Notes under the pieces: model-generated
The model's database searches: none
Told to the model about the DNA's origin: nothing
The model's input: only the letters and a program-made list of their open reading frames with translations
Program-made: the position numbers and the translations under genes
Assembly (NCBI RefSeq): GCF_937859865.1
Contig: NZ_CALMAT010000130.1
Coordinates: 62,001-126,000 of the forward strand
Source of the DNA: an uncultured Mucilaginibacter sp.
GTDB taxonomy: Bacteria > Bacteroidota > Bacteroidia > Sphingobacteriales > Sphingobacteriaceae
Direction: 5' to 3'
Length of the DNA stretch: 64,000 bases
Shown here: positions 1 through 64,000 of the stretch, piece by piece
How positions within the stretch are numbered: position 1 is the first letter of the stretch
Layout: each line of letters opens with the position of its first letter

Positions 1-96
1 TAACGAAAAGAGGCGGGTAGAAACCAAAACTAACGCAGTTGCAACCGGAGCAAAAACCGCTCTGACAGTAGGCAAAATATAGCGTTGTTGATTCAT
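1..96 (-). CDS. N-terminal part of an unidentified, probably membrane-associated protein
   Basis: An open frame runs on the minus strand from an ATG at 96-94 off the window edge without a stop (32 codons). The translated start has a short charged head followed by a hydrophobic Ala/Val/Leu-rich stretch (about residues 13-27), as in a signal anchor or first membrane helix. No family can be recognised from so little sequence. It is divergent from the 2H phosphoesterase gene. The start is inferred only from frame and hydrophobicity. Confidence 0.35.
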   Translation of the reverse strand, partial: MNQQRYILPTVRAVFAPVATALVLVSTRLFSL

Positions 97-234
97 TATT
101 TGTCTAATTTAAAATGCTGCAATTATCGCGTTAATTTTTTGATTATACTACGTGCATTTTCAAAAGTTACATTAAAGACAAATTCTTTGCCGCGAAGTTT
201 AAAACCTGTTTAAAATTTACTTATTCAGGTTTAC

Positions 235-325
235 ATACTTCTTTTACCCTATAAAAATTGGTGTAATTGGTTTGTGCTTTGTTAAGTTGGCGCAGGCACC
301 AATTTTTATAGGGTAAAAGAAGCAT
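235..325. repeat. TGCTTC palindromic element, copy 1 (complete, nearly perfect arms)
   Basis: The left arm starts ATACTTCTTTTACCC and the right arm ends GGGTAAAAGAAGCAT. The arms continue inward through ATAAAAATTGGT / ACCAATTTTTAT, giving about 27 paired bases and a roughly 35-base loop. An outer CCTGTTTAAAATT lies at about 207-219 and TTTAAACAG at about 347-356. The rest of the 97-443 gap shows nothing else recognisable. Confidence 0.9.
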
Positions 326-443
326 CGCCGTTTTTACTTGGATCTGTTTAAACAGTTTCCTTAACTGCAAATGTTGATAAGTTTGTTGATAAAATGTGGA
401 AAAGTAGCAATATTAAAAGCTAAAATTATTGGTAATTATGTGA

Positions 444-1022
444 ATGGAAACATTCAAACTAAACCCATTTGCCAAGTTAGTTAGCCAGGACTACCTGCTT
501 GTTATCACACCAAGCGAAGAAGTTGTTTCGGAAGTGCGAAAATTGAAAGACTTCGCGAAAAAGCTGATCGGCTATTATCACTCCTTTAATAGTAAAGCGC
601 ATATCACGGTTAACCATTATTACGACGGTAAAGCTTTGTTTTTTGATGAACGCGTGCCAACTTGCAAAAGCATGACGGGCCGGATAGATGTTTTCGAGAT
701 CAAAATTTGCGGTTTTGATTTTTTTGAACACCAAGGCAATTACACCATTTATGCCAAAGTGGAATTAAGCCAAAACATCAAAGCAGCTTTTTCCAGGTTT
801 AAAAAAGTTTTTGGTGCTGATGTTCCGCAAACGCCGCACATTACCATTGCCAGGTCTTTGTCTTACAATCAATATAAATTATTGTGGTATTATTTTAAAA
901 AGCAAAGCTTTGAATGCTCTTTTTATGCCGATGAAATTGTGGTGCTGAAAACACCAACACGCAGGTTTTACAAGTTGCCGATGGAAGTTGAAACAGGGTT
1001 TAAGCTGAGAAACGTAGTTTAG
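444..1022 (+). CDS. 2H phosphoesterase superfamily protein (2'-5' RNA ligase / LigT-like)
   Basis: This 192-aa protein carries the two His-x-Thr motifs that define 2H phosphoesterases: HITV at residues 53-56 and HITI at 132-135, spaced as in the LigT/2'-5' RNA ligase fold. Members hydrolyse or form 2'-5' or cyclic phosphodiester bonds in RNA or nucleotides. The substrate here cannot be told from sequence. No signal peptide is present, so it should be cytoplasmic. A truncated second copy of its C-terminal half follows 16 bases downstream, so part of the gene has been duplicated. The ATG at 444 gives a normal length for the family. Confidence 0.85.
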   Translation: METFKLNPFAKLVSQDYLLVITPSEEVVSEVRKLKDFAKKLIGYYHSFNSKAHITVNHYYDGKALFFDERVPTCKSMTGRIDVFEIKICGFDFFEHQGNYTIYAKVELSQNIKAAFSRFKKVFGADVPQTPHITIARSLSYNQYKLLWYYFKKQSFECSFYADEIVVLKTPTRRFYKLPMEVETGFKLRNVV

Positions 1023-1038
1023 TTAAATGTGTTAGGTA

Positions 1039-1233
1039 ATGCCGCCGCACATTACAATTGCAAAAAATATTTCTAAAGAAAAAGCCGATTGGTTATGGCA
1101 GTATTTTGCAGGCCTGAAATTTGAATACTCTTTTTATGCCGATAAAATCAGTGTGCTGGAAACACCCACGCGCAAGTTTTTCAACCTGCCGATGCGTGTA
1201 AAAGCAGAGATCGGATTGGCGGCCGCATCATAA
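1039..1233 (+). pseudogene. Truncated tandem copy of the 2H phosphoesterase C-terminus
   Basis: The 64 residues align with the last third of the upstream 2H phosphoesterase: both share PHITIA, the SFYADxI stretch and the TPTRxFxxLPM ending. Only the second His-x-Thr motif remains. An in-frame TAG lies just upstream at 1033-1035, so the N-terminal half with the first catalytic motif is missing and activity is unlikely. The copies have diverged, so the duplication is not recent. A small expressed protein from the ATG at 1039 cannot be excluded. Confidence 0.7.
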
Positions 1234-1263
1234 AAAAAATAAGGATTGTTATTTTGATGCGCT

Positions 1264-1288
1264 TGTTTTAATAATTTTTCTACTTTTG
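1264..1288 (+). promoter_or_regulatory. Promoter of the SRP RNA gene
   Basis: TACTTTTG at 1281-1288 matches the Bacteroidota -7 consensus TAnnTTTG, with a TTG at 1264-1266 in the -33 position. It ends two bases before the RNA. Confidence 0.65.
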
Positions 1289-1290
1289 TG

Positions 1291-1390
1291 GCGGGTAAGT
1301 CTTCTACGACCAGCTCCTCTTGAACTCCCTCAGGGTGGGAACGCAGCAAGGGTAGAGAGTTGTAGCGGTGCGATAGGAGTAGCTTACCCA
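1291..1390 (+). ncRNA. ffs: Signal recognition particle RNA, small bacterial type (4.5S-like)
   Basis: The roughly 100-base hairpin begins GCGGGTAAG and closes with CTTACCC. Its tip region contains the SRP domain IV core: CTCAGGGTGGGAACGCAGCA, with the GGGAACGCAGCA asymmetric loop that binds Ffh. It lacks an Alu domain, as is usual outside Bacilli. It acts in co-translational membrane targeting. A TAnnTTTG promoter precedes it and a hairpin/T-run follows. Open frames over it on both strands are chance. Confidence 0.9.
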
Positions 1391-1435
1391 TTTTTTATTT
1401 TTCAAACAACCTTTCCCTTTTTTAAATTATATCGT

Positions 1436-1466
1436 AGCCGGAGTTTTTTCCGGCTTTTGTTTTTTA
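1436..1466 (+). terminator. Rho-independent terminator after the SRP RNA region
   Basis: AGCCGG (1436-1441) pairs with CCGGCT (1450-1455) around a T-rich loop, followed by TTTGTTTTTT. Confidence 0.75.
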
Positions 1467-1476
1467 ATGATTTTTT

Positions 1477-1540
1477 ACCGGTAAAAGAAGCATCAGGAAT
1501 TTGTTAAAACCGATGATGCTTTTTTTATCACACTAAAATT
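1477..1540. repeat. TGCTTC element fragments in inside-out order
   Basis: A right-end fragment (ACCGGTAAAAGAAGCAT, 1477-1493) is followed by a left-end fragment (ATGCTTTTTTTATCAC, 1516-1531). The halves still pair as a hairpin immediately upstream of the flavoprotein ATG. This is either a rearranged relic or the facing ends of two decayed copies. Confidence 0.5.
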
Positions 1541-1541
1541 T

Positions 1542-2522
1542 ATGTTGGATTTATTGATTATCGGCGGCGGGCCAATTGGTTTGGCCTGCGCACTCGAAGC
1601 AAAAACTAAAGGTTTAACTTACCTGATTGTAGAAAAAGGCACGCTGGTTAACTCCTTATATAATTACCCTGCGGGGATGACTTTTTTTTCCACTTCGGAT
1701 AAATTGGAGATTGGCGGCGTTCCGTTTGTTTCCAACAGCATCAAACCAACGCGTGCCGAATCGCTGGAATATTACCGGCGCGTAACCACTTCCAATCAAT
1801 TAAATATCCATTTGTTTGAAGCCGTTTTAAGCAATCAACTTAAAAACAATCATTACGAAATCACCACAACCAAAGCAGTTTATCAGGCTAAAAACATCAT
1901 TATTGCCACCGGTTTTTACGATGTCCCGGTGAAGATGAATATTCCGGGAGAGGATTTGCCAAAGGTTAGGCACTATTATAAAGACCCGAACTTTTACACC
2001 TTTCAAAAAGTTTTGGTAGTTGGCGCCAGTAATTCTTCGGTTGATGCCGCGCTGGAAACTTTTCGAAAAGGCGCAGAAGTAACGATGGTTGTCCGCGGCG
2101 ATGACATCAGCGAACGTGTAAAATATTGGGTTAGGCCGGATATCATCAACCGGATTAAAGAAGGAACGATCAAAGCATATTATCATTCTAACTTGGTTGC
2201 AATCCAGGAAAACGAAGTGGATATCCAAACGCCAGAAGGATTTATTACGATTCAGAATGATTTTGTGCTGGCTTTAACCGGTTATCAGCCTGATTTTTCT
2301 TTCCTTCAAAAAATGGGCATTGCGCTTTCTGCGGATGAAAAACGGCTGCCCGAATACGATCCCGGAACGATGGAAACCAACCAAAAAGGCATTTATCTGG
2401 CTGGCGTGGTTTGCGGCGGAATGGACACGCATTCGTGGTTTATCGAAAATTCGAGGGTCCATGCCGAGCAGATTATCTCTAACATTGTAAAGCAAAATGT
2501 TCCGGTTTCAGCCCAAATTTAA
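1542..2522 (+). CDS. ypdA: YpdA-family FAD/NADPH oxidoreductase (putative bacillithiol disulfide reductase)
   Basis: This 326-aa pyridine-nucleotide disulfide oxidoreductase has an N-terminal FAD Rossmann motif (GGGPIGLACA, residues 8-17) and a second, NADPH-binding motif with VVGASNSSVDAA near residues 160-170. It resembles YpdA/Bdr, which reduces oxidised bacillithiol in Firmicutes and some Bacteroidota. Like YpdA it lacks the CxxC redox pair of thioredoxin reductases. It has no signal peptide, so it is cytoplasmic. The stop codon touches a short TGCTTC repeat. The family call is good; the actual low-molecular-weight thiol in this organism is inferred. Confidence 0.8.
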   Translation: MLDLLIIGGGPIGLACALEAKTKGLTYLIVEKGTLVNSLYNYPAGMTFFSTSDKLEIGGVPFVSNSIKPTRAESLEYYRRVTTSNQLNIHLFEAVLSNQLKNNHYEITTTKAVYQAKNIIIATGFYDVPVKMNIPGEDLPKVRHYYKDPNFYTFQKVLVVGASNSSVDAALETFRKGAEVTMVVRGDDISERVKYWVRPDIINRIKEGTIKAYYHSNLVAIQENEVDIQTPEGFITIQNDFVLALTGYQPDFSFLQKMGIALSADEKRLPEYDPGTMETNQKGIYLAGVVCGGMDTHSWFIENSRVHAEQIISNIVKQNVPVSAQI

Positions 2523-2562
2523 AAGCTTCTTTAATGCTATTTTTATGCGATAAAAGAAGCAT
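2523..2562. repeat. TGCTTC element, short deletion form
   Basis: AAGCTTCTTTAATGC and GCGATAAAAGAAGCAT face each other with almost no loop. It begins at the base after the flavoprotein stop codon. Confidence 0.7.
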
Positions 2563-2641
2563 TTGGGTAAATTCAACAAATTTTATATATTTATCAGGTT
2601 CTAATAAGCCAACAATACATTCATTACCATAGCTCAGACTT

Positions 2642-3847
2642 TTGACATTTACCGATTTTAACTTCGATCCAAAACTACAGGAAGGATTGGACAGCATGGG
2701 TTTCCGAAAACCTACGCCGATACAGGAACAAGCCATCCCAATTATTTTAAAAAAGCACGATTTGATTGCCTGTGCGCAAACCGGCACGCGCAAAACGGCC
2801 GCTTACTTATTGCCGATCATGCACCAGATATGTGTTGCCGAGGAAAAAAGCTTGGTTAATACGTTGATTTTGGCGCCAACACGCGAACTGGTTCAGCAAA
2901 TTGACCAGCAAACAGAAGGGCTGGCCTATTTTGCAGGCATCAGTTCCATTGCCGTTTATGGCGGCGGCGATGGCATCAGTTACGAGCAGCAGCGCCGGTC
3001 GTTGAATGAAGGCGTAGATATTATTATTGCCACACCGGGCCGTTTAATTGCGCATTTAACTTCGGGCGTGGTAAAATTGGGCCAGTTGCAGCATTTGATT
3101 TTGGACGAAGCCGACCGGATGCTGGACATGGGTTTTCATGATGATATTGTCCGCATTATTAGTTATCTTCCTCAAAAACGACAAACGCTGCTTTTCTCGG
3201 CAACGATGCCTGGAAAAATCCGGGCACTTTCCAACAAAATTCTAAATCAGCCGGAGCAAATTAACATTGCCCTTTCGCAGCCCGCAGTTGGCATTTTGCA
3301 GCAGGTTTACATGACTTTCGATCACCAGAAGTTAGCGTTGATCAAATCTATTTTGAAAGAAGGCAATTACGCAAGCACCATCGTTTTTGTATCTACCAAA
3401 GAAAAAGTAAAGCAATTGCACCAAGCTTTGCAACGGTCGGGTTTAAAGGTCGAAGCTTTTCATTCGGATCTGGAGCAGGAGCAGCGTGAAAATATTTTGC
3501 GTGCATTTAAAAGTCGGCAGTTGCCTATTATCATTGGCACAGATGTTTTGTCGCGTGGAATTGATGTGGAAGGGATTAGTTTGGTGATCAATTATGATGT
3601 GCCGCACGATCCGGAAGATTATATTCACCGCATTGGGCGCACTGCGCGCGCCGAAACTACCGGTACAGCGATTACTTTTATAAACGAACGCGACCAGCGG
3701 AAATTTAGCGATATTGAAGCATTGATTGGGAAACCAATTAAACGAATGCCTTTGCCGCCAGAATTGGGCGAAAGTCCAATTTATCAACCGGAAGTTAAAA
3801 GGGCATCGGGCGGTTTTAAAAAGCCCTGGCGCAAAAAGAAAAGTTAA
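2642..3847 (+). CDS. DEAD-box RNA helicase (RhlE-like) with altered Walker A motif
   Basis: This 401-aa protein has all DEAD-box motifs in order: Q motif (FRKPTPIQEQ), Ia PTRELV, Ib TPGRL, II DEAD, III SAT, V GTDVLSRGID and VI HRIGRTAR, plus a short basic tail. Such enzymes unwind RNA duplexes in ribosome assembly, cold adaptation or decay. Motif I reads AQTGTRKT instead of AQTGTGKT: the last Gly is Arg50 (CGC at 2789-2791, one base from GGC). This would be expected to harm ATP binding. The start must be the TTG at 2642, since an in-frame TAG at 2630-2632 excludes anything longer and the next ATG would cut the Q motif. Confidence 0.88.
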   Translation: MTFTDFNFDPKLQEGLDSMGFRKPTPIQEQAIPIILKKHDLIACAQTGTRKTAAYLLPIMHQICVAEEKSLVNTLILAPTRELVQQIDQQTEGLAYFAGISSIAVYGGGDGISYEQQRRSLNEGVDIIIATPGRLIAHLTSGVVKLGQLQHLILDEADRMLDMGFHDDIVRIISYLPQKRQTLLFSATMPGKIRALSNKILNQPEQINIALSQPAVGILQQVYMTFDHQKLALIKSILKEGNYASTIVFVSTKEKVKQLHQALQRSGLKVEAFHSDLEQEQRENILRAFKSRQLPIIIGTDVLSRGIDVEGISLVINYDVPHDPEDYIHRIGRTARAETTGTAITFINERDQRKFSDIEALIGKPIKRMPLPPELGESPIYQPEVKRASGGFKKPWRKKKS

Positions 3848-3880
3848 ATGCTTCTTTTACCACCTAAAAATTGATGTTGG
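3848..3880. repeat. TGCTTC element, single arm
   Basis: ATGCTTCTTTTACCACC followed by TAAAAATTGATG, starting directly after the helicase stop codon. No matching right arm is seen. Confidence 0.7.
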
Positions 3881-4169
3881 CCTGCATACCAAAACGGTTT
3901 TCTGTCTTAAATTTAGTCCTAAACTAAATATTGTCTGCTTAATTAGTCAATCCTGCACTACGTTTCTTAATCGTTTGATTAGTTTTTTGTCATCCTTAAC
4001 TAACTTTTCGCTTTTAAAAGTCAAACACTTAGCTATGGCAAAGCATATTTAACATTATAACTTCAGCTTTTGGCTCATTTTTTAATGAAAGTGTTGTGTT
4101 GCAAGTACAAATTTTAAATCGACCATTTGTACGAAGCAGCATAAGAAGTTTAAATAATAACAATTGAAA

Positions 4170-5519
4170 ATGAAACTAAAAGTTACAAAATTAGCCCTCA
4201 CGCTATCTGTAGTTGGGCTAACAACAGCAGCATTTGCCCAAGACGGAAATTCGGACACAACAAAACGTTTTGACAAAAAAAGTTTTCGCACTTGGTCCAT
4301 CGGGCTTAATGGTGGTATGCTAACCCACTTTACACCTTTTAACAATGCTTTAAACGGCGATTTTCGTACGCCCGAAGAAACATGGGGCTATGGTGGCTAC
4401 ATCAAAAAGCAAATTTTGCCAGGTTTTGGTATCCAGGCAGATTTCTTAGGCGGTAAAGTAAGGGGTTATCAGGCCAATTATCTTCCTTCCCCAAGTGCAG
4501 CACAAAACAACAGCAGTTTTACTACTAATATTGACTGGTCTGCAGCAGTAAGTGCCAACCTTACTATTGCAAATTTAAGCCTTAACCATAAAAGGAGTGC
4601 TTTGTCCCCTTATGTAACTGGTGGTGCAGGTTATATGTCTTCCAGTGCAAACGTTCAGGGCCTTCCTACTTCAATCGTTGAAGCTGGAACTTATCACAGA
4701 AATTGGTTTGTACCGATTGGCGCAGGTTTAAAATTTGGTTTGTCCAAAACCATCAACATTGATTTAGGCTACACCGTTTCCTTTATGAAAACACCTATTT
4801 TTGATGGTGTTCGTGGCGGTTCAAATGATAGGTTTTCTTATGCACACGCAGGTTTAGAATTCTCTTTAGGCAGAAAAAAATCTTCCCAATTAGCCAATTA
4901 CAGTCCAATTGCAGCACTTAGAGAAGAAAGCGCAGCCGAAAGTGCAGAGTTAAAAGGTTTACTTTCAACATCTGAGCAAAAACGATTGGCAGATGAGCAG
5001 GCACAACAACAATTGCAACAGCAATATGCCAAAGATTTGGGCGATGACGATGCCGATGGCGTTGCCAACAAATTTGACAAATGCCCTGGAACACCTGCCG
5101 GTACTGCAGTTGATGGTTCTGGTTGTGCTTTGCCAATGAACAAACCTGATGTTAAAGTTTTTGTAACCGAAGAAGACAAACAAGTAGTGAGAGAGGCGAT
5201 TGCCAACTTGGAATTTGATTTGGGCAAAGCTACTATCCGCCAACACTCTTTTGCCAGCTTAGATAAAGTTGCCAATCTGCTGGTTACCAAAAACTTTACT
5301 TTAAAACTTGCCGGACATACAGATAACACGGGTTCTCCAGCGCTTAATTTAAGCCTTTCTAAAGACCGTGCAGAATCTGTAAAACAGTATCTGGTAAGCA
5401 AAGGTGCAAACCCATCACGAATTGAAGCAACCGGTTATGGCCAAACCCAACCTATTGCAAGCAATAAAACTGCTGCCGGACGTCAGAAAAACCGTCGTGT
5501 AGAGTTTACTATTTTCTAA
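4170..5519 (+). CDS. OmpA-family outer-membrane protein with peptidoglycan-binding domain
   Basis: A signal peptide ends at AFAQ (about residue 23 from the ATG at 4170). Residues of about 30-240 form an outer-membrane beta-barrel rich in alternating aromatic/polar strands. Next come an Ala/Glu/Gln-rich linker, a calcium-type thrombospondin-3-like repeat (DDDADGVANKFDKCPGTPAG) and a C-terminal OmpA domain with the LAGHTDNTGSPALNLSLS motif and terminal NRRVEF, which bind peptidoglycan. It should tether the outer membrane to the cell wall. I prefer the ATG at 4170 over an in-frame TTG two codons earlier because it gives a standard signal peptide. It is monocistronic, with a strong terminator. 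Confidence 0.9.
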   Translation: MKLKVTKLALTLSVVGLTTAAFAQDGNSDTTKRFDKKSFRTWSIGLNGGMLTHFTPFNNALNGDFRTPEETWGYGGYIKKQILPGFGIQADFLGGKVRGYQANYLPSPSAAQNNSSFTTNIDWSAAVSANLTIANLSLNHKRSALSPYVTGGAGYMSSSANVQGLPTSIVEAGTYHRNWFVPIGAGLKFGLSKTINIDLGYTVSFMKTPIFDGVRGGSNDRFSYAHAGLEFSLGRKKSSQLANYSPIAALREESAAESAELKGLLSTSEQKRLADEQAQQQLQQQYAKDLGDDDADGVANKFDKCPGTPAGTAVDGSGCALPMNKPDVKVFVTEEDKQVVREAIANLEFDLGKATIRQHSFASLDKVANLLVTKNFTLKLAGHTDNTGSPALNLSLSKDRAESVKQYLVSKGANPSRIEATGYGQTQPIASNKTAAGRQKNRRVEFTIF

Positions 5520-5541
5520 GGTTAAGAATTAATAACCATTG

Positions 5542-5578
5542 AAAAAGGTGTGCAGATAATAATCTGCACACCTTTTTT
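5542..5578. terminator. Bidirectional-looking terminator after the OmpA-family gene
   Basis: Perfect stem GGTGTGCAGAT / ATCTGCACACC flanked by an A-run on the left and T6 on the right. Confidence 0.9.
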
Positions 5579-5686
5579 GTGCGTTGGTTTTTGTTGTCAG
5601 GAATTAAGGTTTAGGTTTTCGGATACCTTAGCAAACTAAATTAAAATAAAATTTTTTTTAATAGTAAAATATAAATTTAATATAAG

Positions 5687-5694
5687 TATGTTTG
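5687..5694 (+). promoter_or_regulatory. Candidate -7 promoter element of the RRM protein gene
   Basis: TATGTTTG matches TAnnTTTG, 32 bases before the start codon. The -33 region is a poly-T/A tract without a clear TTTG. Confidence 0.5.
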
Positions 5695-5726
5695 AAATAG
5701 ATATACAATCAAATTAAAAAACAATA

Positions 5727-6197
5727 ATGAACATTTTTGTAGGAAGCCTTCCATTTTCTTTGGAAGAAACCAAGTTAAAAGAAGTTTTTGAAGCTTATGG
5801 TGAAGTGTCATCAGTCAAAATTATCATCGACAAGTTTTCAGGAAGAAGTAAAGGGTTTGGGTTTGTTGAAATGCCGGACGATGCCATGGCGCAGAAAGCA
5901 ATTGACGAACTAAACGGATCTACAGTTGAAGGCCGTTCTATCGTAGTCAACAAGTCTGAAGACAAAAGGGACGACTCTAGAAAAAGCAGTTTTGGCGGCG
6001 GAAACAGTGGTGGCGGCGGCTACAAAGGTGGAAACAGCGGCGGCGGTGGCTATGGCGGTGGCAACAGCAGAGGCGGAAGTGGCGGCTATGGCGGCGGCGG
6101 TGGCAGAAGTGGTGGCGGTGGCTACGATAAAGGTGGTTACAAAAGCGGCGGCGGTGGCGGTTACAATAAAGGTGGTGGCCGTAAAGACGAATATTAA
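5727..6197 (+). CDS. RRM RNA-binding protein with glycine-rich tail
   Basis: This 156-aa protein has one RNA-recognition motif at residues 1-80, with RNP2 (IFVGSLP, residues 2-8) and RNP1 (KGFGFVEM, about 45-52). A low-complexity C-terminal tail of GGGGY/GGNSGG repeats carries Lys, Arg and Tyr. This is the architecture of bacterial Rbp and eukaryotic glycine-rich cold-shock RNA-binding proteins. It probably binds single-stranded RNA in the cytoplasm. The tail is translated from a GGN-rich repeat, which also creates long but meaningless frames in other registers. Confidence 0.92.
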   Translation: MNIFVGSLPFSLEETKLKEVFEAYGEVSSVKIIIDKFSGRSKGFGFVEMPDDAMAQKAIDELNGSTVEGRSIVVNKSEDKRDDSRKSSFGGGNSGGGGYKGGNSGGGGYGGGNSRGGSGGYGGGGGRSGGGGYDKGGYKSGGGGGYNKGGGRKDEY

Positions 6198-6257
6198 ACA
6201 CAATAAGTTTTGCCCGACATTTTAATAAATGTATCCGGCTTTATTGTTTATTTGTAC

Positions 6258-6293
6258 ATACTTCTTTTATCTTAAATAAAGGTAAAAGTGAAT
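6258..6293. repeat. Degenerate TGCTTC element
   Basis: ATACTTCTTTTATC faces GGTAAAAGTGAAT across a few bases. It looks like a decayed, loop-deleted copy. Confidence 0.45.
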
Positions 6294-6297
6294 CTGG

Positions 6298-6363
6298 ATA
6301 TCATTTTTGCAGTGATAAAAACAGTATAGGTTTATACTGTTTTTATCACTGCAAAAATGATAT
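6298..6363. repeat. Perfect 31-bp inverted repeat with 4-base loop
   Basis: The arms at 6298-6328 and 6333-6363 are exact reverse complements around GGTT (6329-6332). The arm begins ATATCATTTTTGCAG and ends AACAGTATA. It lies between the RRM gene and the tRNA-Glu promoter, is unrelated to the TGCTTC element, and has no T-run of a standard terminator. It could end transcription from the RRM side or be the footprint of a mobile or recombination event. Confidence 0.9.
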
Positions 6364-6397
6364 TTCCTATATTAATGCAATTTTTATAGCTATTGTA

Positions 6398-6427
6398 TTG
6401 CCGGTCAATACAGGATTTATATCTTTG
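6398..6427 (+). promoter_or_regulatory. Promoter of tRNA-Glu
   Basis: TTG at 6398-6400 and TATCTTTG at 6420-6427 (TAnnTTTG), 19 bases apart, 65 bases before the mature tRNA. Confidence 0.6.
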
Positions 6428-6492
6428 CCGAACAATTAGCAAAAAGTGATTTAAAGGTTTAACTACTTGCTAAATGAAGCCAAATACAAATT

Positions 6493-6564
6493 GGCCCGTT
6501 CGTCTAGGGGTTAGGACGTTAGATTTTCATTCTAGAAACAGGGGTTCGATTCCCCTACGGGCTA
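6493..6564 (+). tRNA. tRNA-Glu (anticodon TTC)
   Basis: Complete cloverleaf: acceptor GGCCCGT/ACGGGCT, D-arm GTCT...GGAC, anticodon loop TTTTCAT, T-arm GGGGTTCGATTCCCC, discriminator A. CCA is not encoded. A terminator follows directly. Confidence 0.95.
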
Positions 6565-6570
6565 CCCGAT

Positions 6571-6610
6571 GGGACAAGCGTAAACCATTACGGCTTGTCC
6601 CTTCTTTTTT
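6571..6610 (+). terminator. Terminator of tRNA-Glu
   Basis: GGGACAAGC pairs with GCTTGTCCC, followed by a T-rich run. The remainder of the gap to 6924 shows no gene or repeat I can recognise. Confidence 0.85.
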
Positions 6611-6924
6611 TAAAGCCTAAAGCGTTAGAAATCATTACAAATAATCAAATTCACATCCCTGCCGAGAAAACTCTTTACACAAAATCGGGAATGCCCCCGG
6701 TTACAATTGATGTGATCTATAAAAGGTTTACTACACAATTATAGTATCTGTAGGAATAGGTAGATTTGTGTTTAAAGGATACCAATACTTTTCCAGGTAC
6801 TTACAAGTTAGATATATCGAAATTACCGCAATCTGTAGCGACAGAAAATCGGCCCATAGTATTAGTTATAAGTTAAGTACCTGCCAACAGCAAAACTTTT
6901 TTCTCCATTAAAATTTTAAAGTAT

Positions 6925-9126
6925 TTAGTTCCTATTATACATTTGAAATACCAAATGCCCTCCACGTACAAGTTGCCGGTGGTTAATCGAGTTCTTTGTA
7001 TAAGGTTTGTTGTTCCAACTGATAGACCGTACATATTTGTTTTGGACAGAAAGGTTTTTTGCCTCAATTACCAGTGGCTTGCCGCCTGGTAACGCGATTG
7101 TTATTTTTTTAAATTGAGGAGCGCCAAACACGTAATCACCGCCAACTGGGTTTACCGGATAAAATCCCATAGCAGTGAAAATATACCATGCAGACATTTG
7201 GCCACAATCATCATTGCCGGAGAGTCCGTCTGGTTTATTGAGATAAAACTTTTCGTTGATTTGCCTAACCAGCTCCTGTGTTCTTTGAGGTCGTCCAAAC
7301 AAGGTAAACAAATAGGCAACATGATGGCTTGGCTCATTACCATGAGCATATTGTCCTATCAAACCCGTAACATCACCAATAAACCCATTTCCTTCTTGCA
7401 CCTCTTTAAGTTTAAATAATGAATCCAGCTTGGCCCCGGCTTTCTGCTGCCCACCCATTAAACGAATAAGACCGTCAACATCTTGCTGTACAGACCATGT
7501 ATATTGCCAGGCATTGCCTTCTGTATAATCACCACCGGCATCTCCAGCATGCGCCAACTGCAAAACATTAAAAGGGGTGCGCCATTTGCCAGATGAATCT
7601 TTGCCTCTCATTAGGGTAGATGTTGGGTCCAGCAAATTCTTGTAAAAAGAAGCCCTTTTTTCAAAATAAACTTCATCGCTATGCAATCCGAGTTGGCCGG
7701 CTAATTTGGCCGCAGCATAATCATCCAATCCAAACTCCAGTGTTCGTGATACCGATTCCTCTTTAACCAAGTCAAAAGGGAGATACCCATATTTGTTATA
7801 GATATCCCATGATGATTTAAAATGATTAATGGTGAGGGAGTTTTTAATAGCTTTAAAAGCTTTATCTACATCATATCCTCTGAAACCTTTAAGATAAGCG
7901 TCAACAATGATCGGAACAGCATGGTTACCAATCATACAATAATTTTCTTTGCCCCAAAGCGTCCAGATTGGCAAATAACCGCGCTTTTCGCTATGCAGTA
8001 ACATCGTGTTCACAAAATCGTTCACCTTTTCCGGAGTTAGTAAAGTATAAAGCGGATGTGCTGCCCGATAGGTGTCCCAAAGGGAAAATGTAGAATAATA
8101 ATTTTTTGTTTTACTTTGGTAAACCTGGTTGTCCGGCCCTCGGTATTTTCCATCTACATCTGCAATGTTGTTTGGTTGGATGAGCAAATGGTAAAAAGAA
8201 GTATAAAAACTTGTCTTTTGGTTTGTAGTACCTTCCACGTTAACGCGCGACAGATATTTTGACCAAGCTTTTCTTGCAATATAATGGATTTGATCAAAAT
8301 CCCATCCTTGTGATTCAGCTTGCAAATTTTTCCGGGCACCATCAATGCTTACGGCAGATATTCCTATTTTAACTTTTAAAAGTTCGCCCGGTTTCAAATT
8401 AAAATCAAAAATATAACGGGGAGCTTTTTCACCTCCGGCAATAGGAATAAGGGTTTTCTGGCTAAAAGGCTTGTTAAAAAGAATTACATAATAATAATTC
8501 CTGTCAACCCATTGTTTTACCCTGCTGTAGCCTTCAATCGTATGTTGATCAGGAAAGTTGGTACTATTCTCTAAAACATGCTCCTTCAATTGCTGTGCGG
8601 ATGATACTAACCCCGATTGCAGATCAACCAGCAAATGAGCAATTTTACCATTTGCTGGAAATGTATATTGATGAAAAGCGGTATGCGCGGTTGCTGTCAT
8701 TTCAGCCTTAACCCCAAAATCGCTAAGTACAACGGTATAGTACCCTGGGCTCGCCTTTTCGGTACGTTTGTCAAAATTACTTTGAAAGTTACCTCTATCC
8801 GCACTTCCAGTAAATGGTTGCAGTAAAATATCGCCCAAATCAGGAATCCCTGTTCCGCTTAAATGCGTTTGCGCAAAACCCCATATTTTCTTGTCTTCAT
8901 AACGGTATCCCGAACAATAATTCCATCCACCGTTACCTGTTTCCGGGCTGGCTTGTACCATGCCAAAAGGTACCGTTGCACCCGGAAAAGTGTGGCCATT
9001 ATCTGCAGCGCCAATAAAGGTGTTCACATATTTTAGGTTAGTGGTTACCTGAGCCTTGGCTGCTTGATAAGTAAATAGGACTGCCGCAGCAAATAACAGG
9101 GTTTGTTTGATTGAGATTTTTGTCAC
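6925..9126 (-). CDS. Secreted GH92 family alpha-mannosidase
   Basis: This 733-aa protein has a signal peptide ending AAKAQ (about residue 26). It starts with the GH92 hallmark YVNTFIGAADNGHTFPGATVPFG-type segment (residues 33-56, calcium/substrate site region). GH92 features follow, including SGTGIPDLGD, the FSLWDTYRAAHPLYTL segment and GNDDCGQMSAWYIFTAMGFYPVNP near the C-terminus. GH92 enzymes are calcium-dependent exo-alpha-mannosidases trimming alpha-1,2/1,3/1,4/1,6 linkages; linkage cannot be read here. It would work in the periplasm. It stands alone on the minus strand, and its partner by substrate may be the GH76 enzyme 19 kb away. Confidence 0.93.
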   Translation of the reverse strand: MTKISIKQTLLFAAAVLFTYQAAKAQVTTNLKYVNTFIGAADNGHTFPGATVPFGMVQASPETGNGGWNYCSGYRYEDKKIWGFAQTHLSGTGIPDLGDILLQPFTGSADRGNFQSNFDKRTEKASPGYYTVVLSDFGVKAEMTATAHTAFHQYTFPANGKIAHLLVDLQSGLVSSAQQLKEHVLENSTNFPDQHTIEGYSRVKQWVDRNYYYVILFNKPFSQKTLIPIAGGEKAPRYIFDFNLKPGELLKVKIGISAVSIDGARKNLQAESQGWDFDQIHYIARKAWSKYLSRVNVEGTTNQKTSFYTSFYHLLIQPNNIADVDGKYRGPDNQVYQSKTKNYYSTFSLWDTYRAAHPLYTLLTPEKVNDFVNTMLLHSEKRGYLPIWTLWGKENYCMIGNHAVPIIVDAYLKGFRGYDVDKAFKAIKNSLTINHFKSSWDIYNKYGYLPFDLVKEESVSRTLEFGLDDYAAAKLAGQLGLHSDEVYFEKRASFYKNLLDPTSTLMRGKDSSGKWRTPFNVLQLAHAGDAGGDYTEGNAWQYTWSVQQDVDGLIRLMGGQQKAGAKLDSLFKLKEVQEGNGFIGDVTGLIGQYAHGNEPSHHVAYLFTLFGRPQRTQELVRQINEKFYLNKPDGLSGNDDCGQMSAWYIFTAMGFYPVNPVGGDYVFGAPQFKKITIALPGGKPLVIEAKNLSVQNKYVRSISWNNKPYTKNSINHRQLVRGGHLVFQMYNRN

Positions 9127-9329
9127 TATTTTAAGTTCAATAAGTAGTATTATTCTCTATATAAAAATTTATTGGGCAAGATTGCATTATGTATTTAGCA
9201 ATAGCCAAATTAATACATTTTTGCTTTCATGTTTATTAAGCGCCTGTTTAAAAATTAAATGAAAGAAATATTACAGGTTTAGATAAACCAGTTAGGCTGT
9301 TCTTTTTGTGGTGGCGAAACCTTAAAAAG

Positions 9330-9437
9330 ATGTACCCGACCAATCTATCAGAAACCCCGTGGCAATTTATAAAGAAAACCTTACAGTTAAGGGAAAGAAA
9401 AAGGAAGCATAGTTTACGTTCTGTTTGGAACGGCTAA
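9330..9437 (+). pseudogene. Remnant of an IS5-type transposase N-terminus
   Basis: The 35 codons from the ATG at 9330 encode MYPTNLSETPWQFIKK and RERKRKHSLR, the opening of IS5-group (DUF4096-type) transposases. Then a TAA stops the frame. The next ~130 bases are basic-residue-rich but broken by stops, and no complete catalytic domain or terminal repeats are visible. The flanking stretch 9127-9903 holds this relic, an isolated outer-end-like GCGCCTGTTTAAAAATT at about 9240-9256, and a TGCTTC element; nothing else is seen. Confidence 0.65.
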
Positions 9438-9593
9438 CTTTTGCTTAGCGAAAACAGGAAGTTTGAACGGCTATGACGGGAACAAAAAAGAGTAAAAGGC
9501 ATCAAGCGGCGCGAAGACCATTACCGAGAGCAAAAAGATAAAACGCTGAAAAAGCCAGGCCGGTAAGAAGGTTACTTTGTTGGTCAATTTCCA

Positions 9594-9670
9594 ATGCTTC
9601 TTTTACCGCATAAAAATTGGTGGGTTTTATAGCTATTGCAATCATGAAATTTTAGTGCTAAAAGAAGTAT
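9594..9670. repeat. TGCTTC palindromic element, complete
   Basis: Starts ATGCTTCTTTTACC, ends GTGCTAAAAGAAGTAT. The loop is about 25 bases. Confidence 0.85.
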
Positions 9671-9903
9671 CGTTATTAAAAATGATTTTTAAATTTTCCT
9701 TTTGAGGATAAAAACCAACATAAATAAAGTATTGGATTAATTATTTTGATGATTTGCTTTTTTCAAAAGCATCATATTTTCTTAACACAGATTTAACTTA
9801 GAATCCACATAAACTGTTGTAATTTGAGCCTTATTGTTTAAAAGCCAAATTGCTTTTTGTTGTACACTGAGCATAGTTTTTTTAAATCTCTATCATTCAA
9901 ATT

Positions 9904-11328
9904 ATGCTCCTGGTGTTAAACGCAATCAACTTTCCTTTTGTCGGTGCAATCGGTTTAAGCGGTTTTATACTGGTTGTGTTCTTCATCTGTTTTTTTGCTG
10001 TATTGGCCTTTGAGTTTGTCAACGGTTTCCACGATACGGCCAATGCAGTGGCAACGGTCATTTACACTAAAACGCTTAAACCTTATCCGGCAATTGTGTG
10101 GTCGGGTTTGTGGAATTTTCTGGGTGTTTTTGTAATCGGCACAGCAGTAGCCATGAGCCTGCTCAAGTTAGTGCCTTTAGAAAAGCTGATAACTTTGCCG
10201 GTGCAGGTAGGCGCCTGTTTGGTTATTGCCATTCTTTTAAGTTCCATCATCTGGAATTTAGGCACTTGGTATTTGGGCATTCCCTTATCCAGTTCTCATA
10301 CTTTGATTGGCGCAATGGTAGGGGCAAGTATCGGCTTTACTTATTATTACGGCGGAAGCGGCGTTAACTGGGGCAAGGCCAAAGAAATAGCCTTGTCCTT
10401 ATTCATTTCCCCGGTTATTGGTTTTGCAGGTTCGGCTTTGCTGATGTATTTGGAAAAGAATTTTATCAGATCGAAAAGGTGGTTCCACGCACCCAAAAGC
10501 GATGAAGATAAACCACCTTTTGCAATCCGGGCATTATTGGTTGCCACCTGCACTTTAGTAAGCTTTTTTCATGGCAGTAATGACGGGCAAAAGGGCGTTG
10601 GTTTGATGATGCTGGTTTTGATAGCCTTTTTACCTGCTTCGTTTGCATTGAACAAAACGGTCTCCAACGAAAAAATACTTGTCCTGCTTAACAATACAGA
10701 AGAAACTTTGCACAAAATACCTTTAGAAACCAGTAAACAAAAAGCCGTCGTTTTTAAATTGAAAACGCAAATAGAACAAGCCAAATTCCAATTATCGAAG
10801 TTAAATTCAGACAACATCAAGCAAAAGTTTGGATTCCGTAAACAATTGCAAACCATAACAAGCGCTATAAAAACAGTGGCCGCCGATAAAGAAACCAGGT
10901 TACCAGATCAATTAAAAAAACTGTTGGAGGCCGATGAAAAAGGTTTAGAAAAAGCTACCGATTTTGCACCGCTGTGGGTACTTGCCGCTATTTCTTTGTC
11001 TTTAGGTTTAGGCACGATGATTGGCTGGAAACGCATCGTTGTAACCATTGGCGAAAAGATAGGGAACGAAAATCTGAACTACGCGCAAGGCGCCACTGCC
11101 GAAATTGTGACTGCCGCAACCATCGGGTTAAGCACCGGGCTTGGCTTGCCGGTAAGTACAACCCATGTACTTTCAAGCGGGGTTGCTGGTGCCATGGCTG
11201 CTTCAAAAGGTACAAAAAGTTTAAACTTTAAAACACTTCGCAGCATTGGTATTGCCTGGCTGCTTACTTTGCCTGCTGCTATTGTTTTATCTTTGCTTTT
11301 GTTTATGTTCTTCCACCTTTTTGTTTGA
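9904..11328 (+). CDS. pit: PiT-family inorganic phosphate transporter
   Basis: This 474-aa polytopic membrane protein has the two PHO4 signature regions of Na+/H+:phosphate symporters: GFHDTANAVATVIYTKTL with SSSHTLIGAMVGASIGF in the N-half, and FHGSNDGQKGVGLMML with GLPVSTTHVLSSGVAGAMAA in the C-half. A hydrophilic, Lys/Gln-rich cytoplasmic loop (about residues 255-350) separates the halves, as in many PiT proteins. It imports phosphate across the inner membrane. It has no phoU-like (DUF47) neighbour in the window, although such a partner is common. Confidence 0.93.
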   Translation: MLLVLNAINFPFVGAIGLSGFILVVFFICFFAVLAFEFVNGFHDTANAVATVIYTKTLKPYPAIVWSGLWNFLGVFVIGTAVAMSLLKLVPLEKLITLPVQVGACLVIAILLSSIIWNLGTWYLGIPLSSSHTLIGAMVGASIGFTYYYGGSGVNWGKAKEIALSLFISPVIGFAGSALLMYLEKNFIRSKRWFHAPKSDEDKPPFAIRALLVATCTLVSFFHGSNDGQKGVGLMMLVLIAFLPASFALNKTVSNEKILVLLNNTEETLHKIPLETSKQKAVVFKLKTQIEQAKFQLSKLNSDNIKQKFGFRKQLQTITSAIKTVAADKETRLPDQLKKLLEADEKGLEKATDFAPLWVLAAISLSLGLGTMIGWKRIVVTIGEKIGNENLNYAQGATAEIVTAATIGLSTGLGLPVSTTHVLSSGVAGAMAASKGTKSLNFKTLRSIGIAWLLTLPAAIVLSLLLFMFFHLFV

Positions 11329-11451
11329 TTGTTTGCGCGTAAGTGTATTTCTTGACAAGAAAAAGTAACCATAAAACCGTTAGCCAGAATTTTTTTCAAA
11401 ACATTTATTAAAGTTGTTTAAGCTTTTTTCCGGGCCCTCTTTTTTGGGTTG

Positions 11452-11541
11452 ATGCTTCTTTTAGCACCTAAAAATCATTGGCTCATTGTTTTTGTGCCGA
11501 TGCAACAGTAAACACCAAATTTACCGGCATAAAAGAAGCAT
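11452..11541. repeat. TGCTTC palindromic element, complete
   Basis: Starts ATGCTTCTTTTAGCACC, ends CCGGCATAAAAGAAGCAT. The right flank keeps the outer sequence GGCTTAAACAGGCCCT at about 11562-11577. Nothing else is seen in 11329-11672. Confidence 0.9.
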
Positions 11542-11672
11542 TGTGATTTTTTACGATATAGGCTTAAACAGGCCCTTAATGCATTGCATTCTTTTTTTTT
11601 GATAAGTATACCTATATTAGGTTCCCAAACTTTTGTCGGCAGGATGCCCTAAAGTTTAATTATCAACCTAAA

Positions 11673-12701
11673 ATGTATAAACCGGCTACCATTAAAGATA
11701 TTGCGCTTGCATTGCACCTGTCCTCATCAACTGTTTCAAGGGGCTTAAGCGATAGCTACGGGGTCAGCGAGAAAACGAAAAAGATTATTACAGAATATGC
11801 CAAAAAGGTTAATTACCAGTCAAACCCGATCGCTTTGGGCCTTAAAAAGAGGCGTAGCTATTCGATAGGCATCGTAGTCCCCGAATTGGCCAACAGTTTT
11901 TTTTCGCAGGCCATAGCCGGCGTTGAATCAATTGCCTACGAGAATGGCTACCATATCATCATTACCCAAACACATGATTCGTCTGAAAGGGAACTGATCA
12001 ACGTAAACCACCTGGCGCAACGATCGGTTGACGGCTTGTTGATATCCATGTCGTCCGGCACTTCCGATTACAGTTTTTTAAAAAAATTGCATGACAACGG
12101 GCTGCCTATCGTTTTATTTGATCGGATCATCAACGAGATTGAAACTTTTAAAGTTACTTCCGACAACTTTAGCGGTGCTTTTGATGCAACTGTATCTTTG
12201 ATCCGTTCGGGGCATAAAAAGATTGCACTTTTGGCAAATGCGCCGCAACTGTCTATTACGAATGAACGTTTTTCTGGCTATAAAAAAGCTTTGGCCGATC
12301 ATCAAATCCCTTTCAGGCCGGAGTTGGTAAAAAACTGCTGCAAAGGCGGAAGCGATTATCAGGAGGTGGAAGATGCGGTTAAGGAATTACTGGCCCTGAC
12401 CGACAAACCAAATGCGATATTTATCAGCAGCGACCGGATTAGTATCTCGTGTATCAGGGCGTTAAAAAAAATAAAATTTGATCCTCAGAAAATAATGATT
12501 GTTGGTTTTTCAAATTCCGACATCGTTGATCTTTTACAGCCCTCTATTTCTTATGTCAGGCAAAAAGCTTTTGAGATGGGCCGGACCGCTGTTGAAATGC
12601 TGTTAAAACTTATTAACAGCAAGTACCCCATTACTGAATTTGAGACAAAGATATTGGATACAGAATTACACTGGAAAAATGACGCCCCGAAAAATATATG
12701 A
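11673..12701 (+). CDS. LacI-family transcriptional regulator
   Basis: This 342-aa protein has an N-terminal helix-turn-helix and hinge (TIKDIALALHLSSSTVSRGL, residues 5-24, then QSNPIALGLKKRR) followed by a periplasmic-binding-protein-like effector domain starting SIGIVVPELANSFF. It should bind a sugar or sugar phosphate and regulate nearby carbohydrate genes as a cytoplasmic dimer. It is convergent with the adjacent susD/susC operon. Repeated GGTAACGAT sites in the divergent control region at 17.9-19.0 kb are candidate operators. Its TGA stop shares its last base with a TGCTTC arm. Confidence 0.93.
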   Translation: MYKPATIKDIALALHLSSSTVSRGLSDSYGVSEKTKKIITEYAKKVNYQSNPIALGLKKRRSYSIGIVVPELANSFFSQAIAGVESIAYENGYHIIITQTHDSSERELINVNHLAQRSVDGLLISMSSGTSDYSFLKKLHDNGLPIVLFDRIINEIETFKVTSDNFSGAFDATVSLIRSGHKKIALLANAPQLSITNERFSGYKKALADHQIPFRPELVKNCCKGGSDYQEVEDAVKELLALTDKPNAIFISSDRISISCIRALKKIKFDPQKIMIVGFSNSDIVDLLQPSISYVRQKAFEMGRTAVEMLLKLINSKYPITEFETKILDTELHWKNDAPKNI

Positions 12702-12724
12702 TGCTTCTTTTATGCCTGTAAATT
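12701..12724. repeat. TGCTTC element, single arm
   Basis: ATGCTTCTTTTATGCC then TGTAAATT. Its first A is the last base of the LacI-family gene's TGA. Confidence 0.7.
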
Positions 12725-12774
12725 TTAAATCGGTAATTATAATCCTGTTTAAGTTTTTGTCATAAAAAATTACA

Positions 12775-12870
12775 ATGCTTCTTTTATGCCGGTAAATTTT
12801 GTTTTGTAAGATGCTATTCCGGTGCGGAAAGTGCCATGAGCCAATGATTTTTAGGTGCTAAAAGAAGCAT
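12775..12870. repeat. TGCTTC palindromic element, complete, reverse orientation
   Basis: Starts ATGCTTCTTTTATGCCGG and ends TTTTTAGGTGCTAAAAGAAGCAT-like sequence, the mirror of the copy at 11452. The left flank ATCCTGTTTAAGTTTTTG (about 12742-12759) is the outer sequence. Confidence 0.9.
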
Positions 12871-12889
12871 GAAAACTAAGCTGAACTAT

Positions 12890-12930
12890 AAAAAAAGCCG
12901 CTCCATTTTTTGATGAAAGCGGCTTTTTTT
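12890..12930 (-). terminator. Terminator of the minus-strand susC/susD operon
   Basis: Perfect 13-bp stem AAAAAAAGCCGCT / AGCGGCTTTTTTT around a 15-base loop, 16 bases beyond the susD stop. It could act in both directions. Confidence 0.85.
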
Positions 12931-12945
12931 AAAAGAAAGGTTAGA

Positions 12946-14619
12946 TCAATACCCCGGGTTTTGAACTAATTTAGGGTTTTTAGCAATATCTGATTGTGGG
13001 ATTGGCATCCAGTTCATATAATCCCTGAATATATTATTGTAGATGTTAACGGTTGTGTATGTAGGGACACCCGCAGTATAAACTATTTTAATGCCATATT
13101 CCGGGTTAGTCAATACACCTTTAGGGCCTGTTGTAATCAGCCAACGCCTGATATCGTACCAGCGTTTTTCTTCAAAAGAAAGTTCGATCCTGCGCTCCCT
13201 CCTGATATTGGCACGCATATCACTTTGCGACAAACCTGCCGGAAAATTTGGTAACCCGGCCCTTTGCCTTACCAGTGCCAAGGCGGCATATACGGATGCA
13301 TCCGGACCGACAGCCTCATTTTGTGCCTCGGCATAGTTCAGCAATACTTCTCCGTAGCGGAAAATTACCCAATTAGACGAACTTGGTGAAGTGGCGAGGC
13401 TTGTTTGGCCTTGTATGCTTTCGTCCAGCAGTTTGCGCCCGTAATAGCCGCTGGTGGTAATATCCCCGCCACCTGCCCGTTGGTTATTGCCACCAACACG
13501 GGTGGTAATAATATCCCCCTGCCACGGTGCGCCATCATAAATAATGGACTGATAAAAGCGCGGTTCACGGTTTACGTATGGGTTTTGAGGATTGTAACCT
13601 GAAAGGGGATCAGTAATAGGCAAACCATTTTTCATGGCATAATCATCAACTAAGCTTTGTGTAGGCTGAAAATTTCCCCAACATTGCACAGTCCCTTTTA
13701 CTACTACCGGGCCTTCCTGGCCTTCAGCTTTGCTTCCTTTAGAAGGTGGGGCATATTGTTTGGCAAAGATAGTTTCGCTATTATAATTATTTGGAGCCAG
13801 AAATTGAGCAGCATAATCGTTAAACAAGGAATAAACTTTTAAATCCATCACCTGTTTATTGGTTGCAGCAGCTTTTGCCCATAAGGTTCCATCATTGGTG
13901 GTATTGACCAAAGGGCTGGCTGCAAAAAGCTCTACCCATCCTTTAAGCGTTAATGCGGCACCTTGGGTTGCGCGTCCGCTTTTATCAATAGTGGTAGGCA
14001 AGTTAGCAGCCGCAGCATCACAGTCAGCTTCAATAAAAGCGAGTGTTTGCGGGATTGTAGCCCGGGCATAAAAAATATTTGTTCCGTCGGTATTATCCAA
14101 AGGAGTGGTAATAATCGGCACACCGCCATAATTGGTAAATAACAGCGAGTAAAAGTATGCCCTTAAAAAAGTAACCTCGGCAGTGCGTTGTTTTAGCCAA
14201 GCTGCTGAAAAATTAGATTTGTTTAAACTTGTTTGTTGGAAAAAGGTATTACATTTTCTGATGTAGGCATAAGTATTATCCCAGTTCCACAAACCACTTG
14301 GTCCGGTAGGAACGTTAGCTGGGGAGATAGAACCATTTCTTACCGTATTTGCACCGGTATGGGTTTGTTTTGTCCAACTGTTATCGGCGTATGAATCTGT
14401 ATGGTTATAATCATTTTTTTCATCAGCTAACGAATTGTAAATATCGTTTACAAATAAATCAGCATTAGTTTCTGTGCTAAATGTTAGTTCATTTGTTAAC
14501 TTTCCTTTTGGTGGCACTGTTAAAGAATCATCATTTTTACAAGAGCCAACGGTTAATAAGAGCAGACCAAGCATGATCATAACCTTGTTATATTCATGTG
14601 TGAATTTTTTCAATTTCAT
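12946..14619 (-). CDS. SusD-family glycan-binding outer-membrane lipoprotein (RagB/SusD), pair 1
   Basis: This 557-aa protein has a lipoprotein signal ending LLLTVGSC (lipidated Cys27). It carries the usual SusD features: TPR-like helices with FLRAYFYSLLFTNYGGVPIIT, QTLAFIEADCDAAAANLP, the ATQGAALTLKGWVELFAASPL helix, NYAEAQNEAVGP, RRERRIELSFEEKRWYDIRRW and a C-terminal YMNWMPIPQ...LVQNPGY ending. It sits on the outside of the cell, forms the lid of the SusC channel and binds incoming oligosaccharide. It is encoded 10 bases after its susC partner. Confidence 0.95.
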   Translation of the reverse strand: MKLKKFTHEYNKVMIMLGLLLLTVGSCKNDDSLTVPPKGKLTNELTFSTETNADLFVNDIYNSLADEKNDYNHTDSYADNSWTKQTHTGANTVRNGSISPANVPTGPSGLWNWDNTYAYIRKCNTFFQQTSLNKSNFSAAWLKQRTAEVTFLRAYFYSLLFTNYGGVPIITTPLDNTDGTNIFYARATIPQTLAFIEADCDAAAANLPTTIDKSGRATQGAALTLKGWVELFAASPLVNTTNDGTLWAKAAATNKQVMDLKVYSLFNDYAAQFLAPNNYNSETIFAKQYAPPSKGSKAEGQEGPVVVKGTVQCWGNFQPTQSLVDDYAMKNGLPITDPLSGYNPQNPYVNREPRFYQSIIYDGAPWQGDIITTRVGGNNQRAGGGDITTSGYYGRKLLDESIQGQTSLATSPSSSNWVIFRYGEVLLNYAEAQNEAVGPDASVYAALALVRQRAGLPNFPAGLSQSDMRANIRRERRIELSFEEKRWYDIRRWLITTGPKGVLTNPEYGIKIVYTAGVPTYTTVNIYNNIFRDYMNWMPIPQSDIAKNPKLVQNPGY

Positions 14620-14629
14620 ATTTTAATAA

Positions 14630-17600
14630 TTAAAATGATGCATTAATACCTACAGAAAGTACACGTTGCTGGTAATAATTCTGATCGCTGCCACTATTTT
14701 CGGGGTCTACAATTTCCCTCATATAAGGTGTCCAAGTGAATATATTTTGCCCGGCAACATAAATTCTTAATGAACTGATCGTATTATGAAGCATTTTATT
14801 AGTGAATGTATAACCAAGTTCTGCACTCTTTAAACGTATATACGAGTCATTCCTGACATACCAGGAAGATGTTTGCGTATTGTTTGTAGTTGGCGAATTT
14901 GAAAGGCGCGGATAAAGTGCATCTGTCTTGTCAGGTTGCCAGTGTTCACTAAAGCTCAATTCTGATGCAGAACCGGACATTACAAAAGGCCAAACTATGA
15001 AGTTGTTCAACTGAATAGTAGAGTTTGCACTGCCTTGAAATAACAAATCCAAATCAAAGTGCTTAAAACTTAAACGAGGTTCTAATCCATAAATAATACC
15101 AGGAGTTTGTGTTTTACCGATAACTGTTTGGTCATTAATGTCAATTCTTCCGTCAGGAACGCCATTAGGGCCGGAAAGATCGGCATATTTAATGTCGCCG
15201 GGACGAACAATGCCGAAAGTAGGCACGGGTATTCCTGGTTTAAGGACTGGTTGTGCGATATTAGGGTTAACAAAATCATTTGCTGAAAAATAACCCAATG
15301 CCTGGTACCCAAACTGAGTTCCGTATGGTCGCCCTGTTTGCCGCCTGTTAGGGTTATTATAGGTAGAAGCGTTTTCAATAAAATTTAATAATTTATTTTT
15401 AGCATAAGTGAATGTTCCGGTAATATCAAACCTTAAATCATTGGAAAACGTATGCCCGCTTCGCACGGTGAGGTCAATACCATGGTTGCTCATTACACCG
15501 GCGTTTACCAAACCTGTGCCAATACCATATTCACCGGGCAAAGCCGCAGTATTACCTATCAGCATATCCGACCTTTTTTCATAAAAATAATCAGCTTCTA
15601 TGCTAAGCGCACCTTTCCATAAGGTAGTTTCAATACCGATATCTGATTTGTTTGCCCTTTCCCAGGTAATATTCGGATTTCCCTGAAGGCCCTCACTAAT
15701 ACCTTGGGTAGGGGCACCGTTGAGAACTGCTGAATTGGTATTTAAATTATACGGGCTTAAATACTGATAAGTCAAAATATTACCGCCTGATCTTGGATAA
15801 GCACCTGATTGACCGAACGAACCCCTTATTTTTAAATTGTCAATCCACTTAATGTTTTTCATAAAGTTTTCCTGGGAAATAACCCAGCCCGCAGAAAACG
15901 CCGGGAAAAACCCATAACGCTTGCCTGGTGCAAATAAATAACTGCCGTCATACCGGCCGGATGCCTGGAACAAGTATTTTTTTGCATAGGCATAATCTAC
16001 ACGGTAAACGTACCCGATTTGTTTTTGGCCGGTAGAAAAACCGCCGTTTGTTAAATCGGTTGTGGCCGGGCCACCATAATCCAGTTCATCAATCCCTAAA
16101 TTATAGTTTATCCTTGAAGCGGTAAACTGTTGATATTTTACTATTCGCTCTTCTGCAACACCGGTAAAGCCAATATCACTATTACCAAAGGAACGTTGAA
16201 AATTTAAAATCCCCTGGTAGGTGAAAGAGTGGTTTTGATAATACTCTTCCCTGAAACTTGGTTTACTGCTTCCCTGGAAACCAAGTACATAAGTATAAGG
16301 CTTTGTATTTTTGTTAACGGTATAAAAAGGGATAGGCGTAGTATAGTTCCTTGTTGTCCCGTTTCGGCTGCCAAACAATACATCAGGCGCCGCATCATAG
16401 CTTGCAACGCCCTTTATGCTTAGCCCCTTTAACGGTAACTGCTGGGTTATGCTAAATTGGGACTGCGTTCCGGGATTTTCGTTAAATCCGTAACCGCTGT
16501 TGTAAATTTCCCCCCAAACCGATTGGGCGATATAACCTGCACTTAAACCGTTACTATAACGCACCGGAAAATCCGGAGTTTCCCTTTGTGCCTGGTTAAT
16601 AATTGAACCCGATCCAACGGAAGGAAAATGCTGGTCTTCTACCCAGCTATTAACTGTGAAATTAACTGTTGTGGTTTTGGTAGGGTTTGAGGTAAGGTTT
16701 AATGTAGCATTGTACTTATCCAGGTAAGTAGGGTCCCACATCCCATCTTGATGGGTATAGCCCAATGAGGTAAAATACTTAAAATTATCTGAACCGCCCG
16801 AAAGCGAAAGGTTATGATTGGTCAACAATCGGTTAAGTTTAATTATTTCCTGTAATGGGTGTGCATCGCCATGTACATCAGGGTCAGAGTGGTCCAGGAA
16901 TTTTTGCAGATCATCCGCAGTATAAGGCACACCAGATTGAAAATCATTGATGTTGGCCTCATTTTTCATTAATGCGTATTGATACCCAGTTACAAAAGTA
17001 GGCACCCGGGTAGGGTTTTGAATACCTACATAGCCATTGTAGGACAACACAGGCTTGCCCGAATTGCCTTGCTTGGTGGTAACTAAAATTACCCCATTGG
17101 CACCTGCCACACCATACGGGGCCACGGCCGCTGCATCTTTTAGTACGGTTAAAGTGGCAATGGTGTTGGGGTCTAGCCGGCTGAAATCACGCGGCACGCC
17201 ATCAACAATCAACAAAGCCGCAGACCCGCCGATTGATCCTACGCCCCGGATCTGGATGCCCGAGCCATCAAAGCCAGGCTCTCCGCTTCCCTGTGTACTG
17301 ATCAAACCGGAAACCCTTCCAACCAGGGAATTTGTTAAATTTACAACTGGTTTTTGTGCAATGTCAGCAGTTTTTAAAGTAGATACCGCTGCCGTTACCG
17401 ATGTCTTTTTTTGTGTGCCATAGCCAACTACAACTACTTCATTCAGGTTGTTGGTAGCCGCCTTTAACCTGATGTTTAAACTTGCCCTTCCGCCTACAGC
17501 CGTTTCATACGGGCTGTAGCCGATGTAAGAAAAAACCAGTGTTGCATTGTCCGGCACTTGCAGGGTAAAATTTCCGTTCAAATCGGTAACGGTCCCGATG

Positions 17601-17845
17601 GTTGTTCCTTTAACCTTTACAGAAACGCCGGGCAAAGATTCGCCCGTTGAACTATCGGTAACTTTTCCTTTTACAGTTGCCGCATTTTGCCTGGCACTAT
17701 GGGCGGCAGCATAAATTGCTTTAGGCAAAACACCATCCGGGCTTTTGGCATAGCTGAAACCGGAGATACATAAAAGGACAATACCACTCAGGTAAAACTG
17801 AGGCTTTTTGACAGGAATAAATTTCTTAAGTAAAGTCTTTTTCAT
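14630..17845 (-). CDS. SusC-family TonB-dependent outer-membrane transporter, pair 1
   Basis: This 1071-aa protein has an atypically long signal region (to about residue 45), a carboxypeptidase-regulatory-like domain (VKGKVTDSSTGESLPGVSVKVKG onward, about 58-135), the linker NEVVVVGYGTQKK before the TonB plug, and plug motifs IRGVGSIGG, LLIVDGVPRDFS and GVAGANGVILVTTK. A 22-strand barrel ends with an aromatic C-terminal Phe (GINASF). It imports oligosaccharides using TonB energy together with the downstream SusD. It is a paralogue of the transporter at 35072. Candidate LacI-type operator sequence lies just upstream. Confidence 0.96.
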   Translation of the reverse strand: MKKTLLKKFIPVKKPQFYLSGIVLLCISGFSYAKSPDGVLPKAIYAAAHSARQNAATVKGKVTDSSTGESLPGVSVKVKGTTIGTVTDLNGNFTLQVPDNATLVFSYIGYSPYETAVGGRASLNIRLKAATNNLNEVVVVGYGTQKKTSVTAAVSTLKTADIAQKPVVNLTNSLVGRVSGLISTQGSGEPGFDGSGIQIRGVGSIGGSAALLIVDGVPRDFSRLDPNTIATLTVLKDAAAVAPYGVAGANGVILVTTKQGNSGKPVLSYNGYVGIQNPTRVPTFVTGYQYALMKNEANINDFQSGVPYTADDLQKFLDHSDPDVHGDAHPLQEIIKLNRLLTNHNLSLSGGSDNFKYFTSLGYTHQDGMWDPTYLDKYNATLNLTSNPTKTTTVNFTVNSWVEDQHFPSVGSGSIINQAQRETPDFPVRYSNGLSAGYIAQSVWGEIYNSGYGFNENPGTQSQFSITQQLPLKGLSIKGVASYDAAPDVLFGSRNGTTRNYTTPIPFYTVNKNTKPYTYVLGFQGSSKPSFREEYYQNHSFTYQGILNFQRSFGNSDIGFTGVAEERIVKYQQFTASRINYNLGIDELDYGGPATTDLTNGGFSTGQKQIGYVYRVDYAYAKKYLFQASGRYDGSYLFAPGKRYGFFPAFSAGWVISQENFMKNIKWIDNLKIRGSFGQSGAYPRSGGNILTYQYLSPYNLNTNSAVLNGAPTQGISEGLQGNPNITWERANKSDIGIETTLWKGALSIEADYFYEKRSDMLIGNTAALPGEYGIGTGLVNAGVMSNHGIDLTVRSGHTFSNDLRFDITGTFTYAKNKLLNFIENASTYNNPNRRQTGRPYGTQFGYQALGYFSANDFVNPNIAQPVLKPGIPVPTFGIVRPGDIKYADLSGPNGVPDGRIDINDQTVIGKTQTPGIIYGLEPRLSFKHFDLDLLFQGSANSTIQLNNFIVWPFVMSGSASELSFSEHWQPDKTDALYPRLSNSPTTNNTQTSSWYVRNDSYIRLKSAELGYTFTNKMLHNTISSLRIYVAGQNIFTWTPYMREIVDPENSGSDQNYYQQRVLSVGINASF

Positions 17846-17890
17846 AATTGTATTTTAATTGAACATGTTAAAGGAATAATTTTGAATGTT

Positions 17891-17904
17891 GGGTAACGAT
17901 GGTA
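17891..17904. promoter_or_regulatory. Candidate LacI-type operator upstream of susC pair 1
   Basis: GGGTAACGATGGTA shares GGTAACGAT with two further sites at 18450-18466 (inverted) and 19029-19045. It lies 46 bases upstream of the susC start. The assignment to the LacI-family protein is inference. Confidence 0.4.
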
Positions 17905-18134
17905 GTTTCTTTTTACTTTCATTGGCTTTTTTTAGAATTATATAATTGTTTAATTGTTACTTATTTATTAGCAAGTTGGTTGATGAAAATCATTTTTCTA
18001 ATTAAAACTAAAGTTCATTGTTGTTGCAATTTTCAGTATCGTTAAAAACAAAACCACTAAAAATTATGGTTCAGGCTTTATAAAAACGGTTTACAATTTA
18101 GGCTCAATTCAAATTAATACAAGCAAAATTATTC

Positions 18135-18228
18135 ATGCTTCTTTTACCCTATAAAAATTGGTATACGCATCAATCTTTATAAATCAAAAACTAAATACTT
18201 ACCATTTTTTAGGTGATAAAAGAAGCAT
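18135..18228. repeat. TGCTTC palindromic element, complete
   Basis: Starts ATGCTTCTTTTACCC, ends AGGTGATAAAAGAAGCAT. The 17846-19208 gap also holds the candidate operators and another copy; the remaining ~1.1 kb shows no gene I can support. Confidence 0.9.
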
Positions 18229-18449
18229 AGAAACCTTGTTAAGCAAATTTTAAAAAAAGCTTAAGTACACATTTTATATTGGTTGTAACATTGGGCCTGT
18301 ATTTAATTGTGCCCAAAGTACTTGACAAATTTTCTGTTGCAAATAACCTGATTGTTATACATCAGGCTTAGTTATAATTGGTTTATTTAACTGGCAGCTA
18401 TATTAGTATTTTATGGTTGTATAACCATGCGTTTTTCAATTAAAATTTA

Positions 18450-18466
18450 TGCAATCGTTACCGAAA
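18450..18466. promoter_or_regulatory. One half of a 17-bp inverted pair, candidate LacI-type operator
   Basis: TGCAATCGTTACCGAAA is the exact reverse complement of 19029-19045. It contains ATCGTTACC, shared with the site before susC. Confidence 0.45.
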
Positions 18467-18866
18467 ATTGTTTTGGCTCATTCTTTTGGGTTACATTAAA
18501 TTGGTATTGCCGTACCCTTCTTGCTGCCCAAAAGTTAATAGCCGTGAAGAGGTTTTAATTTTGAAATGAATATCAAGTTGGCTTCCTTAAATTGGATGTT
18601 TCATTATACCAAACATATAAGAAAGAAAACACAGATAAACAGCTTTACTTAGAAAGATATTTTTATTTTAGCCTTAAAGTATCGGCAATCAAAATCTTCA
18701 GCTTGTATTAAAACCATAAATAATTGTATGTTGCAACACCCAGAAACAGTAATCCAAATTAAGAAGGTATATGGCAAATAAATGGTTAACCCGAGTGGCC
18801 AAATTTGGGCAATAAAGGAAGCATCCAAAAAGTGGGGTTTTGTTAAAGGCCGATGTTAAAATTGCA

Positions 18867-18957
18867 ATGATTCTTTTATACCGGTAAATTTTGCAGGTAC
18901 AAACAACGGTACAAGAAGTACAATTATACACTAATTTTTATACGGTAAAAGAAGTAT
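18867..18957. repeat. TGCTTC palindromic element, complete, slightly diverged
   Basis: Starts ATGATTCTTTTATACCGG, ends ATACGGTAAAAGAAGTAT. An isolated AATAAAGGAAGCAT-like right end lies about 45 bases upstream. Confidence 0.8.
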
Positions 18958-19028
18958 TGGCGATAAGGGTGAAATTTATTTGTCCTATCAGCACCGTTAC
19001 AAGCAGCAATAAATAGACGATAAAGCGG

Positions 19029-19045
19029 TTTCGGTAACGATTGCA
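19029..19045. promoter_or_regulatory. Second half of the 17-bp inverted pair, candidate operator for the GH2 gene
   Basis: TTTCGGTAACGATTGCA, the exact reverse complement of 18450-18466, 163 bases before the GH2 start codon. Confidence 0.45.
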
Positions 19046-19208
19046 AAGTTTTAGTTGGTTATATTCTTTTTTTGTTGATTAGTAGTGATTAATCTTGTCT
19101 GCTTGATCAAAAGTTGTCATTGTGCAAATATTGCCGGGCTCCGGCAATGAAAAAACTGCTATTATTGATGAGCCTAATAAACCAACCAAGCCTAATAAAT
19201 AACCGGTT

Positions 19209-21968
19209 ATGAAAAAAATATTGCTGCAATTATTGTTCACGGTGCTTTGCTTTAGCGCGTTTTCGCAAGGAACCATTACAAAGTACCTGTCCGGTACAGA
19301 TAAAGACCATACCTTGCAATGGGATTTTTATTGTACCGGTGGAAGGCAAAGCGGCAAATGGACTAAAATTGCAGTGCCATCAAACTGGGAACTGCAAGGT
19401 TTTGGCACGTACAACTACGGGCATGATAAAGTGAAAGCCAATGAACAAGGGCTTTACAAGCACGAATTTTTTGCCGAAAGCTGGAAAGGTAAAAGGGTTT
19501 TTATCGTTTTTGAAGGGGCGATGACGGATACCAAAGTTACGATCAACGGCAAACAGGCAGGCCCAATACATCAGGGCGGTTTTTACCGCTTTAAATACGA
19601 TATAACAGATTTGCTTAAACTGAATGCCCAAAACCTGCTGGAGGTTACGGTAGATAAAACATCAGCAAACACTTCTGTAAACAATGCCGAACGCAAGAAC
19701 AGCGATTTTTGGGTATTTGGCGGTATTTTTCGGCCTGTTTACCTGGAAATTGTTCCCGAAACTTTTATTGACCGGATGGCCGTAAACGCAAAAGCCGACG
19801 GCTCTTTCCAAGTAGATGTATATCCGCAAAATTTAGAAAATGGAGAAACGGTTGAAGCCCAGGTACAAAAACTAAACGGAGAAAACGTAGGCAAAGCTTT
19901 TTCTGTTTCCACTAATACCACAGCAGATCATTTGGAACTAAAAAGTAGCTTTAACAAGCCTTTGTTATGGAGTGCAGAATTTCCTAACCTGTATCAGGTT
20001 GTTGTGGCTATAAAAAATAAACAAGGCGTTATCCACCAGGTTAAACAAAAGTTTGGTTTCCGTACGGTAGAGTTACGAACTAACGATGGGTTTTATGTAA
20101 ATGGTGCTAAAACAGTATTAAAGGGAACCTGTCGCCACAGCTTTTGGCCCGAAACCGGGCGTACGCTTAGCCATCCTGTACAATTACTGGACGTGAAGAT
20201 GATGAAGGAAATGAACAACAATGCAGTGCGCATGTCTCACTATCCCCCTGACCAAGATTTTTTAAATGTATGCGATTCATTAGGCTTATATGTACTGGAT
20301 GAGTTAACCGGTTGGCAGGCGAAATATGATACCATTGTTGGCCGTAAGCTGGTTAAAGAAATGGTGGTGCGTGATGTAAACCATCCATCCATTATATTCT
20401 GGGACAATGGCAATGAGGGTGGCTGGAATACCGGATTAGATAATGACTATGCATTATACGACCCACAAAAGCGTACGGTTTTGCATCCCTGGTCGGATTT
20501 CAACGGTGCCGATAACCATCATTACCCTGACTATAATTATATCCTAAAAACAGTAGCTACAGGAAAAGATGTTTTTTTCCCTACCGAGTTTATGCACGGC
20601 TTGTATGATGGCGGTGCAGGGGCAGGGCTGGAAGATTTTTGGAACCAGATGACGATATATCCGCACAACGCAGGCGGTTTTATTTGGGCTTTTTTGGATG
20701 AATCTGTTATACGTACTGATAAAGGCAATATTTATGATGGTGATGGCAATCATGCACCGGATGGAATTGTAGGCCCGCACCGCGAAAAGGAAGCCAGCTT
20801 TTATACCATCAAAGAGATTTGGTCGCCGGTATATATAGACCCGCAACCGATTGATAAAACATTTAATGGGAAAATAGCAGTTGAGAACAGATACTCTTTT
20901 ACCAACCTCAACCAATGCACCTTTAAGTGGAAATTAGTTAAATTTCCATCGGCACAAGAAAAAACCACAGCGGCAAATGTAAAAGCAACAGGTTCGCCCA
21001 AAGCACTTGATTTAAAACCGGGCGAAAAAGGTATGCTGAACTTAGCTTTACCTGTGTCTTGGTCGCAAAACGACGCATTATACCTTACTGCATTTGGGCC
21101 AGATAAAAAAGAAATATTTACCTGGGGCTGGGCGATTCATGCTCCGGCAGTTATTGCAAAAAGTATGGTTTCAACGCCAGCTAAATCTGCAATAAAAGCA
21201 GAAGAAACAGATAAGCTGCTTCGTGTAAAATGTAATGGTATCAACTATGAGTTTGATAAAACCACCGGGTATATCCAAAAAGTGGTTAAACCTACAGCTA
21301 CGATCTCTTTATCAGGCGGACCGGTTTTAGCGGGGGTAAATACTGAGCTAAAACAGTTTACACATAAATCCATTAATGGCCAATACATCATAGAAGCCGA
21401 TTACCAAGGTGCAGGCTCATTGCATGTCAAGTGGATTTTCGTGCCTGGGCATCCCGTTAAACTGGAATATCAGCACGCCCAGCAGGGAGACGCTGATTTT
21501 ATGGGGATTACCTTCAATTATCCCGAAGAAAAAATTACCGGTATGAAATGGCTTGGCCAGGGTCCGTACCGTGTTTGGAAAAACAGGCTGAAAGGGCAGC
21601 AGTTTGGTGTGTGGCACAAGGCATACAACAATACAATTACGGGCGAAACCTGGGGATACCCGGAATTTAAAGGTTACCATGCCGACGTTAACTGGGTAAC
21701 GATCGAGAATAAAGAATCGCCATTTACTGTTTATACAACCGATAAAAACATGTACTTCCAAATGCTGCACCCGGCCAGGGAAATGGACGCGCCAAAAAAT
21801 AACAATGTTGAACCGGCTTTCCCCGAAGGCAGCATTGGTTTTTTAAATGCTATCAGTGCTATTGGCACAAAGTTTCAGGCAGCAAAAGCGATGGGGCCGC
21901 AAAGTCAGATAAACCATGCCAACGGCGAACAGATCAGTGGAACGCTTTGGTTTGATTTTAGCCATTAA
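19209..21968 (+). CDS. Secreted GH2 family beta-glycosidase (beta-galactosidase-like)
   Basis: This 919-aa protein has a signal peptide ending SAFSQ (residue 20). It shows the GH2 layout: N-terminal sugar-binding jelly roll (PSNWELQGFGTYNYG; GxYRFKYDITD), immunoglobulin-like domain, then a TIM barrel with RMSHYPPD, the acid/base Glu403 in DNGNEGGWN and the probable nucleophile Glu460 in PTEFMHG, and C-terminal beta domains. GH2 includes beta-galactosidases, beta-glucuronidases and beta-mannosidases; the exact specificity is not readable. It probably acts in the periplasm on oligosaccharides imported by SusC/D. It diverges from susC pair 1 and may share its regulator. Confidence 0.9.
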   Translation: MKKILLQLLFTVLCFSAFSQGTITKYLSGTDKDHTLQWDFYCTGGRQSGKWTKIAVPSNWELQGFGTYNYGHDKVKANEQGLYKHEFFAESWKGKRVFIVFEGAMTDTKVTINGKQAGPIHQGGFYRFKYDITDLLKLNAQNLLEVTVDKTSANTSVNNAERKNSDFWVFGGIFRPVYLEIVPETFIDRMAVNAKADGSFQVDVYPQNLENGETVEAQVQKLNGENVGKAFSVSTNTTADHLELKSSFNKPLLWSAEFPNLYQVVVAIKNKQGVIHQVKQKFGFRTVELRTNDGFYVNGAKTVLKGTCRHSFWPETGRTLSHPVQLLDVKMMKEMNNNAVRMSHYPPDQDFLNVCDSLGLYVLDELTGWQAKYDTIVGRKLVKEMVVRDVNHPSIIFWDNGNEGGWNTGLDNDYALYDPQKRTVLHPWSDFNGADNHHYPDYNYILKTVATGKDVFFPTEFMHGLYDGGAGAGLEDFWNQMTIYPHNAGGFIWAFLDESVIRTDKGNIYDGDGNHAPDGIVGPHREKEASFYTIKEIWSPVYIDPQPIDKTFNGKIAVENRYSFTNLNQCTFKWKLVKFPSAQEKTTAANVKATGSPKALDLKPGEKGMLNLALPVSWSQNDALYLTAFGPDKKEIFTWGWAIHAPAVIAKSMVSTPAKSAIKAEETDKLLRVKCNGINYEFDKTTGYIQKVVKPTATISLSGGPVLAGVNTELKQFTHKSINGQYIIEADYQGAGSLHVKWIFVPGHPVKLEYQHAQQGDADFMGITFNYPEEKITGMKWLGQGPYRVWKNRLKGQQFGVWHKAYNNTITGETWGYPEFKGYHADVNWVTIENKESPFTVYTTDKNMYFQMLHPAREMDAPKNNNVEPAFPEGSIGFLNAISAIGTKFQAAKAMGPQSQINHANGEQISGTLWFDFSH

Positions 21969-22011
21969 TGATAAATGAAGAGTTTGTTTATATTTATACG
22001 ATTTATCTTCA

Positions 22012-22040
22012 ATGCTTTTTTTATCGCATAAAAAACATTG
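22012..22040. repeat. TGCTTC element, single diverged arm
   Basis: ATGCTTTTTTTATCGC then ATAAAAAACATTG. No right arm before the next complete copy. Confidence 0.6.
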
Positions 22041-22097
22041 CAACTTTCTATAATTGATCGTTCACAACCAGTTTGGGTTTCTATCAAAAATTTAATA

Positions 22098-22184
22098 ATG
22101 CTTCTTTTATGCATATAAATTTTGTGTTTATATTTTTTATACAATATGAAAAGCAAGATAATTTTTAGGTGGTAAAAGAAGTAT
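22098..22184. repeat. TGCTTC palindromic element, complete, reverse orientation
   Basis: Starts ATGCTTCTTTTATGC, ends AGGTGGTAAAAGAAGTAT. The left flank (about 22070-22097) keeps a diverged outer sequence. Nothing else is recognised in 21969-22465. Confidence 0.88.
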
Positions 22185-22465
22185 AGATGATAAATCGAAC
22201 ACCATTCAAAAAAGTTTTATCAAACTAAAAAACTTTATCAATAAAAGAAGTTATCCTTTTTAAAACGGCGCTTATAACTAGTGATGTACAAATATTGCCA
22301 CATTATGTACTGTGGGTAAAGAAAAATGTACGATCAATACTGATATAAGGTAATTAAATTGGGTTATTTGTTAAAACCAAAATGTGATTGCTATATAGTT
22401 CGTCAAGAATTAATAGCATTAACCAATTAGATTAGGACAATACCTTATCGTTAATATATGTTATT

Positions 22466-23926
22466 ATGAAGACCAGTTTTTTTTACTTCCGAACAACCCT
22501 GGCAATCTTTATGATGCATATTTTCACTGTTTCGGCTAAAGATTACCCGGCATCTTTTTTTGCCGTCAGCCCTGGCGATAATTTTCTTAACACCCGTTCT
22601 ATTCAATTTGGTATAGATTATATCAGCCAAAACGGAGGAGGAAGGTTGGTTTTTGCTGCGGGAAAGTATTTTACCGGTTGTATCCACCTTAAATCAAACG
22701 TAACCCTGCAATTAGATGAAGGTGCAATTTTACTGGGTTCTGTAAACCCGTTTGATTACGACCGGCAAAACACACCTTTTGACCATAACTTTAATACATC
22801 CCTTGCCCTTATATTGGGGCTTAACCAGCATAACATTGGCATAACCGGCAAAGGCACTATTGATGGCCAGGGAAAAGAACTTGCTGCCAATGTAGGCGAA
22901 TTAGTGAAAAAGGGATTGGAAAAAGGTGGTTCGGTAAGCCGCCCGGACGAGGACAGGCGGCCCATGATCATTAATCTTTTTGGTTGCGAAAATGTAACGG
23001 TTAAAAACATCACCCTAAAAAATTCGGCTTGCTGGACAGAGTGTTACAACCAATGTAAAAACGTAATTGTTGATAGCATACGCGTAGATAGCCGGACGTT
23101 TTGGAACAACGATGGGATAGATATTGTTGATTGCAACGGTTTTAAAGTAAGCAATTCGTATTTTAACGCCAGTGATGACGGCATTTGCCTAAAATCGTTA
23201 GGGCCTGATGTTGTCAACCAAAATATTTTGATCCAAAACAACAGCATGACTACAGAGGCCAGTGGTATTAAATTTGGCACTGCATCGCTGGGCGGTTTTA
23301 AAAACATCCGTATATTGAACAACAAAGTGTTTGATACCAACCGCTCGGCCATTGCGCTAGAGGCAGTAGATGGCGCGGTGATTGAAAATATTGAGGTTGA
23401 TGGCATAAAAGGAGTTAATATTGGCAATGGTATATTTTTACGTGCCGGCGCACGCAAAGGCACCCGTAAAGGCAGGATTGAAAATGTATCTATCCAAAAT
23501 GTTGATGTTGAGGTACGCACTGAAAAAAACCCGCTTAAAGCCATGCCCGGCGTAGTAATTGCCGGTATGCCAGATCAAATCATATCCAACATTAAGCTTA
23601 AAAATATTGTGATGAAATTTCCGGGGGGAGCGGAGAAAGCGTTGGCAAAAATATCTATTGATAACCTTAAAGATATACCTGAAAAGGCAAACAGCTATCC
23701 TGAGTATTCGATGTTTGGAGAATTGCCTGCATGGGGCGTTTTTATCCGCCATGCCCGCAATGTTGAGTTTACAGGGCTATCTATAACTGCTGCTAAAGCC
23801 GATTACAGGACGGCTATTGTTTTAGATGATGTTCATCAAGCGGCGTTTAAAAAACTAAGGGTTAAAGAACCTGAACATAAAAAAACCAGTTACATCAATA
23901 ACGCTACTGATATTACCTTTCGGTAG
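22466..23926 (+). CDS. Secreted GH28 family glycosidase (polygalacturonase-like), first copy
   Basis: This 486-aa protein starts with a signal peptide (to about residue 25) and continues as a right-handed parallel beta-helix. It shows the GH28 acidic triad: Asp216 in WNNDGIDI and Asp237-Asp238 in ASDDGICLKS. It is followed by EASGIKFGT, the position of the family's His-Gly motif, and RSAIALEAVDG. GH28 enzymes cleave alpha-galacturonosyl linkages in pectin by inversion; exo- or endo-action and tolerance of side chains are not clear. It precedes the GH97 gene by about 105 bases without a repeat between them, so the two may be co-transcribed. Confidence 0.9.
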   Translation: MKTSFFYFRTTLAIFMMHIFTVSAKDYPASFFAVSPGDNFLNTRSIQFGIDYISQNGGGRLVFAAGKYFTGCIHLKSNVTLQLDEGAILLGSVNPFDYDRQNTPFDHNFNTSLALILGLNQHNIGITGKGTIDGQGKELAANVGELVKKGLEKGGSVSRPDEDRRPMIINLFGCENVTVKNITLKNSACWTECYNQCKNVIVDSIRVDSRTFWNNDGIDIVDCNGFKVSNSYFNASDDGICLKSLGPDVVNQNILIQNNSMTTEASGIKFGTASLGGFKNIRILNNKVFDTNRSAIALEAVDGAVIENIEVDGIKGVNIGNGIFLRAGARKGTRKGRIENVSIQNVDVEVRTEKNPLKAMPGVVIAGMPDQIISNIKLKNIVMKFPGGAEKALAKISIDNLKDIPEKANSYPEYSMFGELPAWGVFIRHARNVEFTGLSITAAKADYRTAIVLDDVHQAAFKKLRVKEPEHKKTSYINNATDITFR

Positions 23927-24031
23927 AAAAAACCAACTAAAAACAGCAATTATATTAGGCACAAAATATACGAAAGTAACAACAAAAACTACTTTTAACA
24001 CGATTTACAAACTATAAACTAACCATAAACC

Positions 24032-25993
24032 ATGAATTTGATTAACAAATCTACAGCATGTTTCGTCCTGTTTTTAGCATTGGCCATTCAAACCTTTGCT
24101 CAAAATAAACCAATTGATCTGATGTCGCCCAACGGACAGTTAAAAGTATCTGTTACTTTGGGAGACAAAATATACTACTCAATAGCAGCTAATAGCCAGG
24201 AGCTGTTAACAAAGAACCATTTGGCACTTACGTTAAGCGATGGCACACTTGGCGAAAACCCTAAATTGATATCAGCGAAGAAGACTAAGGGTGAAGAAAC
24301 GATAAAGCCCTACATCCCAATAAAATTCTCTACCGTTAAAAATAATTACAATGATTTGTTAATGACATTTAAAGGAAATTATATAGTAGAGTTTCGCGCT
24401 TTTGATGATGGCATTGCCTATCGTTTTATCACCAGCAAAAAAGGTAGTGTAGAGGTAATGAACGAGGATTTTGCTATTAATTTTCCTAATAACTATTTAT
24501 TGCATTTGCAGCAGAATAACGGGTTTAAAAGCGCTTATGAAGAACTTTACCAACACGTAGAATCAGACAACTGGAAGCAAACGGATAAAATGGCCAACTT
24601 GCCGGCGCTAATTGATACCAAAAAACAGTATAAAATATTGATTAGTGAGTCTGACCTTTCTGATTATCCCGGCATGTTTTTGAAAGGCACCGGAAACGGT
24701 GCTGAGGGCGCTTTCCCAAAAACGCCGCTCGAATTTGGCCCGGATGGGGACCGTAGCCAGAAAATTTTAAAATCTGCAGAGTACATTGCCAAAACAACCG
24801 GAACCAGGAATTTTCCGTGGCGCTATTTTGTGATCACCAAAGACGACAAGCAATTATTACAAAATACCATGACCTTAAAACTTGCAGCAAAAAGCGTAAT
24901 TGCCGACCCATCATGGATTAAACCCGGACAAGCAAGCTGGGAATGGTGGAACGATGCCGCACCTTATGGGCCTGATGTAAATTTTGTATCAGGCTATAAC
25001 CTGGATACCTATAAATATTACATAGATTTTGCTGCAAAATATGGCATTAAATACATTGTTATGGATGAAGGCTGGGCCAAAAGCACAACCGACCCTTATA
25101 CACCAAACCCAAAAGTTGATGTGAAAGAGTTGATCCGTTATGGTAAAACCAAAAACGTTGACATTATCCTTTGGCTAACCTGGCTAACGGTACATAAAAA
25201 CATGGATGTATTTAAGACTTTTCATGAATGGGGCATAAAAGGCGTTAAGATAGATTTTATGGAGCGCAGCGACCAATGGATGGTTAACTATTATGAAAAT
25301 GTAGTAAAAGAGGCTGCCAAATACCAGATATTTGTTGATTTTCATGGCGCGTTTAAGCCTGCGGGTTTAGAGTATAAATATCCAAACCTGATTTCGTACG
25401 AAGGTGTAAGGGGACTGGAGCAAATGGGCGGCTGCTATCCGGACAATAGCATTTATCTTCCGTTTATGCGTAACGCCGTTGGCCCTATGGATTTTACCCC
25501 TGGCGCAATGATTAACATGCAACCCGAAGTTTACAATGCATCACGGCCAAACGCGGCAGCAAAAGGCACCCGGGTTAACCAGCTTGCTTTATATGTTGTT
25601 TTTGAGAGCGGCATACAAATGCTATGCGACAACCCGTCCCTTTATTACCGTAACCCGGATTGTACCGAATTTATTACCAGCGTACCAACTACCTGGGATG
25701 AAACCAGGCCACTTGTAGCTACGGTTGGCGAGGTAGATGTAGTTGCCAAACGTAAAGGCGAAAAATGGTTTATCGGAGGTATTACAAACGGGAAAGAAAA
25801 GACAAGAGAAATGGAACTGAACTTTGATTTCTTACCAAAAGGCAGAACTTATACCATGACTTACTTTGAAGATGGCATAAACGCCGGCAGGCAGGCTATG
25901 GATTACCGCCGTAAAACGAAACAGGTTAAATCGGGTGATAAAATGACGATTACGATGGTGCGCAATGGTGGTTGGGCAGCAGCGCTTAAATAG
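24032..25993 (+). CDS. Secreted GH97 family alpha-glycosidase, retaining (alpha-galactosidase) type
   Basis: This 653-aa protein has a signal peptide ending QTFAQ (residue 24). An N-terminal beta-supersandwich is followed by a TIM barrel with PSWIKPGQASWEWWND, YIVMDEGWA, and IKGVKIDFMERSDQW. In GH97 the retaining alpha-galactosidases have a nucleophile Asp where the inverting SusB-type enzymes do not. Here Asp408 sits at that place, and Glu457 in SYEGVRG is the likely acid/base. I infer a retaining alpha-galactosidase or related enzyme in the periplasm. It follows the GH28 gene in the same direction. Confidence 0.9.
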   Translation: MNLINKSTACFVLFLALAIQTFAQNKPIDLMSPNGQLKVSVTLGDKIYYSIAANSQELLTKNHLALTLSDGTLGENPKLISAKKTKGEETIKPYIPIKFSTVKNNYNDLLMTFKGNYIVEFRAFDDGIAYRFITSKKGSVEVMNEDFAINFPNNYLLHLQQNNGFKSAYEELYQHVESDNWKQTDKMANLPALIDTKKQYKILISESDLSDYPGMFLKGTGNGAEGAFPKTPLEFGPDGDRSQKILKSAEYIAKTTGTRNFPWRYFVITKDDKQLLQNTMTLKLAAKSVIADPSWIKPGQASWEWWNDAAPYGPDVNFVSGYNLDTYKYYIDFAAKYGIKYIVMDEGWAKSTTDPYTPNPKVDVKELIRYGKTKNVDIILWLTWLTVHKNMDVFKTFHEWGIKGVKIDFMERSDQWMVNYYENVVKEAAKYQIFVDFHGAFKPAGLEYKYPNLISYEGVRGLEQMGGCYPDNSIYLPFMRNAVGPMDFTPGAMINMQPEVYNASRPNAAAKGTRVNQLALYVVFESGIQMLCDNPSLYYRNPDCTEFITSVPTTWDETRPLVATVGEVDVVAKRKGEKWFIGGITNGKEKTREMELNFDFLPKGRTYTMTYFEDGINAGRQAMDYRRKTKQVKSGDKMTITMVRNGGWAAALK

Positions 25994-26090
25994 GCATTTG
26001 ATTGTAGTATATGCGCAGCCCTAAATTTTAAGTTACTAATCCCGTCGTTTTTATAGGAATAGAACCAAATAGTTTTTAAGTGAAAATATA

Positions 26091-26245
26091 AGAGCCTGTT
26101 TAAAATTTTTCCAATCAATGTATTTTATATGCTTCTTTTACCACATAAAAATTATTGTCTCACAGGTACTGTTTTAACCATGGCAGAATTTACAGGCATA
26201 AAAGAAGCATTATAAATTTTTATGATAGAATTTTAAACAGGCTCT
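26091..26245. repeat. TGCTTC element, full-length copy with outer terminal inverted repeats
   Basis: The core at 26129-26210 starts ATGCTTCTTTTACCACAT and ends AGGCATAAAAGAAGCAT. It is enclosed by a perfect 17-bp outer inverted repeat AGAGCCTGTTTAAAATT (26091-26107; reverse complement at 26229-26245). At 155 bases this is the best guide to the complete unit. No clear target duplication is seen. Confidence 0.85.
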
Positions 26246-26528
26246 AAACAAATTTTAAAAAAGCACAAGCAATTTTTATAGAAAGCCAAGCCATCTGATA
26301 AAAAGCAGTTTTAAATCTGTGCCAGTATTACATTAACAGATCACTAAAGAATTAATCTGTTAATGATGAAGACCATAAAAACGGCTTTCTTTTTGCCTTG
26401 TTCTTAACCGTTTTATCAAATTTGCTTATATCGTAAAAGGCAACTAACATTAAGGGCAAATCAAAACAAGTACTTCTGCAACACCTTGTATGGATGTACT
26501 TAAACTTTTTACGGCCGCTAACGTGCTT

Positions 26529-26649
26529 TTGCTTCTTTTACCACATAAAAATCATTAGTTTGTAGTACTTTTTGCACCTATATAACACAGAATTTATAGG
26601 CATAAAAGAAGCACTATAAATTTTTATGACAGAAATTTAAACAAGCTCT
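26529..26649. repeat. TGCTTC palindromic element with right outer end
   Basis: The core 26529-26615 starts TTGCTTCTTTTACCACAT and ends AGGCATAAAAGAAGCACT. The outer AAATTTAAACAAGCTCTT ends at 26649. Between the two copies in 25994-26704 nothing else is recognised. Confidence 0.85.
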
Positions 26650-26704
26650 TATTTTTCTTATGATTGGCAAATTATCATTACAAATCATTATTCACACTTA
26701 GGTC

Positions 26705-28081
26705 ATGAATAAATTTATACCAAAACTTTGTACTGCATTTTTGTTTTTTCTTTCGGTTCGATCCTATTGCCAGTCGCTTGATATCACGAAATTTGGGGCT
26801 AAAGAAGGAAACGACGTAAACAACGCTGTAGCTATCCAAAAAGCGATAGACAAATGCACCATTAAAGGTGGGGTAGTATTGATACCGCCTGGAAAATTTT
26901 ACACCGGGACCATTCTTTTGAAAAGCAATGTAACCCTATCGCTAATGAAAGGGGCAGAACTGATAGGGACGCCTATTCTAAAGGATTATCCGGAAAATAC
27001 CATATCCGTTAAAACCAGGCCGCCCCACCGCCCACAATGGCCGTCTATGCCCAGCCGCGCATTAATTTATGCCGATGCCGCTGAACACATCAGCATCATT
27101 GGCGAAGGCACGATCAACGGCAACGGAAAAGCCAAGGAGTTTAAGACCCAAGATGATGACCCAAGGCGGCCAAAACTGCTGATGTTTGTTGGTTGTAAAG
27201 ATGTGAATATACAGGATATCCATCTGATAAATTCTGCATTTTGGATGCAGCACTATTTTGCCTGCGACGGTGTGAAAATCAGGGGGATTTCTGTTTACAA
27301 CCATGGCAATTTAAATAACGACGGAATTGATATTGATAGCCGCAACGTTACTGTATCAGACTGTATATTTGATTGCGACGATGACGGCATATGTTTAAAA
27401 AGCGATGGTTTTGACCTGGTCGAAAATGTAAGCATTACCAATTGTGTAGTGGGTTCCAACTGTAATTTAATTAAAACCGGCACCGCCAGCTATGCCGGGT
27501 TTAAAAATATCGCCATCAGCAATTGTGTGTTGAAAAAGGCTTCCGTTTCTGTTATGGGAAAAAAGAACAGGCGAAACAATAGCGTTGCCGACAGTATTTC
27601 AGGGGAGGCAGGAATAGCTTTGGAAGCAGTTGATGGCGGTCTGTTAGACCAGATCGTTATCAGCAATATCAGCATGACAGGCATACAAACCCCAATATTC
27701 ATCAAACTTGGGAACCGGAAATACCAGCCAAAGCCTGTTGGCCATATCATTATCAGTAATGTTACAGCTACGTCAAACAGCTTGTTGCCAAGTTCAATTA
27801 CTGGCATACCCGGTTATGATGTAGAAAATGTTATGTTAAGGGATGTTATGCTAATCAGTACAGGCGGTGGTAAACGTACAGAAACGACTGATGTGAATGT
27901 GCCAGAGAATGCAGGGGGTTACCCCGGAAACACCATGTTTGGCAATCAGCTTCCTGCTTATGGGCTTTTTTTAAGGCATGTAAAAAACATTGACCTGCAT
28001 AATGTAAAATTTTATCTTCTTTCTCCCGACGAAAGGCCTGATATCTATAAAATGGACGTGAAAAATTTTAAGTCTGATTGA
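26705..28081 (+). CDS. Secreted GH28 family glycosidase (polygalacturonase-like), second copy
   Basis: This 458-aa beta-helix protein has a signal peptide (to about residue 23, ending SYCQS). The typical pectinase start DITKFGAKEGN is followed by the GH28 acids in NNDGIDID (Asp206) and CDDDGICLKSDG (Asp225-Asp227), and later LIKTGTASYAGFKNI and GEAGIALEAVDGG. It is a distant paralogue of the GH28 at 22466; the two differ in loops and so may take different galacturonan substructures. It stands between TGCTTC elements on both sides, suggesting its own transcript. Confidence 0.9.
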   Translation: MNKFIPKLCTAFLFFLSVRSYCQSLDITKFGAKEGNDVNNAVAIQKAIDKCTIKGGVVLIPPGKFYTGTILLKSNVTLSLMKGAELIGTPILKDYPENTISVKTRPPHRPQWPSMPSRALIYADAAEHISIIGEGTINGNGKAKEFKTQDDDPRRPKLLMFVGCKDVNIQDIHLINSAFWMQHYFACDGVKIRGISVYNHGNLNNDGIDIDSRNVTVSDCIFDCDDDGICLKSDGFDLVENVSITNCVVGSNCNLIKTGTASYAGFKNIAISNCVLKKASVSVMGKKNRRNNSVADSISGEAGIALEAVDGGLLDQIVISNISMTGIQTPIFIKLGNRKYQPKPVGHIIISNVTATSNSLLPSSITGIPGYDVENVMLRDVMLISTGGGKRTETTDVNVPENAGGYPGNTMFGNQLPAYGLFLRHVKNIDLHNVKFYLLSPDERPDIYKMDVKNFKSD

Positions 28082-28286
28082 CTGATCGAGAAGTAATTCG
28101 AGGCTTATTTGCAATAACGGTGTTTTGCATATTCCATACAATGAACCTTTACTAATCCGCTTGTTAATTGTTAAATCATACCAATTTCTTGACTTAAAGT
28201 ACATTTATGCAATTAGATAGCTCAAACAGCCTAAAATAATCTAATTTCGGGTTTCGATAATATCTTACTTTATCATTAAAATTATA

Positions 28287-28378
28287 ATGCTTCTTTTATC
28301 CCTATAAAATTTGTTTTTGCAAATTATACTGGCAGGAAAGCTTAATAGTTTTAAAATTTTAGGTGATAAAAGAAGCAT
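28287..28378. repeat. TGCTTC palindromic element, complete, reverse orientation
   Basis: Starts ATGCTTCTTTTATCCCTAT, ends TAGGTGATAAAAGAAGCAT. AAAATCTAAACAGGTCTT follows at about 28396-28413. Nothing else is recognised in 28082-28438. Confidence 0.88.
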
Positions 28379-28438
28379 CGAAAGTAAACCAGACAAAATC
28401 TAAACAGGTCTTAAATATTTTTAATTGTTGAACCAAAC

Positions 28439-29941
28439 ATGAATACATTCTATTTGCGTATCGTATTACTGCTGCTTTCCTTTTCAAACATAGCTAATGC
28501 TTTTGCCCAGGCATCTGGCATAACCTCCGGGGCGGTTTATACTTTGAAATCAGAAGGAAATAACAAATTGTTAGAGGTAAAAAATTCTTCCATGGACAAT
28601 GGTGCCAATGTTGATTACTGGACAGACACCAAATCGGATGCCCAAAGATGGAAAGTTACAGCTGTTGGAAAAAATGTATATACATTAACAAACGTGGCAA
28701 GCGAAAAACTTTTGCATATCGCAGGAACGCCAACGGATACTTTAAAGGCAGATCAATATGATAATACCAACAACAACGATGTTAGATGGAATATTAGGAA
28801 AGCCGGGAATGGATATTATTTAAACCCTGCCGCTAACTCAAAATTTTCAGTTAAATCACCGGCAGGCGATATTGCCGATGGTACAAATGTTAGTTTAAGC
28901 CGTTTTTCTGCCAAAGACTCACAAAAATGGCTATTTCAGAAAGAAACACAGCAACAGGATGCTGTGCCTACTGCAGCTTCAGCTGATAAAGTATTTGACG
29001 CCTGGTACACCCAGTATCAAGTAGAAACAAGCAAAGGCTTTTGGGACCGGGCAGAGATGATGGAAATCCTGTTGGATGCTTATGAAGTTACTAAAGATGT
29101 TAAATACATCAACCGGTTTAAAACCATGTACGACAATTTTATTACAGATAATAAAACCGATTGGATGTACAACAAATACAACGACGACATTACCTGGGCC
29201 GTACTTTTTTGCGTGCGTGGCTATCGGCTTACCGGCAACAAAACTTACTTGGAAAAAGGCAAAGAGCAGTTTGATAAAATGTATGCACGTGCAGCTACTG
29301 ATACTTACGGCGGTGGGCTAAACTGGTACGAAACAAAAACCTCTAAAAACGCCTGCATCAACGGGCCTGCCATGGTGGCGTGCTGCTATTTGGCCCAGGC
29401 TACCGGCGATAATACTTATTACGATAAAGCCATTGCCTTATACACTTGGTCTAAAACCTATTTGTTAAATACCGCTACCGGTAAAGTAAACGACAACGTT
29501 GATACCGATAAAAAAACAGGGACACTTAAAATCAGTACATGGAGTTCATCCTACAACCAGGGAACTTATTTGGGTGCCGCGGTTATGCTTTACAATTATA
29601 CCAAAAAGGACAGCTATTTGGCAGATGCAGAAAAAATTGCCCAATACACGCGGGACAGTATGTACAACTCCAAGGTAATGAACAATGAAGACGGAGGCAA
29701 TGATTTGCCGGGTTTTAAAGGGATTTTTGCACGATATGCACGTACTTATACTATGGAAGGCAATAGAAAAGATTTGGTGAAATGGCTTCAGCTAAATGCT
29801 AAAGTAGCGTACAACAACCGCAATTCGAACAATATCACCAGTACAAAATGGGGAACCAAAACAAGTGAGGTAAACCCGAAATCAAGTTTTGGGGCCTCGA
29901 CTGCGGTATCGCTCTTAATGAATACGTTTCCATTGAAATGA
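28439..29941 (+). CDS. Secreted protein: ricin-type (RICIN/CBM13-like) lectin fused to GH76 alpha-1,6-mannanase
   Basis: This 500-aa protein has a signal peptide ending NAFAQ. Residues of about 30-170 form a beta-trefoil with repeated Q-x-W-type units (SDAQRWKV, SKDSQKWLF), a carbohydrate-binding module. Residues of about 180-500 are a GH76 (alpha/alpha)6 barrel with the catalytic Asp pair in YNDDITWAV, plus NWYETKTSKNACING, GTYLGAAVMLY and GIFARY. GH76 enzymes are endo-alpha-1,6-mannanases acting on fungal-type mannan. With the GH92 enzyme it gives a two-step mannan set. It lies just upstream of, and convergent with, the hybrid regulator gene. Confidence 0.92.
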   Translation: MNTFYLRIVLLLLSFSNIANAFAQASGITSGAVYTLKSEGNNKLLEVKNSSMDNGANVDYWTDTKSDAQRWKVTAVGKNVYTLTNVASEKLLHIAGTPTDTLKADQYDNTNNNDVRWNIRKAGNGYYLNPAANSKFSVKSPAGDIADGTNVSLSRFSAKDSQKWLFQKETQQQDAVPTAASADKVFDAWYTQYQVETSKGFWDRAEMMEILLDAYEVTKDVKYINRFKTMYDNFITDNKTDWMYNKYNDDITWAVLFCVRGYRLTGNKTYLEKGKEQFDKMYARAATDTYGGGLNWYETKTSKNACINGPAMVACCYLAQATGDNTYYDKAIALYTWSKTYLLNTATGKVNDNVDTDKKTGTLKISTWSSSYNQGTYLGAAVMLYNYTKKDSYLADAEKIAQYTRDSMYNSKVMNNEDGGNDLPGFKGIFARYARTYTMEGNRKDLVKWLQLNAKVAYNNRNSNNITSTKWGTKTSEVNPKSSFGASTAVSLLMNTFPLK

Positions 29942-29975
29942 AGTTGTTCAAACCGATTCTTTTGTACTTTACACC

Positions 29976-30063
29976 ATGCTTCTTTTACCCTATAAAAATT
30001 GGTATGTGCCTGGTTTTTGGTTTGTTCGGGCCGATGTCAATTTTTATAGGGTAAAAGAAGTAT
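29976..30063. repeat. TGCTTC palindromic element, complete, nearly perfect arms
   Basis: Starts ATGCTTCTTTTACCC and ends GGGTAAAAGAAGTAT, with TATAAAAATTGG / CAATTTTTATA inner arms. It lies between two convergent gene ends, where it may serve as a two-way terminator. Confidence 0.92.
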
Positions 30064-30091
30064 TGGCCTAAAAAAAGATGCCGGAAAAAGT

Positions 30092-33000
30092 TTAGGCATT
30101 GCTGTTTCTTTTTAAAGACTGCATAAACTCTGATGGCGACTTTCCGAACTCTTTTTTAAACACGCGCGAAAAATAAGCATGGCTTTGAAGCCCGATCCTG
30201 AACGCTACTTCATTAAAAGCTACATCTTCATGGGTCATGATCTGTATGGCTTTTTTCAACCGTATGGTTTTGATAAAATCCCCAATAGACTGGTCTGAAA
30301 TACTTTTGATTTTTTGATAAAGCTTGGTGCGGCTAATGTTCAGTTGGTTGCATAAAAAGTCAACATCAAGGTCAGGGTTTTGGATATTGTCTTCAATAAT
30401 TTTGAGGAGTTTGTTCATAAAATCCTTGTCTTTTTCCGAGTGTACTAATTCGGTTGCGTCGGCAAGGTAGTCCTTTGTGTATTTAAGTTTAAGTTTCTCG
30501 CCTTGCTGTAGGATGTTGTGAATGGTCAACAGCAACAAGTCAATACTCAATGGTTTTGCAAAATAATAGTCCGCCCCGGATTCCATTCCTTCAAGCTTCG
30601 TGTCTAAGGCGTCTTTTGCAGATAGTATAACGAATGGAATGTGGCTTGTTTCAAATTTTTCTTTAAGCAGTTTGCATAGTTCGATACCATTCATTCCGGG
30701 CATCATTACATCACTGATAATCAAATCCGGTATTTTGCTGGTCGCTATTGCCAAAGCGGATTCCCCGTTTTCGGCTTCCTCAACATAATAAAACTTTTCT
30801 AATGATTGCCTTAAAAAGATACGCAACTCCTGGTTATCGTCTACTAATAATATATGTTTGGAAATTTTCTCCGGCACAGGCTGCCTGTCTTCCGCTTTGT
30901 ATGTGGCCGGGGATATGATCGCAATATCGGATAGTTCAAGTTGTGAGGCATTTGGTTCGCTTTCCGGTGTCAGGATCTCGTTAGCCGCATAGTTTTCTTC
31001 TCCCCAGGGAAGTGCAACAAGAAATTCTGTCCCTTTATTTCGTTCGCTGTAAACCGAAATATTCCCTTTGTGCAATTGGGTAAGGCTTTTTACCAGTGCA
31101 AGGCCTACGCCAGAGCCTAAATGGTTTTTGCCAATTTGGTAATAACGGTTAAATATGCTGCTGATGGAATCTTTTGAAATGCCGATGCCTGTATCAGAAA
31201 CCAGGAAGTAAATGTATTTATCGGCAGAGAATTGTTCATTCGGCAAATAAAACTCATTGCTAAAAGACGGTTTAAAATAATTGGGGTCAAAAAACAACTC
31301 CAGTTTTACCTGTCCGCCTGCATTGGTATATTTTAAGGCATTGTTCAGCAAGTTAAACAATATCTTTTCAAGTATTTGGGCATCGAAAAAGTTTGACACC
31401 GGTTGACTGCTTTCCGTTTGGGTATGGTCAGTAAACTGAAGTTCAATATTTTTGCCTAAGGCAAAGTTTTGAAATTCCTGGTAAATGTTTTTACAGAATA
31501 CACTTATCGCCAACTGCTGAACCTGTAGTTTAATTGCACTATCGGCAACTTTCTTAAAATTCATCAGTTCATTTATCAGGTTGATCAGTCTTTTAACATT
31601 CCGAAACATTAACTGATAAGAATTATCCAATACAGGGTTTTTATTGTCGTTTATCAGGCTTTCAAGCGGACTAAGAATTAGCGTAAGCGGCGTGCGGAAC
31701 TCATGGGAGATATTGGTGAAAAACGTTAATTGCTGCTGATAAAGCTCCTCGCGGTGCTTATGCATTTCCTCACGCTTTTTTTCGTTGACTTCGCGCACTT
31801 CCATTTCCCTTTTAAGTCGGTGCCACCTTGCCTGGTACAAATAGATCAACAACAGGCCTGAAATAAACAATAAACAATAAATTACTTTAGCAAGATTAGA
31901 TTTCCACCAGGGAGCGGTAATTATAATGGATGTTTGAGCCCTGCTTTTGCTCCATATCCCATCATTGTTTGTGGCCTCAACCACTAATTTATAGCTATTG
32001 TAGTCCAAGTTACTATAAGCGGCACTTGGGTTTTTTCCATCGGTAAGCTTCCAGTCTTTATCAAAACCCATAAGTTTGTAGCGGTACTTGCATTTTAATG
32101 GATTGGCAAAGTGCATGGCAGAGAAAAAAACTACAAAATTATTTTGCAAATAACTGAGCTTTATATGTTTACTATAGCTGATCGCTTCATCAATAACATT
32201 TTCTGACGAATCCTGGCTTCTGTAATTGGGTTTTAAATTATCAATCAAAATATCGGTCAGGATAGGGCGGGCATCAATACTGTTGGCTTTTATCTGGTCG
32301 GGATAAAAATAATTCAGCCCGTTTATCCCTCCAAAATACAACCTTCCGCCAGCCCCCTTGTACGATGCGCCCACCTTAAAACTGTTGCCTTGCAAGCCAT
32401 CGTTTTTGTCGTACTTAATTAGCTTTTCTGTTTTTGGGTTAAAGCATTCCAACCCGTTTCCGCCTATCCATATGTTTCCTGCATTATCAATTTCCATACT
32501 TTCCACATCATTAAAAACCCCATAACTGCCTGTATAAGATTTGATGCTGTAGGAATTATCTTTTGGCCGCAAGATAAGGCGGTTTAAACCGCCGCCAATA
32601 GTCCCAACCCAGTAAGTACTGTCATTTTGCTTACAGATTGGGTAAGTATAATTGGAACTTAAAGAATTGGGTTTTGAAGATGCTTTATAATAGAAAGTCT
32701 GGGTAATGTTTCCTTGCGCGTCAATAATTGCCCGTTTTAACCCATGTGTGCTGGAAATAAACAATTGTGGTTTGGTTTTATCAGCCAAAATGAAATAGCC
32801 TTCACCATAATACTTTACATGATAATAATTTAGTTTATCCTTCCAAATCACGCCAAACCTATCAGTATGGTTGCCAAACCAGATATTTCCAAAACAATCT
32901 TTTACAAATGTGTCTATTGTGTAGGTTGGAAACTGGCTATAACCAGGTGGCTTCCATAATTCCTTTCTGTTTGGCTTTAATATCTCGATTCCAGCACTGC

Positions 33001-34303
33001 TCCCTATCCATAAATTATGGTCATTATCAAGCGTTAATGAACTAATGGCATCATTTTTTAATTTTAAAGCAGAACTGTAGGTATTGTAGTAGGTAAATTT
33101 TTGTGTTTTTAAATTGTATAAGTTCAGCCCGTTCGCAGTAGTGCCGATCCATAGGTTTTCACCGTCTTCCAAAACGGAACGGATATGGTTGCCGGCCAAT
33201 GAATTTGAAATTTCAGGATTATGCCGAAGCGTATAAAACAATTTTTGGTTTAAATCGCAATAATTAACGCCTCCGCCAAATGTACAAATCCACAGACAGG
33301 CTGAACGGTCAATAAAAATTTTGGACAAGGAATATGAATTTAAACTGCCTTGCGAACTTTTATTGTTTACTGTTTGGATAAAATTCAGGTTGCTGTCCAG
33401 TCTCAGCAGGCTCGAACCTGTGTTAATCCAATAATCAGACTTGTTGTTAGCAGCAATATCTTTTATCGGGTTATAACCATTTGCAACAAACCGTTTATCA
33501 ACAATTAAATTTTGGCTTGCACCTGAAATTTTTGTCAATTGCTTTTTATTGACCAAAAACAATGTGTTTCCTGCTGCTGTCAACAAATTATTTCGATTGT
33601 CAAAATATACAAGGGACAGATTTTGATCAGTTATATTTGATATAGCAATAGGTTTGAATTTTCTGTTTTGATCAATGGTCCAAAGCCCCTTATTGCTTGA
33701 TAAATAAAGCATGCCATTTTGGTTAGGTGCCATGTCTGAAAACTGAACACCCGGCGGTACTTCTAATTTTTGCTCTTCAACAAAATTCCCCTGGACAGAA
33801 TATAATCTTATCTGGCTACCTGAAAGCCCATATAGTAAGTTTCCGGTTGGCTTAAATAGTTTTCTAAAAACAACGTTCCCCTCTTTATTTGGGTTTTTAA
33901 AATCAATGTACTTTTCTAATTTAGAATTAAAGTATTGTAATCCATCTTCAGTTCCAAGCCATACATTGCCCGTTCCGTCAGGATAAATACACATGATACG
34001 GTTTTTGAAGGCATTATTAACCGGTACATTATTATTATAATACTTTTTAATCGAATAACCGTCATATCTGTCTAATCCAAAAAAGGTTGCAATCCAGATA
34101 AAACCTTGTTTGTCTTGTGCAATATCATTTGCATCCGTATGCGACAAGCCTTCGTCAACTGTCAAGTAATTAAATTTGTAAGGGAATGACTGACAATTAG
34201 CAGTATTGCTTACGATAAAAATAAACAGTACACAAAAAACAAAATTTTTAAAAAAGTTTGATCCGCTCAAACCCTTATCCTGGTACATAAAACCTGTTTG
34301 CAA
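30092..34303 (-). CDS. Hybrid two-component system sensor/regulator (HTCS)
   Basis: This 1403-aa single-protein signalling system has a signal peptide (to about 37), periplasmic propeller repeats (many xxIWIGTxxGLxxY-like units, about 40-720), a Y_Y_Y domain (about 730-800), one membrane helix (about 810-830) and a HisKA domain with His867 in NISHEFRTPLTLI. A HATPase follows with NALKYTNAGG, SDTGIGIS and GVGLALVKS, then a receiver with Asp1198 in IISDVMMPGMNG and a C-terminal AraC helix-turn-helix ending KKEFGKSPSEF. Such proteins sense glycan fragments in the periplasm and activate polysaccharide-utilisation genes. It probably controls the divergent susC/susD pair 2. The start could be the Met five codons downstream. 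Confidence 0.95.
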   Translation of the reverse strand: MQTGFMYQDKGLSGSNFFKNFVFCVLFIFIVSNTANCQSFPYKFNYLTVDEGLSHTDANDIAQDKQGFIWIATFFGLDRYDGYSIKKYYNNNVPVNNAFKNRIMCIYPDGTGNVWLGTEDGLQYFNSKLEKYIDFKNPNKEGNVVFRKLFKPTGNLLYGLSGSQIRLYSVQGNFVEEQKLEVPPGVQFSDMAPNQNGMLYLSSNKGLWTIDQNRKFKPIAISNITDQNLSLVYFDNRNNLLTAAGNTLFLVNKKQLTKISGASQNLIVDKRFVANGYNPIKDIAANNKSDYWINTGSSLLRLDSNLNFIQTVNNKSSQGSLNSYSLSKIFIDRSACLWICTFGGGVNYCDLNQKLFYTLRHNPEISNSLAGNHIRSVLEDGENLWIGTTANGLNLYNLKTQKFTYYNTYSSALKLKNDAISSLTLDNDHNLWIGSSAGIEILKPNRKELWKPPGYSQFPTYTIDTFVKDCFGNIWFGNHTDRFGVIWKDKLNYYHVKYYGEGYFILADKTKPQLFISSTHGLKRAIIDAQGNITQTFYYKASSKPNSLSSNYTYPICKQNDSTYWVGTIGGGLNRLILRPKDNSYSIKSYTGSYGVFNDVESMEIDNAGNIWIGGNGLECFNPKTEKLIKYDKNDGLQGNSFKVGASYKGAGGRLYFGGINGLNYFYPDQIKANSIDARPILTDILIDNLKPNYRSQDSSENVIDEAISYSKHIKLSYLQNNFVVFFSAMHFANPLKCKYRYKLMGFDKDWKLTDGKNPSAAYSNLDYNSYKLVVEATNNDGIWSKSRAQTSIIITAPWWKSNLAKVIYCLLFISGLLLIYLYQARWHRLKREMEVREVNEKKREEMHKHREELYQQQLTFFTNISHEFRTPLTLILSPLESLINDNKNPVLDNSYQLMFRNVKRLINLINELMNFKKVADSAIKLQVQQLAISVFCKNIYQEFQNFALGKNIELQFTDHTQTESSQPVSNFFDAQILEKILFNLLNNALKYTNAGGQVKLELFFDPNYFKPSFSNEFYLPNEQFSADKYIYFLVSDTGIGISKDSISSIFNRYYQIGKNHLGSGVGLALVKSLTQLHKGNISVYSERNKGTEFLVALPWGEENYAANEILTPESEPNASQLELSDIAIISPATYKAEDRQPVPEKISKHILLVDDNQELRIFLRQSLEKFYYVEEAENGESALAIATSKIPDLIISDVMMPGMNGIELCKLLKEKFETSHIPFVILSAKDALDTKLEGMESGADYYFAKPLSIDLLLLTIHNILQQGEKLKLKYTKDYLADATELVHSEKDKDFMNKLLKIIEDNIQNPDLDVDFLCNQLNISRTKLYQKIKSISDQSIGDFIKTIRLKKAIQIMTHEDVAFNEVAFRIGLQSHAYFSRVFKKEFGKSPSEFMQSLKRNSNA

Positions 34304-34417
34304 TTGAATTGATTAATAATTGATTTAAAGACAAAGAACACAAAAATCCGCCAAATTATCCGAAAGATAAAGCACAGAAACCTTAGGGCCGGTTTAAATG
34401 CTGTTTAAATGCTTGCC

Positions 34418-34520
34418 ATGCTTCTTTTACCGTATAAAAATCATTGTCTTTCTATACCGATATACCATTTATACCATTTATACCATTTCAAGGCAAAATT
34501 TATGGGCATAAAAGAAGCAT
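34418..34520. repeat. TGCTTC palindromic element with tandem repeat in its loop
   Basis: Starts ATGCTTCTTTTACCGTAT, ends TGGGCATAAAAGAAGCAT. The loop holds ATACCATTT three times in tandem (34462-34488). Outer ends GGGCCGGTTTAAAT and ATTTAAATAGGTTCTT are present on both sides. Confidence 0.9.
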
Positions 34521-34849
34521 GACAAAAATTTAAATAGGTTCTTACTAAAAAACGGCTGCTAAATATGGTTAGTATAAAACAAACGCGTTAGAACTTATTC
34601 TTTGTCGAAATAAGACAATTTACAATGACCATCAAATCATTTCCCTAACCCATTAAAAGGGGCAATCCTGTTGCCCACCTTTATAAAGTTTAAAAATTCG
34701 GAAAGAAAACAGCTTCTCTGCATAAATATGCCCTATTGTACAAGAAATATGTATGATTTTACAAACAGTTCTACAGAGTAATTAAGGTTATTTGTCTTAA
34801 CCAATTATTTCGTTTTAAACCTGATTACACCAATTATGCCCTGTAAAGG

Positions 34850-34857
34850 TACTTTTG
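34850..34857 (+). promoter_or_regulatory. Candidate -7 promoter element for susC/susD pair 2
   Basis: TACTTTTG matches TAnnTTTG, 215 bases before the susC start, implying a long leader. No clear -33 box is visible, as is usual for activator-dependent promoters. Apart from this and the repeat, 34304-35071 shows nothing I can name. Confidence 0.4.
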
Positions 34858-35071
34858 TAGCACTTCTTTTACATAGACCGCCTTTTTGTCTATATATTTC
34901 TATGCCATTTGGGCAAAAAGAAATCCATTGACCTGAAATATAAACACCTATAATAATTCGATTAAAATAAATTAACCCATTAACCTTAATGATAAACCAA
35001 TAAACCCAAAAAAAGAAAATGCTAACCCCTAATCAAACCAAAAGTCCATCATGTTTAATTAATACCCAATT

Positions 35072-38000
35072 ATGAAAAAGATTTTACCTGAAAAATTTCT
35101 TCTTGTTAAAAAGCCCCCGTTTTATCTGGGGTGTATCATCCTTTTATTTATTTCCAGTTTTGGCTTTGCCAAAGGTTCAAATGGCGTTTTAGCTAAAAAC
35201 GTTTATGTTACGGGTGAAAATGCAAAGAAAATTGCTGTACCTATTAAAGGAAAAGTAACCGAACTTCTAACTAATCAAGCTTTGCCCGGTGTTTCCGTAA
35301 GAGTTAAAGGAACAAGCATTGGCGTTGTTACAGACATAAACGGAAATTTTACCATTGATGCCCCAGCCAAGTCAACATTAGTGTTTACTTATATTGGGTT
35401 TGAAACAGTTGAAACACCTGTTGACGGGAGGGGAAATTACAACATCCAATTAAAGGCATCTTCCAGTAACTTAAATGAAGTGGTCGTAGTTGGTTACGGT
35501 ACGCAGAAAAAAACTTCAGTTACTGCATCGGTGTCAACGATTAATACGGCAGAAATTGCTCAGAAACCTGTAGTAAATTTAACTAATTCCTTGGTTGGAC
35601 GGGCTTCAGGGCTTATTGCAACACAAGGAAGCGGTGAACCGGGTAATGATGGTTCTGGCCTTTTGATAAGGGGCCCTGCAACCCCTGGCCGTACCGCCCC
35701 GTTAACCGTTGTTGACGGTGTACCGCGTGATTTTAGCCGCCTTGATCCAAATACAATCGAAACCCTTACGGTATTAAAAGATGCGGCCGCAGTTGCGCCC
35801 TATGGTGTGGCAGGTGCAAACGGTGTAATATTAATTACTACAAAAGCAGGTAAATCCGGCAAACCAACCCTAACTTATAATGCTTATTATGGCATTCAGA
35901 ATCCTACAAGTGTTCCAAAATTTGTTAATTCTTATCAATATGCTATGTTAAGGAATGAAGCAATAGTAAATGATTTTACGTACAAGGGTATAGGTAGCAT
36001 TGTTAATGGCAGTCTTGCAGGACTTTACACTGCAACAGATCTTGCACTGTTTCAAAATCACCAGGATCCGGACGGCCATGCTGATGGCCACCCATTAGAT
36101 GACATTATTAAGAAAAACCGGCCAATCCAATATCATAACCTTTCCCTTTCAGGCGGTACGGATGATATTAAATATTTTGCGTCTCTTGGCTTTAACCGTC
36201 AGGATGGAATGTGGGACCCAACCTATCTTAATAAATTCAACGGTTCATTAAGTGTAACTGCAAATGCCACAAAAACAACAACGGTAAACTTAAGGGTAAA
36301 CAGTTATGAGGAAGACCAACATTATCCTGGATATAGTGCCGGAAATATCATAGGCTTGGCACAACGCCAAAACCCGACCTACCCTCTTCGGTACACGAAT
36401 GGATTAGAATCCGGCTATATAGGCGCATCGTTATATGGAGAAGTTTATAATAGCGGCTATGTAGTAAATAAAAATACAGACTTGTTTACGCAGTTATCAA
36501 TTGATCAGAAACTGCCGATTAAAGGATTAAGTATAAAAGGGGTAGTAACTTATGAAAGTGGGCCTGATCCTTTAGGATTTAGTGGTAATCAAACATCTTT
36601 CAGCCGTGCTTATATTTTGCCTGTTCCTTTTACCAATCCCCGTCTTCCTGCAGGTGTTCTGACCCCTGGGCCTGGGGTAAATTACGTTTATACGATTGGC
36701 TACCAAGGTTTTCAAAAACCTACTTTCCAAGAAAATTTCGGTGTGAATAAAATGTTTACGTACCAGGGATTGTTAAATTACGCCCGTACATTTGGTAAGA
36801 GTGATATAACTGCTGTAGCAGTAGCTGAATACCGTATAGTGAATTATCAGAATTTTTTTGCCAGGAGTATAAATTATAATTTAAGCATAGATGAGTTGAA
36901 TTATGGTGGCCCTCTTCCCACTGATGCAACTGTTGGCGGAAGTTCAGGCGGACAAAAGCAGCTTGGATATGTTTACAGGGTAGGGTACGCCTATGATGGT
37001 AAATACCTGTTTGAAGCTGCCGGAAGGTATGATGGAAGCTATGTATTTGCACCGGGACATAGGTTCGGGTTCTTTCCCGCGTTTTCTGCTGGATGGCGGC
37101 TTTCCGAAGAGAAATTTATAAAAGATAATTTTACATGGGTTGATAACCTGAAACTGCGTGCATCGTATGGACAGTCAGGTAATTATCCAAACGGAGGCCA
37201 ATATCAATATCTAAGCCAGTTTGGTGCTTATTCAAATTCTGCTGTAATTGGGCCCAGCGCTACACAAGGTATTAGCGAAAACCTTCAAGGAAACCCAAAT
37301 ATTACCTGGGAAAGATCCAAAAAAACGGATGTAGGTTTTGAAGGAAGTTTTTGGAAAGGGGCGTTTGGCATTGAAGCGGATTATTTTTACGAAAAGCGGT
37401 CTAATTTCTTGGTTGGGATTGGTGCAGTTTTACCCGCAGAATATGGTGTTAACGTAGGCCAGGTTAATGGGGGTATTTTATCAAATCATGGAGTTGAATT
37501 AACACTTACCACCTTCAAAAACTTTTCAAAAGATTTACGATTAGATGTAAAAGGTACTTTTACCTTTGCTAAAAACAAGATATTACAAATTTTTGAAAAT
37601 ACCTCGACCTTTAATAACCCTAACCGACGCCAGACCGGCAGGGCTCTGGGCGAGCAATTTGGGCTTAAGGCTTTGGGTTATTATACGCCTAATGATTTTA
37701 TAAATCCGACTTCTAAAAATCCAACATTAAAGCCAGGAATACCTACTCCGATTATCCCTCAGGTTTATCCTGGTGATATAAAATATGCTGATTTAAGCGG
37801 CCCTAATAATGTACCGGATGGAAAAATTGATGCAAACGATATTACTGATATAGGCCCTCCGCAAACTCCGCAAATTATTTACGGTATTGAACCAAGGTTG
37901 ACCTATAAAAACTTTGATCTGGACCTTCTATTTCAAGGTTCTGGGTTGAGCAGCATCGGATTGAGCAGTTATTATGTATTCCCTTTTGTAGATTCAGGTT

Positions 38001-38341
38001 CGGCTACAGAACTGGTTTATCAGAATCATTGGACACCAAATAACCCAAATGCACGATATCCCGTAATAAGTGGTACTCCCTCTCCAAATAATACACAATA
38101 CTCCAGTTGGTTTTTGAGAAATGACTCTTATATCCGGTTAAAAAGTGCTGAACTGGGCTATACTTTCTCTAATAAATTACTTGGCCATACCATACGATCG
38201 TTGAGAGTATATGCTGCCGGACAAAACATATTTTTCTGGACTCCTGCAATGAAAGAAACAATTGACCCAGAAAATAGCGGAAGTAACCAGAATTATTATC
38301 AGCAACGGGTATTATCATTAGGACTTAATGTAACCTTTTAA
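35072..38341 (+). CDS. SusC-family TonB-dependent outer-membrane transporter, pair 2
   Basis: This 1089-aa protein is closely similar to the transporter at 14630 along its length: the long signal region, the carboxypeptidase-regulatory-like domain (PIKGKVTELLTNQALPGVSVRVKG), NEVVVVGYGTQKKTSVTA, and plug motifs LTVVDGVPRDFS and GVAGANGVILITTK. The barrel ends in an aromatic Phe (GLNVTF). It imports glycan oligomers with the SusD partner 17 bases downstream. Its divergent neighbour is the hybrid regulator, the usual arrangement for regulator-controlled polysaccharide-utilisation loci. The two transporter pairs probably arose by duplication followed by divergence of the surface loops. Confidence 0.96.
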   Translation: MKKILPEKFLLVKKPPFYLGCIILLFISSFGFAKGSNGVLAKNVYVTGENAKKIAVPIKGKVTELLTNQALPGVSVRVKGTSIGVVTDINGNFTIDAPAKSTLVFTYIGFETVETPVDGRGNYNIQLKASSSNLNEVVVVGYGTQKKTSVTASVSTINTAEIAQKPVVNLTNSLVGRASGLIATQGSGEPGNDGSGLLIRGPATPGRTAPLTVVDGVPRDFSRLDPNTIETLTVLKDAAAVAPYGVAGANGVILITTKAGKSGKPTLTYNAYYGIQNPTSVPKFVNSYQYAMLRNEAIVNDFTYKGIGSIVNGSLAGLYTATDLALFQNHQDPDGHADGHPLDDIIKKNRPIQYHNLSLSGGTDDIKYFASLGFNRQDGMWDPTYLNKFNGSLSVTANATKTTTVNLRVNSYEEDQHYPGYSAGNIIGLAQRQNPTYPLRYTNGLESGYIGASLYGEVYNSGYVVNKNTDLFTQLSIDQKLPIKGLSIKGVVTYESGPDPLGFSGNQTSFSRAYILPVPFTNPRLPAGVLTPGPGVNYVYTIGYQGFQKPTFQENFGVNKMFTYQGLLNYARTFGKSDITAVAVAEYRIVNYQNFFARSINYNLSIDELNYGGPLPTDATVGGSSGGQKQLGYVYRVGYAYDGKYLFEAAGRYDGSYVFAPGHRFGFFPAFSAGWRLSEEKFIKDNFTWVDNLKLRASYGQSGNYPNGGQYQYLSQFGAYSNSAVIGPSATQGISENLQGNPNITWERSKKTDVGFEGSFWKGAFGIEADYFYEKRSNFLVGIGAVLPAEYGVNVGQVNGGILSNHGVELTLTTFKNFSKDLRLDVKGTFTFAKNKILQIFENTSTFNNPNRRQTGRALGEQFGLKALGYYTPNDFINPTSKNPTLKPGIPTPIIPQVYPGDIKYADLSGPNNVPDGKIDANDITDIGPPQTPQIIYGIEPRLTYKNFDLDLLFQGSGLSSIGLSSYYVFPFVDSGSATELVYQNHWTPNNPNARYPVISGTPSPNNTQYSSWFLRNDSYIRLKSAELGYTFSNKLLGHTIRSLRVYAAGQNIFFWTPAMKETIDPENSGSNQNYYQQRVLSLGLNVTF

Positions 38342-38358
38342 CTTTTAAAAGATAAAAC

Positions 38359-40098
38359 ATGAAATTTAAAAATATTAAACACACGCATATCTTTTTATTT
38401 GCTTTGCTTATTATAAGTATTGGCTCATGTAAAAAAGATGACTTTTTAAGCGTAGCCCCTAAAGGTGTATTAACAAGTCTTTCTACTTTTAATTCACAAC
38501 CTAACACTGAACTTTTTGTAAATGACATTTATAACAATTTGCCTGACCCAAATGGGGCTGAAGGGGAACGTATACTTGATTCCTGGACTGATAACAGTAA
38601 TGCCACGGCTGCAGGCCATGAGGGACAGGCAAAAATACGGTCTAATGCATTAAGTGCTGGTAACGCAACCGGTGGCCCGGGAGGTACTTTGGATTGGGGC
38701 GGCAATTATGGTAAAATAAGAAAATGTAATGTGTTTCTTCAAGGTGCTGCTGCCAATAAGAATGTATATGATCCAAACTGGTACAAACAGCGGGTAGCAG
38801 AAGTAAGGTTTCTTCGTGCCTTCTTTTATGCAGTTTTATTTAAAAATTACGGCGGTGTCCCATTGATTACGATACCTTTAAATAACCTCAACGGGAGTGA
38901 TATATTTACACCAAGAAGCACATCTGATCAAACGCTTGCCTTTATAGAAGCTGAATGCGACTCGGCAGCCGCAGTGTTACCTTTAAAACAGGGAATGGCA
39001 GACCTTGGCAGGCCTACAAAGGGAGCAGCATTAACCTTAAAAGGGGATGTTGAGCTTTTTGCTGCGAGCCCGTTGGTTAATACGACTAATGATGCTACTA
39101 AATGGGCAAAAGCAGCCGCAACTGAACTGGCTGTAATGAATTTGGGTGTTTACAGTTTATTTACCACATCATCAGCTACGCCTATTATTTCCACCACAGG
39201 TTCCGGTACAACCAATACCGCATATAGGGACCAGTTTTTAGCAAAAAACAACTGGAACTCGGAAACTATATTTGCACACCCGTATGCTTTGCCAAACAAG
39301 GGTAGTAAAAGGGAAGGCCTTTTAGGGCCCGTTATTGTAGGCGGGTCAGAGCAGGCTTGGGGCGGTATTTCTCCTACCCAAAACCTGGTAGATGATTATG
39401 AAATGGACAACGGCAAACCAATAACGGATCCAACATCAGGCTATGATCCCCAACATCCTTATATGCACAGGGAATCAAGATTTGAACAATCTATTGTATA
39501 TGATGGTTCTTATTGGCAGGGAGAAGTGTTTATGTCAAGGATAGGTGGTGCTAATCAAATAGATCTTGGCTCAAGTAGTGATATTTCAAACACAGGATAT
39601 AACGCCCGTAAAACATTGGATGAATCTATTAACGGTCAGTTGAGCCTTAGTCAGACCCCTAATACTGCTAATTACCAGTATTACCGTTACGCAGAAACAT
39701 TACTGAGCTATGCTGAAGCTCAAAATGAGGCAGTTGGTCCTGATCAGAGCGTTTACAATGCAGTTAACCAAGTTCGAGCAAGAGTTTTATTGCCAGCGCT
39801 TCCTCCAGGGTTAAGCCAGGTCGACATGCGGACAAACATTCGCCGTGAACGCCGGGTAGAATTGGCATTTGAAGACAAACGATGGTATGATATTAGGCGA
39901 TGGGATATTACCGTTAAAGGTCCTGCCGTTTTAAACACACCAGAGTATGGTATGTACATCACTGCAACTGGCGGCATCTTAAAATATACACCTGTCATTG
40001 TGTTTCAGAACAAATACTCAGAGTATATGAACTTTCTACCCCTATCGCAAGGTGTTTTAAGTCAAAATACAAAACTTACGCAAAACCCCGGATATTAA
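38359..40098 (+). CDS. SusD-family glycan-binding outer-membrane lipoprotein (RagB/SusD), pair 2
   Basis: This 579-aa protein has a lipoprotein signal ending SIGSC (Cys24). It follows the same plan as the paralogue at 12946: FLRAFFYAVLFKNYGGVPLIT, QTLAFIEAECDSAAAVLP, PTKGAALTLKGDVELFAASPL, RRERRVELAFEDKRWYDIRRW and the LTQNPGY end. It carries a small insertion of Ser/Thr-rich sequence near residue 275 compared with pair 1. It binds glycan at the cell surface as the lid of its SusC partner. Confidence 0.95.
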   Translation: MKFKNIKHTHIFLFALLIISIGSCKKDDFLSVAPKGVLTSLSTFNSQPNTELFVNDIYNNLPDPNGAEGERILDSWTDNSNATAAGHEGQAKIRSNALSAGNATGGPGGTLDWGGNYGKIRKCNVFLQGAAANKNVYDPNWYKQRVAEVRFLRAFFYAVLFKNYGGVPLITIPLNNLNGSDIFTPRSTSDQTLAFIEAECDSAAAVLPLKQGMADLGRPTKGAALTLKGDVELFAASPLVNTTNDATKWAKAAATELAVMNLGVYSLFTTSSATPIISTTGSGTTNTAYRDQFLAKNNWNSETIFAHPYALPNKGSKREGLLGPVIVGGSEQAWGGISPTQNLVDDYEMDNGKPITDPTSGYDPQHPYMHRESRFEQSIVYDGSYWQGEVFMSRIGGANQIDLGSSSDISNTGYNARKTLDESINGQLSLSQTPNTANYQYYRYAETLLSYAEAQNEAVGPDQSVYNAVNQVRARVLLPALPPGLSQVDMRTNIRRERRVELAFEDKRWYDIRRWDITVKGPAVLNTPEYGMYITATGGILKYTPVIVFQNKYSEYMNFLPLSQGVLSQNTKLTQNPGY

Positions 40099-40114
40099 AA
40101 TTAATCTGGTTAGC

Positions 40115-40150
40115 AATCACAGTTCTATAATTTAGGGCTGTGATTTTTTA
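40115..40150 (+). terminator. Terminator or attenuator between susD pair 2 and GH3
   Basis: AATCACAG (40115-40122) pairs with CTGTGATT (40138-40145), followed by a T-run. It lies 17 bases after susD and ends 41 bases before the GH3 start, so it may lower enzyme expression relative to susC/susD. Confidence 0.7.
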
Positions 40151-40190
40151 TTTAACTACTTTGACAAATGACCCCACCTATTGTACCAAA

Positions 40191-42425
40191 ATGAAAACAT
40201 TATTGTCCTGCTCTTTGCTGTTTTTATCCATAGTTGTTTTTGCTCAAAAGAGGGTGCGTCCGGTTGACCCAATTGATCAAAAAGTAAAAGCCTTATTAGC
40301 AAAAATGACTTTAGAAGAGAAGGTTGGGCAACTCAATCAGTATTCAGGAACGCGAGATGTGACCGGCCCCGCAGGCGATAAAACCACAAATAAATTAGAA
40401 GATATCAAACAGGGGAAAGTTGGCGCCATGCTGAACATACGCGGAGTTAAAGAAATTCGCGCTGTTCAGGAAGTGGCTATGCAATCAAGGCTCAAGATAC
40501 CCCTGATATTCGGTTTAGATGTTATTCACGGATTTCGTGTTACCTTTCCTGTGCCATTGGGAGAAACAGCCAGTTGGGATTTAAATGCTATAGAATTATC
40601 CGCAAGATATACCGGAACGCAAGCTGCTGCAGCCGGTGTTAACTGGACATTTGCGCCAATGGTTGATATTGCCCGTGATCCCCGTTGGGGACGGGTTATG
40701 GAGGGTGCAGGTGAAGATACCTATCTTGGCTCCCTGGTTGCTAAAGCGAGGGTCAGAGGTTTGCAGGGGAAAGGCTTGGGTAACTTGGATGCCATTATGG
40801 CTTGTGCCAAACACTTTGCTGCTTATGGTGCTGGTTTGGCAGGCCGCGAATATGCTGCTGCTGATATAAGCGACCAGACATTATTGAATGTGTACTTGCC
40901 TCCGTTTAAAGCAGCAGTTGACGCCGGTGTAGCTACGTTAATGAATTCTTTCAACACGGTCAACGGTGTGCCTGCAACCGGAAATAGTTATTTACAGCGG
41001 GATATTTTGAAAGGCCAATGGCAGTTCAAAGGTTTTGTAGTTAGTGATTTTGGTTCTATCGGAGAGCTGGTTGCACATGGTTATGCCGAAAACCAGGAAG
41101 ATGCCGCACGACTGGCAATTACGGCAGGCAGCGATATGGATATGGAGAGCAGAAGTTATATCTTAAATCTTACTCGGTTAGTAAAAGAAAGGAAAATACC
41201 GGTAAGTGTTATAGATGATGCTGCTGGTCGGATTTTGCGCAAGAAATTTGAATTAGGCTTGTTTGATGATCCATACCGGTTTTGTAACGAGGAACGGGAA
41301 AAGCAAGTGTTGGGTGACTTGAATGAAAGTCTTGAAGCTGCCCGTAAAGTCGGAGCAAAAAGTATTGTACTGTTGAAAAATGAAAACCAAGTATTACCCC
41401 TTTCAAAAAAACTGAAATCAATTGCGGTGATCGGACCGTTAGCGAAATCAAATGACCTAAAAGGCGGCTGGTCTCAAGGGTGGAAGAACGACCAGATAGT
41501 ATCGCTTTACGAAGGCTTGGAGGCTAAAGTGGGAAACGGAACGAAATTGCTTTATGCGCGTGGATGCAATTTTAATGATACCCTGCGTACCGGTTTTGCG
41601 GAAGCTGTTGAAACCGCAAAAAATGCAGATGTTATTATTGCGGCTATCGGAGAATCATCCGGCATGACCGGTGAAGCCACGAGCCGTACAGATATTTCTA
41701 TTCCCGGGGTTCAGGAAGATTTAATTAAAGCGTTAGTGGCAACGGGCAAACCTTTGGTGGTATTGATTATGAGCGGGCGGCCGCTAACCTTTAACTACAC
41801 TGCAGACCATGCCAATTCCATTCTTTACACCTGGTGGCTGGGAAGTCAGTCCGGTAATTCCATGGCAGATGTACTTTTTGGGGATTATAATCCCTCCGGT
41901 AAATTACCTATTACGTTTCCAAGAGTACTTGGTCAAATCCCTATTTACTATAATGAATTAAGTACGGGCAGGCCGTTGCTAAACCCTAAAGACAGGGCTT
42001 GGAAATCAGTGTATATGGACCAGCCAAACACACCAAAGTTCGCTTTTGGCTATGGGTTAAGTTACACAACGTTCGAATATCAGAATTTAAAACTGGATAA
42101 GACCAAAATGAAAGGCACTGAAAAGCTAACGGTTACTATGGACTTGACAAATACAGGGAAATACGCTGGTGAAGAAGTGGTACAGTTATATTTACAGGAT
42201 AAATTTGCGAGTATCGCCCGTCCGGTCAAGGAGCTTAAAGATTTTCAAAAGGTGATGCTGAAACCAGGCGAAACAAAAAAGCTCAGCTTTGTGATTGATA
42301 AGCAGAAGCTTTCATTTTTTAATCAGAAGCTGAAATGGGTTGCCGAGCCGGGCGAGTTTAAGCTGATGATCGGAACCGCTTCTGACAACATCAAATTGAA
42401 AAGTAACTTTGAGTTGATTAATTAA
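40191..42425 (+). CDS. Secreted GH3 family beta-glycosidase (beta-glucosidase/xylosidase-like), first copy
   Basis: From the ATG at 40191 this is 744 aa with a signal peptide ending VVFAQ. The GH3 N-terminal barrel includes MTLEEKVGQLNQYS, DVIHGFRVTFP, and the nucleophile Asp286 in GFVVSDFGSIGEL. The second alpha/beta sandwich domain follows with SIVLLKNENQVLPL and IAAIGESSGMTGEA, then a fibronectin-III-like C-terminal domain (VVQLYLQDKFASIARPVKELKDF). It releases terminal beta-linked sugars in the periplasm. A longer frame to 40140 exists, but its first 17 residues overlap the terminator hairpin and would bury the signal peptide. Confidence 0.92.
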   Translation: MKTLLSCSLLFLSIVVFAQKRVRPVDPIDQKVKALLAKMTLEEKVGQLNQYSGTRDVTGPAGDKTTNKLEDIKQGKVGAMLNIRGVKEIRAVQEVAMQSRLKIPLIFGLDVIHGFRVTFPVPLGETASWDLNAIELSARYTGTQAAAAGVNWTFAPMVDIARDPRWGRVMEGAGEDTYLGSLVAKARVRGLQGKGLGNLDAIMACAKHFAAYGAGLAGREYAAADISDQTLLNVYLPPFKAAVDAGVATLMNSFNTVNGVPATGNSYLQRDILKGQWQFKGFVVSDFGSIGELVAHGYAENQEDAARLAITAGSDMDMESRSYILNLTRLVKERKIPVSVIDDAAGRILRKKFELGLFDDPYRFCNEEREKQVLGDLNESLEAARKVGAKSIVLLKNENQVLPLSKKLKSIAVIGPLAKSNDLKGGWSQGWKNDQIVSLYEGLEAKVGNGTKLLYARGCNFNDTLRTGFAEAVETAKNADVIIAAIGESSGMTGEATSRTDISIPGVQEDLIKALVATGKPLVVLIMSGRPLTFNYTADHANSILYTWWLGSQSGNSMADVLFGDYNPSGKLPITFPRVLGQIPIYYNELSTGRPLLNPKDRAWKSVYMDQPNTPKFAFGYGLSYTTFEYQNLKLDKTKMKGTEKLTVTMDLTNTGKYAGEEVVQLYLQDKFASIARPVKELKDFQKVMLKPGETKKLSFVIDKQKLSFFNQKLKWVAEPGEFKLMIGTASDNIKLKSNFELIN

Positions 42426-42522
42426 GCATCGGGGAAGTTGGACGGATGCTAAACATCGTAGAGTACGGGTGGACAATAGTTTCCTGTGAAACGCCTAATT
42501 CAATAGATTTTATTTAATTTTA

Positions 42523-42617
42523 ATGCTTCTTTTATCCTATAAAAAACATTGAACTTTCACAAATTACAGTTTACTGCATTATCGTTAAACATAAATTTAT
42601 AGGGATAAAAGAAGCAT
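42523..42617. repeat. TGCTTC palindromic element, complete
   Basis: Starts ATGCTTCTTTTATCCTAT, ends AGGGATAAAAGAAGCAT. An outer AATTTTAACAGGTCCT lies at about 42655-42670. Confidence 0.88.
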
Positions 42618-42682
42618 TATTAATCTTATAGTTTTACAAAGAGTTTCCTGATATAATTTTAACAGGTCCTATCAATATATTT

Positions 42683-45600
42683 ATGTTCAATGCTTTTTTT
42701 GATTTTTTGGCCAAAGCAAATAGTCGTTCAATCCAAAAATTATTAACGCTTTTATATTTAGTATTAATAATGACATCTATTTATGGATGTCATGGTTCCG
42801 GCACGAATGAAAAAAATATAGGCCAGAACAACGAAAAAACACTGTTCAAGCTACTTCCTCCCGAACAAACGCATATTGACTTTGCCAATACTTTAACCGA
42901 AGGATTAAACACCAATGTATTAGTTTACCAATACTTTTATAATGGTGGCGGCGTGGCAACAGGTGATTTGAACGGCGACGGTTTACAGGATATTTACTTC
43001 ACCGGCAACATGACCGATAATAAATTGTATTTGAACCAGGGGCATATGCAGTTTAAAGACATTACAGCAATTGCAGGTGTGGCGGGACGACCGGGACCTT
43101 GGAAAACCGGCGTAACCCTGGTTGACATAAACGGTGATGGCAAACTGGATATTTATATTTGCTATTCTGGGAAACTGCGCGATGAAAAAAGGATAAACCA
43201 GTTGTTTATCAATCAGGGAAACGATGCCAGCGGTACGCCTCAATTTAAGGAAATGACGGCAGATTATGGCCTCGATTTTCCTTCGTACAGTACCCAGGCT
43301 TATTTTTTTGATTATGACCGGGACGGCGACCTCGACCTGTTGCTGGTAAACCACAACATACAACGCCTGAATATTTTGGATGATATTTCTGTTAAACAGT
43401 TATTGAACCAGCGCGATAACCAGTCCGGGATACGGTTATTAAGGAACGACAATGGCCACTTTAAGGACGTTTCGACAGAGGCTGGCATCGTAAACACTTC
43501 ATTATCTTATGGTTTGGCTGCTGGTATTGCAGATGTAAACGGAGACGGATGGCCTGATATTTACATTTCCAACGATTACAGCGTGCCAGACAGGTTATAC
43601 ATCAACAATGGTAAAGGAAAATTTACGGATAAGCTGACAAGCCAGATCGGGCATACTTCCTTTTATTCTATGGGCAATGATATTGCCGACATTAACAATG
43701 ATGGCGCGCCTGATATTTACACGCTGGACATGCTCCCGGAGGATAATAAGCGCCAGAAATTATTGTTCGGGGCGGATAATTATGAATCGTTTGATCTGAA
43801 TGTAAAGGTTGGCTTTTATTACCAATACATGCGTAATATGTTGCATGTTAACAATGGCAACAATACTTTTAGCGAGGTTGGGCAACTGGCAAACATCTCA
43901 AATACCGATTGGAGCTGGTCGCCTTTATTTGCCGATTATGACAACGACGGCTGGAAAGATCTTTTTGTAAGCAACGGTTATACCCGTGATTATACCAATA
44001 TGGATTTTCTAAAATTTATGGGCGATAATTTACGGAACAGGAACATAATGCGGCAGGATCTGCTGAATATTGTAAACAAAATGGAGTCATCGCAGGTGAA
44101 AGGCTATTTTTTCAAAAATAACGCCAATGCTACCTTTACGAATACCAGCGAAGATTGGGGCATAAACCGGCCTTCAAACAGTAACGGTGCAGCTTATGCA
44201 GATTTGGATAATGACGGCGACCTTGACCTGGTGGTTAACAATACCAACCTGCCAGCCTTTGTTTACGAGAACCAAGCCAGCAAACAAAATGGCAACCAAA
44301 GTTTAACGGTCAATTTAAAAGGAGCTGATGCAAATACCCAAGGGATAGGCGCGAAGGTGGTTATCTATTCGGACAATAAAAAGCAATACCTGGAACAAAT
44401 GCCTACCCGCGGTTTTCAATCCAGTGTTTCCCCGCTTTTGCATTTTGGGTTGGGAAAAGACAGACAGGTAGATTCATTGCGCATTACCTGGCAGCGCGGC
44501 AAATCGCAATTGTTGCAAAATATTAAGGCAGGCCAGCAAATCACTTTAAATGAAAAGGATGCAACTGCCATCTACACTAAAAAACAATCGGTAAAAACAG
44601 TATTCAAAGAAGTGCAGTCGCCGGTTGCATTTAAACAAAATGATAATACCACCAATGATTTTAAACGGCAGCCATTAATGGTTAACCCGATTTCCTTTTC
44701 CGGTTCGTGCCTAGCAAAAGGCGATGTAAACGGCGACGGGTTGGAGGATGTTTATGTCGGCGGACATGACGGCAAACCGGGCACATTGTACCTGCAGCAA
44801 AAGAATTTAAAGTTTGTCAATAAACCGCTTCCTTGTTTTTATGCCGATAAAAACAGTACTGATGCGGCGGCTGTTTTTTTTGATGCCAACGGCGATGGCA
44901 AGCCTGATCTTTATGTTTGTTCGGGAGGTTATGCTGATTATAAACCGGACGACGCGCTTTTGCAGGACAGGTTGTATTTGAATGATGGCAAGGGAAATTT
45001 TAGTAAATCAACAAACGCGTTGCCAAAAATGATCAGCAGCAAAAGCTGTGTAAAAGTAGCTGATCTAAACGGGGACGGGTTTCCTGACTTGTTTGTTGGC
45101 GGCAGGGTAGTTCCCGGAAGGTATCCCGAAACACCAGAAAGCTATATCCTGATCAATGACGGCAAAGGGCATTTTACCGATGAAACAACAAAATATAATG
45201 CTTCCTTAAAAAACATCGGTATGGTAACGGATGCTGCGTGGGTTGATATGAACGGCGACAAGAAGTTAGATTTGGTGGTTGTAGGCGAATGGATGCCAAT
45301 CACTGTATTTGAAAATACCGGCGGAAAACTAACAGAAGCAACTTCTAAATATTTTGATGAAAAATATGCAGGCTGGTGGAATTGCCTGCAGGTGAGCGAT
45401 ATTAACCATGATGGTCGCCCTGATTTAATTGCAGGTAACTTGGGACTTAACACCCAATGCAAGGCAACAGACCAGGAGCCGGCAGAAATGTACTACAAAG
45501 ATTTTGATGACAACGGTTCGATAGACCCGATACTTTGTTTTTACATTCAGCACAAAAGCTACCCATACGTAACCAGGGACGAGTTGCTTGACCAGATTAG

Positions 45601-46060
45601 CATGATGCGCACACGTTTCCCAGATTATAAAAGTTATGCCGATGCGACAATTGACAAGGTATTTACGCCCGAAGAAATGAAAGGGGCAAAGCAGCTTAAG
45701 GCAAATTACTTAGCTACCGCTTGTTTTATCAGCAATGCCCAAGGGAAATTGCATTCAGTTTTATTGCCGATACAGGCACAATATTCTCCGGTATATACCA
45801 TTACACCGCTTGATTATGACCACGACGGGAACGAGGACTTACTGCTTTGCGGCAATATCAACCACGGACGGCTTCGTTTTGGTAAATATGATGCAAATTA
45901 TGGTGTGTTGCTTAAAGGCGATGGCAAGGGCAATTACCGGTATGTCAACCAGCAGCTATCCGGTTTTAATTTGTGGGGAGATGTCAGGAGTGTAATCAAG
46001 TTCAACAAAACACTGCTTTTTAGTTTGGATAACAACAGAATAAAAGCATACGAACAGTAG
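42683..46060 (+). CDS. VCBS/FG-GAP repeat lipoprotein with ASPIC/UnbV domain
   Basis: This 1125-aa protein has a lipoprotein-type signal ending SIYGC (Cys36). It carries many FG-GAP/VCBS repeats with the calcium-loop signature DxNGDGxxDIY (for example GDLNGDGLQDIYF, VDINGDGKLDIYI, FDANGDGKPDLYV), forming one or two beta-propellers. An ASPIC/UnbV domain lies in the middle (about residues 525-625, ending before the second propeller). Such CRTAC1-like proteins are common next to SusC/SusD genes and are thought to bind glycans or help surface assembly; their role is not settled. The last 157 codons are repeated downstream at 48252. Confidence 0.9.
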   Translation: MFNAFFDFLAKANSRSIQKLLTLLYLVLIMTSIYGCHGSGTNEKNIGQNNEKTLFKLLPPEQTHIDFANTLTEGLNTNVLVYQYFYNGGGVATGDLNGDGLQDIYFTGNMTDNKLYLNQGHMQFKDITAIAGVAGRPGPWKTGVTLVDINGDGKLDIYICYSGKLRDEKRINQLFINQGNDASGTPQFKEMTADYGLDFPSYSTQAYFFDYDRDGDLDLLLVNHNIQRLNILDDISVKQLLNQRDNQSGIRLLRNDNGHFKDVSTEAGIVNTSLSYGLAAGIADVNGDGWPDIYISNDYSVPDRLYINNGKGKFTDKLTSQIGHTSFYSMGNDIADINNDGAPDIYTLDMLPEDNKRQKLLFGADNYESFDLNVKVGFYYQYMRNMLHVNNGNNTFSEVGQLANISNTDWSWSPLFADYDNDGWKDLFVSNGYTRDYTNMDFLKFMGDNLRNRNIMRQDLLNIVNKMESSQVKGYFFKNNANATFTNTSEDWGINRPSNSNGAAYADLDNDGDLDLVVNNTNLPAFVYENQASKQNGNQSLTVNLKGADANTQGIGAKVVIYSDNKKQYLEQMPTRGFQSSVSPLLHFGLGKDRQVDSLRITWQRGKSQLLQNIKAGQQITLNEKDATAIYTKKQSVKTVFKEVQSPVAFKQNDNTTNDFKRQPLMVNPISFSGSCLAKGDVNGDGLEDVYVGGHDGKPGTLYLQQKNLKFVNKPLPCFYADKNSTDAAAVFFDANGDGKPDLYVCSGGYADYKPDDALLQDRLYLNDGKGNFSKSTNALPKMISSKSCVKVADLNGDGFPDLFVGGRVVPGRYPETPESYILINDGKGHFTDETTKYNASLKNIGMVTDAAWVDMNGDKKLDLVVVGEWMPITVFENTGGKLTEATSKYFDEKYAGWWNCLQVSDINHDGRPDLIAGNLGLNTQCKATDQEPAEMYYKDFDDNGSIDPILCFYIQHKSYPYVTRDELLDQISMMRTRFPDYKSYADATIDKVFTPEEMKGAKQLKANYLATACFISNAQGKLHSVLLPIQAQYSPVYTITPLDYDHDGNEDLLLCGNINHGRLRFGKYDANYGVLLKGDGKGNYRYVNQQLSGFNLWGDVRSVIKFNKTLLFSLDNNRIKAYEQ

Positions 46061-46143
46061 TAATATTCATTCAAAATATTTATATATTTAAATGATTTTT
46101 TATTAATAAGCTTAGCTGTTACCACGACCTTAAAATAATAGCA

Positions 46144-47796
46144 ATGACTGCAAAAAATAGAACATTAACCATACTGATCTTGATTTCGGTTTACATATTT
46201 GCATCCTGTGAGGCTAAAAAAAATAAACCTGGCGATGTTAATGAGATCATATTAAAAACCGGGACAATTGAAATAACCAGATACGAATTCGAGAAGAATA
46301 AAAAAAAGGAACTCAGCCAGCAAAAGGAAACTGACAGCCTATCTTGGATAAAAAAATATATTGCTGATTCGTACTTTTTAGCCGATGCGTATAGCAGAAA
46401 ATATGACAGTGCTACAGTTATTAGTAAAAGGGTGAATTATGCAGCAATCACCATGATGGGTAAGTATAAAGGTTACCTCTGGAATAAAATAGAAGAACCG
46501 AAACTAACCTTTTCAGATGATGAACTAAAGGCAGTTTACCAAAAGAAGGATAAGTTGTTTCATTTGGAGTTTCTCTTATTTGACAGTAAAGATTCTTTTG
46601 ATGTAGTTTTGCGAAACAGGGCACAAATTAAAACAGAAGCTGAATTTAGAAAGATCGTTGATATAGGCACTAAAAGCCGGATTCAATATAGAAAAACTCA
46701 ACTTTTTTTTCCTTTTGGTGAACTTTCACCGGTTAAGGATGAGATTTACAGATCAACTCAGGGAAATATTATCCAAGCTCCTTTTGAAAATGGCAAAATG
46801 CTGGTGGCATATATCAGCAAAGTTGAAAAGAAAAACCAACAGCCATTTGTGGCTGAGAAGCAGAATATCTATTCGAATCTGCGACGTTTAAAAGAAAGGC
46901 AGATTATTGACAGAAAGCATGACTCTATATTCCACATAGCCGGGATAGTGATGAATGAAAGCGTAGTCCAAGCACTTTCAAAGAAGATAAAGGGTCCTTT
47001 TATTCAGGATATTCCTAAAACTATAAAGAATGATACGCTGTTGACATATTTCTTTAATAAAAAAAATCAGGCTCTTTTAATGAGAGACTTTGCGGATTAT
47101 TATCAAAATAATCCTTTTAACAAAATCATTACAAATAAAGAGGCATTAAAAGAAACGCTGAAAGGCATAGTAATAGAGAAATATCTATATGCCGACTGCC
47201 TTAAGTTTGGGCTAACAAACGACAAGCAATATATCTTAGATAGAAAGAATTTTAAAAATCGCCTTGTACTTGATGCATATTCCCGTGATAACTTTTATAA
47301 TACAAAGCCCTCTGAACAGGCTGTTTCTGATTATTATAAAGTAAATCAGCAACACTTTTTAGCACCCAAAGCGTGTCATGTTTCTGTGTTTACCTTCAAA
47401 GATATAATTGCGGCTGGGACTAACCTTTTTCATCTTGATAAAATGCTTCTGGCAGGAACAGGCAATTTTTCTGATACTTCAGCATTGAAAGGCTTATTAT
47501 CATACCGGCCTGATGTACTGCTGAGTAATAAGAACTACCCATATCAAGCAAACATGGTTGCAAATGTATTTACCGCTAAACCAAACACGGCCATTGGGCC
47601 TTTTGAATGGAATAACCGGGGATATGTTTTTGTCAAAACAAAAGAAGAAGGACAGGAACCTCTGCCCTTGGACGTTGCGAGAGAAGCAATAGAAAGGGAA
47701 CTGATAGCCGAGAACGCAGAAATATTGAAGGAAAAGAAATTAAAAGAGCTAAAGAGTAAGTATGCTCTAACAATCAATAAATTAACAACAGAATAG
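46144..47796 (+). CDS. SurA/PpiC-like periplasmic lipoprotein (peptidyl-prolyl isomerase/chaperone type)
   Basis: This 550-aa protein has a lipoprotein signal ending IFASC (Cys22). The body is highly charged and helix-rich. Its arrangement resembles SurA-like chaperones: an N-terminal SurA_N-like helical part (ITRYEFEKNKKKELSQQKETDS), repeated parvulin-like segments, and the GPFEWNNRGYVFVKTKEEGQ stretch typical of the end of a parvulin fold. I cannot confirm intact isomerase sites. It should fold or escort an exported client. It is followed 47 bases later by a small secreted protein gene; both lie between duplicated VCBS sequences and look AT-richer than their neighbours. Confidence 0.65.
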   Translation: MTAKNRTLTILILISVYIFASCEAKKNKPGDVNEIILKTGTIEITRYEFEKNKKKELSQQKETDSLSWIKKYIADSYFLADAYSRKYDSATVISKRVNYAAITMMGKYKGYLWNKIEEPKLTFSDDELKAVYQKKDKLFHLEFLLFDSKDSFDVVLRNRAQIKTEAEFRKIVDIGTKSRIQYRKTQLFFPFGELSPVKDEIYRSTQGNIIQAPFENGKMLVAYISKVEKKNQQPFVAEKQNIYSNLRRLKERQIIDRKHDSIFHIAGIVMNESVVQALSKKIKGPFIQDIPKTIKNDTLLTYFFNKKNQALLMRDFADYYQNNPFNKIITNKEALKETLKGIVIEKYLYADCLKFGLTNDKQYILDRKNFKNRLVLDAYSRDNFYNTKPSEQAVSDYYKVNQQHFLAPKACHVSVFTFKDIIAAGTNLFHLDKMLLAGTGNFSDTSALKGLLSYRPDVLLSNKNYPYQANMVANVFTAKPNTAIGPFEWNNRGYVFVKTKEEGQEPLPLDVAREAIERELIAENAEILKEKKLKELKSKYALTINKLTTE

Positions 47797-47804
47797 GAGA
47801 GAAC
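47792..47804. repeat. Left arm of a 13-bp inverted repeat around the small secreted gene
   Basis: AATAGGAGAGAAC overlaps the stop codon of the SurA-like gene. Its exact reverse complement is at 48221-48233, just past the small gene. Confidence 0.7.
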
Positions 47805-47843
47805 AACTATATATTTAAATTTTAACAACTTAAAACAAAAATT

Positions 47844-48197
47844 ATGAAAAAGTTATTAATGATTTTAGCACTTGTAGCAATTACAACAACCGGAGCATTC
47901 GCATATGACGGCTATGTTGAATGTCCTACTGATTTTCAATATCCTGATTACGGATATAATAATACAAATTCAGCAACTTATTATGATGGTATCAGCACTA
48001 GTGGCACGTTAAGTTATTCGTTATATGTGGAATATATGGGTCAAACTCAAATAGACGTAGGCGGGGGAAGAACTTGGCGAAACGGAACACCGAATTCTTA
48101 CCAGAACGGTTTTTTTACAGGCCCGTTTTCTTATGTTTATTTGTCAGCCTACTTAGGTGGCCCCGAAGGCTATTGCTCTGCCTCAGCCACATGGTAA
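47844..48197 (+). CDS. Small secreted protein of unknown function, partner of the SurA-like protein
   Basis: This 117-aa protein has a clear signal peptide (MKKLLMILALVAITTTGAFA, cleaved after residue 20). The mature ~97 residues are rich in Tyr, Gly, Ser, Thr and Asn and contain only two cysteines, Cys27 and Cys111, which could form a disulfide joining the ends. No known family is recognised. The composition suggests a small extracellular beta-structured or adhesive protein. Its position directly behind a SurA-like lipoprotein suggests it is that chaperone's client; this is inference. An inverted repeat brackets it. Confidence 0.75.
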   Translation: MKKLLMILALVAITTTGAFAYDGYVECPTDFQYPDYGYNNTNSATYYDGISTSGTLSYSLYVEYMGQTQIDVGGGRTWRNGTPNSYQNGFFTGPFSYVYLSAYLGGPEGYCSASATW

Positions 48198-48220
48198 ATA
48201 TAGGTGATCAATAACAATAC

Positions 48221-48233
48221 GTTCTCTCCTATT
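48221..48233. repeat. Right arm of the 13-bp inverted repeat
   Basis: GTTCTCTCCTATT, reverse complement of 47792-47804. It lies 19 bases before the duplicated VCBS fragment begins. Confidence 0.7.
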
Positions 48234-48251
48234 ATTTTATTTGCCATTTTT

Positions 48252-48725
48252 GACCAAATCAATATGATGCGGACGCGTTTTCCCAATTATAAAAGTTACG
48301 CAGATGCAACAATTGACAAGGTATTTACGCCCGAAGAAACGGAAGGGGCAAAGCAGCTTAAGGCAAATTACTTATCTACCGCTTGTTTTATCAGCAATGC
48401 CCAAGGGAAGTTGCATTCGGTGTCATTGCCGATACAGGCACAATATTCTCCGGTATATACCATTACACCGCTTGATTATGACCACGACGGGAATGAAGAT
48501 TTGTTGCTTTGCGGCAATATCAACCATGGTCGGCTCCGTTTTGGTAAATATGATGCAAATTATGGCATATTGCTTAAAGGGGATGGCAAGGGCAATTACC
48601 AGTATGTCAACCAGCCGCAATCCGGTTTTAATTTGTGGGGAGATGTCAGGAGTGTGCTGAGTATAAATCATACATTGTTGTTTGGTATGGATGAAGGCAG
48701 GTTAAAAGCATATAAACAACAGTAA
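48252..48725 (+). pseudogene. Duplicated C-terminal fragment of a VCBS/FG-GAP protein
   Basis: These 157 codons match the end of the VCBS lipoprotein (45590-46060) almost residue for residue: DQINMMRTRFPNYKSYADAT, LDYDHDGNEDLLLCGN, and GFNLWGDVRSV. The last 20 codons differ more. The reading frame opens at a GTG at 48204 with unrelated residues, so no signal or propeller start remains. Either a second VCBS gene lost most of its length, or a 3' duplication accompanied arrival of the two genes between the copies. Confidence 0.85.
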
Positions 48726-48755
48726 AAGCCGGATGAATCTATAGCTGAAAAAACA

Positions 48756-48846
48756 ATACTTCTTTTAGCACATAAAAATTAGTGTCAGGAATCCGGTTTC
48801 AAAAACACAGAAAGCTTCACTGTTTTTTATGCGATAAAAGAAGCAT
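48756..48846. repeat. TGCTTC palindromic element, complete
   Basis: Starts ATACTTCTTTTAGCACAT, ends TGCGATAAAAGAAGCAT. An outer AAAATTTAAACAGGCTT lies at about 48864-48880. Confidence 0.88.
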
Positions 48847-48889
48847 TGAAAATAAATCTCAATAAAATTTAAACAGGCTTTATAGACAG

Positions 48890-50224
48890 ATGAAAAAAAG
48901 TTATTTAATCATATTGTTATTATTCGGTTTGTTTTTTATTGGTAGTAGTTGCAACAAAAAGGGTCAGCCTGAATTAACGAACCGTGATGTGGGCAAGGTA
49001 ATCAGCCAAATGAGCGGGCTGATGGTTCACGACGTTACCAACCCGCCTTTGGCTGCAAGATTCTTTGCCTATACCTGTTTGGCAGGGTATGAGGTTGTAT
49101 CCGAAAACGATAAGCATATCAAAAGTATGCAGGGCGTATTAAACGAGTACCCTGCTATCAAAGCCCCAAAACAAATATCCGGTTACAATTACCAGTTAAG
49201 TACGGTGCTTGCCATGATGGAAACTGCCGGGAAATTACAACCATCCGGCAGCCTGCTCCTTAAATACGAAGAAAATTATTTAGATTCATGCAGAAGGATA
49301 GGTTTCAGCGATGAGGTAATTGATAGTTCAAGGCATTATGCACAATTTATCAGCAAAAAAATATTGGCTTATGCAAAGGCCGACAGATATAGGCAGATCA
49401 ATAATTACCCGCGTTATAAACTTAAAAATACGCCCGGAAGCTGGGAAATTACACCTCCGGCATATTTGGTTCCGGTTGAGCCTTATTTTAATACCATCCG
49501 CCCTTTAACCCTTGATTCGGCTTCGCAGTTTTTGCCCGGTTCGCCAATCCCTTTTTCTACGGATAAAAAATCTGCCTTTTATAAGTACCTCCTTTTAAAT
49601 TATGCCAAAAGCGGCAATGGTTTAAGCCAGGAAGAAAAGAACATTGCCAATTTCTGGGATTGCAACCCGTTTAATGTTCAAAACGACGGACACATGCTTT
49701 TCGGTTTAAAAAAAATCTCACCGGGGGCACACTGGATGGGAATAACCGGAATTGCCTGCAACCAGGCTAAAACTAATTTTTCTAAAACGGTAGAAATAAA
49801 TACAGCAGTGGCCGTAGGTTTACTGGATTGTTTTATTTGCTGTTGGGACGATAAGTACCGCACCAACCGCATCAGGCCCGAAACAGCTATACGCAGGTAT
49901 ATTGATGCTAATTGGAAGCCATTGTTGCAAACTCCGCCATTTCCCGAATACATCAGCGGGCATTCGGTGGTGTCAACAACCTCTGCTGTAATCCTTACCC
50001 ATTATTTGGGCGATAACTTTAAATATACGGATAATGTTGAAGTAGATTTCGGAATCCCGCCAAGGCATTTCAACTCATTTAACCAGGCTGCAAAAGAAGC
50101 TGCCATTTCAAGGTTTTGGGGAGGCATCCATTTTATGGACGCTATTGACAACGGTATTATCCAGGGTACAAAAGTTGGAAATTGGGTTATCAATAAAGTT
50201 AACAATGGAGAGAAGAAATCTTAA
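48890..50224 (+). CDS. Vanadium-haloperoxidase/PAP2-family lipoprotein
   Basis: This 444-aa protein has a lipoprotein signal ending FIGSSC (Cys21). The helical domain carries the three phosphate/vanadate-site motifs of the PAP2/vanadium haloperoxidase superfamily: KYRTNRIRPETAI (K-x6-RP), SGHS in FPEYISGHSVVS, and SRFWGGIHFMDAIDNG (SR-x5-H-x3-D). It could be a phosphatase or a haloperoxidase; the motifs do not decide. Proteins like this are often encoded beside VCBS/ASPIC proteins in Bacteroidota, as here. It lies on the outer membrane or periplasmic face. Confidence 0.88.
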   Translation: MKKSYLIILLLFGLFFIGSSCNKKGQPELTNRDVGKVISQMSGLMVHDVTNPPLAARFFAYTCLAGYEVVSENDKHIKSMQGVLNEYPAIKAPKQISGYNYQLSTVLAMMETAGKLQPSGSLLLKYEENYLDSCRRIGFSDEVIDSSRHYAQFISKKILAYAKADRYRQINNYPRYKLKNTPGSWEITPPAYLVPVEPYFNTIRPLTLDSASQFLPGSPIPFSTDKKSAFYKYLLLNYAKSGNGLSQEEKNIANFWDCNPFNVQNDGHMLFGLKKISPGAHWMGITGIACNQAKTNFSKTVEINTAVAVGLLDCFICCWDDKYRTNRIRPETAIRRYIDANWKPLLQTPPFPEYISGHSVVSTTSAVILTHYLGDNFKYTDNVEVDFGIPPRHFNSFNQAAKEAAISRFWGGIHFMDAIDNGIIQGTKVGNWVINKVNNGEKKS

Positions 50225-50445
50225 CGGGATAATAAAAGCATAGCAAGGCGAAGATGGTGCCAAAAAGCCACGGACAAAAATTATAAAAAACATCCCTGAA
50301 CATTTTAATACTTTTTCGAAACTTTTTATTCTTTAATTGTACATTATGACAAGAAATAAGTACAAAAAGACATGTGATGTAATTGATTTTTATAGTTCTT
50401 TGTTTAATGTAATTATAGCCAATTAAATTCCATTCAATTTACTAC

Positions 50446-50564
50446 ATGCTTCTTTTATCACCTAAAAATCATTATGTCTTAATACTTTTTTACTTTTTTG
50501 TTCCCTATTTTACGGAGAGGGCTTGGGTGAGGTTACGCCAAATTTATAGGCATAAAAGAAGCAT
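50446..50564. repeat. TGCTTC palindromic element with long loop
   Basis: Starts ATGCTTCTTTTATCACC, ends AGGCATAAAAGAAGCAT. The loop is about 30 bases longer than usual and contains GGAGAGGGCTTGGGTGAGG. The rest of 50225-50719 shows nothing else. Confidence 0.88.
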
Positions 50565-50719
50565 TGTAAATTATTTTAATATATATTTAGCACGGCCTTA
50601 AAAAATTAAACAAAACACAAAAAGTACAGCAGGTATAGCCGCAAGTTAAAACAACCGAAAAAAATTAATATTACCTGTATAAACAATCCTTTCCAAGTAT
50701 AACATTTATAATCAAACCC

Positions 50720-53700
50720 ATGTTTAAGAAACATACTTTCAAAATTTTAATACTTTCCATTTTTGTTTTTAGTCAAAAAGTAAGTTTTGGCTTTCAGGTA
50801 CAGGCAGAAGACGGATTGTCAAAATCAGACACCGCATTTGTTCCGAAAGAGATTCAGGACCCGGAAAATATTGGCATACATAAAGAAGCATACCATGCCA
50901 CTTTAATGCCTTATGCTTCGCTGAAAGAAGCTCTGGCTGCCAACCGCCATGCTTCTTCTTTTAGCCGTAGCTTAAACGGAACGTGGAAATTTAATTGGGT
51001 AGATTGGCCTCAAAAGCGTCAGGTTAATTTTTATGAAACCAATTACGATGTTTCCGGCTGGAAAGATATCAAAGTGCCGTCAAGCTGGCAAATTCAAGGT
51101 TACGGTACGCCGGTTTATAGTAATATCACTTACATTTTTAAAAAGGATTTCCCAAATGTAATGGGCACGCCGTCAGAGCGGTACACCTCTTTCAAAGAGA
51201 GGAACCCGGTTGGCAGCTACCGCCGTGATTTTACCGTTCCTGCCGAGTGGAAAGGCCGCCGTACGTTTATCACTTTTGATGGTGTGGATGCCGGTTTCTT
51301 TATTTGGGTAAACGGTCAAAAGGTGGGTTACAGTGTAAACAGCCGTAATGCCGCAGAATTTGATCTGACCAAGTATGTTAAACCAGGTAAAAATACTTTA
51401 GCGGTCGAAGTTTACCGGTTTACCACGGGCAGTTATTTGGAAGACCAGGATATGTGGAAAATGAGTGGCATATTCAGAAATGTAACGTTGTGGAGCGCAC
51501 CGCAAGAACACATTCAAGATTATTTTATCAAAACCAACTTTGATAAACAATTTCAAAATGCAGAAGTAGTAGTTAACACCAAAATTAAAAACTACGGTTC
51601 GGCACCGATAAAAGCTCAGGAACTAAAAGTTGTTTTATATAACGGCAATACCCAGGTATCAGGAGCCACAGCTAAAAAGGCAATACCAGCATTGAAACCA
51701 GGCCAAGAAGTAAACGTTAGCCTTAGTTTTCATGTAAACAACCCACAAAAATGGACGGCAGAAACGCCTAAGCTTTATACTTCAGTAATCACCCTAAATG
51801 ATGGAAACCGTACTGTTGAAACTTTGTCTTCACGCACCGGTTTCCGCCAGATAGAGATAAAAGGCCGGTTATTTTTGGTGAATGGTGTTCCGATAAAATT
51901 GAAAGGTGTAAACCGTCATGAAAACTGGCCGAACGATGGCCATGCCATTACGGAAGATCAAATGATCAAAGATATTGTGTTGATTAAACAGGCAAACTGT
52001 AACCACGTGCGTACCTGCCACTATTCAGATGATCCGAGATGGTATGAGTTGTGTGATGAATACGGTATTTACTTGGTTGCCGAAGCCAATCTGGAATGTC
52101 ATGGTGCCTGGGATCAGTTTAACGAAGAACCGAGAATTAAAGCTGCTTTGATTGACCGAAATGTAGCCAATGTGGAGAATTTTAAAAACCATCCATCGGT
52201 TATCATTTGGTCTTTAGGCAACGAGTGCGGCAGCGGCGGTTCCAACTTCAGGGCTATATTAGCAGCAATTAAAGCTATTGATGACCGGCCAACACATTAT
52301 CAAGGCTTCGGAATAGGAAATGATAAAAATCCGGCCGATATAGACAGCGAAATGTACACCCAAGTTGGTCCGTTGGAAAAAAACGCCAATGACAAAACTT
52401 TAACCAAGCCGTTTTATTTATGCGAATACGCTCATGCGATGTTTAATTCTATGGGATCGGTAGATATCTATAACGATTTGTTTGATAAATATCCTCAACT
52501 ATTGGGCGGCGCTATATGGGAATGGCAAGATCAGGGTCTTTATAATGATCGCAACCCTCAGCATCCGATCATTGCTTATGGAGGTGGTTTTGGCGACTTT
52601 CCAAATGATCATTACTTTATACATAAAGGTGTTGTTTTTTCTGACAGATCACCTAAACCTCATTACCCTGAATTGAAACATGCTTACCAATGGGTTAGCA
52701 TTCGGGCAAAAGATCTTAAAAACGGGTTAGTTACCATTAAAAACCGCTATCAATTTATTAATTTGAATGGCTTAAACGCTAAATGGGATTTAAGCGAAAA
52801 CGGCACAGTGCTATCATCAGGTAATCTTACCTTGAACGAAATTAAGCCAGGTGCAGAACAGGATGTGAAAATACCATTTAAAGTTAACCCAAAACCGGGA
52901 GCTGAATATTTCCTTCGAGTTTCATTTGATTTGGCGAATGATATGCTTTGGGCTAAAAAAGGATTTGAAGTTGCTGCCCAGCAATTGGAACTTCCGATAG
53001 CTATACCTGCTGTTAAAGAACAACAAACAGGCGGTGCATTAACATTAGCTGATAATAAAGATGTTATCAAAGTAAACGGAACAGGTTTTAGCCTTGAATT
53101 TAATAAAGCCAAAGGCACTTTTACAAAAATGGAAAGTGGCGGCAACAGTTTATTGCAAGACAACGGTGGCCCAATGCTTCATTTATGGCGCGCTCCGCAT
53201 CAAAAAGATGATATGTGGGCTTATCAAGACTGGCAAAAAAATGGTTTAAAAGAAATTACTTGGGTAGTAGATGAAGTGAAAAGCACACAACTTTCTACCC
53301 ATGCAGTAGAGATCAGGGCAAGTTTAACCGGAACAGGCAAGCAAGATTTTAAAGTTCACCATAATGTAGTTTACACCATAAATAGTAATGGAGAGGTTAA
53401 GGCAGTAAATGAGGTAAACTTTAGCGATCCGAAATTGATCTTGGCCAGGATTGGTGTCCGTATGTTCTTAAACAAAGACCTGGATCAGTTTGATTACATG
53501 GGCCGCGGGCCAATGGAAAACTACGGAGACCGAAAAAGCGGGTTTGATGTTGGCCATTACGCAAGCAGTGTAGCAAAGCAGTTAACACCATACGAAAAAC
53601 CAATGGAAGCCGGAAATCATGAAGACGTACGCTGGGCAAATGTAAACTCTGCAAAAGGCACCGGAATAAACGTTAAGCAAGTAGATTCGCTATTACAGGT

Positions 53701-53908
53701 TAGTGCGCTTCCTTACAGTGATGAGGAAATGGATCCGGTAGAGTACAGGATAGATTTGCCAAAAAGTAAAGGCACTGTTTTATGTATTAGCCATAAAACG
53801 CTGGGCGTAGGTTCAAACGGTTGCGGCCCTAAACCTTTAGAACAATATATGGTTTATGCAAAGCCAACTACTTTTAGCTATCAGATACAATTGTCTGGAA
53901 AGAAATAA
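50720..53908 (+). CDS. LacZ-type GH2 beta-galactosidase, secreted
   Basis: This 1062-aa protein has an N-terminal signal peptide (to about residue 27) and the five-domain LacZ plan: sugar-binding domain (VPSSWQIQGYGTPVYSN; EDQDMWKMSGIFR), Ig-like domain, TIM barrel, second Ig-like domain and the Bgal_small_N beta-sandwich. Acid/base Glu502 lies in SLGNECGSGG and nucleophile Glu569 in YLCEYAHAMFNSMG. KGVNRHENWPNDGH and CHYSDDPRWYELCDEYGIYLVAEAN are typical. It cleaves terminal beta-galactose, probably from pectic galactan or arabinogalactan fragments, in the periplasm. It is much closer to classical LacZ than the GH2 at 19209. Confidence 0.95.
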   Translation: MFKKHTFKILILSIFVFSQKVSFGFQVQAEDGLSKSDTAFVPKEIQDPENIGIHKEAYHATLMPYASLKEALAANRHASSFSRSLNGTWKFNWVDWPQKRQVNFYETNYDVSGWKDIKVPSSWQIQGYGTPVYSNITYIFKKDFPNVMGTPSERYTSFKERNPVGSYRRDFTVPAEWKGRRTFITFDGVDAGFFIWVNGQKVGYSVNSRNAAEFDLTKYVKPGKNTLAVEVYRFTTGSYLEDQDMWKMSGIFRNVTLWSAPQEHIQDYFIKTNFDKQFQNAEVVVNTKIKNYGSAPIKAQELKVVLYNGNTQVSGATAKKAIPALKPGQEVNVSLSFHVNNPQKWTAETPKLYTSVITLNDGNRTVETLSSRTGFRQIEIKGRLFLVNGVPIKLKGVNRHENWPNDGHAITEDQMIKDIVLIKQANCNHVRTCHYSDDPRWYELCDEYGIYLVAEANLECHGAWDQFNEEPRIKAALIDRNVANVENFKNHPSVIIWSLGNECGSGGSNFRAILAAIKAIDDRPTHYQGFGIGNDKNPADIDSEMYTQVGPLEKNANDKTLTKPFYLCEYAHAMFNSMGSVDIYNDLFDKYPQLLGGAIWEWQDQGLYNDRNPQHPIIAYGGGFGDFPNDHYFIHKGVVFSDRSPKPHYPELKHAYQWVSIRAKDLKNGLVTIKNRYQFINLNGLNAKWDLSENGTVLSSGNLTLNEIKPGAEQDVKIPFKVNPKPGAEYFLRVSFDLANDMLWAKKGFEVAAQQLELPIAIPAVKEQQTGGALTLADNKDVIKVNGTGFSLEFNKAKGTFTKMESGGNSLLQDNGGPMLHLWRAPHQKDDMWAYQDWQKNGLKEITWVVDEVKSTQLSTHAVEIRASLTGTGKQDFKVHHNVVYTINSNGEVKAVNEVNFSDPKLILARIGVRMFLNKDLDQFDYMGRGPMENYGDRKSGFDVGHYASSVAKQLTPYEKPMEAGNHEDVRWANVNSAKGTGINVKQVDSLLQVSALPYSDEEMDPVEYRIDLPKSKGTVLCISHKTLGVGSNGCGPKPLEQYMVYAKPTTFSYQIQLSGKK

Positions 53909-53935
53909 AAGTAGATTTTAATTTAAACTGTATCT

Positions 53936-53980
53936 TATTTTTACAACTGCGGGCTTTTTATGCTGGCAGTTGTAAAAATA
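53936..53980. terminator. Hairpin after the LacZ-type gene
   Basis: Perfect 15-bp stem TATTTTTACAACTGC / GCAGTTGTAAAAATA with a 15-base loop, 28 bases after the stop. The A/T base of the stem lets it act in both directions. Confidence 0.7.
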
Positions 53981-54042
53981 AAACGTTAGCCAAATAATTT
54001 TTCTCCTTGTAATTCAAATAAATTCAGTTTGGTTTTATCTAC

Positions 54043-54129
54043 CTGCTTTTTTTAGCCCTAAAAAATTAGTGTATGCAATTAATTTAAACTATAGGAGCGA
54101 CAATGTTTTTTATGGATTAAAAGAAGCAT
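54043..54129. repeat. TGCTTC palindromic element, diverged
   Basis: Starts CTGCTTTTTTTAGCCC, ends ATGGATTAAAAGAAGCAT. The left arm has decayed. Confidence 0.75.
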
Positions 54130-54203
54130 CAGCAACATATCAACCCTAATTCAAACACAAGCTTACGGTACTAAATTTCTACAATATATTTAACTTACCA
54201 ATT

Positions 54204-54890
54204 ATGATTAAAAGATTATCAGTGGCATTTGTACTGTTTTTTGTTATTGCCACAGCTGAGGCGCAGGACTGGGCCAACATTAAAAAGTATGCTGAAGCAA
54301 ACAGCAAAGTACCGCCGCCTGCCGCCGGGGAAAATCGGGTAGTGTATATGGGTGATTCTATCACTGATTTCTGGATCGGCAACGACTCTACTTTTTTTGC
54401 CGGCAAGCCTTATTTTGACCGTGGAATCAGCGGACAAACAACGGGGCAAATGTTGCTGCGTTTTCGTGAAGATGTAATCAACCTAAAACCTAAAGTTGTG
54501 GTGATCCTGGCCGGGATAAATGATATTGCTGAAAACAACGGCCCATCAAAACTGGAAGATGTATTTGGCAACATCGTTTCTATGGCAGAACTGGCAAAAG
54601 CTAACAACATCAAAGTGGTACTGTCGTCAATAACGCCAGCCTTTGCTTTTCCGTGGCGCCCATCAATAGACCCGGTGCCAAAAGTTGCCGCTCTAAACGA
54701 AATGATAAAGAATTATGCGGATAAGAACAATATTGTTTACCTGGATTATTTTACCACAATGGCCGATGCAAGAAAAGGACTGCCTGCAAACTTGTCGAAA
54801 GATGGTGTACACCCCAACTTGGCAGGTTATAAAATGATGGAACCGCTTGCAGAAAAGGCAATAGCGGCGGCAATTAAAAAAAGAAAATAG
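54204..54890 (+). CDS. Secreted SGNH/GDSL esterase
   Basis: This 228-aa protein has a signal peptide ending TAEAQ. SGNH blocks are in order: block I GDSIT (catalytic Ser, YMGDSITDFW), block II Gly in RGISGQTTGQ, block III Asn in LAGINDIAENNG, and block V DGVHPNLAGY (catalytic Asp/His). These esterases remove acetyl or acyl groups from glycans or lipids. In this setting a carbohydrate acetylesterase that opens the substrate to the glycosidases is likely. TGCTTC elements lie on both sides. Confidence 0.88.
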   Translation: MIKRLSVAFVLFFVIATAEAQDWANIKKYAEANSKVPPPAAGENRVVYMGDSITDFWIGNDSTFFAGKPYFDRGISGQTTGQMLLRFREDVINLKPKVVVILAGINDIAENNGPSKLEDVFGNIVSMAELAKANNIKVVLSSITPAFAFPWRPSIDPVPKVAALNEMIKNYADKNNIVYLDYFTTMADARKGLPANLSKDGVHPNLAGYKMMEPLAEKAIAAAIKKRK

Positions 54891-54924
54891 TTCTTTTTTG
54901 ATAACCGTAATTATTTAGGTTCCA

Positions 54925-55016
54925 ATGCTTCTTTTATCCCATAAAAATTGATAAGTATTTGGTTTAATTTGTTTAGGCTGATTCAACCACCAATTTTTAT
55001 AGGGTAAAAGAAGTAT
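54925..55016. repeat. TGCTTC palindromic element, complete, nearly perfect arms
   Basis: Starts ATGCTTCTTTTATCCC and ends AGGGTAAAAGAAGTAT, with ATAAAAATTG / CAATTTTTAT inner arms. Confidence 0.9.
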
Positions 55017-55080
55017 CGTGATTTTTAAGGTTTACAAGAATATTTATTAACAGCACAATTGATTTAGTTTTTAAAAATTA

Positions 55081-56517
55081 ATGAAAGCTTTCCTTTGTTT
55101 TATTGCAATGGCTTTTGGCCTGTCCGCTTTTTCATCCCCGCCGGGTGAAAAGAAAGCGTTAAAAGTATGCAACTTGTTTTCGGACCATATGGTGCTTCAA
55201 CAACAGGAAAAAGTCAGTTTTTGGGGACAAGCAAGCCCCGGAGAAAAACTTACGGTTTCTGCCAGTTGGGGAAAACAAGCTTCAACCAGTGCAGATGCTG
55301 CAGGCAATTGGAAAGTAAAACTGCTTGCCCCAAAAGCAGGCGGCCCTTATACCATCAATATTAAAACGAAAGACAGTAATATTATCATTAAAGATGTGTT
55401 GGTTGGCGAGGTTTGGCTGGCTTCCGGCCAATCAAACATGGATATACCTTTAAAAGGCTGGCCGCCGGGCGATACTATTTTGAACTCGAAGTTGGAAATA
55501 AGTAAAGCCAGTTATCCAAATATCAGGTTGCTAAAAGTGCCTTTTGGTATCTCAACAACCCCTTTGGATTCTATTGGCGGCAAATGGAATGCTACATCTC
55601 CGGAAACTGCAGGCGACTTTAGTGCCACCGCTTATTTTTTCGCCCGAAAACTTTACCAGGAACTGCATGTGCCAATTGGGATCATCCAATCTTCTATCGG
55701 AGGCACACCGGCAGAAGCCTGGACAAGCAGGGGCTATCTGGAAAAAATTGGGGACTTTAATGCAACGATAGTCGAACAGGAAAAACCTCAAAACAAAACA
55801 GAAAAACCTAAAATCAACAGCAACTCGCCTACGGTACTTTTTAATGCCATGATCAATCCGCTAATTCCTTATTCGATCAAAGGGGTGATTTGGTACCAGG
55901 GAGAATCAAATGTTGGCCGGGCCGAGCAATATAAACGCCTTTTCCCAAACATGATTGAAGATTGGCGAAACAAATGGGGCTATCAGCTTCCGTTTTATTT
56001 TGTACAATTGGCGCCCTACATTTACAAAGACCCAAAACAGACGGAACAGTCCCAAAAACTGAGGGATGCACAACGTTACGGTTTAAAGCTGCCCAAAACC
56101 GGCATGGTATCAACTTTGGATATTGGCTATCTTAAAACAGCGCACCCGCCTAATAAACAAGAAGTGGGCAACCGTTTGGCAAGGTTTGCATTGGCCAATG
56201 ATTATGGAAAGAATTTGGTTAAATCAGGCCCGTTATATAAAAAAGTGGTTGCATCAGGCAAGGAACTTATCGTTGATTTTGATTATGTGGGAAGCGGCTT
56301 GCTTGCATCAGACAAAGGGTTGACGAATTTTGAAATTGCGGGGGCAGACAAAGTTTATGTTCCGGCACAAGCCAAAATAGTTAACAATAAAGTAGTTGTC
56401 AGCAGCCCTTCTGTTGCTGCCCCTATTTATGTCAGGTATGCCTGGAGCGATAGCAGCGCGGCAACTTTATTTAATAAGGAAGGGCTGCCCGCTTCAACCT
56501 TTACTTCTGAAAATTGA
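55081..56517 (+). CDS. Secreted sialate O-acetylesterase-like carbohydrate esterase
   Basis: This 478-aa protein has a signal peptide (to about residue 19). It starts with a beta-domain (LFSDHMVLQQQEKVSFWGQA), then the SGNH-type esterase core with the nucleophile Ser in WLASGQSNMDIP, IGIIQSSIGGTPAEAW, and GVIWYQGESNVGRAEQY. Despite its family name (sialate O-acetylesterase, SASA), proteins like this in polysaccharide loci usually deacetylate plant glycans. Together with the SGNH esterase just upstream it suggests an acetylated substrate. The gap of about 118 bases to the transporter gene has no repeat, so the two may be co-transcribed. Confidence 0.88.
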   Translation: MKAFLCFIAMAFGLSAFSSPPGEKKALKVCNLFSDHMVLQQQEKVSFWGQASPGEKLTVSASWGKQASTSADAAGNWKVKLLAPKAGGPYTINIKTKDSNIIIKDVLVGEVWLASGQSNMDIPLKGWPPGDTILNSKLEISKASYPNIRLLKVPFGISTTPLDSIGGKWNATSPETAGDFSATAYFFARKLYQELHVPIGIIQSSIGGTPAEAWTSRGYLEKIGDFNATIVEQEKPQNKTEKPKINSNSPTVLFNAMINPLIPYSIKGVIWYQGESNVGRAEQYKRLFPNMIEDWRNKWGYQLPFYFVQLAPYIYKDPKQTEQSQKLRDAQRYGLKLPKTGMVSTLDIGYLKTAHPPNKQEVGNRLARFALANDYGKNLVKSGPLYKKVVASGKELIVDFDYVGSGLLASDKGLTNFEIAGADKVYVPAQAKIVNNKVVVSSPSVAAPIYVRYAWSDSSAATLFNKEGLPASTFTSEN

Positions 56518-56635
56518 CGGTTTAGCGGATGGCTTAACTGCTTTTTTAATAGATTGCCTTTAAATGTAGGTGTTTCTAATATGGCTCAGCTAATTACCTT
56601 TTATCAACAGCAACATTCTCTTCAATAACCAAAAG

Positions 56636-57874
56636 ATGTCTCAACAAGCAGCATTTACAGAAAAAAGGTTCTTAGTTACCTTCATTTCTGTTACTTCATT
56701 ATTTTTAATGTGGGGCGTTTTACTCTCCATGAGTGATGTATTGAACAAGCACTTCCAGGACGTGCTGAATTTGTCTAAAGCTAAATCTGGGCTGATACAG
56801 CTATCTGTATTTGGGGCTTATTTTGTGATGAGCATTCCTGCGGGCTACTTTCTTAAAAAATTTGGGTACAAGCCCGGCGTGCTTTTGGGCCTGGCTTTAT
56901 TTGCCATGGGAGTGTTTTTATTTGTTCCTGCTGCCAATGCAGAATCTTTTAATTTTTTCAGGATTGCGTTGTTTGTTATGGGCTGCGGCATGGCTACGCT
57001 TGAAACTGTGGCACATCCTTTTGCTGCTGCTTTGGGCGACCAGCGTACCAGCGACCAGCGGATCAATTTTTCACAATCGTTTAATGCTGTGGGTACGATC
57101 ATCGGCCCGGCAATCGGATCGTATTTTTTACTGCGTGTGGCAAGTAACCACCCAACAGACCTTTCTTCTGTTAAGACGCTTTATATTGCTATCGGTTGTG
57201 TCATTGTATTTATCGGTATCGTATTTTTATTTTTAAAAGTACCTGTACTTACAGACCCGCACAAACCAGTATCTGATGCAGCGGCAGTAAACGTTGATTT
57301 AGCGCCTGCAAAAAAGCTTTACCAGCACAGCCACTTTGTGTGGGCGGTAATAGCGCAATTTTTTAATGTTGCGGCTCAGGCAGGTACATGGGCGTTTTTT
57401 ATCAATTACGGACATGAGGTAATGGGTTTTAGCAATCAGACAGCAGGCAATTATATGATTGTTTTTATGGCCATGATGGCAATTGGGCGTTTTGTCGGCA
57501 CTTTTTTGATGCGTTTTATCCAGCCCAATAAATTGTTGGCCGCCTTTGCCTGTGGCAGTATCATTATGTGCCTGTTGGTAACCCAACGCTTGGGCTGGGC
57601 TTCTTATATCGCTTTAATGATGGTCAACTTCTTTTTTAGTATCATGTTTCCAACCATTTTTAGCTTAGGTTTAAAAAACCTGGGGCCGCATACGCAGCAA
57701 GCTTCTTCGTTTATATCTATGGGCGTAGTGGGCGGTGCGTTTTTTCCGCTTATCATGGGGCTGGTAGCCAACCAGGATGTGGCTAAAGCATATTATCTGC
57801 CTATAATTTGTTATATAGTGATATTCCTTTTTGGGTATAAATTTTACAAGGTCAGTTTATCTGTCCCGTCCTGA
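56636..57874 (+). CDS. FHS-family sugar MFS transporter (L-fucose permease-like)
   Basis: This 412-aa polytopic protein has about 12 membrane helices. It begins in the fashion of the FucP branch (LFLMWGVLLSMSDVLNKHFQDVLNLSKAKSG), with AGYFLKKFGYKPGVLLG and ETVAHPFAAALGDQRTSDQRINFSQSFNAVGT, the positions of the FHS sugar-transport signatures. It should move a monosaccharide (fucose, galactose, glucose or similar) with protons across the inner membrane. It ends the run of utilisation genes and probably takes up the product of the esterase and glycosidase steps. Substrate is not readable. Confidence 0.9.
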   Translation: MSQQAAFTEKRFLVTFISVTSLFLMWGVLLSMSDVLNKHFQDVLNLSKAKSGLIQLSVFGAYFVMSIPAGYFLKKFGYKPGVLLGLALFAMGVFLFVPAANAESFNFFRIALFVMGCGMATLETVAHPFAAALGDQRTSDQRINFSQSFNAVGTIIGPAIGSYFLLRVASNHPTDLSSVKTLYIAIGCVIVFIGIVFLFLKVPVLTDPHKPVSDAAAVNVDLAPAKKLYQHSHFVWAVIAQFFNVAAQAGTWAFFINYGHEVMGFSNQTAGNYMIVFMAMMAIGRFVGTFLMRFIQPNKLLAAFACGSIIMCLLVTQRLGWASYIALMMVNFFFSIMFPTIFSLGLKNLGPHTQQASSFISMGVVGGAFFPLIMGLVANQDVAKAYYLPIICYIVIFLFGYKFYKVSLSVPS

Positions 57875-58004
57875 TTTTTGCTTTTGGTTTAATAGGTTGA
57901 AGTTTAAGGAATTATCTGGTTTGCCGGACCTGGAAATGAACCTTGTATGCTTATGATAAATGTAGCAGGTTTTGAAAAACGAAGCTATGCCGCATATATT
58001 TCCG

Positions 58005-58101
58005 ATGCTTCTTTTACCACATAAAAATCATTGGGCTATTTATAATTTATCAGAAAAGTTTCAGAAAACTAATACTGATTTTATAGGCATAAAAGAAGTA
58101 T
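58005..58101. repeat. TGCTTC palindromic element, complete (twin A)
   Basis: Starts ATGCTTCTTTTACCACAT, ends AGGCATAAAAGAAGTAT. Its loop (TATAATTTATCA..., ATACTGATTTTAT) is shared with the copy at 61404, unlike other copies. Confidence 0.92.
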
Positions 58102-58122
58102 GTTGTTTTTCCGGTCCTGTTT

Positions 58123-58896
58123 TTAGAAGTCTTTTTTCAAGCCTGTTTTTAGTGCGTTAAAGTAATCTTCTTTGAGAAATGAATACAGGTAAGGGGCTTT
58201 GTGCGCGCCGCCTGAATAATGCTTTTGTTTCTTTTCTAAAATCCCATAACCTAAAATTTTCCGGTTAAAGTTGCCTCTGTCCAGTTTTCTGCCTAAAATA
58301 GTTTCATAAATTAACTGTAAACTTTTTAAAGGAAATTCATCAGGTAAAAGGTTATAACCAATAGGCTGATGGTTTACCTGGATGCGCAATGTTTCCAGTG
58401 CTTTATCAATAATTTCTTTATGGTCAAGGATAAGCCCGGGAAGGTTGTTTAAATCATGCCAGGTGCATTGTGTTGAAAGTTCATCAGGATAAGGTGTTAC
58501 TTTTTCGTACTCCACCAATGCGTAGTAACCTATAGAAATAAACCGGTTCATCAGCCAGCTTTCGTCCGTCAGCTCGGTACCGATAGCTTTAAAAACCGGC
58601 TTTAAAATTTCTTTTGTAACACGTTTCGTTCCGCCAAAAACATAAAATTGCTGTAGGAATAAGTCTTGTAGCCCTGTCCGGCTTTTTAAAACCCTCACTG
58701 CTGCGTCTTCAATTTCTTCCTCTTTAAAAACATATCCGCCTGGCAAACCCCAATTATCGCTGCTCCTGATCTGGAGCAACAGTACTTTCAATTGGTTTTC
58801 ATGAAACCCGAATATCACATTGTCGATAGAGACAGAAGGCAAATAGTATTGCTTACCGCTTGAGATAAGTTCAGCAATCGTTAACGCTTGGTCCAT
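58123..58896 (-). CDS. NrtR/AraR-like NUDIX-domain transcriptional regulator
   Basis: From the ATG at 58896 this is 257 aa. The N-terminal half is a NUDIX fold starting YYLPSVSIDNVIFGFH, with a Nudix-box region GLPGGYVFKEEEIEDAAVRVL whose catalytic Glu pattern is changed, so it probably binds rather than hydrolyses. The C-terminal half is a winged helix (GRKLDRGNFNRKILGYGIL, then GGAHKAPYLYSF). This two-domain form is typical of NrtR-type repressors; Bacteroidota members regulate arabinose or other sugar genes. It diverges from a GH3 gene across a perfect palindrome. A longer reading to a TTG at 58962 would lie inside that palindrome and is less likely. Confidence 0.88.
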   Translation of the reverse strand: MDQALTIAELISSGKQYYLPSVSIDNVIFGFHENQLKVLLLQIRSSDNWGLPGGYVFKEEEIEDAAVRVLKSRTGLQDLFLQQFYVFGGTKRVTKEILKPVFKAIGTELTDESWLMNRFISIGYYALVEYEKVTPYPDELSTQCTWHDLNNLPGLILDHKEIIDKALETLRIQVNHQPIGYNLLPDEFPLKSLQLIYETILGRKLDRGNFNRKILGYGILEKKQKHYSGGAHKAPYLYSFLKEDYFNALKTGLKKDF

Positions 58897-58937
58897 CGGG
58901 TAAAAGAAAAGTTTTTTTACGGAATTAGAAAATTTGA

Positions 58938-58968
58938 TTATTATTGTGTCATTATAACACAATAATAA
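58938..58968. promoter_or_regulatory. Palindromic operator between the NrtR-like regulator and GH3
   Basis: TTATTATTGTGT (58938-58949) and ACACAATAATAA (58957-58968) are exact inverse arms around CATTATA. It lies 41 bases from the regulator start and 17 bases from the GH3 start, so the regulator bound here could control both genes. Confidence 0.8.
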
Positions 58969-58985
58969 ACCTAACCTTTAATTTC

Positions 58986-61346
58986 ATGGCTTCAAATCGT
59001 TTACATTATACCGTTATCGGCATACTGATGCTTACCGGCTTTAATTCCTTTGCGCAAAACAATCCTCCTCAATTAGGTAAAAGCCCTGTTTCCGAAGTAG
59101 TTAAGGCGATGACTTTGGAAGAAAAAGTACAAATAGTGGTTGGTGCAGGTTTTAATATGCCCGGACTTACTACAAATGGAACCGGTGTAGGGCAAACGCA
59201 GGACAGGGTAGCCGGAGCGGCAGGCACAACTCATGCGGTTTCGCGTTTGGGCATCCCTTCGATCGTTACTTCTGATGGCCCTGCCGGTGTGCGTATTGAT
59301 TCTGTACGTAAAGGAAGCCCGGGCAAAACTTACTATGCCACGGCCTGGCCGGTTGCTACTTTGCTCGCCTCAAGTTGGGACACAAGCCTGGTGAAAAGGG
59401 TTGGCGTTGCTTTTGGCCATGAGGTAAAAGAATATGGTATAGACGTAATTTTAGGCCCTGCAATGAACATCCACCGCAACCCTTTGGGCGGGCGTAATTT
59501 TGAATACTACTCTGAAGACCCGGTTGTAACAGGAAAAATAGCGGCCGCAATGGTGGAGGGCTTGCAATCAAACGGTATTGGTACTTCCATCAAACACTTT
59601 GCAGCTAATAACCAGGAAACCGACCGAAACACGGTAAACACCATTGTGAGCGAAAGGGCATTAAGGGAGATTTATTTGAAAGGGTTTGAAATAGCAGTCA
59701 AGCAATCACAACCCTGGACGGTAATGAGTTCTTACAATCTGATAAACGGAACTTATACTTCTGAAAGCAATGAGTTGCTCACCCGTATTTTAAGAAATGA
59801 ATGGGGTTTTAAGGGATTCGTGATGACCGATTGGTTTGGCGGCAAAGATGCGGTTGCACAAATGAAGGCCGGGAATAACCTGCTTATGCCAGGTACGCCT
59901 GCGCAAACTACTGCATTATTAGAAGCAGTAAAGGGCGGAAGCCTTTCCGAAAAAGTACTGGACGAAGAGGTAACGGGGATATTAAATACAATTTTGCGCT
60001 CACCTTCTTTTAAAGGATATAAATACTCAGACCAGCCTGATTTAAAAGCTGATGCCGGAGTAGCAAGGGACGCAGCCGCACAAAGTATGGTATTATTAAA
60101 GAACGACGGGCAGGCACTGCCTATTAATGGAAATTCTAAAAAAATTGCTGTTTTTGGCATTAATGGTTATGAATTGATAGCCGGAGGCACCGGAAGCGGC
60201 GATGTAAACAAAGCTTATAAAGTTTCTTTGGTACAAGGTTTAGCCAATGCGGGATATGCAATTGATAAGGATGTGCAAAACGTTTATACCGCTTATTTAA
60301 GCGATTATGCTGCCAAACATCCAAAGAAAAGTTTCATTCAGGAGTTTATGAACCCTTCTCCGGCAACCCCCGAATTTGCTTCAAACAACGAATTGGTTAA
60401 AGCAAAAGCTGCCGCATCTGATTTGGCCATTATCGCAATCGGCCGAAATGCAGGCGAAGGCAGGGACCGAAAACTGGAAGGTGATTATGAGCTGACGGAC
60501 ATCGAAAAAGAGGCAATTAAAAATGTGGCAGTAGCATTTCATGCTCAACATAAAAAAGTGGTGCTGGTGTTAAATATCGGAGGCGTTATCAATGTAAATT
60601 CATTTAAAAATTATGCCGATGCTATTTTACTGGCCTGGCAGCCGGGACTGGAAGGAGGCAATGCAATAGCTGATGTATTAAGCGGCAAAGTAAACCCTTC
60701 CGGCAAATTGGCCACTACGTTTCCTGCTTCTTACAAAGATGTTCCTTCGGCCAAAAACTTTCCCGGCAAAGAATTTCCTGAAAAAGCAACAACCGGTATG
60801 TTTGGGATGAAAGCTATCCCGGCAGAAGTAACTTACGAAGAAGGAATTTATGTTGGCTACCGCTATTATAATACTTTCCATATCAAGCCGGCCTACGAAT
60901 TTGGTTATGGCTTGTCTTATACAACTTTTGGCTACAGCAATTTAAAATTGAGTTCCCCCAATTTTAACGGTAAAATATTGGCTTCTGTAACGATCACCAA
61001 TACCGGCAAAACAGCAGGTAAAGAAGTTGTTCAGTTGTACTTAACCGCTCCGGTAAGCAAAATAGACAAACCTACAGAAGAATTAAAAGGTTTTGCCAAA
61101 ACAGGGCTTTTACAACCTGGCCAATCGCAAACCTTGTCTTTTACCATAAACCCAATTGATCTCGCTTCTTTTAATACGGCAGCTTCTTCCTGGATTGCGG
61201 ATGCAGGCAATTATACCGTAAAAATTGCTGCTTCGTCGCTTAATATAAAGCAAACGGCTTCTTTTAATTTAACTAAAGCCATTATGGTAGAGAAAGATAA
61301 TAAAGTGTTGTTGCCGCAAGTGCAAATCAACGAGTTAAAGAAATAG
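58986..61346 (+). CDS. Secreted GH3 family beta-glycosidase, second copy
   Basis: From the ATG at 58986 this is 786 aa with a signal peptide ending FNSFAQ. The GH3 barrel includes MTLEEKVQIVVGAG, GPAMNIHRNPLGGRNFEYYSEDP, KHFAANNQETDRN and the nucleophile Asp282 in GFVMTDWFGG. The second domain has SMVLLKNDGQALPI and ELIAGGTGSGDVN, followed by a C-terminal FnIII-like domain (VVQLYLTAPVSKIDKPTEELKGF). It is the thermostable-beta-glucosidase branch, different from the GH3 at 40191. It probably removes terminal beta-glucose or xylose. It is under the NrtR-like operator. An upstream TTG at 58944 is disfavoured because it lies within that operator. Confidence 0.93.
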   Translation: MASNRLHYTVIGILMLTGFNSFAQNNPPQLGKSPVSEVVKAMTLEEKVQIVVGAGFNMPGLTTNGTGVGQTQDRVAGAAGTTHAVSRLGIPSIVTSDGPAGVRIDSVRKGSPGKTYYATAWPVATLLASSWDTSLVKRVGVAFGHEVKEYGIDVILGPAMNIHRNPLGGRNFEYYSEDPVVTGKIAAAMVEGLQSNGIGTSIKHFAANNQETDRNTVNTIVSERALREIYLKGFEIAVKQSQPWTVMSSYNLINGTYTSESNELLTRILRNEWGFKGFVMTDWFGGKDAVAQMKAGNNLLMPGTPAQTTALLEAVKGGSLSEKVLDEEVTGILNTILRSPSFKGYKYSDQPDLKADAGVARDAAAQSMVLLKNDGQALPINGNSKKIAVFGINGYELIAGGTGSGDVNKAYKVSLVQGLANAGYAIDKDVQNVYTAYLSDYAAKHPKKSFIQEFMNPSPATPEFASNNELVKAKAAASDLAIIAIGRNAGEGRDRKLEGDYELTDIEKEAIKNVAVAFHAQHKKVVLVLNIGGVINVNSFKNYADAILLAWQPGLEGGNAIADVLSGKVNPSGKLATTFPASYKDVPSAKNFPGKEFPEKATTGMFGMKAIPAEVTYEEGIYVGYRYYNTFHIKPAYEFGYGLSYTTFGYSNLKLSSPNFNGKILASVTITNTGKTAGKEVVQLYLTAPVSKIDKPTEELKGFAKTGLLQPGQSQTLSFTINPIDLASFNTAASSWIADAGNYTVKIAASSLNIKQTASFNLTKAIMVEKDNKVLLPQVQINELKK

Positions 61347-61403
61347 GTTTTGATTTGAAAGAAAACGATGGACTTGTTATAAGTTTTGTTCGATCTAATC
61401 CTG

Positions 61404-61499
61404 ATGCTTCTTTTACCACATAAAAATCATCAAACTATTATAATTTATCAAAAGAGTTTTAGAAAACCAATACTGATTTTATAGGCATAAAAGAAGTAT
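61404..61499. repeat. TGCTTC palindromic element, complete (twin B)
   Basis: Starts ATGCTTCTTTTACCACAT, ends AGGCATAAAAGAAGTAT. The loop is nearly the same as at 58005. Confidence 0.92.
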
Positions 61500-61508
61500 G
61501 GCTTAAAA

Positions 61509-61548
61509 TAAAAAAGGCTTTTAGAAATCAATCTAAAAGCCTTTTTTA
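61509..61548. terminator. Two-way terminator between GH3 and tRNA-Ala
   Basis: Perfect 17-bp stem TAAAAAAGGCTTTTAGA / TCTAAAAGCCTTTTTTA with a 6-base loop. It serves the minus-strand tRNA and probably the plus-strand GH3. Confidence 0.9.
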
Positions 61549-61552
61549 TAGG

Positions 61553-61626
61553 TGGAGAATATCGGAGTCGAACCGATGACCTCTTGCATGCCATGCAAAC
61601 GCTCTAGCCAGCTGAGCTAATCCCCC
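61553..61626 (-). tRNA. tRNA-Ala (anticodon GGC)
   Basis: On the minus strand: acceptor GGGGGAT/ATTCTCC, D-arm GCTCAGCTGGCTAGAGC, anticodon loop ATGGCAT, T-arm with GGTTCGACTCC, discriminator A. CCA is not encoded. Confidence 0.95.
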
Positions 61627-61637
61627 GTTTGTTGCTG

Positions 61638-61668
61638 CAAAACTAATAAAAAGTTTTTCGTACGCAAA
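61638..61668 (-). promoter_or_regulatory. Promoter of tRNA-Ala
   Basis: Read on the minus strand: TTTG at 61668-61665, 19 bases, then TAGTTTTG at 61645-61638, an exact TTTG-N19-TAnnTTTG arrangement, 11 bases before the tRNA. Confidence 0.8.
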
Positions 61669-61795
61669 TTTAATCAAACTGCAATTGCCATGTTTTTCGA
61701 TTTAAAAACTTTTGGATGAAATTGTGATTAACCAGAAACTTACAGGATAGAAGCAAAACTTTTTGTTGATGATCTTCCACACAAAAATATTTCTG

Positions 61796-61820
61796 ATGCT
61801 TCTTTTAGGGGTGTTTTTTC
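61796..61820. repeat. TGCTTC element, single arm
   Basis: ATGCTTCTTTTAGGGGTG. No right arm is seen. Otherwise the gap before the zinc-ribbon gene shows nothing else. Confidence 0.55.
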
Positions 61821-61923
61821 TACATCTTTTAACAAAAATGCATGTAATAACAGCATTTATGCGGCCGGTTGTTTTAGGATTGGATTTTGTATGACCAGCA
61901 CACCACCTCAAACCTAATTTAAA

Positions 61924-62097
61924 ATGAATACTGAAATAAACGATCAGCCTCAAAACGAAATTGTTGTTTATGCTTACACAGAAGCGATGCCTGCGGCTAA
62001 ACGTTGCACCATTTGCCAAACCGAACTGGCCATCGTTCAGCACATCCATTACACCAGTTTTGGTTTGCAGTTGTGCGACGATTGTTTGTACCTGTAA
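61924..62097 (+). CDS. Small CxxC zinc-ribbon-like protein
   Basis: This 57-aa open frame from the ATG at 61924 to TAA has two CxxC pairs: Cys28-Cys31 (CTIC) and Cys51-Cys54 (CDDC), the pattern of a four-Cys zinc ribbon or rubredoxin-like knuckle. It has no signal peptide, so it is cytoplasmic. Function is unknown; such proteins bind metal and may act as regulators or adaptors. The reading frame and pattern support a real gene despite its size. The tRNA-Ala gene lies about 300 bases upstream on the other strand. Confidence 0.7.
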   Translation: MNTEINDQPQNEIVVYAYTEAMPAAKRCTICQTELAIVQHIHYTSFGLQLCDDCLYL

Positions 62098-62161
62098 TAT
62101 TCACCATTTCATTTCTTTCCATTACATAAAATGCTATTTTTTGTAGTAATTTTATCGCGAA

Positions 62162-63622
62162 ATGAACGACGGGAAATTGCGCCGCTTAACAAAACTTTGC
62201 CGTTTGGTGCTGCTGGTTTTGCTTTTACAATCCTGCGGCGGAAACCCGCAACAAACTGCGCCTCCGCCAACCAATACTTCCGTAAGTTATGGCGGAAATT
62301 ATCATACAACTTTAACCCTAACCGAAGATTTTGAGCAAGGCCACAAAGCTGCCTACGCAAGCGGAAATGTTGTTTTTAAAACCGGCAACTGGCTTTTGCA
62401 GGATGCTTTAACCGGCAGCACGGAAGCAGATTATAAAACTGGAAAGCAGTCCATCCGAATCCGTAACAATGGCAAAATCAGTATGCTTTTTGATGTAGAC
62501 GGCGCCTCGACCGTAACCGTTAAACATGCAGCTTATGGAAAGGATGGCGCTTCTATCTGGGCTTTGTTTGTGGCAATTAACGGAAGCCAGGTTTACCGGC
62601 AAGTTGGCCTTCCCATCAGTAGCAGCAGCCATATTTTACATAGTATCACTTTTTACCTTAATAAAACCGGGCGGCTTAGGTTTGAGATCCGTAAAATTTC
62701 GGGTGGCAAAAACCGTATTAATTTGGATGATTTTACGATCAGCGGGACCGGGGATATTCAAAACGAAGGCGGTACTTCGGTAAGTACGGGCGATACGATT
62801 GTGGGTACAAAACCCAAACCTACAGATTCTGTTGCCATTGGCGATAACGATAATTTATTGTGCGGCAACCCAAGCGGAGCCACGCACAGCCTCAGCAATT
62901 ACAACAATTACCTCATCAACCAAAAATATTATACCGAAAGTTACAGCCGCGATAGGTGCGGGCCAAACTGGGTTTGCTGGCATTTGGGCGCAACGGATTT
63001 GGGAAGTGCCAGCCGTTCAAACGATTTTCGGCCGGATACGAAATTGCCCGCCGGTTGGTACGAAGCGCAGGATTACAGCTATCAGGGTTCGGGTTTTGAT
63101 AAAGGCCACAATTGCCCTTCCGGTGATCGAACCAACGCGCCCGATGCTAATTCGGCCACTTTTTTACTAGACAACATTGTGCCTCAGGCGCCGTATAACA
63201 ACCAGCGTACCTGGGAACACCTGGAAAGTTTCAGCCGCGGCCAGGTGCAGCAAGGCAACGAGGTTTACATCATGATGGGCAGTTACGGGACGGGCGGGAC
63301 GGGCAGTAAAGGTTATGCCACGAGTATTGATGAAGGCAGGATCAACGTACCGGCACATATTTGGAAAGTGGTGGTGATTATCCCGAACGGCAACCAGGAT
63401 TTAAAACGCATTAACAAAAACACAACAGTGATTGCCGTGGACACGCCGAACGATAACAGCATCAACCCAAATTGGATGCAGTATATTTGCACGGTGCGCG
63501 ATATTGAAAAAAACACGGGCTACAACCTGCTTTCTAATTTGCCACAATCTGTACAGGATGCAATCGAAACCAAACGTTATGCGGGAACGCCAAAATCAAA
63601 AAGGGGTTATACCGATGACTGA
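62162..63622 (+). CDS. DNA/RNA non-specific endonuclease, lipoprotein (NucA/NUC1 type)
   Basis: This 486-aa protein has a lipoprotein signal ending LLLQSC (Cys25). A beta-sandwich region (about 45-200; FEQGHKAAYASGNVVFKTGNW) is followed by a linker and the nuclease domain (about 235-470). The beta-beta-alpha-metal motif appears as FDKGHNCPSGDR, with Lys where many family members have Arg (DRGH) and the general base His kept. NIVPQAPYNNQRTWEHLE carries the Mg-binding Asn and WxxLE motif. It would degrade nucleic acid at the cell surface, for phosphate or nucleotide supply. The TGA stop shares its last base with a minimal TGCTTC element. Confidence 0.9.
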   Translation: MNDGKLRRLTKLCRLVLLVLLLQSCGGNPQQTAPPPTNTSVSYGGNYHTTLTLTEDFEQGHKAAYASGNVVFKTGNWLLQDALTGSTEADYKTGKQSIRIRNNGKISMLFDVDGASTVTVKHAAYGKDGASIWALFVAINGSQVYRQVGLPISSSSHILHSITFYLNKTGRLRFEIRKISGGKNRINLDDFTISGTGDIQNEGGTSVSTGDTIVGTKPKPTDSVAIGDNDNLLCGNPSGATHSLSNYNNYLINQKYYTESYSRDRCGPNWVCWHLGATDLGSASRSNDFRPDTKLPAGWYEAQDYSYQGSGFDKGHNCPSGDRTNAPDANSATFLLDNIVPQAPYNNQRTWEHLESFSRGQVQQGNEVYIMMGSYGTGGTGSKGYATSIDEGRINVPAHIWKVVVIIPNGNQDLKRINKNTTVIAVDTPNDNSINPNWMQYICTVRDIEKNTGYNLLSNLPQSVQDAIETKRYAGTPKSKRGYTDD

Positions 63623-63665
63623 TGCTTCTTTTACCGGCATAAATTTAGTGTGCTAAAAGAAGCAT
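63622..63665. repeat. TGCTTC element, minimal 44-base form
   Basis: ATGCTTCTTTTA and TAAAAGAAGCAT separated by 20 bases. Its first base is the last base of the nuclease stop codon. Confidence 0.8.
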
Positions 63666-63767
63666 GGATAAAACCTTTGCCGTAAATTGGCATCAAACCC
63701 GGAACAAATCAACGTTAAAACATATATTTCTAAACTGTGTATTTATTAAAACTATCTAAATAAAAAA

Positions 63768-64000
63768 ATGAATAAAATAAGCCGCTATACCCAAATTGTG
63801 TTACTTTCATTATTAGTGCTGTTGGTGGTCAACGGATGCAAGAAAAAGCATTCGCCAATGGCACAAATCCTCTTCAAAAAATACCAAAACAAGGTTTACA
63901 ATAACTTAGACCCGGAAGCTTTTTCTACGGTTTTCCAGCAAATGCTGGTGGAGAAAAAAGCTTTGATGACGAATCCAAAACTCATTTCTGCTTTTTACGA
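63768..64000 (+). CDS. N-terminal part of a lipoprotein of unknown family
   Basis: From the ATG at 63768 the frame is open to the window end (77 codons). It has a lipoprotein signal ending LLVVNGC (Cys24) and then a charged, helical start (KKKHSPMAQILFKKYQNKVY, later AFSTVFQQML). The style resembles the N-terminus of L,D-transpeptidase-type lipoproteins in this phylum, but that is a guess; the informative part lies beyond the window. Confidence 0.7.
   Translation, partial: MNKISRYTQIVLLSLLVLLVVNGCKKKHSPMAQILFKKYQNKVYNNLDPEAFSTVFQQMLVEKKALMTNPKLISAFY

Follow-up and report, generated by a model that had tools for sequence, protein, structure and literature searches.

Why two genes, for a SurA/PrsA/PEB4-like foldase lipoprotein and for a small secreted protein, lie together between duplicated ends of a VCBS gene within a glycan operon is the question raised by this locus (Table 1). 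The window is the whole stretch of 64,000 nucleotides that was analysed. We think, on balance, that 46144-48197 is a transferable two-gene unit in which a periplasmic chaperone is dedicated to a small client that is exported; the unit would serve surface glycan capture.

Table 1. Features of the locus, with positions in the window
Feature	Position	Strand	Basis
SusC (35072-38341) and SusD (38359-40098) of the same glycan operon	35072..40098	+	read from sequence
VCBS / FG-GAP - ASPIC/UnbV protein, module inserted beside it	42683..46060	+	Pfam; relatives
Upstream copy of the repeat (intact VCBS/UnbV gene, 3' end)	45588..46060	+	repeat comparison
SurA/PrsA/PEB4-like foldase lipoprotein, 550 aa, lipobox ...FASC near residue 22	46144..47796	+	ORF; Pfam Rotamase_2; PDB-profile matches PEB4, HP0175, PrsA
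First parvulin-like domain (aa ~138-228), histidine at neither active-site position	46555..46827	+	PrsA match over profile 32-285; alignment; strand/helix pattern in a low-confidence model
Second parvulin-like domain (aa 389-514), without conserved active-site histidines	47308..47685	+	Pfam; alignments
Small secreted protein, 117 aa; mature 97 aa, pI 4.1, 22% aromatic, two Cys	47844..48197	+	ORF; computed properties; relative in Maribellus
Signal peptide MKKLLMILALVAITTTGAFA, AxA-type, cleavage inferred after AFA	47844..47903	+	sequence; similar pattern in relatives
C-terminal strand ending in Trp (CSASATW)	48174..48194	+	alignments, properties; common to nearly all small proteins
Downstream repeat copy, orphan VCBS 3' end	48250..48725	+	its end resembles module-less relative
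PAP2-superfamily lipoprotein	48890..50224	+	Pfam; directly after VCBS gene in module-less relatives

The pair is an insertion in a glycan operon

A sequence-only reading of the same DNA had described duplicated VCBS sequences on both sides of an AT-richer module amid a glycan locus, and we confirmed each of these points. Sequence comparison detected the direct repeat at an offset of 2662 nt, with 332/360 identical positions (92%) in its core (45641-46000) and identity falling to ~65% over the last ~60 nt; the similarity is far above chance expectation and no second long repeat was detected in the 12 kb searched. Both genes between the copies are intact. The GC content is 0.351 for the foldase gene and 0.395 for the small gene, versus roughly 0.40-0.44 for most neighbours. 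Pfam assigned GH3, GH2, esterase, MFS, and hybrid two-component regulator genes around SusC/SusD.

Comparison with relatives lacking the module showed that the VCBS and PAP2 genes adjoin there; in a genus-mate genome they abut with no pair between them, so the foldase/small-protein pair is an insertion, which left the ancestral VCBS tail downstream. This 5'-truncated tail has a reading frame open from GTG at 48204 and probably does not have the status of a working gene.

Domain make-up of the foldase

The SurA/PpiC-like lipoprotein read earlier between the repeats was found with its lipobox and a Rotamase_2 match in the second parvulin-like domain (Pfam, E 1.3e-10). In the PDB-profile search the C-terminal half (profile 305-534) matched PEB4 (E 4e-13) and HP0175 (E 3.9e-6) and the N-terminal half matched PrsA (E 1.6e-5); the significant profile matches to Rotamase_2, PEB4, and PrsA place the protein in the SurA/PrsA/PEB4-type chaperone family. 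An hhalign comparison also matched the two halves to one another (E 6.6e-8; 0.37 for the reversed control), and the foldase is composed of two repeated N-lobe and parvulin halves, unlike the layout of these chaperones, in which a single N-lobe is joined by one parvulin domain in PrsA and PEB4 and by two in succession in SurA. A lipobox Cys in most foldases and a signal peptide in genome G544 point to an envelope location.

Among 11 aligned foldases, the parvulin active-site histidines are conserved at neither site of either domain. These two histidines are highly conserved across parvulins (PMC2678132). Pin1 mutants without them retain some isomerase activity (PMC2678132), so their loss is no proof of isomerase loss. 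Judged from the parvulin-like domains without these residues, the foldase is probably a holdase rather than an isomerase. AlphaFold models of the 117-aa protein and the foldase, with alignments of the own sequence and the Maribellus relative, had mean pLDDT of 37.6 and 35.5 (very low confidence).

The small secreted protein

The 117-aa secreted protein with a signal peptide and two cysteines is as read earlier, and its lack of a match to any Pfam, NCBIfam, PHROG, or PDB family argues against membership in a characterised family. The single-sequence search with it gave noise only; PDB matches to influenza PA and to porin/arabinofuranosidase fragments were rejected as composition noise. No CBM or SGBP domain was matched by Pfam in 14 small proteins, and no Pfam or PDB match of weight was found.

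The small proteins as a set are acidic and aromatic-rich, with mature lengths of 91-115 aa. Nearly all have a C-terminal hydrophobic strand with an aromatic residue, the trait by which outer-membrane beta-barrel proteins end; Trp, Tyr, or Phe is the last residue in 14/15 mature proteins, the 15th ending in ...SWG. The differences between small genes are concentrated at third codon positions (20, 20, and 46, versus 3-15 at the others), which shows that the small reading frame is under selection. Homology across clusters was not detected (leave-one-out E = 430 for the 117-aa protein), and the only clusters joined by hhalign are A and B. The small proteins may have diverged too fast for homology between clusters to be seen, or the clients could be unrelated proteins in the same slot.

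Recurrence of the pair in other genomes

We detected foldase relatives in 11 other genomes of the same family and in Maribellus, which belongs to another order. Leaving aside a truncated remnant (G041), one or two small secreted ORFs lie beside the foldase at all 13 loci; the earlier reading would have been contradicted by a foldase occurring widely without the small gene, and the two genes are instead found together in Bacteroidota. In the fetched regions an adjacent same-strand ORF of 90-145 aa with a signal peptide accompanies 12/13 foldases, and the 13th (G714) also has its small ORF, missed by the crude filter; around ~155 other long genes, only four unrelated ORFs of that kind were adjacent, none of them Trp-ending. 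In G544 and G714 the small gene precedes the foldase, so the pairing is not a single arrangement passed on by descent. A single foldase has two small genes in tandem beside it in G623, G588, and G975. In G075, an additional two small genes are separated by ~12 kb from the foldase gene closest to them. Identity declines in parallel for the foldase and the small protein (93/89, 56/57, 54/54, 49/56, and 42/33%).

The profile search matched small proteins in 9/261 same-family genomes, a count that covers only near relatives of the small protein, and 9/9 carry the foldase. The profile was built from mature sequences; a version with signal peptides matched 150/251 genomes, mostly via the signal peptide. 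The foldase is absent from ~97% of same-family genomes, its presence is patchy (5/94 genomes in one genus), and it is closer to a foldase of another order (42%) than to those of its own family (27% or less). When the foldase was searched for across the phylum and the class, the matches outside the family were limited to weak, generic PPIC relatives, and none of the four inspected had a small secreted ORF beside it. The pairing recurs in roughly nine separate lineages and another order.

The glycan-operon setting is itself recurrent. Most loci are in SusC/SusD glycan operons, often xylan-type; the genes next to most loci are SusC/SusD or putative GH10/esterase genes, and 12/14 loci (the remnant counted) adjoin SusC/SusD operons or xylanase-like genes; SusC/SusD were not found near the G567 locus.

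Discussion

To the sequence-only reading the analysis adds a double PrsA/PEB4-type foldase without parvulin histidines, an insertion with the VCBS tail left behind, and the recurrent glycan-operon setting. That reading had proposed a dedicated chaperone with its exported client: the pairing recurs and the adjacency is kept, while the client relation is what we infer. The two-half lipoprotein, anchored in the envelope and probably a holdase, would take up the small protein on its exit from the Sec channel; recognition might be through the hydrophobic C-terminal strand and Trp, as SurA recognises outer-membrane-protein ends. Held soluble in this way, the small protein would fold, form its disulfide, and be delivered to the outer membrane or across it. 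In its mature form (~10-13 kDa, rich in aromatics, probably all-beta) it might then act in glycan capture for the host operon, at the surface or outside the cell. A wider version is rather doubtful and offered tentatively: an undescribed envelope delivery system, in which every double-parvulin lipoprotein, dead as an isomerase, would bring a hypervariable Trp-ending partner of ~10 kDa to the surface for glycan capture or coating, and the pair would travel as a single cassette among the glycan operons of Bacteroidota from different orders.

Known systems resemble the pair in part. The C-terminal half of the foldase aligns over the N-lobe, parvulin, and C-helix layout of PEB4/Cbf2 and HP_0175, the Campylobacter/Helicobacter SurA-like chaperones, which are single units keeping the histidine motifs, whereas the foldase is a two-unit lipoprotein without them and linked to one small gene. 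PrsA of Gram-positive bacteria is a lipoprotein of one unit with several clients and, to our knowledge, has no fixed neighbouring small gene; it shares the lipid anchor and parvulin type with the foldase, whose N-terminal half aligns with it. PrsA-type proteins are reported to act on exported proteins post-translocation (PMC11253611). Some foldases match Pfam SurA_N, and two parvulin-like domains and a possible preference for aromatic C-terminal strands recall SurA, but the foldase has two N-lobes instead of one, a lipid anchor in most members, and no housekeeping distribution. The T9SS PPI subunit and BamJ/BamK are Bacteroidota envelope PPIases attached to export or assembly machines (PMC10994853, PMC12578637). 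Compared by description, they are parts of general machines, unlike the foldase, and the 117-aa protein has no match to the T9SS C-terminal sorting domain in the NCBIfam scan. In dedicated chaperone-client pairs such as the lipase-specific foldase with lipase, or PrtM with PrtP, the chaperone gene lies beside a single exported client; the clients there are other proteins, and here the partner is tiny and hypervariable.

Both genes could serve the glycan operon and not each other, the foldase acting on SusC/SusD or exported enzymes and the small protein being an independent glycan-binding accessory. The location of 12/14 loci fits this, but at G567 the pair has no SusC/SusD nearby, the foldase is missing from most SusC/SusD operons, the identities of the two proteins drop in parallel, and the small genes adjoin the foldase and not a fixed enzyme, so we regard separate roles as unlikely. 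Somewhat less probable is a secreted bacteriocin-like antagonist with the foldase lipoprotein as maturation factor or self-protection, expression with the glycan operon timing its release to feeding. Hypervariable small proteins, tandem copies, and patchy spread fit an arms race, as does horizontal transfer, to which the closer relative in another order points. Against it, a separate immunity gene was not seen, the small protein matches no known family, the location within glycan operons is recurrent, and in closely related pairs the small protein and the foldase have diverged to about the same extent, the small protein no faster.

With its alternating hydrophobic pattern and a final Trp, Tyr, or Phe, the C-terminal strand resembles an outer-membrane-protein end, and the small protein might be a BAM-inserted outer-membrane subunit, several copies forming a pore or fibre, with the foldase as a private SurA. 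The PEB4-like half of the foldase is consistent with this, as is the finding that BamA of Bacteroides co-purifies with SurA and two further PPIases (PMC12578637). Yet a closed barrel would usually be longer than 91-115 aa, no match to a porin family passed the cut-off, and the sole hint of a multimer is the tandem paralogs, which leaves this explanation quite improbable. An unrelated small ORF standing by chance beside a stray foldase between two recombined repeats would agree with homology of the small proteins not being demonstrable across clusters; the repeated adjacency, co-occurrence, parallel divergence, and third-position excess argue against it, and the recurrence of the pair effectively refutes it.

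No paper describing the foldase/small-protein pair was found in the open-access literature, with few subscription journals covered, in line with the earlier impression that it is not a described system. Bacteroidota glycan operons are viewed as transporters, binders, enzymes, and sensors. If the chaperone-client reading is true, a chaperone that is private to a small exported protein would be a new type of part for them, one recruited repeatedly, and a natural set of one-chaperone/one-client pairs, with clients from 89% identity to no detectable similarity, would allow mapping of recognition, for instance of the C-terminal Trp strand. The foldase relatives also include intact-looking short forms of 426-444 aa, in which the second domain is largely deleted.

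Insertion of the module

Window self-comparison detected a direct repeat of the VCBS/UnbV gene tail (offset 2662 nt), with 332/360 bases identical over 45641-46000 and ~65% identity across the final ~60 nt. As claimed in the sequence-only reading, the copies enclose a foldase gene and a small secreted protein gene; the two genes are 47 nt apart. The AT-richness noted in that reading was confirmed (GC 0.351 and 0.395, respectively, versus ~0.40-0.44 for most neighbours).

Features of the module and its surroundings in the window
Feature	Position	Product or setting
GH3 gene	40140-42425	SusD-VCBS interval
Repeat, upstream copy	45588-46060	end of intact VCBS/UnbV gene
Foldase lipoprotein gene	46144-47796 (+)	550 aa; between repeat copies
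Small secreted protein gene	47844-48197 (+)	117 aa; between repeat copies
Repeat, downstream copy	48250-48725	orphan VCBS tail
Extra intergenic DNA	48726-48889	orphan VCBS tail to PAP2 gene
Endonuclease gene	62162-63622	DNA/RNA non-specific endonuclease lipoprotein
Operon order		SusC-SusD-GH3-VCBS-[module]-PAP2-GH2-GDSL and SASA esterases-MFS

The foldase is present in one copy in the source genome and was not found in either of two genus-mates. The module separates two genes that are neighbours in relatives lacking it: in the genus-mate G002 the VCBS/UnbV gene (protein 88% identical) stops 5 nt short of the PAP2 gene, and in G015 the distance is 2 nt. The orphan VCBS tail ends GMDEGRLKAYKQQ, similar to the G002 end, GMDEGKLKAYKQP; the tail of the intact VCBS gene upstream terminates differently, in SLDNNRIKAYEQ. 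From these ends we infer, as the simplest reading, insertion by recombination within the VCBS tail in a single-crossover type of event: the incoming DNA would have carried the module downstream of a VCBS-type tail, and the original tail would have been left beside PAP2.

The extra intergenic DNA before PAP2 amounts to ~160 nt, versus 2-5 nt in the relatives, and its part 48834-48882 resembles the intergenic stretch 50552-50600 (71% alike). At the equivalent position G002 lacks the GH3 gene, so gains or losses in the operon go beyond the foldase/small-protein pair.

Recurrence of the pair

When 301 same-family genomes were searched with a foldase profile built from four members, complete or partial relatives were detected in G075 (two loci), G041, G529, G544, G567, G588, G608, G623, G662 and G714; a genus search (5/94 genomes positive) added G975, and a genome-contig scan found a 42% identical foldase in Maribellus maritimus, of another order. 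DNA reading showed one or two small secreted ORFs adjoining the foldase at every relative locus except G041, upstream of it in G544 and G714. The G041 locus (G041:C2, ~96.8-97.9 kb, L023/L028), a truncated foldase remnant beside a SusD gene with no small gene, is a decaying copy. The G608 foldase consists of two ORFs of 143 and 355 aa (G608:C11, L094 7712-9290), either frameshifted recently or misassembled; the locus is otherwise nearly identical to that of G662. No small ORF was found beside four weak generic PPIC relatives from a phylum search, three adjoining TonB-receptor-type genes (L030, L031, L033) and one in a PPIC/SurA gene cluster (L032).

A crude filter (adjacent, same-strand, 90-145-aa ORF with signal peptide), applied to 17 regions with 169 long genes, passed a small ORF beside 12 of 13 foldases, these loci being partly non-independent (~nine lineages); alongside the other ~155 genes it passed four unrelated ORFs, none ending in Trp. 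Foldase and small-protein identities drop in parallel (93/89, 56/57, 56/54, 54/54, 54/50, 49/56, 42/33%), the exception among near pairs being the second G075 locus versus G567 (47/25). The window and Maribellus small proteins align 5.7 SD over shuffles; where foldase identity drops under ~35%, small-protein pairs mostly score at shuffle level, save those with the second G075 locus. Most changes between near small genes fall at third positions, indicating that these genes are coding.

A profile built from the mature parts of 15 small proteins hit 9/261 same-family genomes (E<=1e-4), each of which also has the foldase; this count is partly circular and of limited reach, since a profile of the others missed the window protein (leave-one-out E 430) and profile comparison joined only the small-protein clusters A and B (E 3e-6). 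For the same reasons our claim is a single foldase family whose small-protein slot is constant, rather than one proven small-protein family.

Properties of the two proteins

The mature small proteins have 91-115 aa, pI 4.1-5.4, 12-22% aromatic residues, 39-57% Y+G+S+T+N, one to three Cys and scarce Lys/Arg. An alternating hydrophobic stretch leads to a terminal Trp, Tyr or Phe in 14/15 (for example SASATW, KVTATW, YVSVSW, TVTVDWY and TATLTWW); the fifteenth ends ATISWG. No convincing match was found in Pfam, NCBIfam, PHROG or PDB, and structure prediction of the window protein gave an unusable model.

The foldase contains Rotamase_2 and, in some members, SurA_N (Pfam). Against PDB sequences its N-terminal half matches PrsA and its C-terminal half PEB4 and HP_0175; the halves are also similar to one another (hhalign probability 94.6, E 6.6e-8; reversed control 0.37), so the foldase consists of two fused units. 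The histidine pair that is strongly conserved among parvulins (PMC2678132) is not conserved at the equivalent positions of the first or the second domain across the 11 aligned foldases. Most of the second parvulin domain is absent from the G623, G588 and G975 foldases, whose ORFs are nevertheless open and have small partners. Taken together, these observations favour a holding chaperone over an isomerase, although Pin1 variants lacking these histidines retain part of their activity (PMC2678132). Most members have a lipobox; few have two acidic residues after the Cys, the mark of surface lipoproteins (PMC12578637), making a periplasm-facing anchor more likely.

The earlier idea of a dedicated chaperone with its exported client is strengthened: the pair is real, recurrent and mobile, and it resembles such a chaperone and client. 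Chaperone-client pairs and the SurA/PrsA superfamily are already known; the double histidine-less foldase, its hypervariable Trp-ending partner and their recruitment to glycan operons are, as far as could be told, undescribed.

Glycan-operon setting

Another GH3 gene and a hybrid two-component regulator lie near the window operon. In G662, G608, G623, G588 and G975 the pair has a putative GH10 xylanase gene on one side and an esterase-like gene on the other (outside the window, enzymes were named by eye); in G075, G529, G544 and Maribellus it comes after SusC/SusD, either immediately or with one or two genes intervening. This recurrent setting suggests a glycan-related surface role as the default, rather than a demonstrated function. 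G567 is a clear exception, and in G714 the glycan-type neighbour is a SusD-like ORF only.

Two extra small Trp-ending proteins of 111 and 130 aa are encoded side by side in G075 (G075:C95, ~236.1-237.0 kb, L087 11090-12035), upstream of a SusC/SusD pair and ~12 kb away from the closest foldase gene; a single foldase may therefore act on small proteins in trans. In G567 an ORF neighbouring the pair (L089 6792-8240) resembles, by eye, the window endonuclease lipoprotein.
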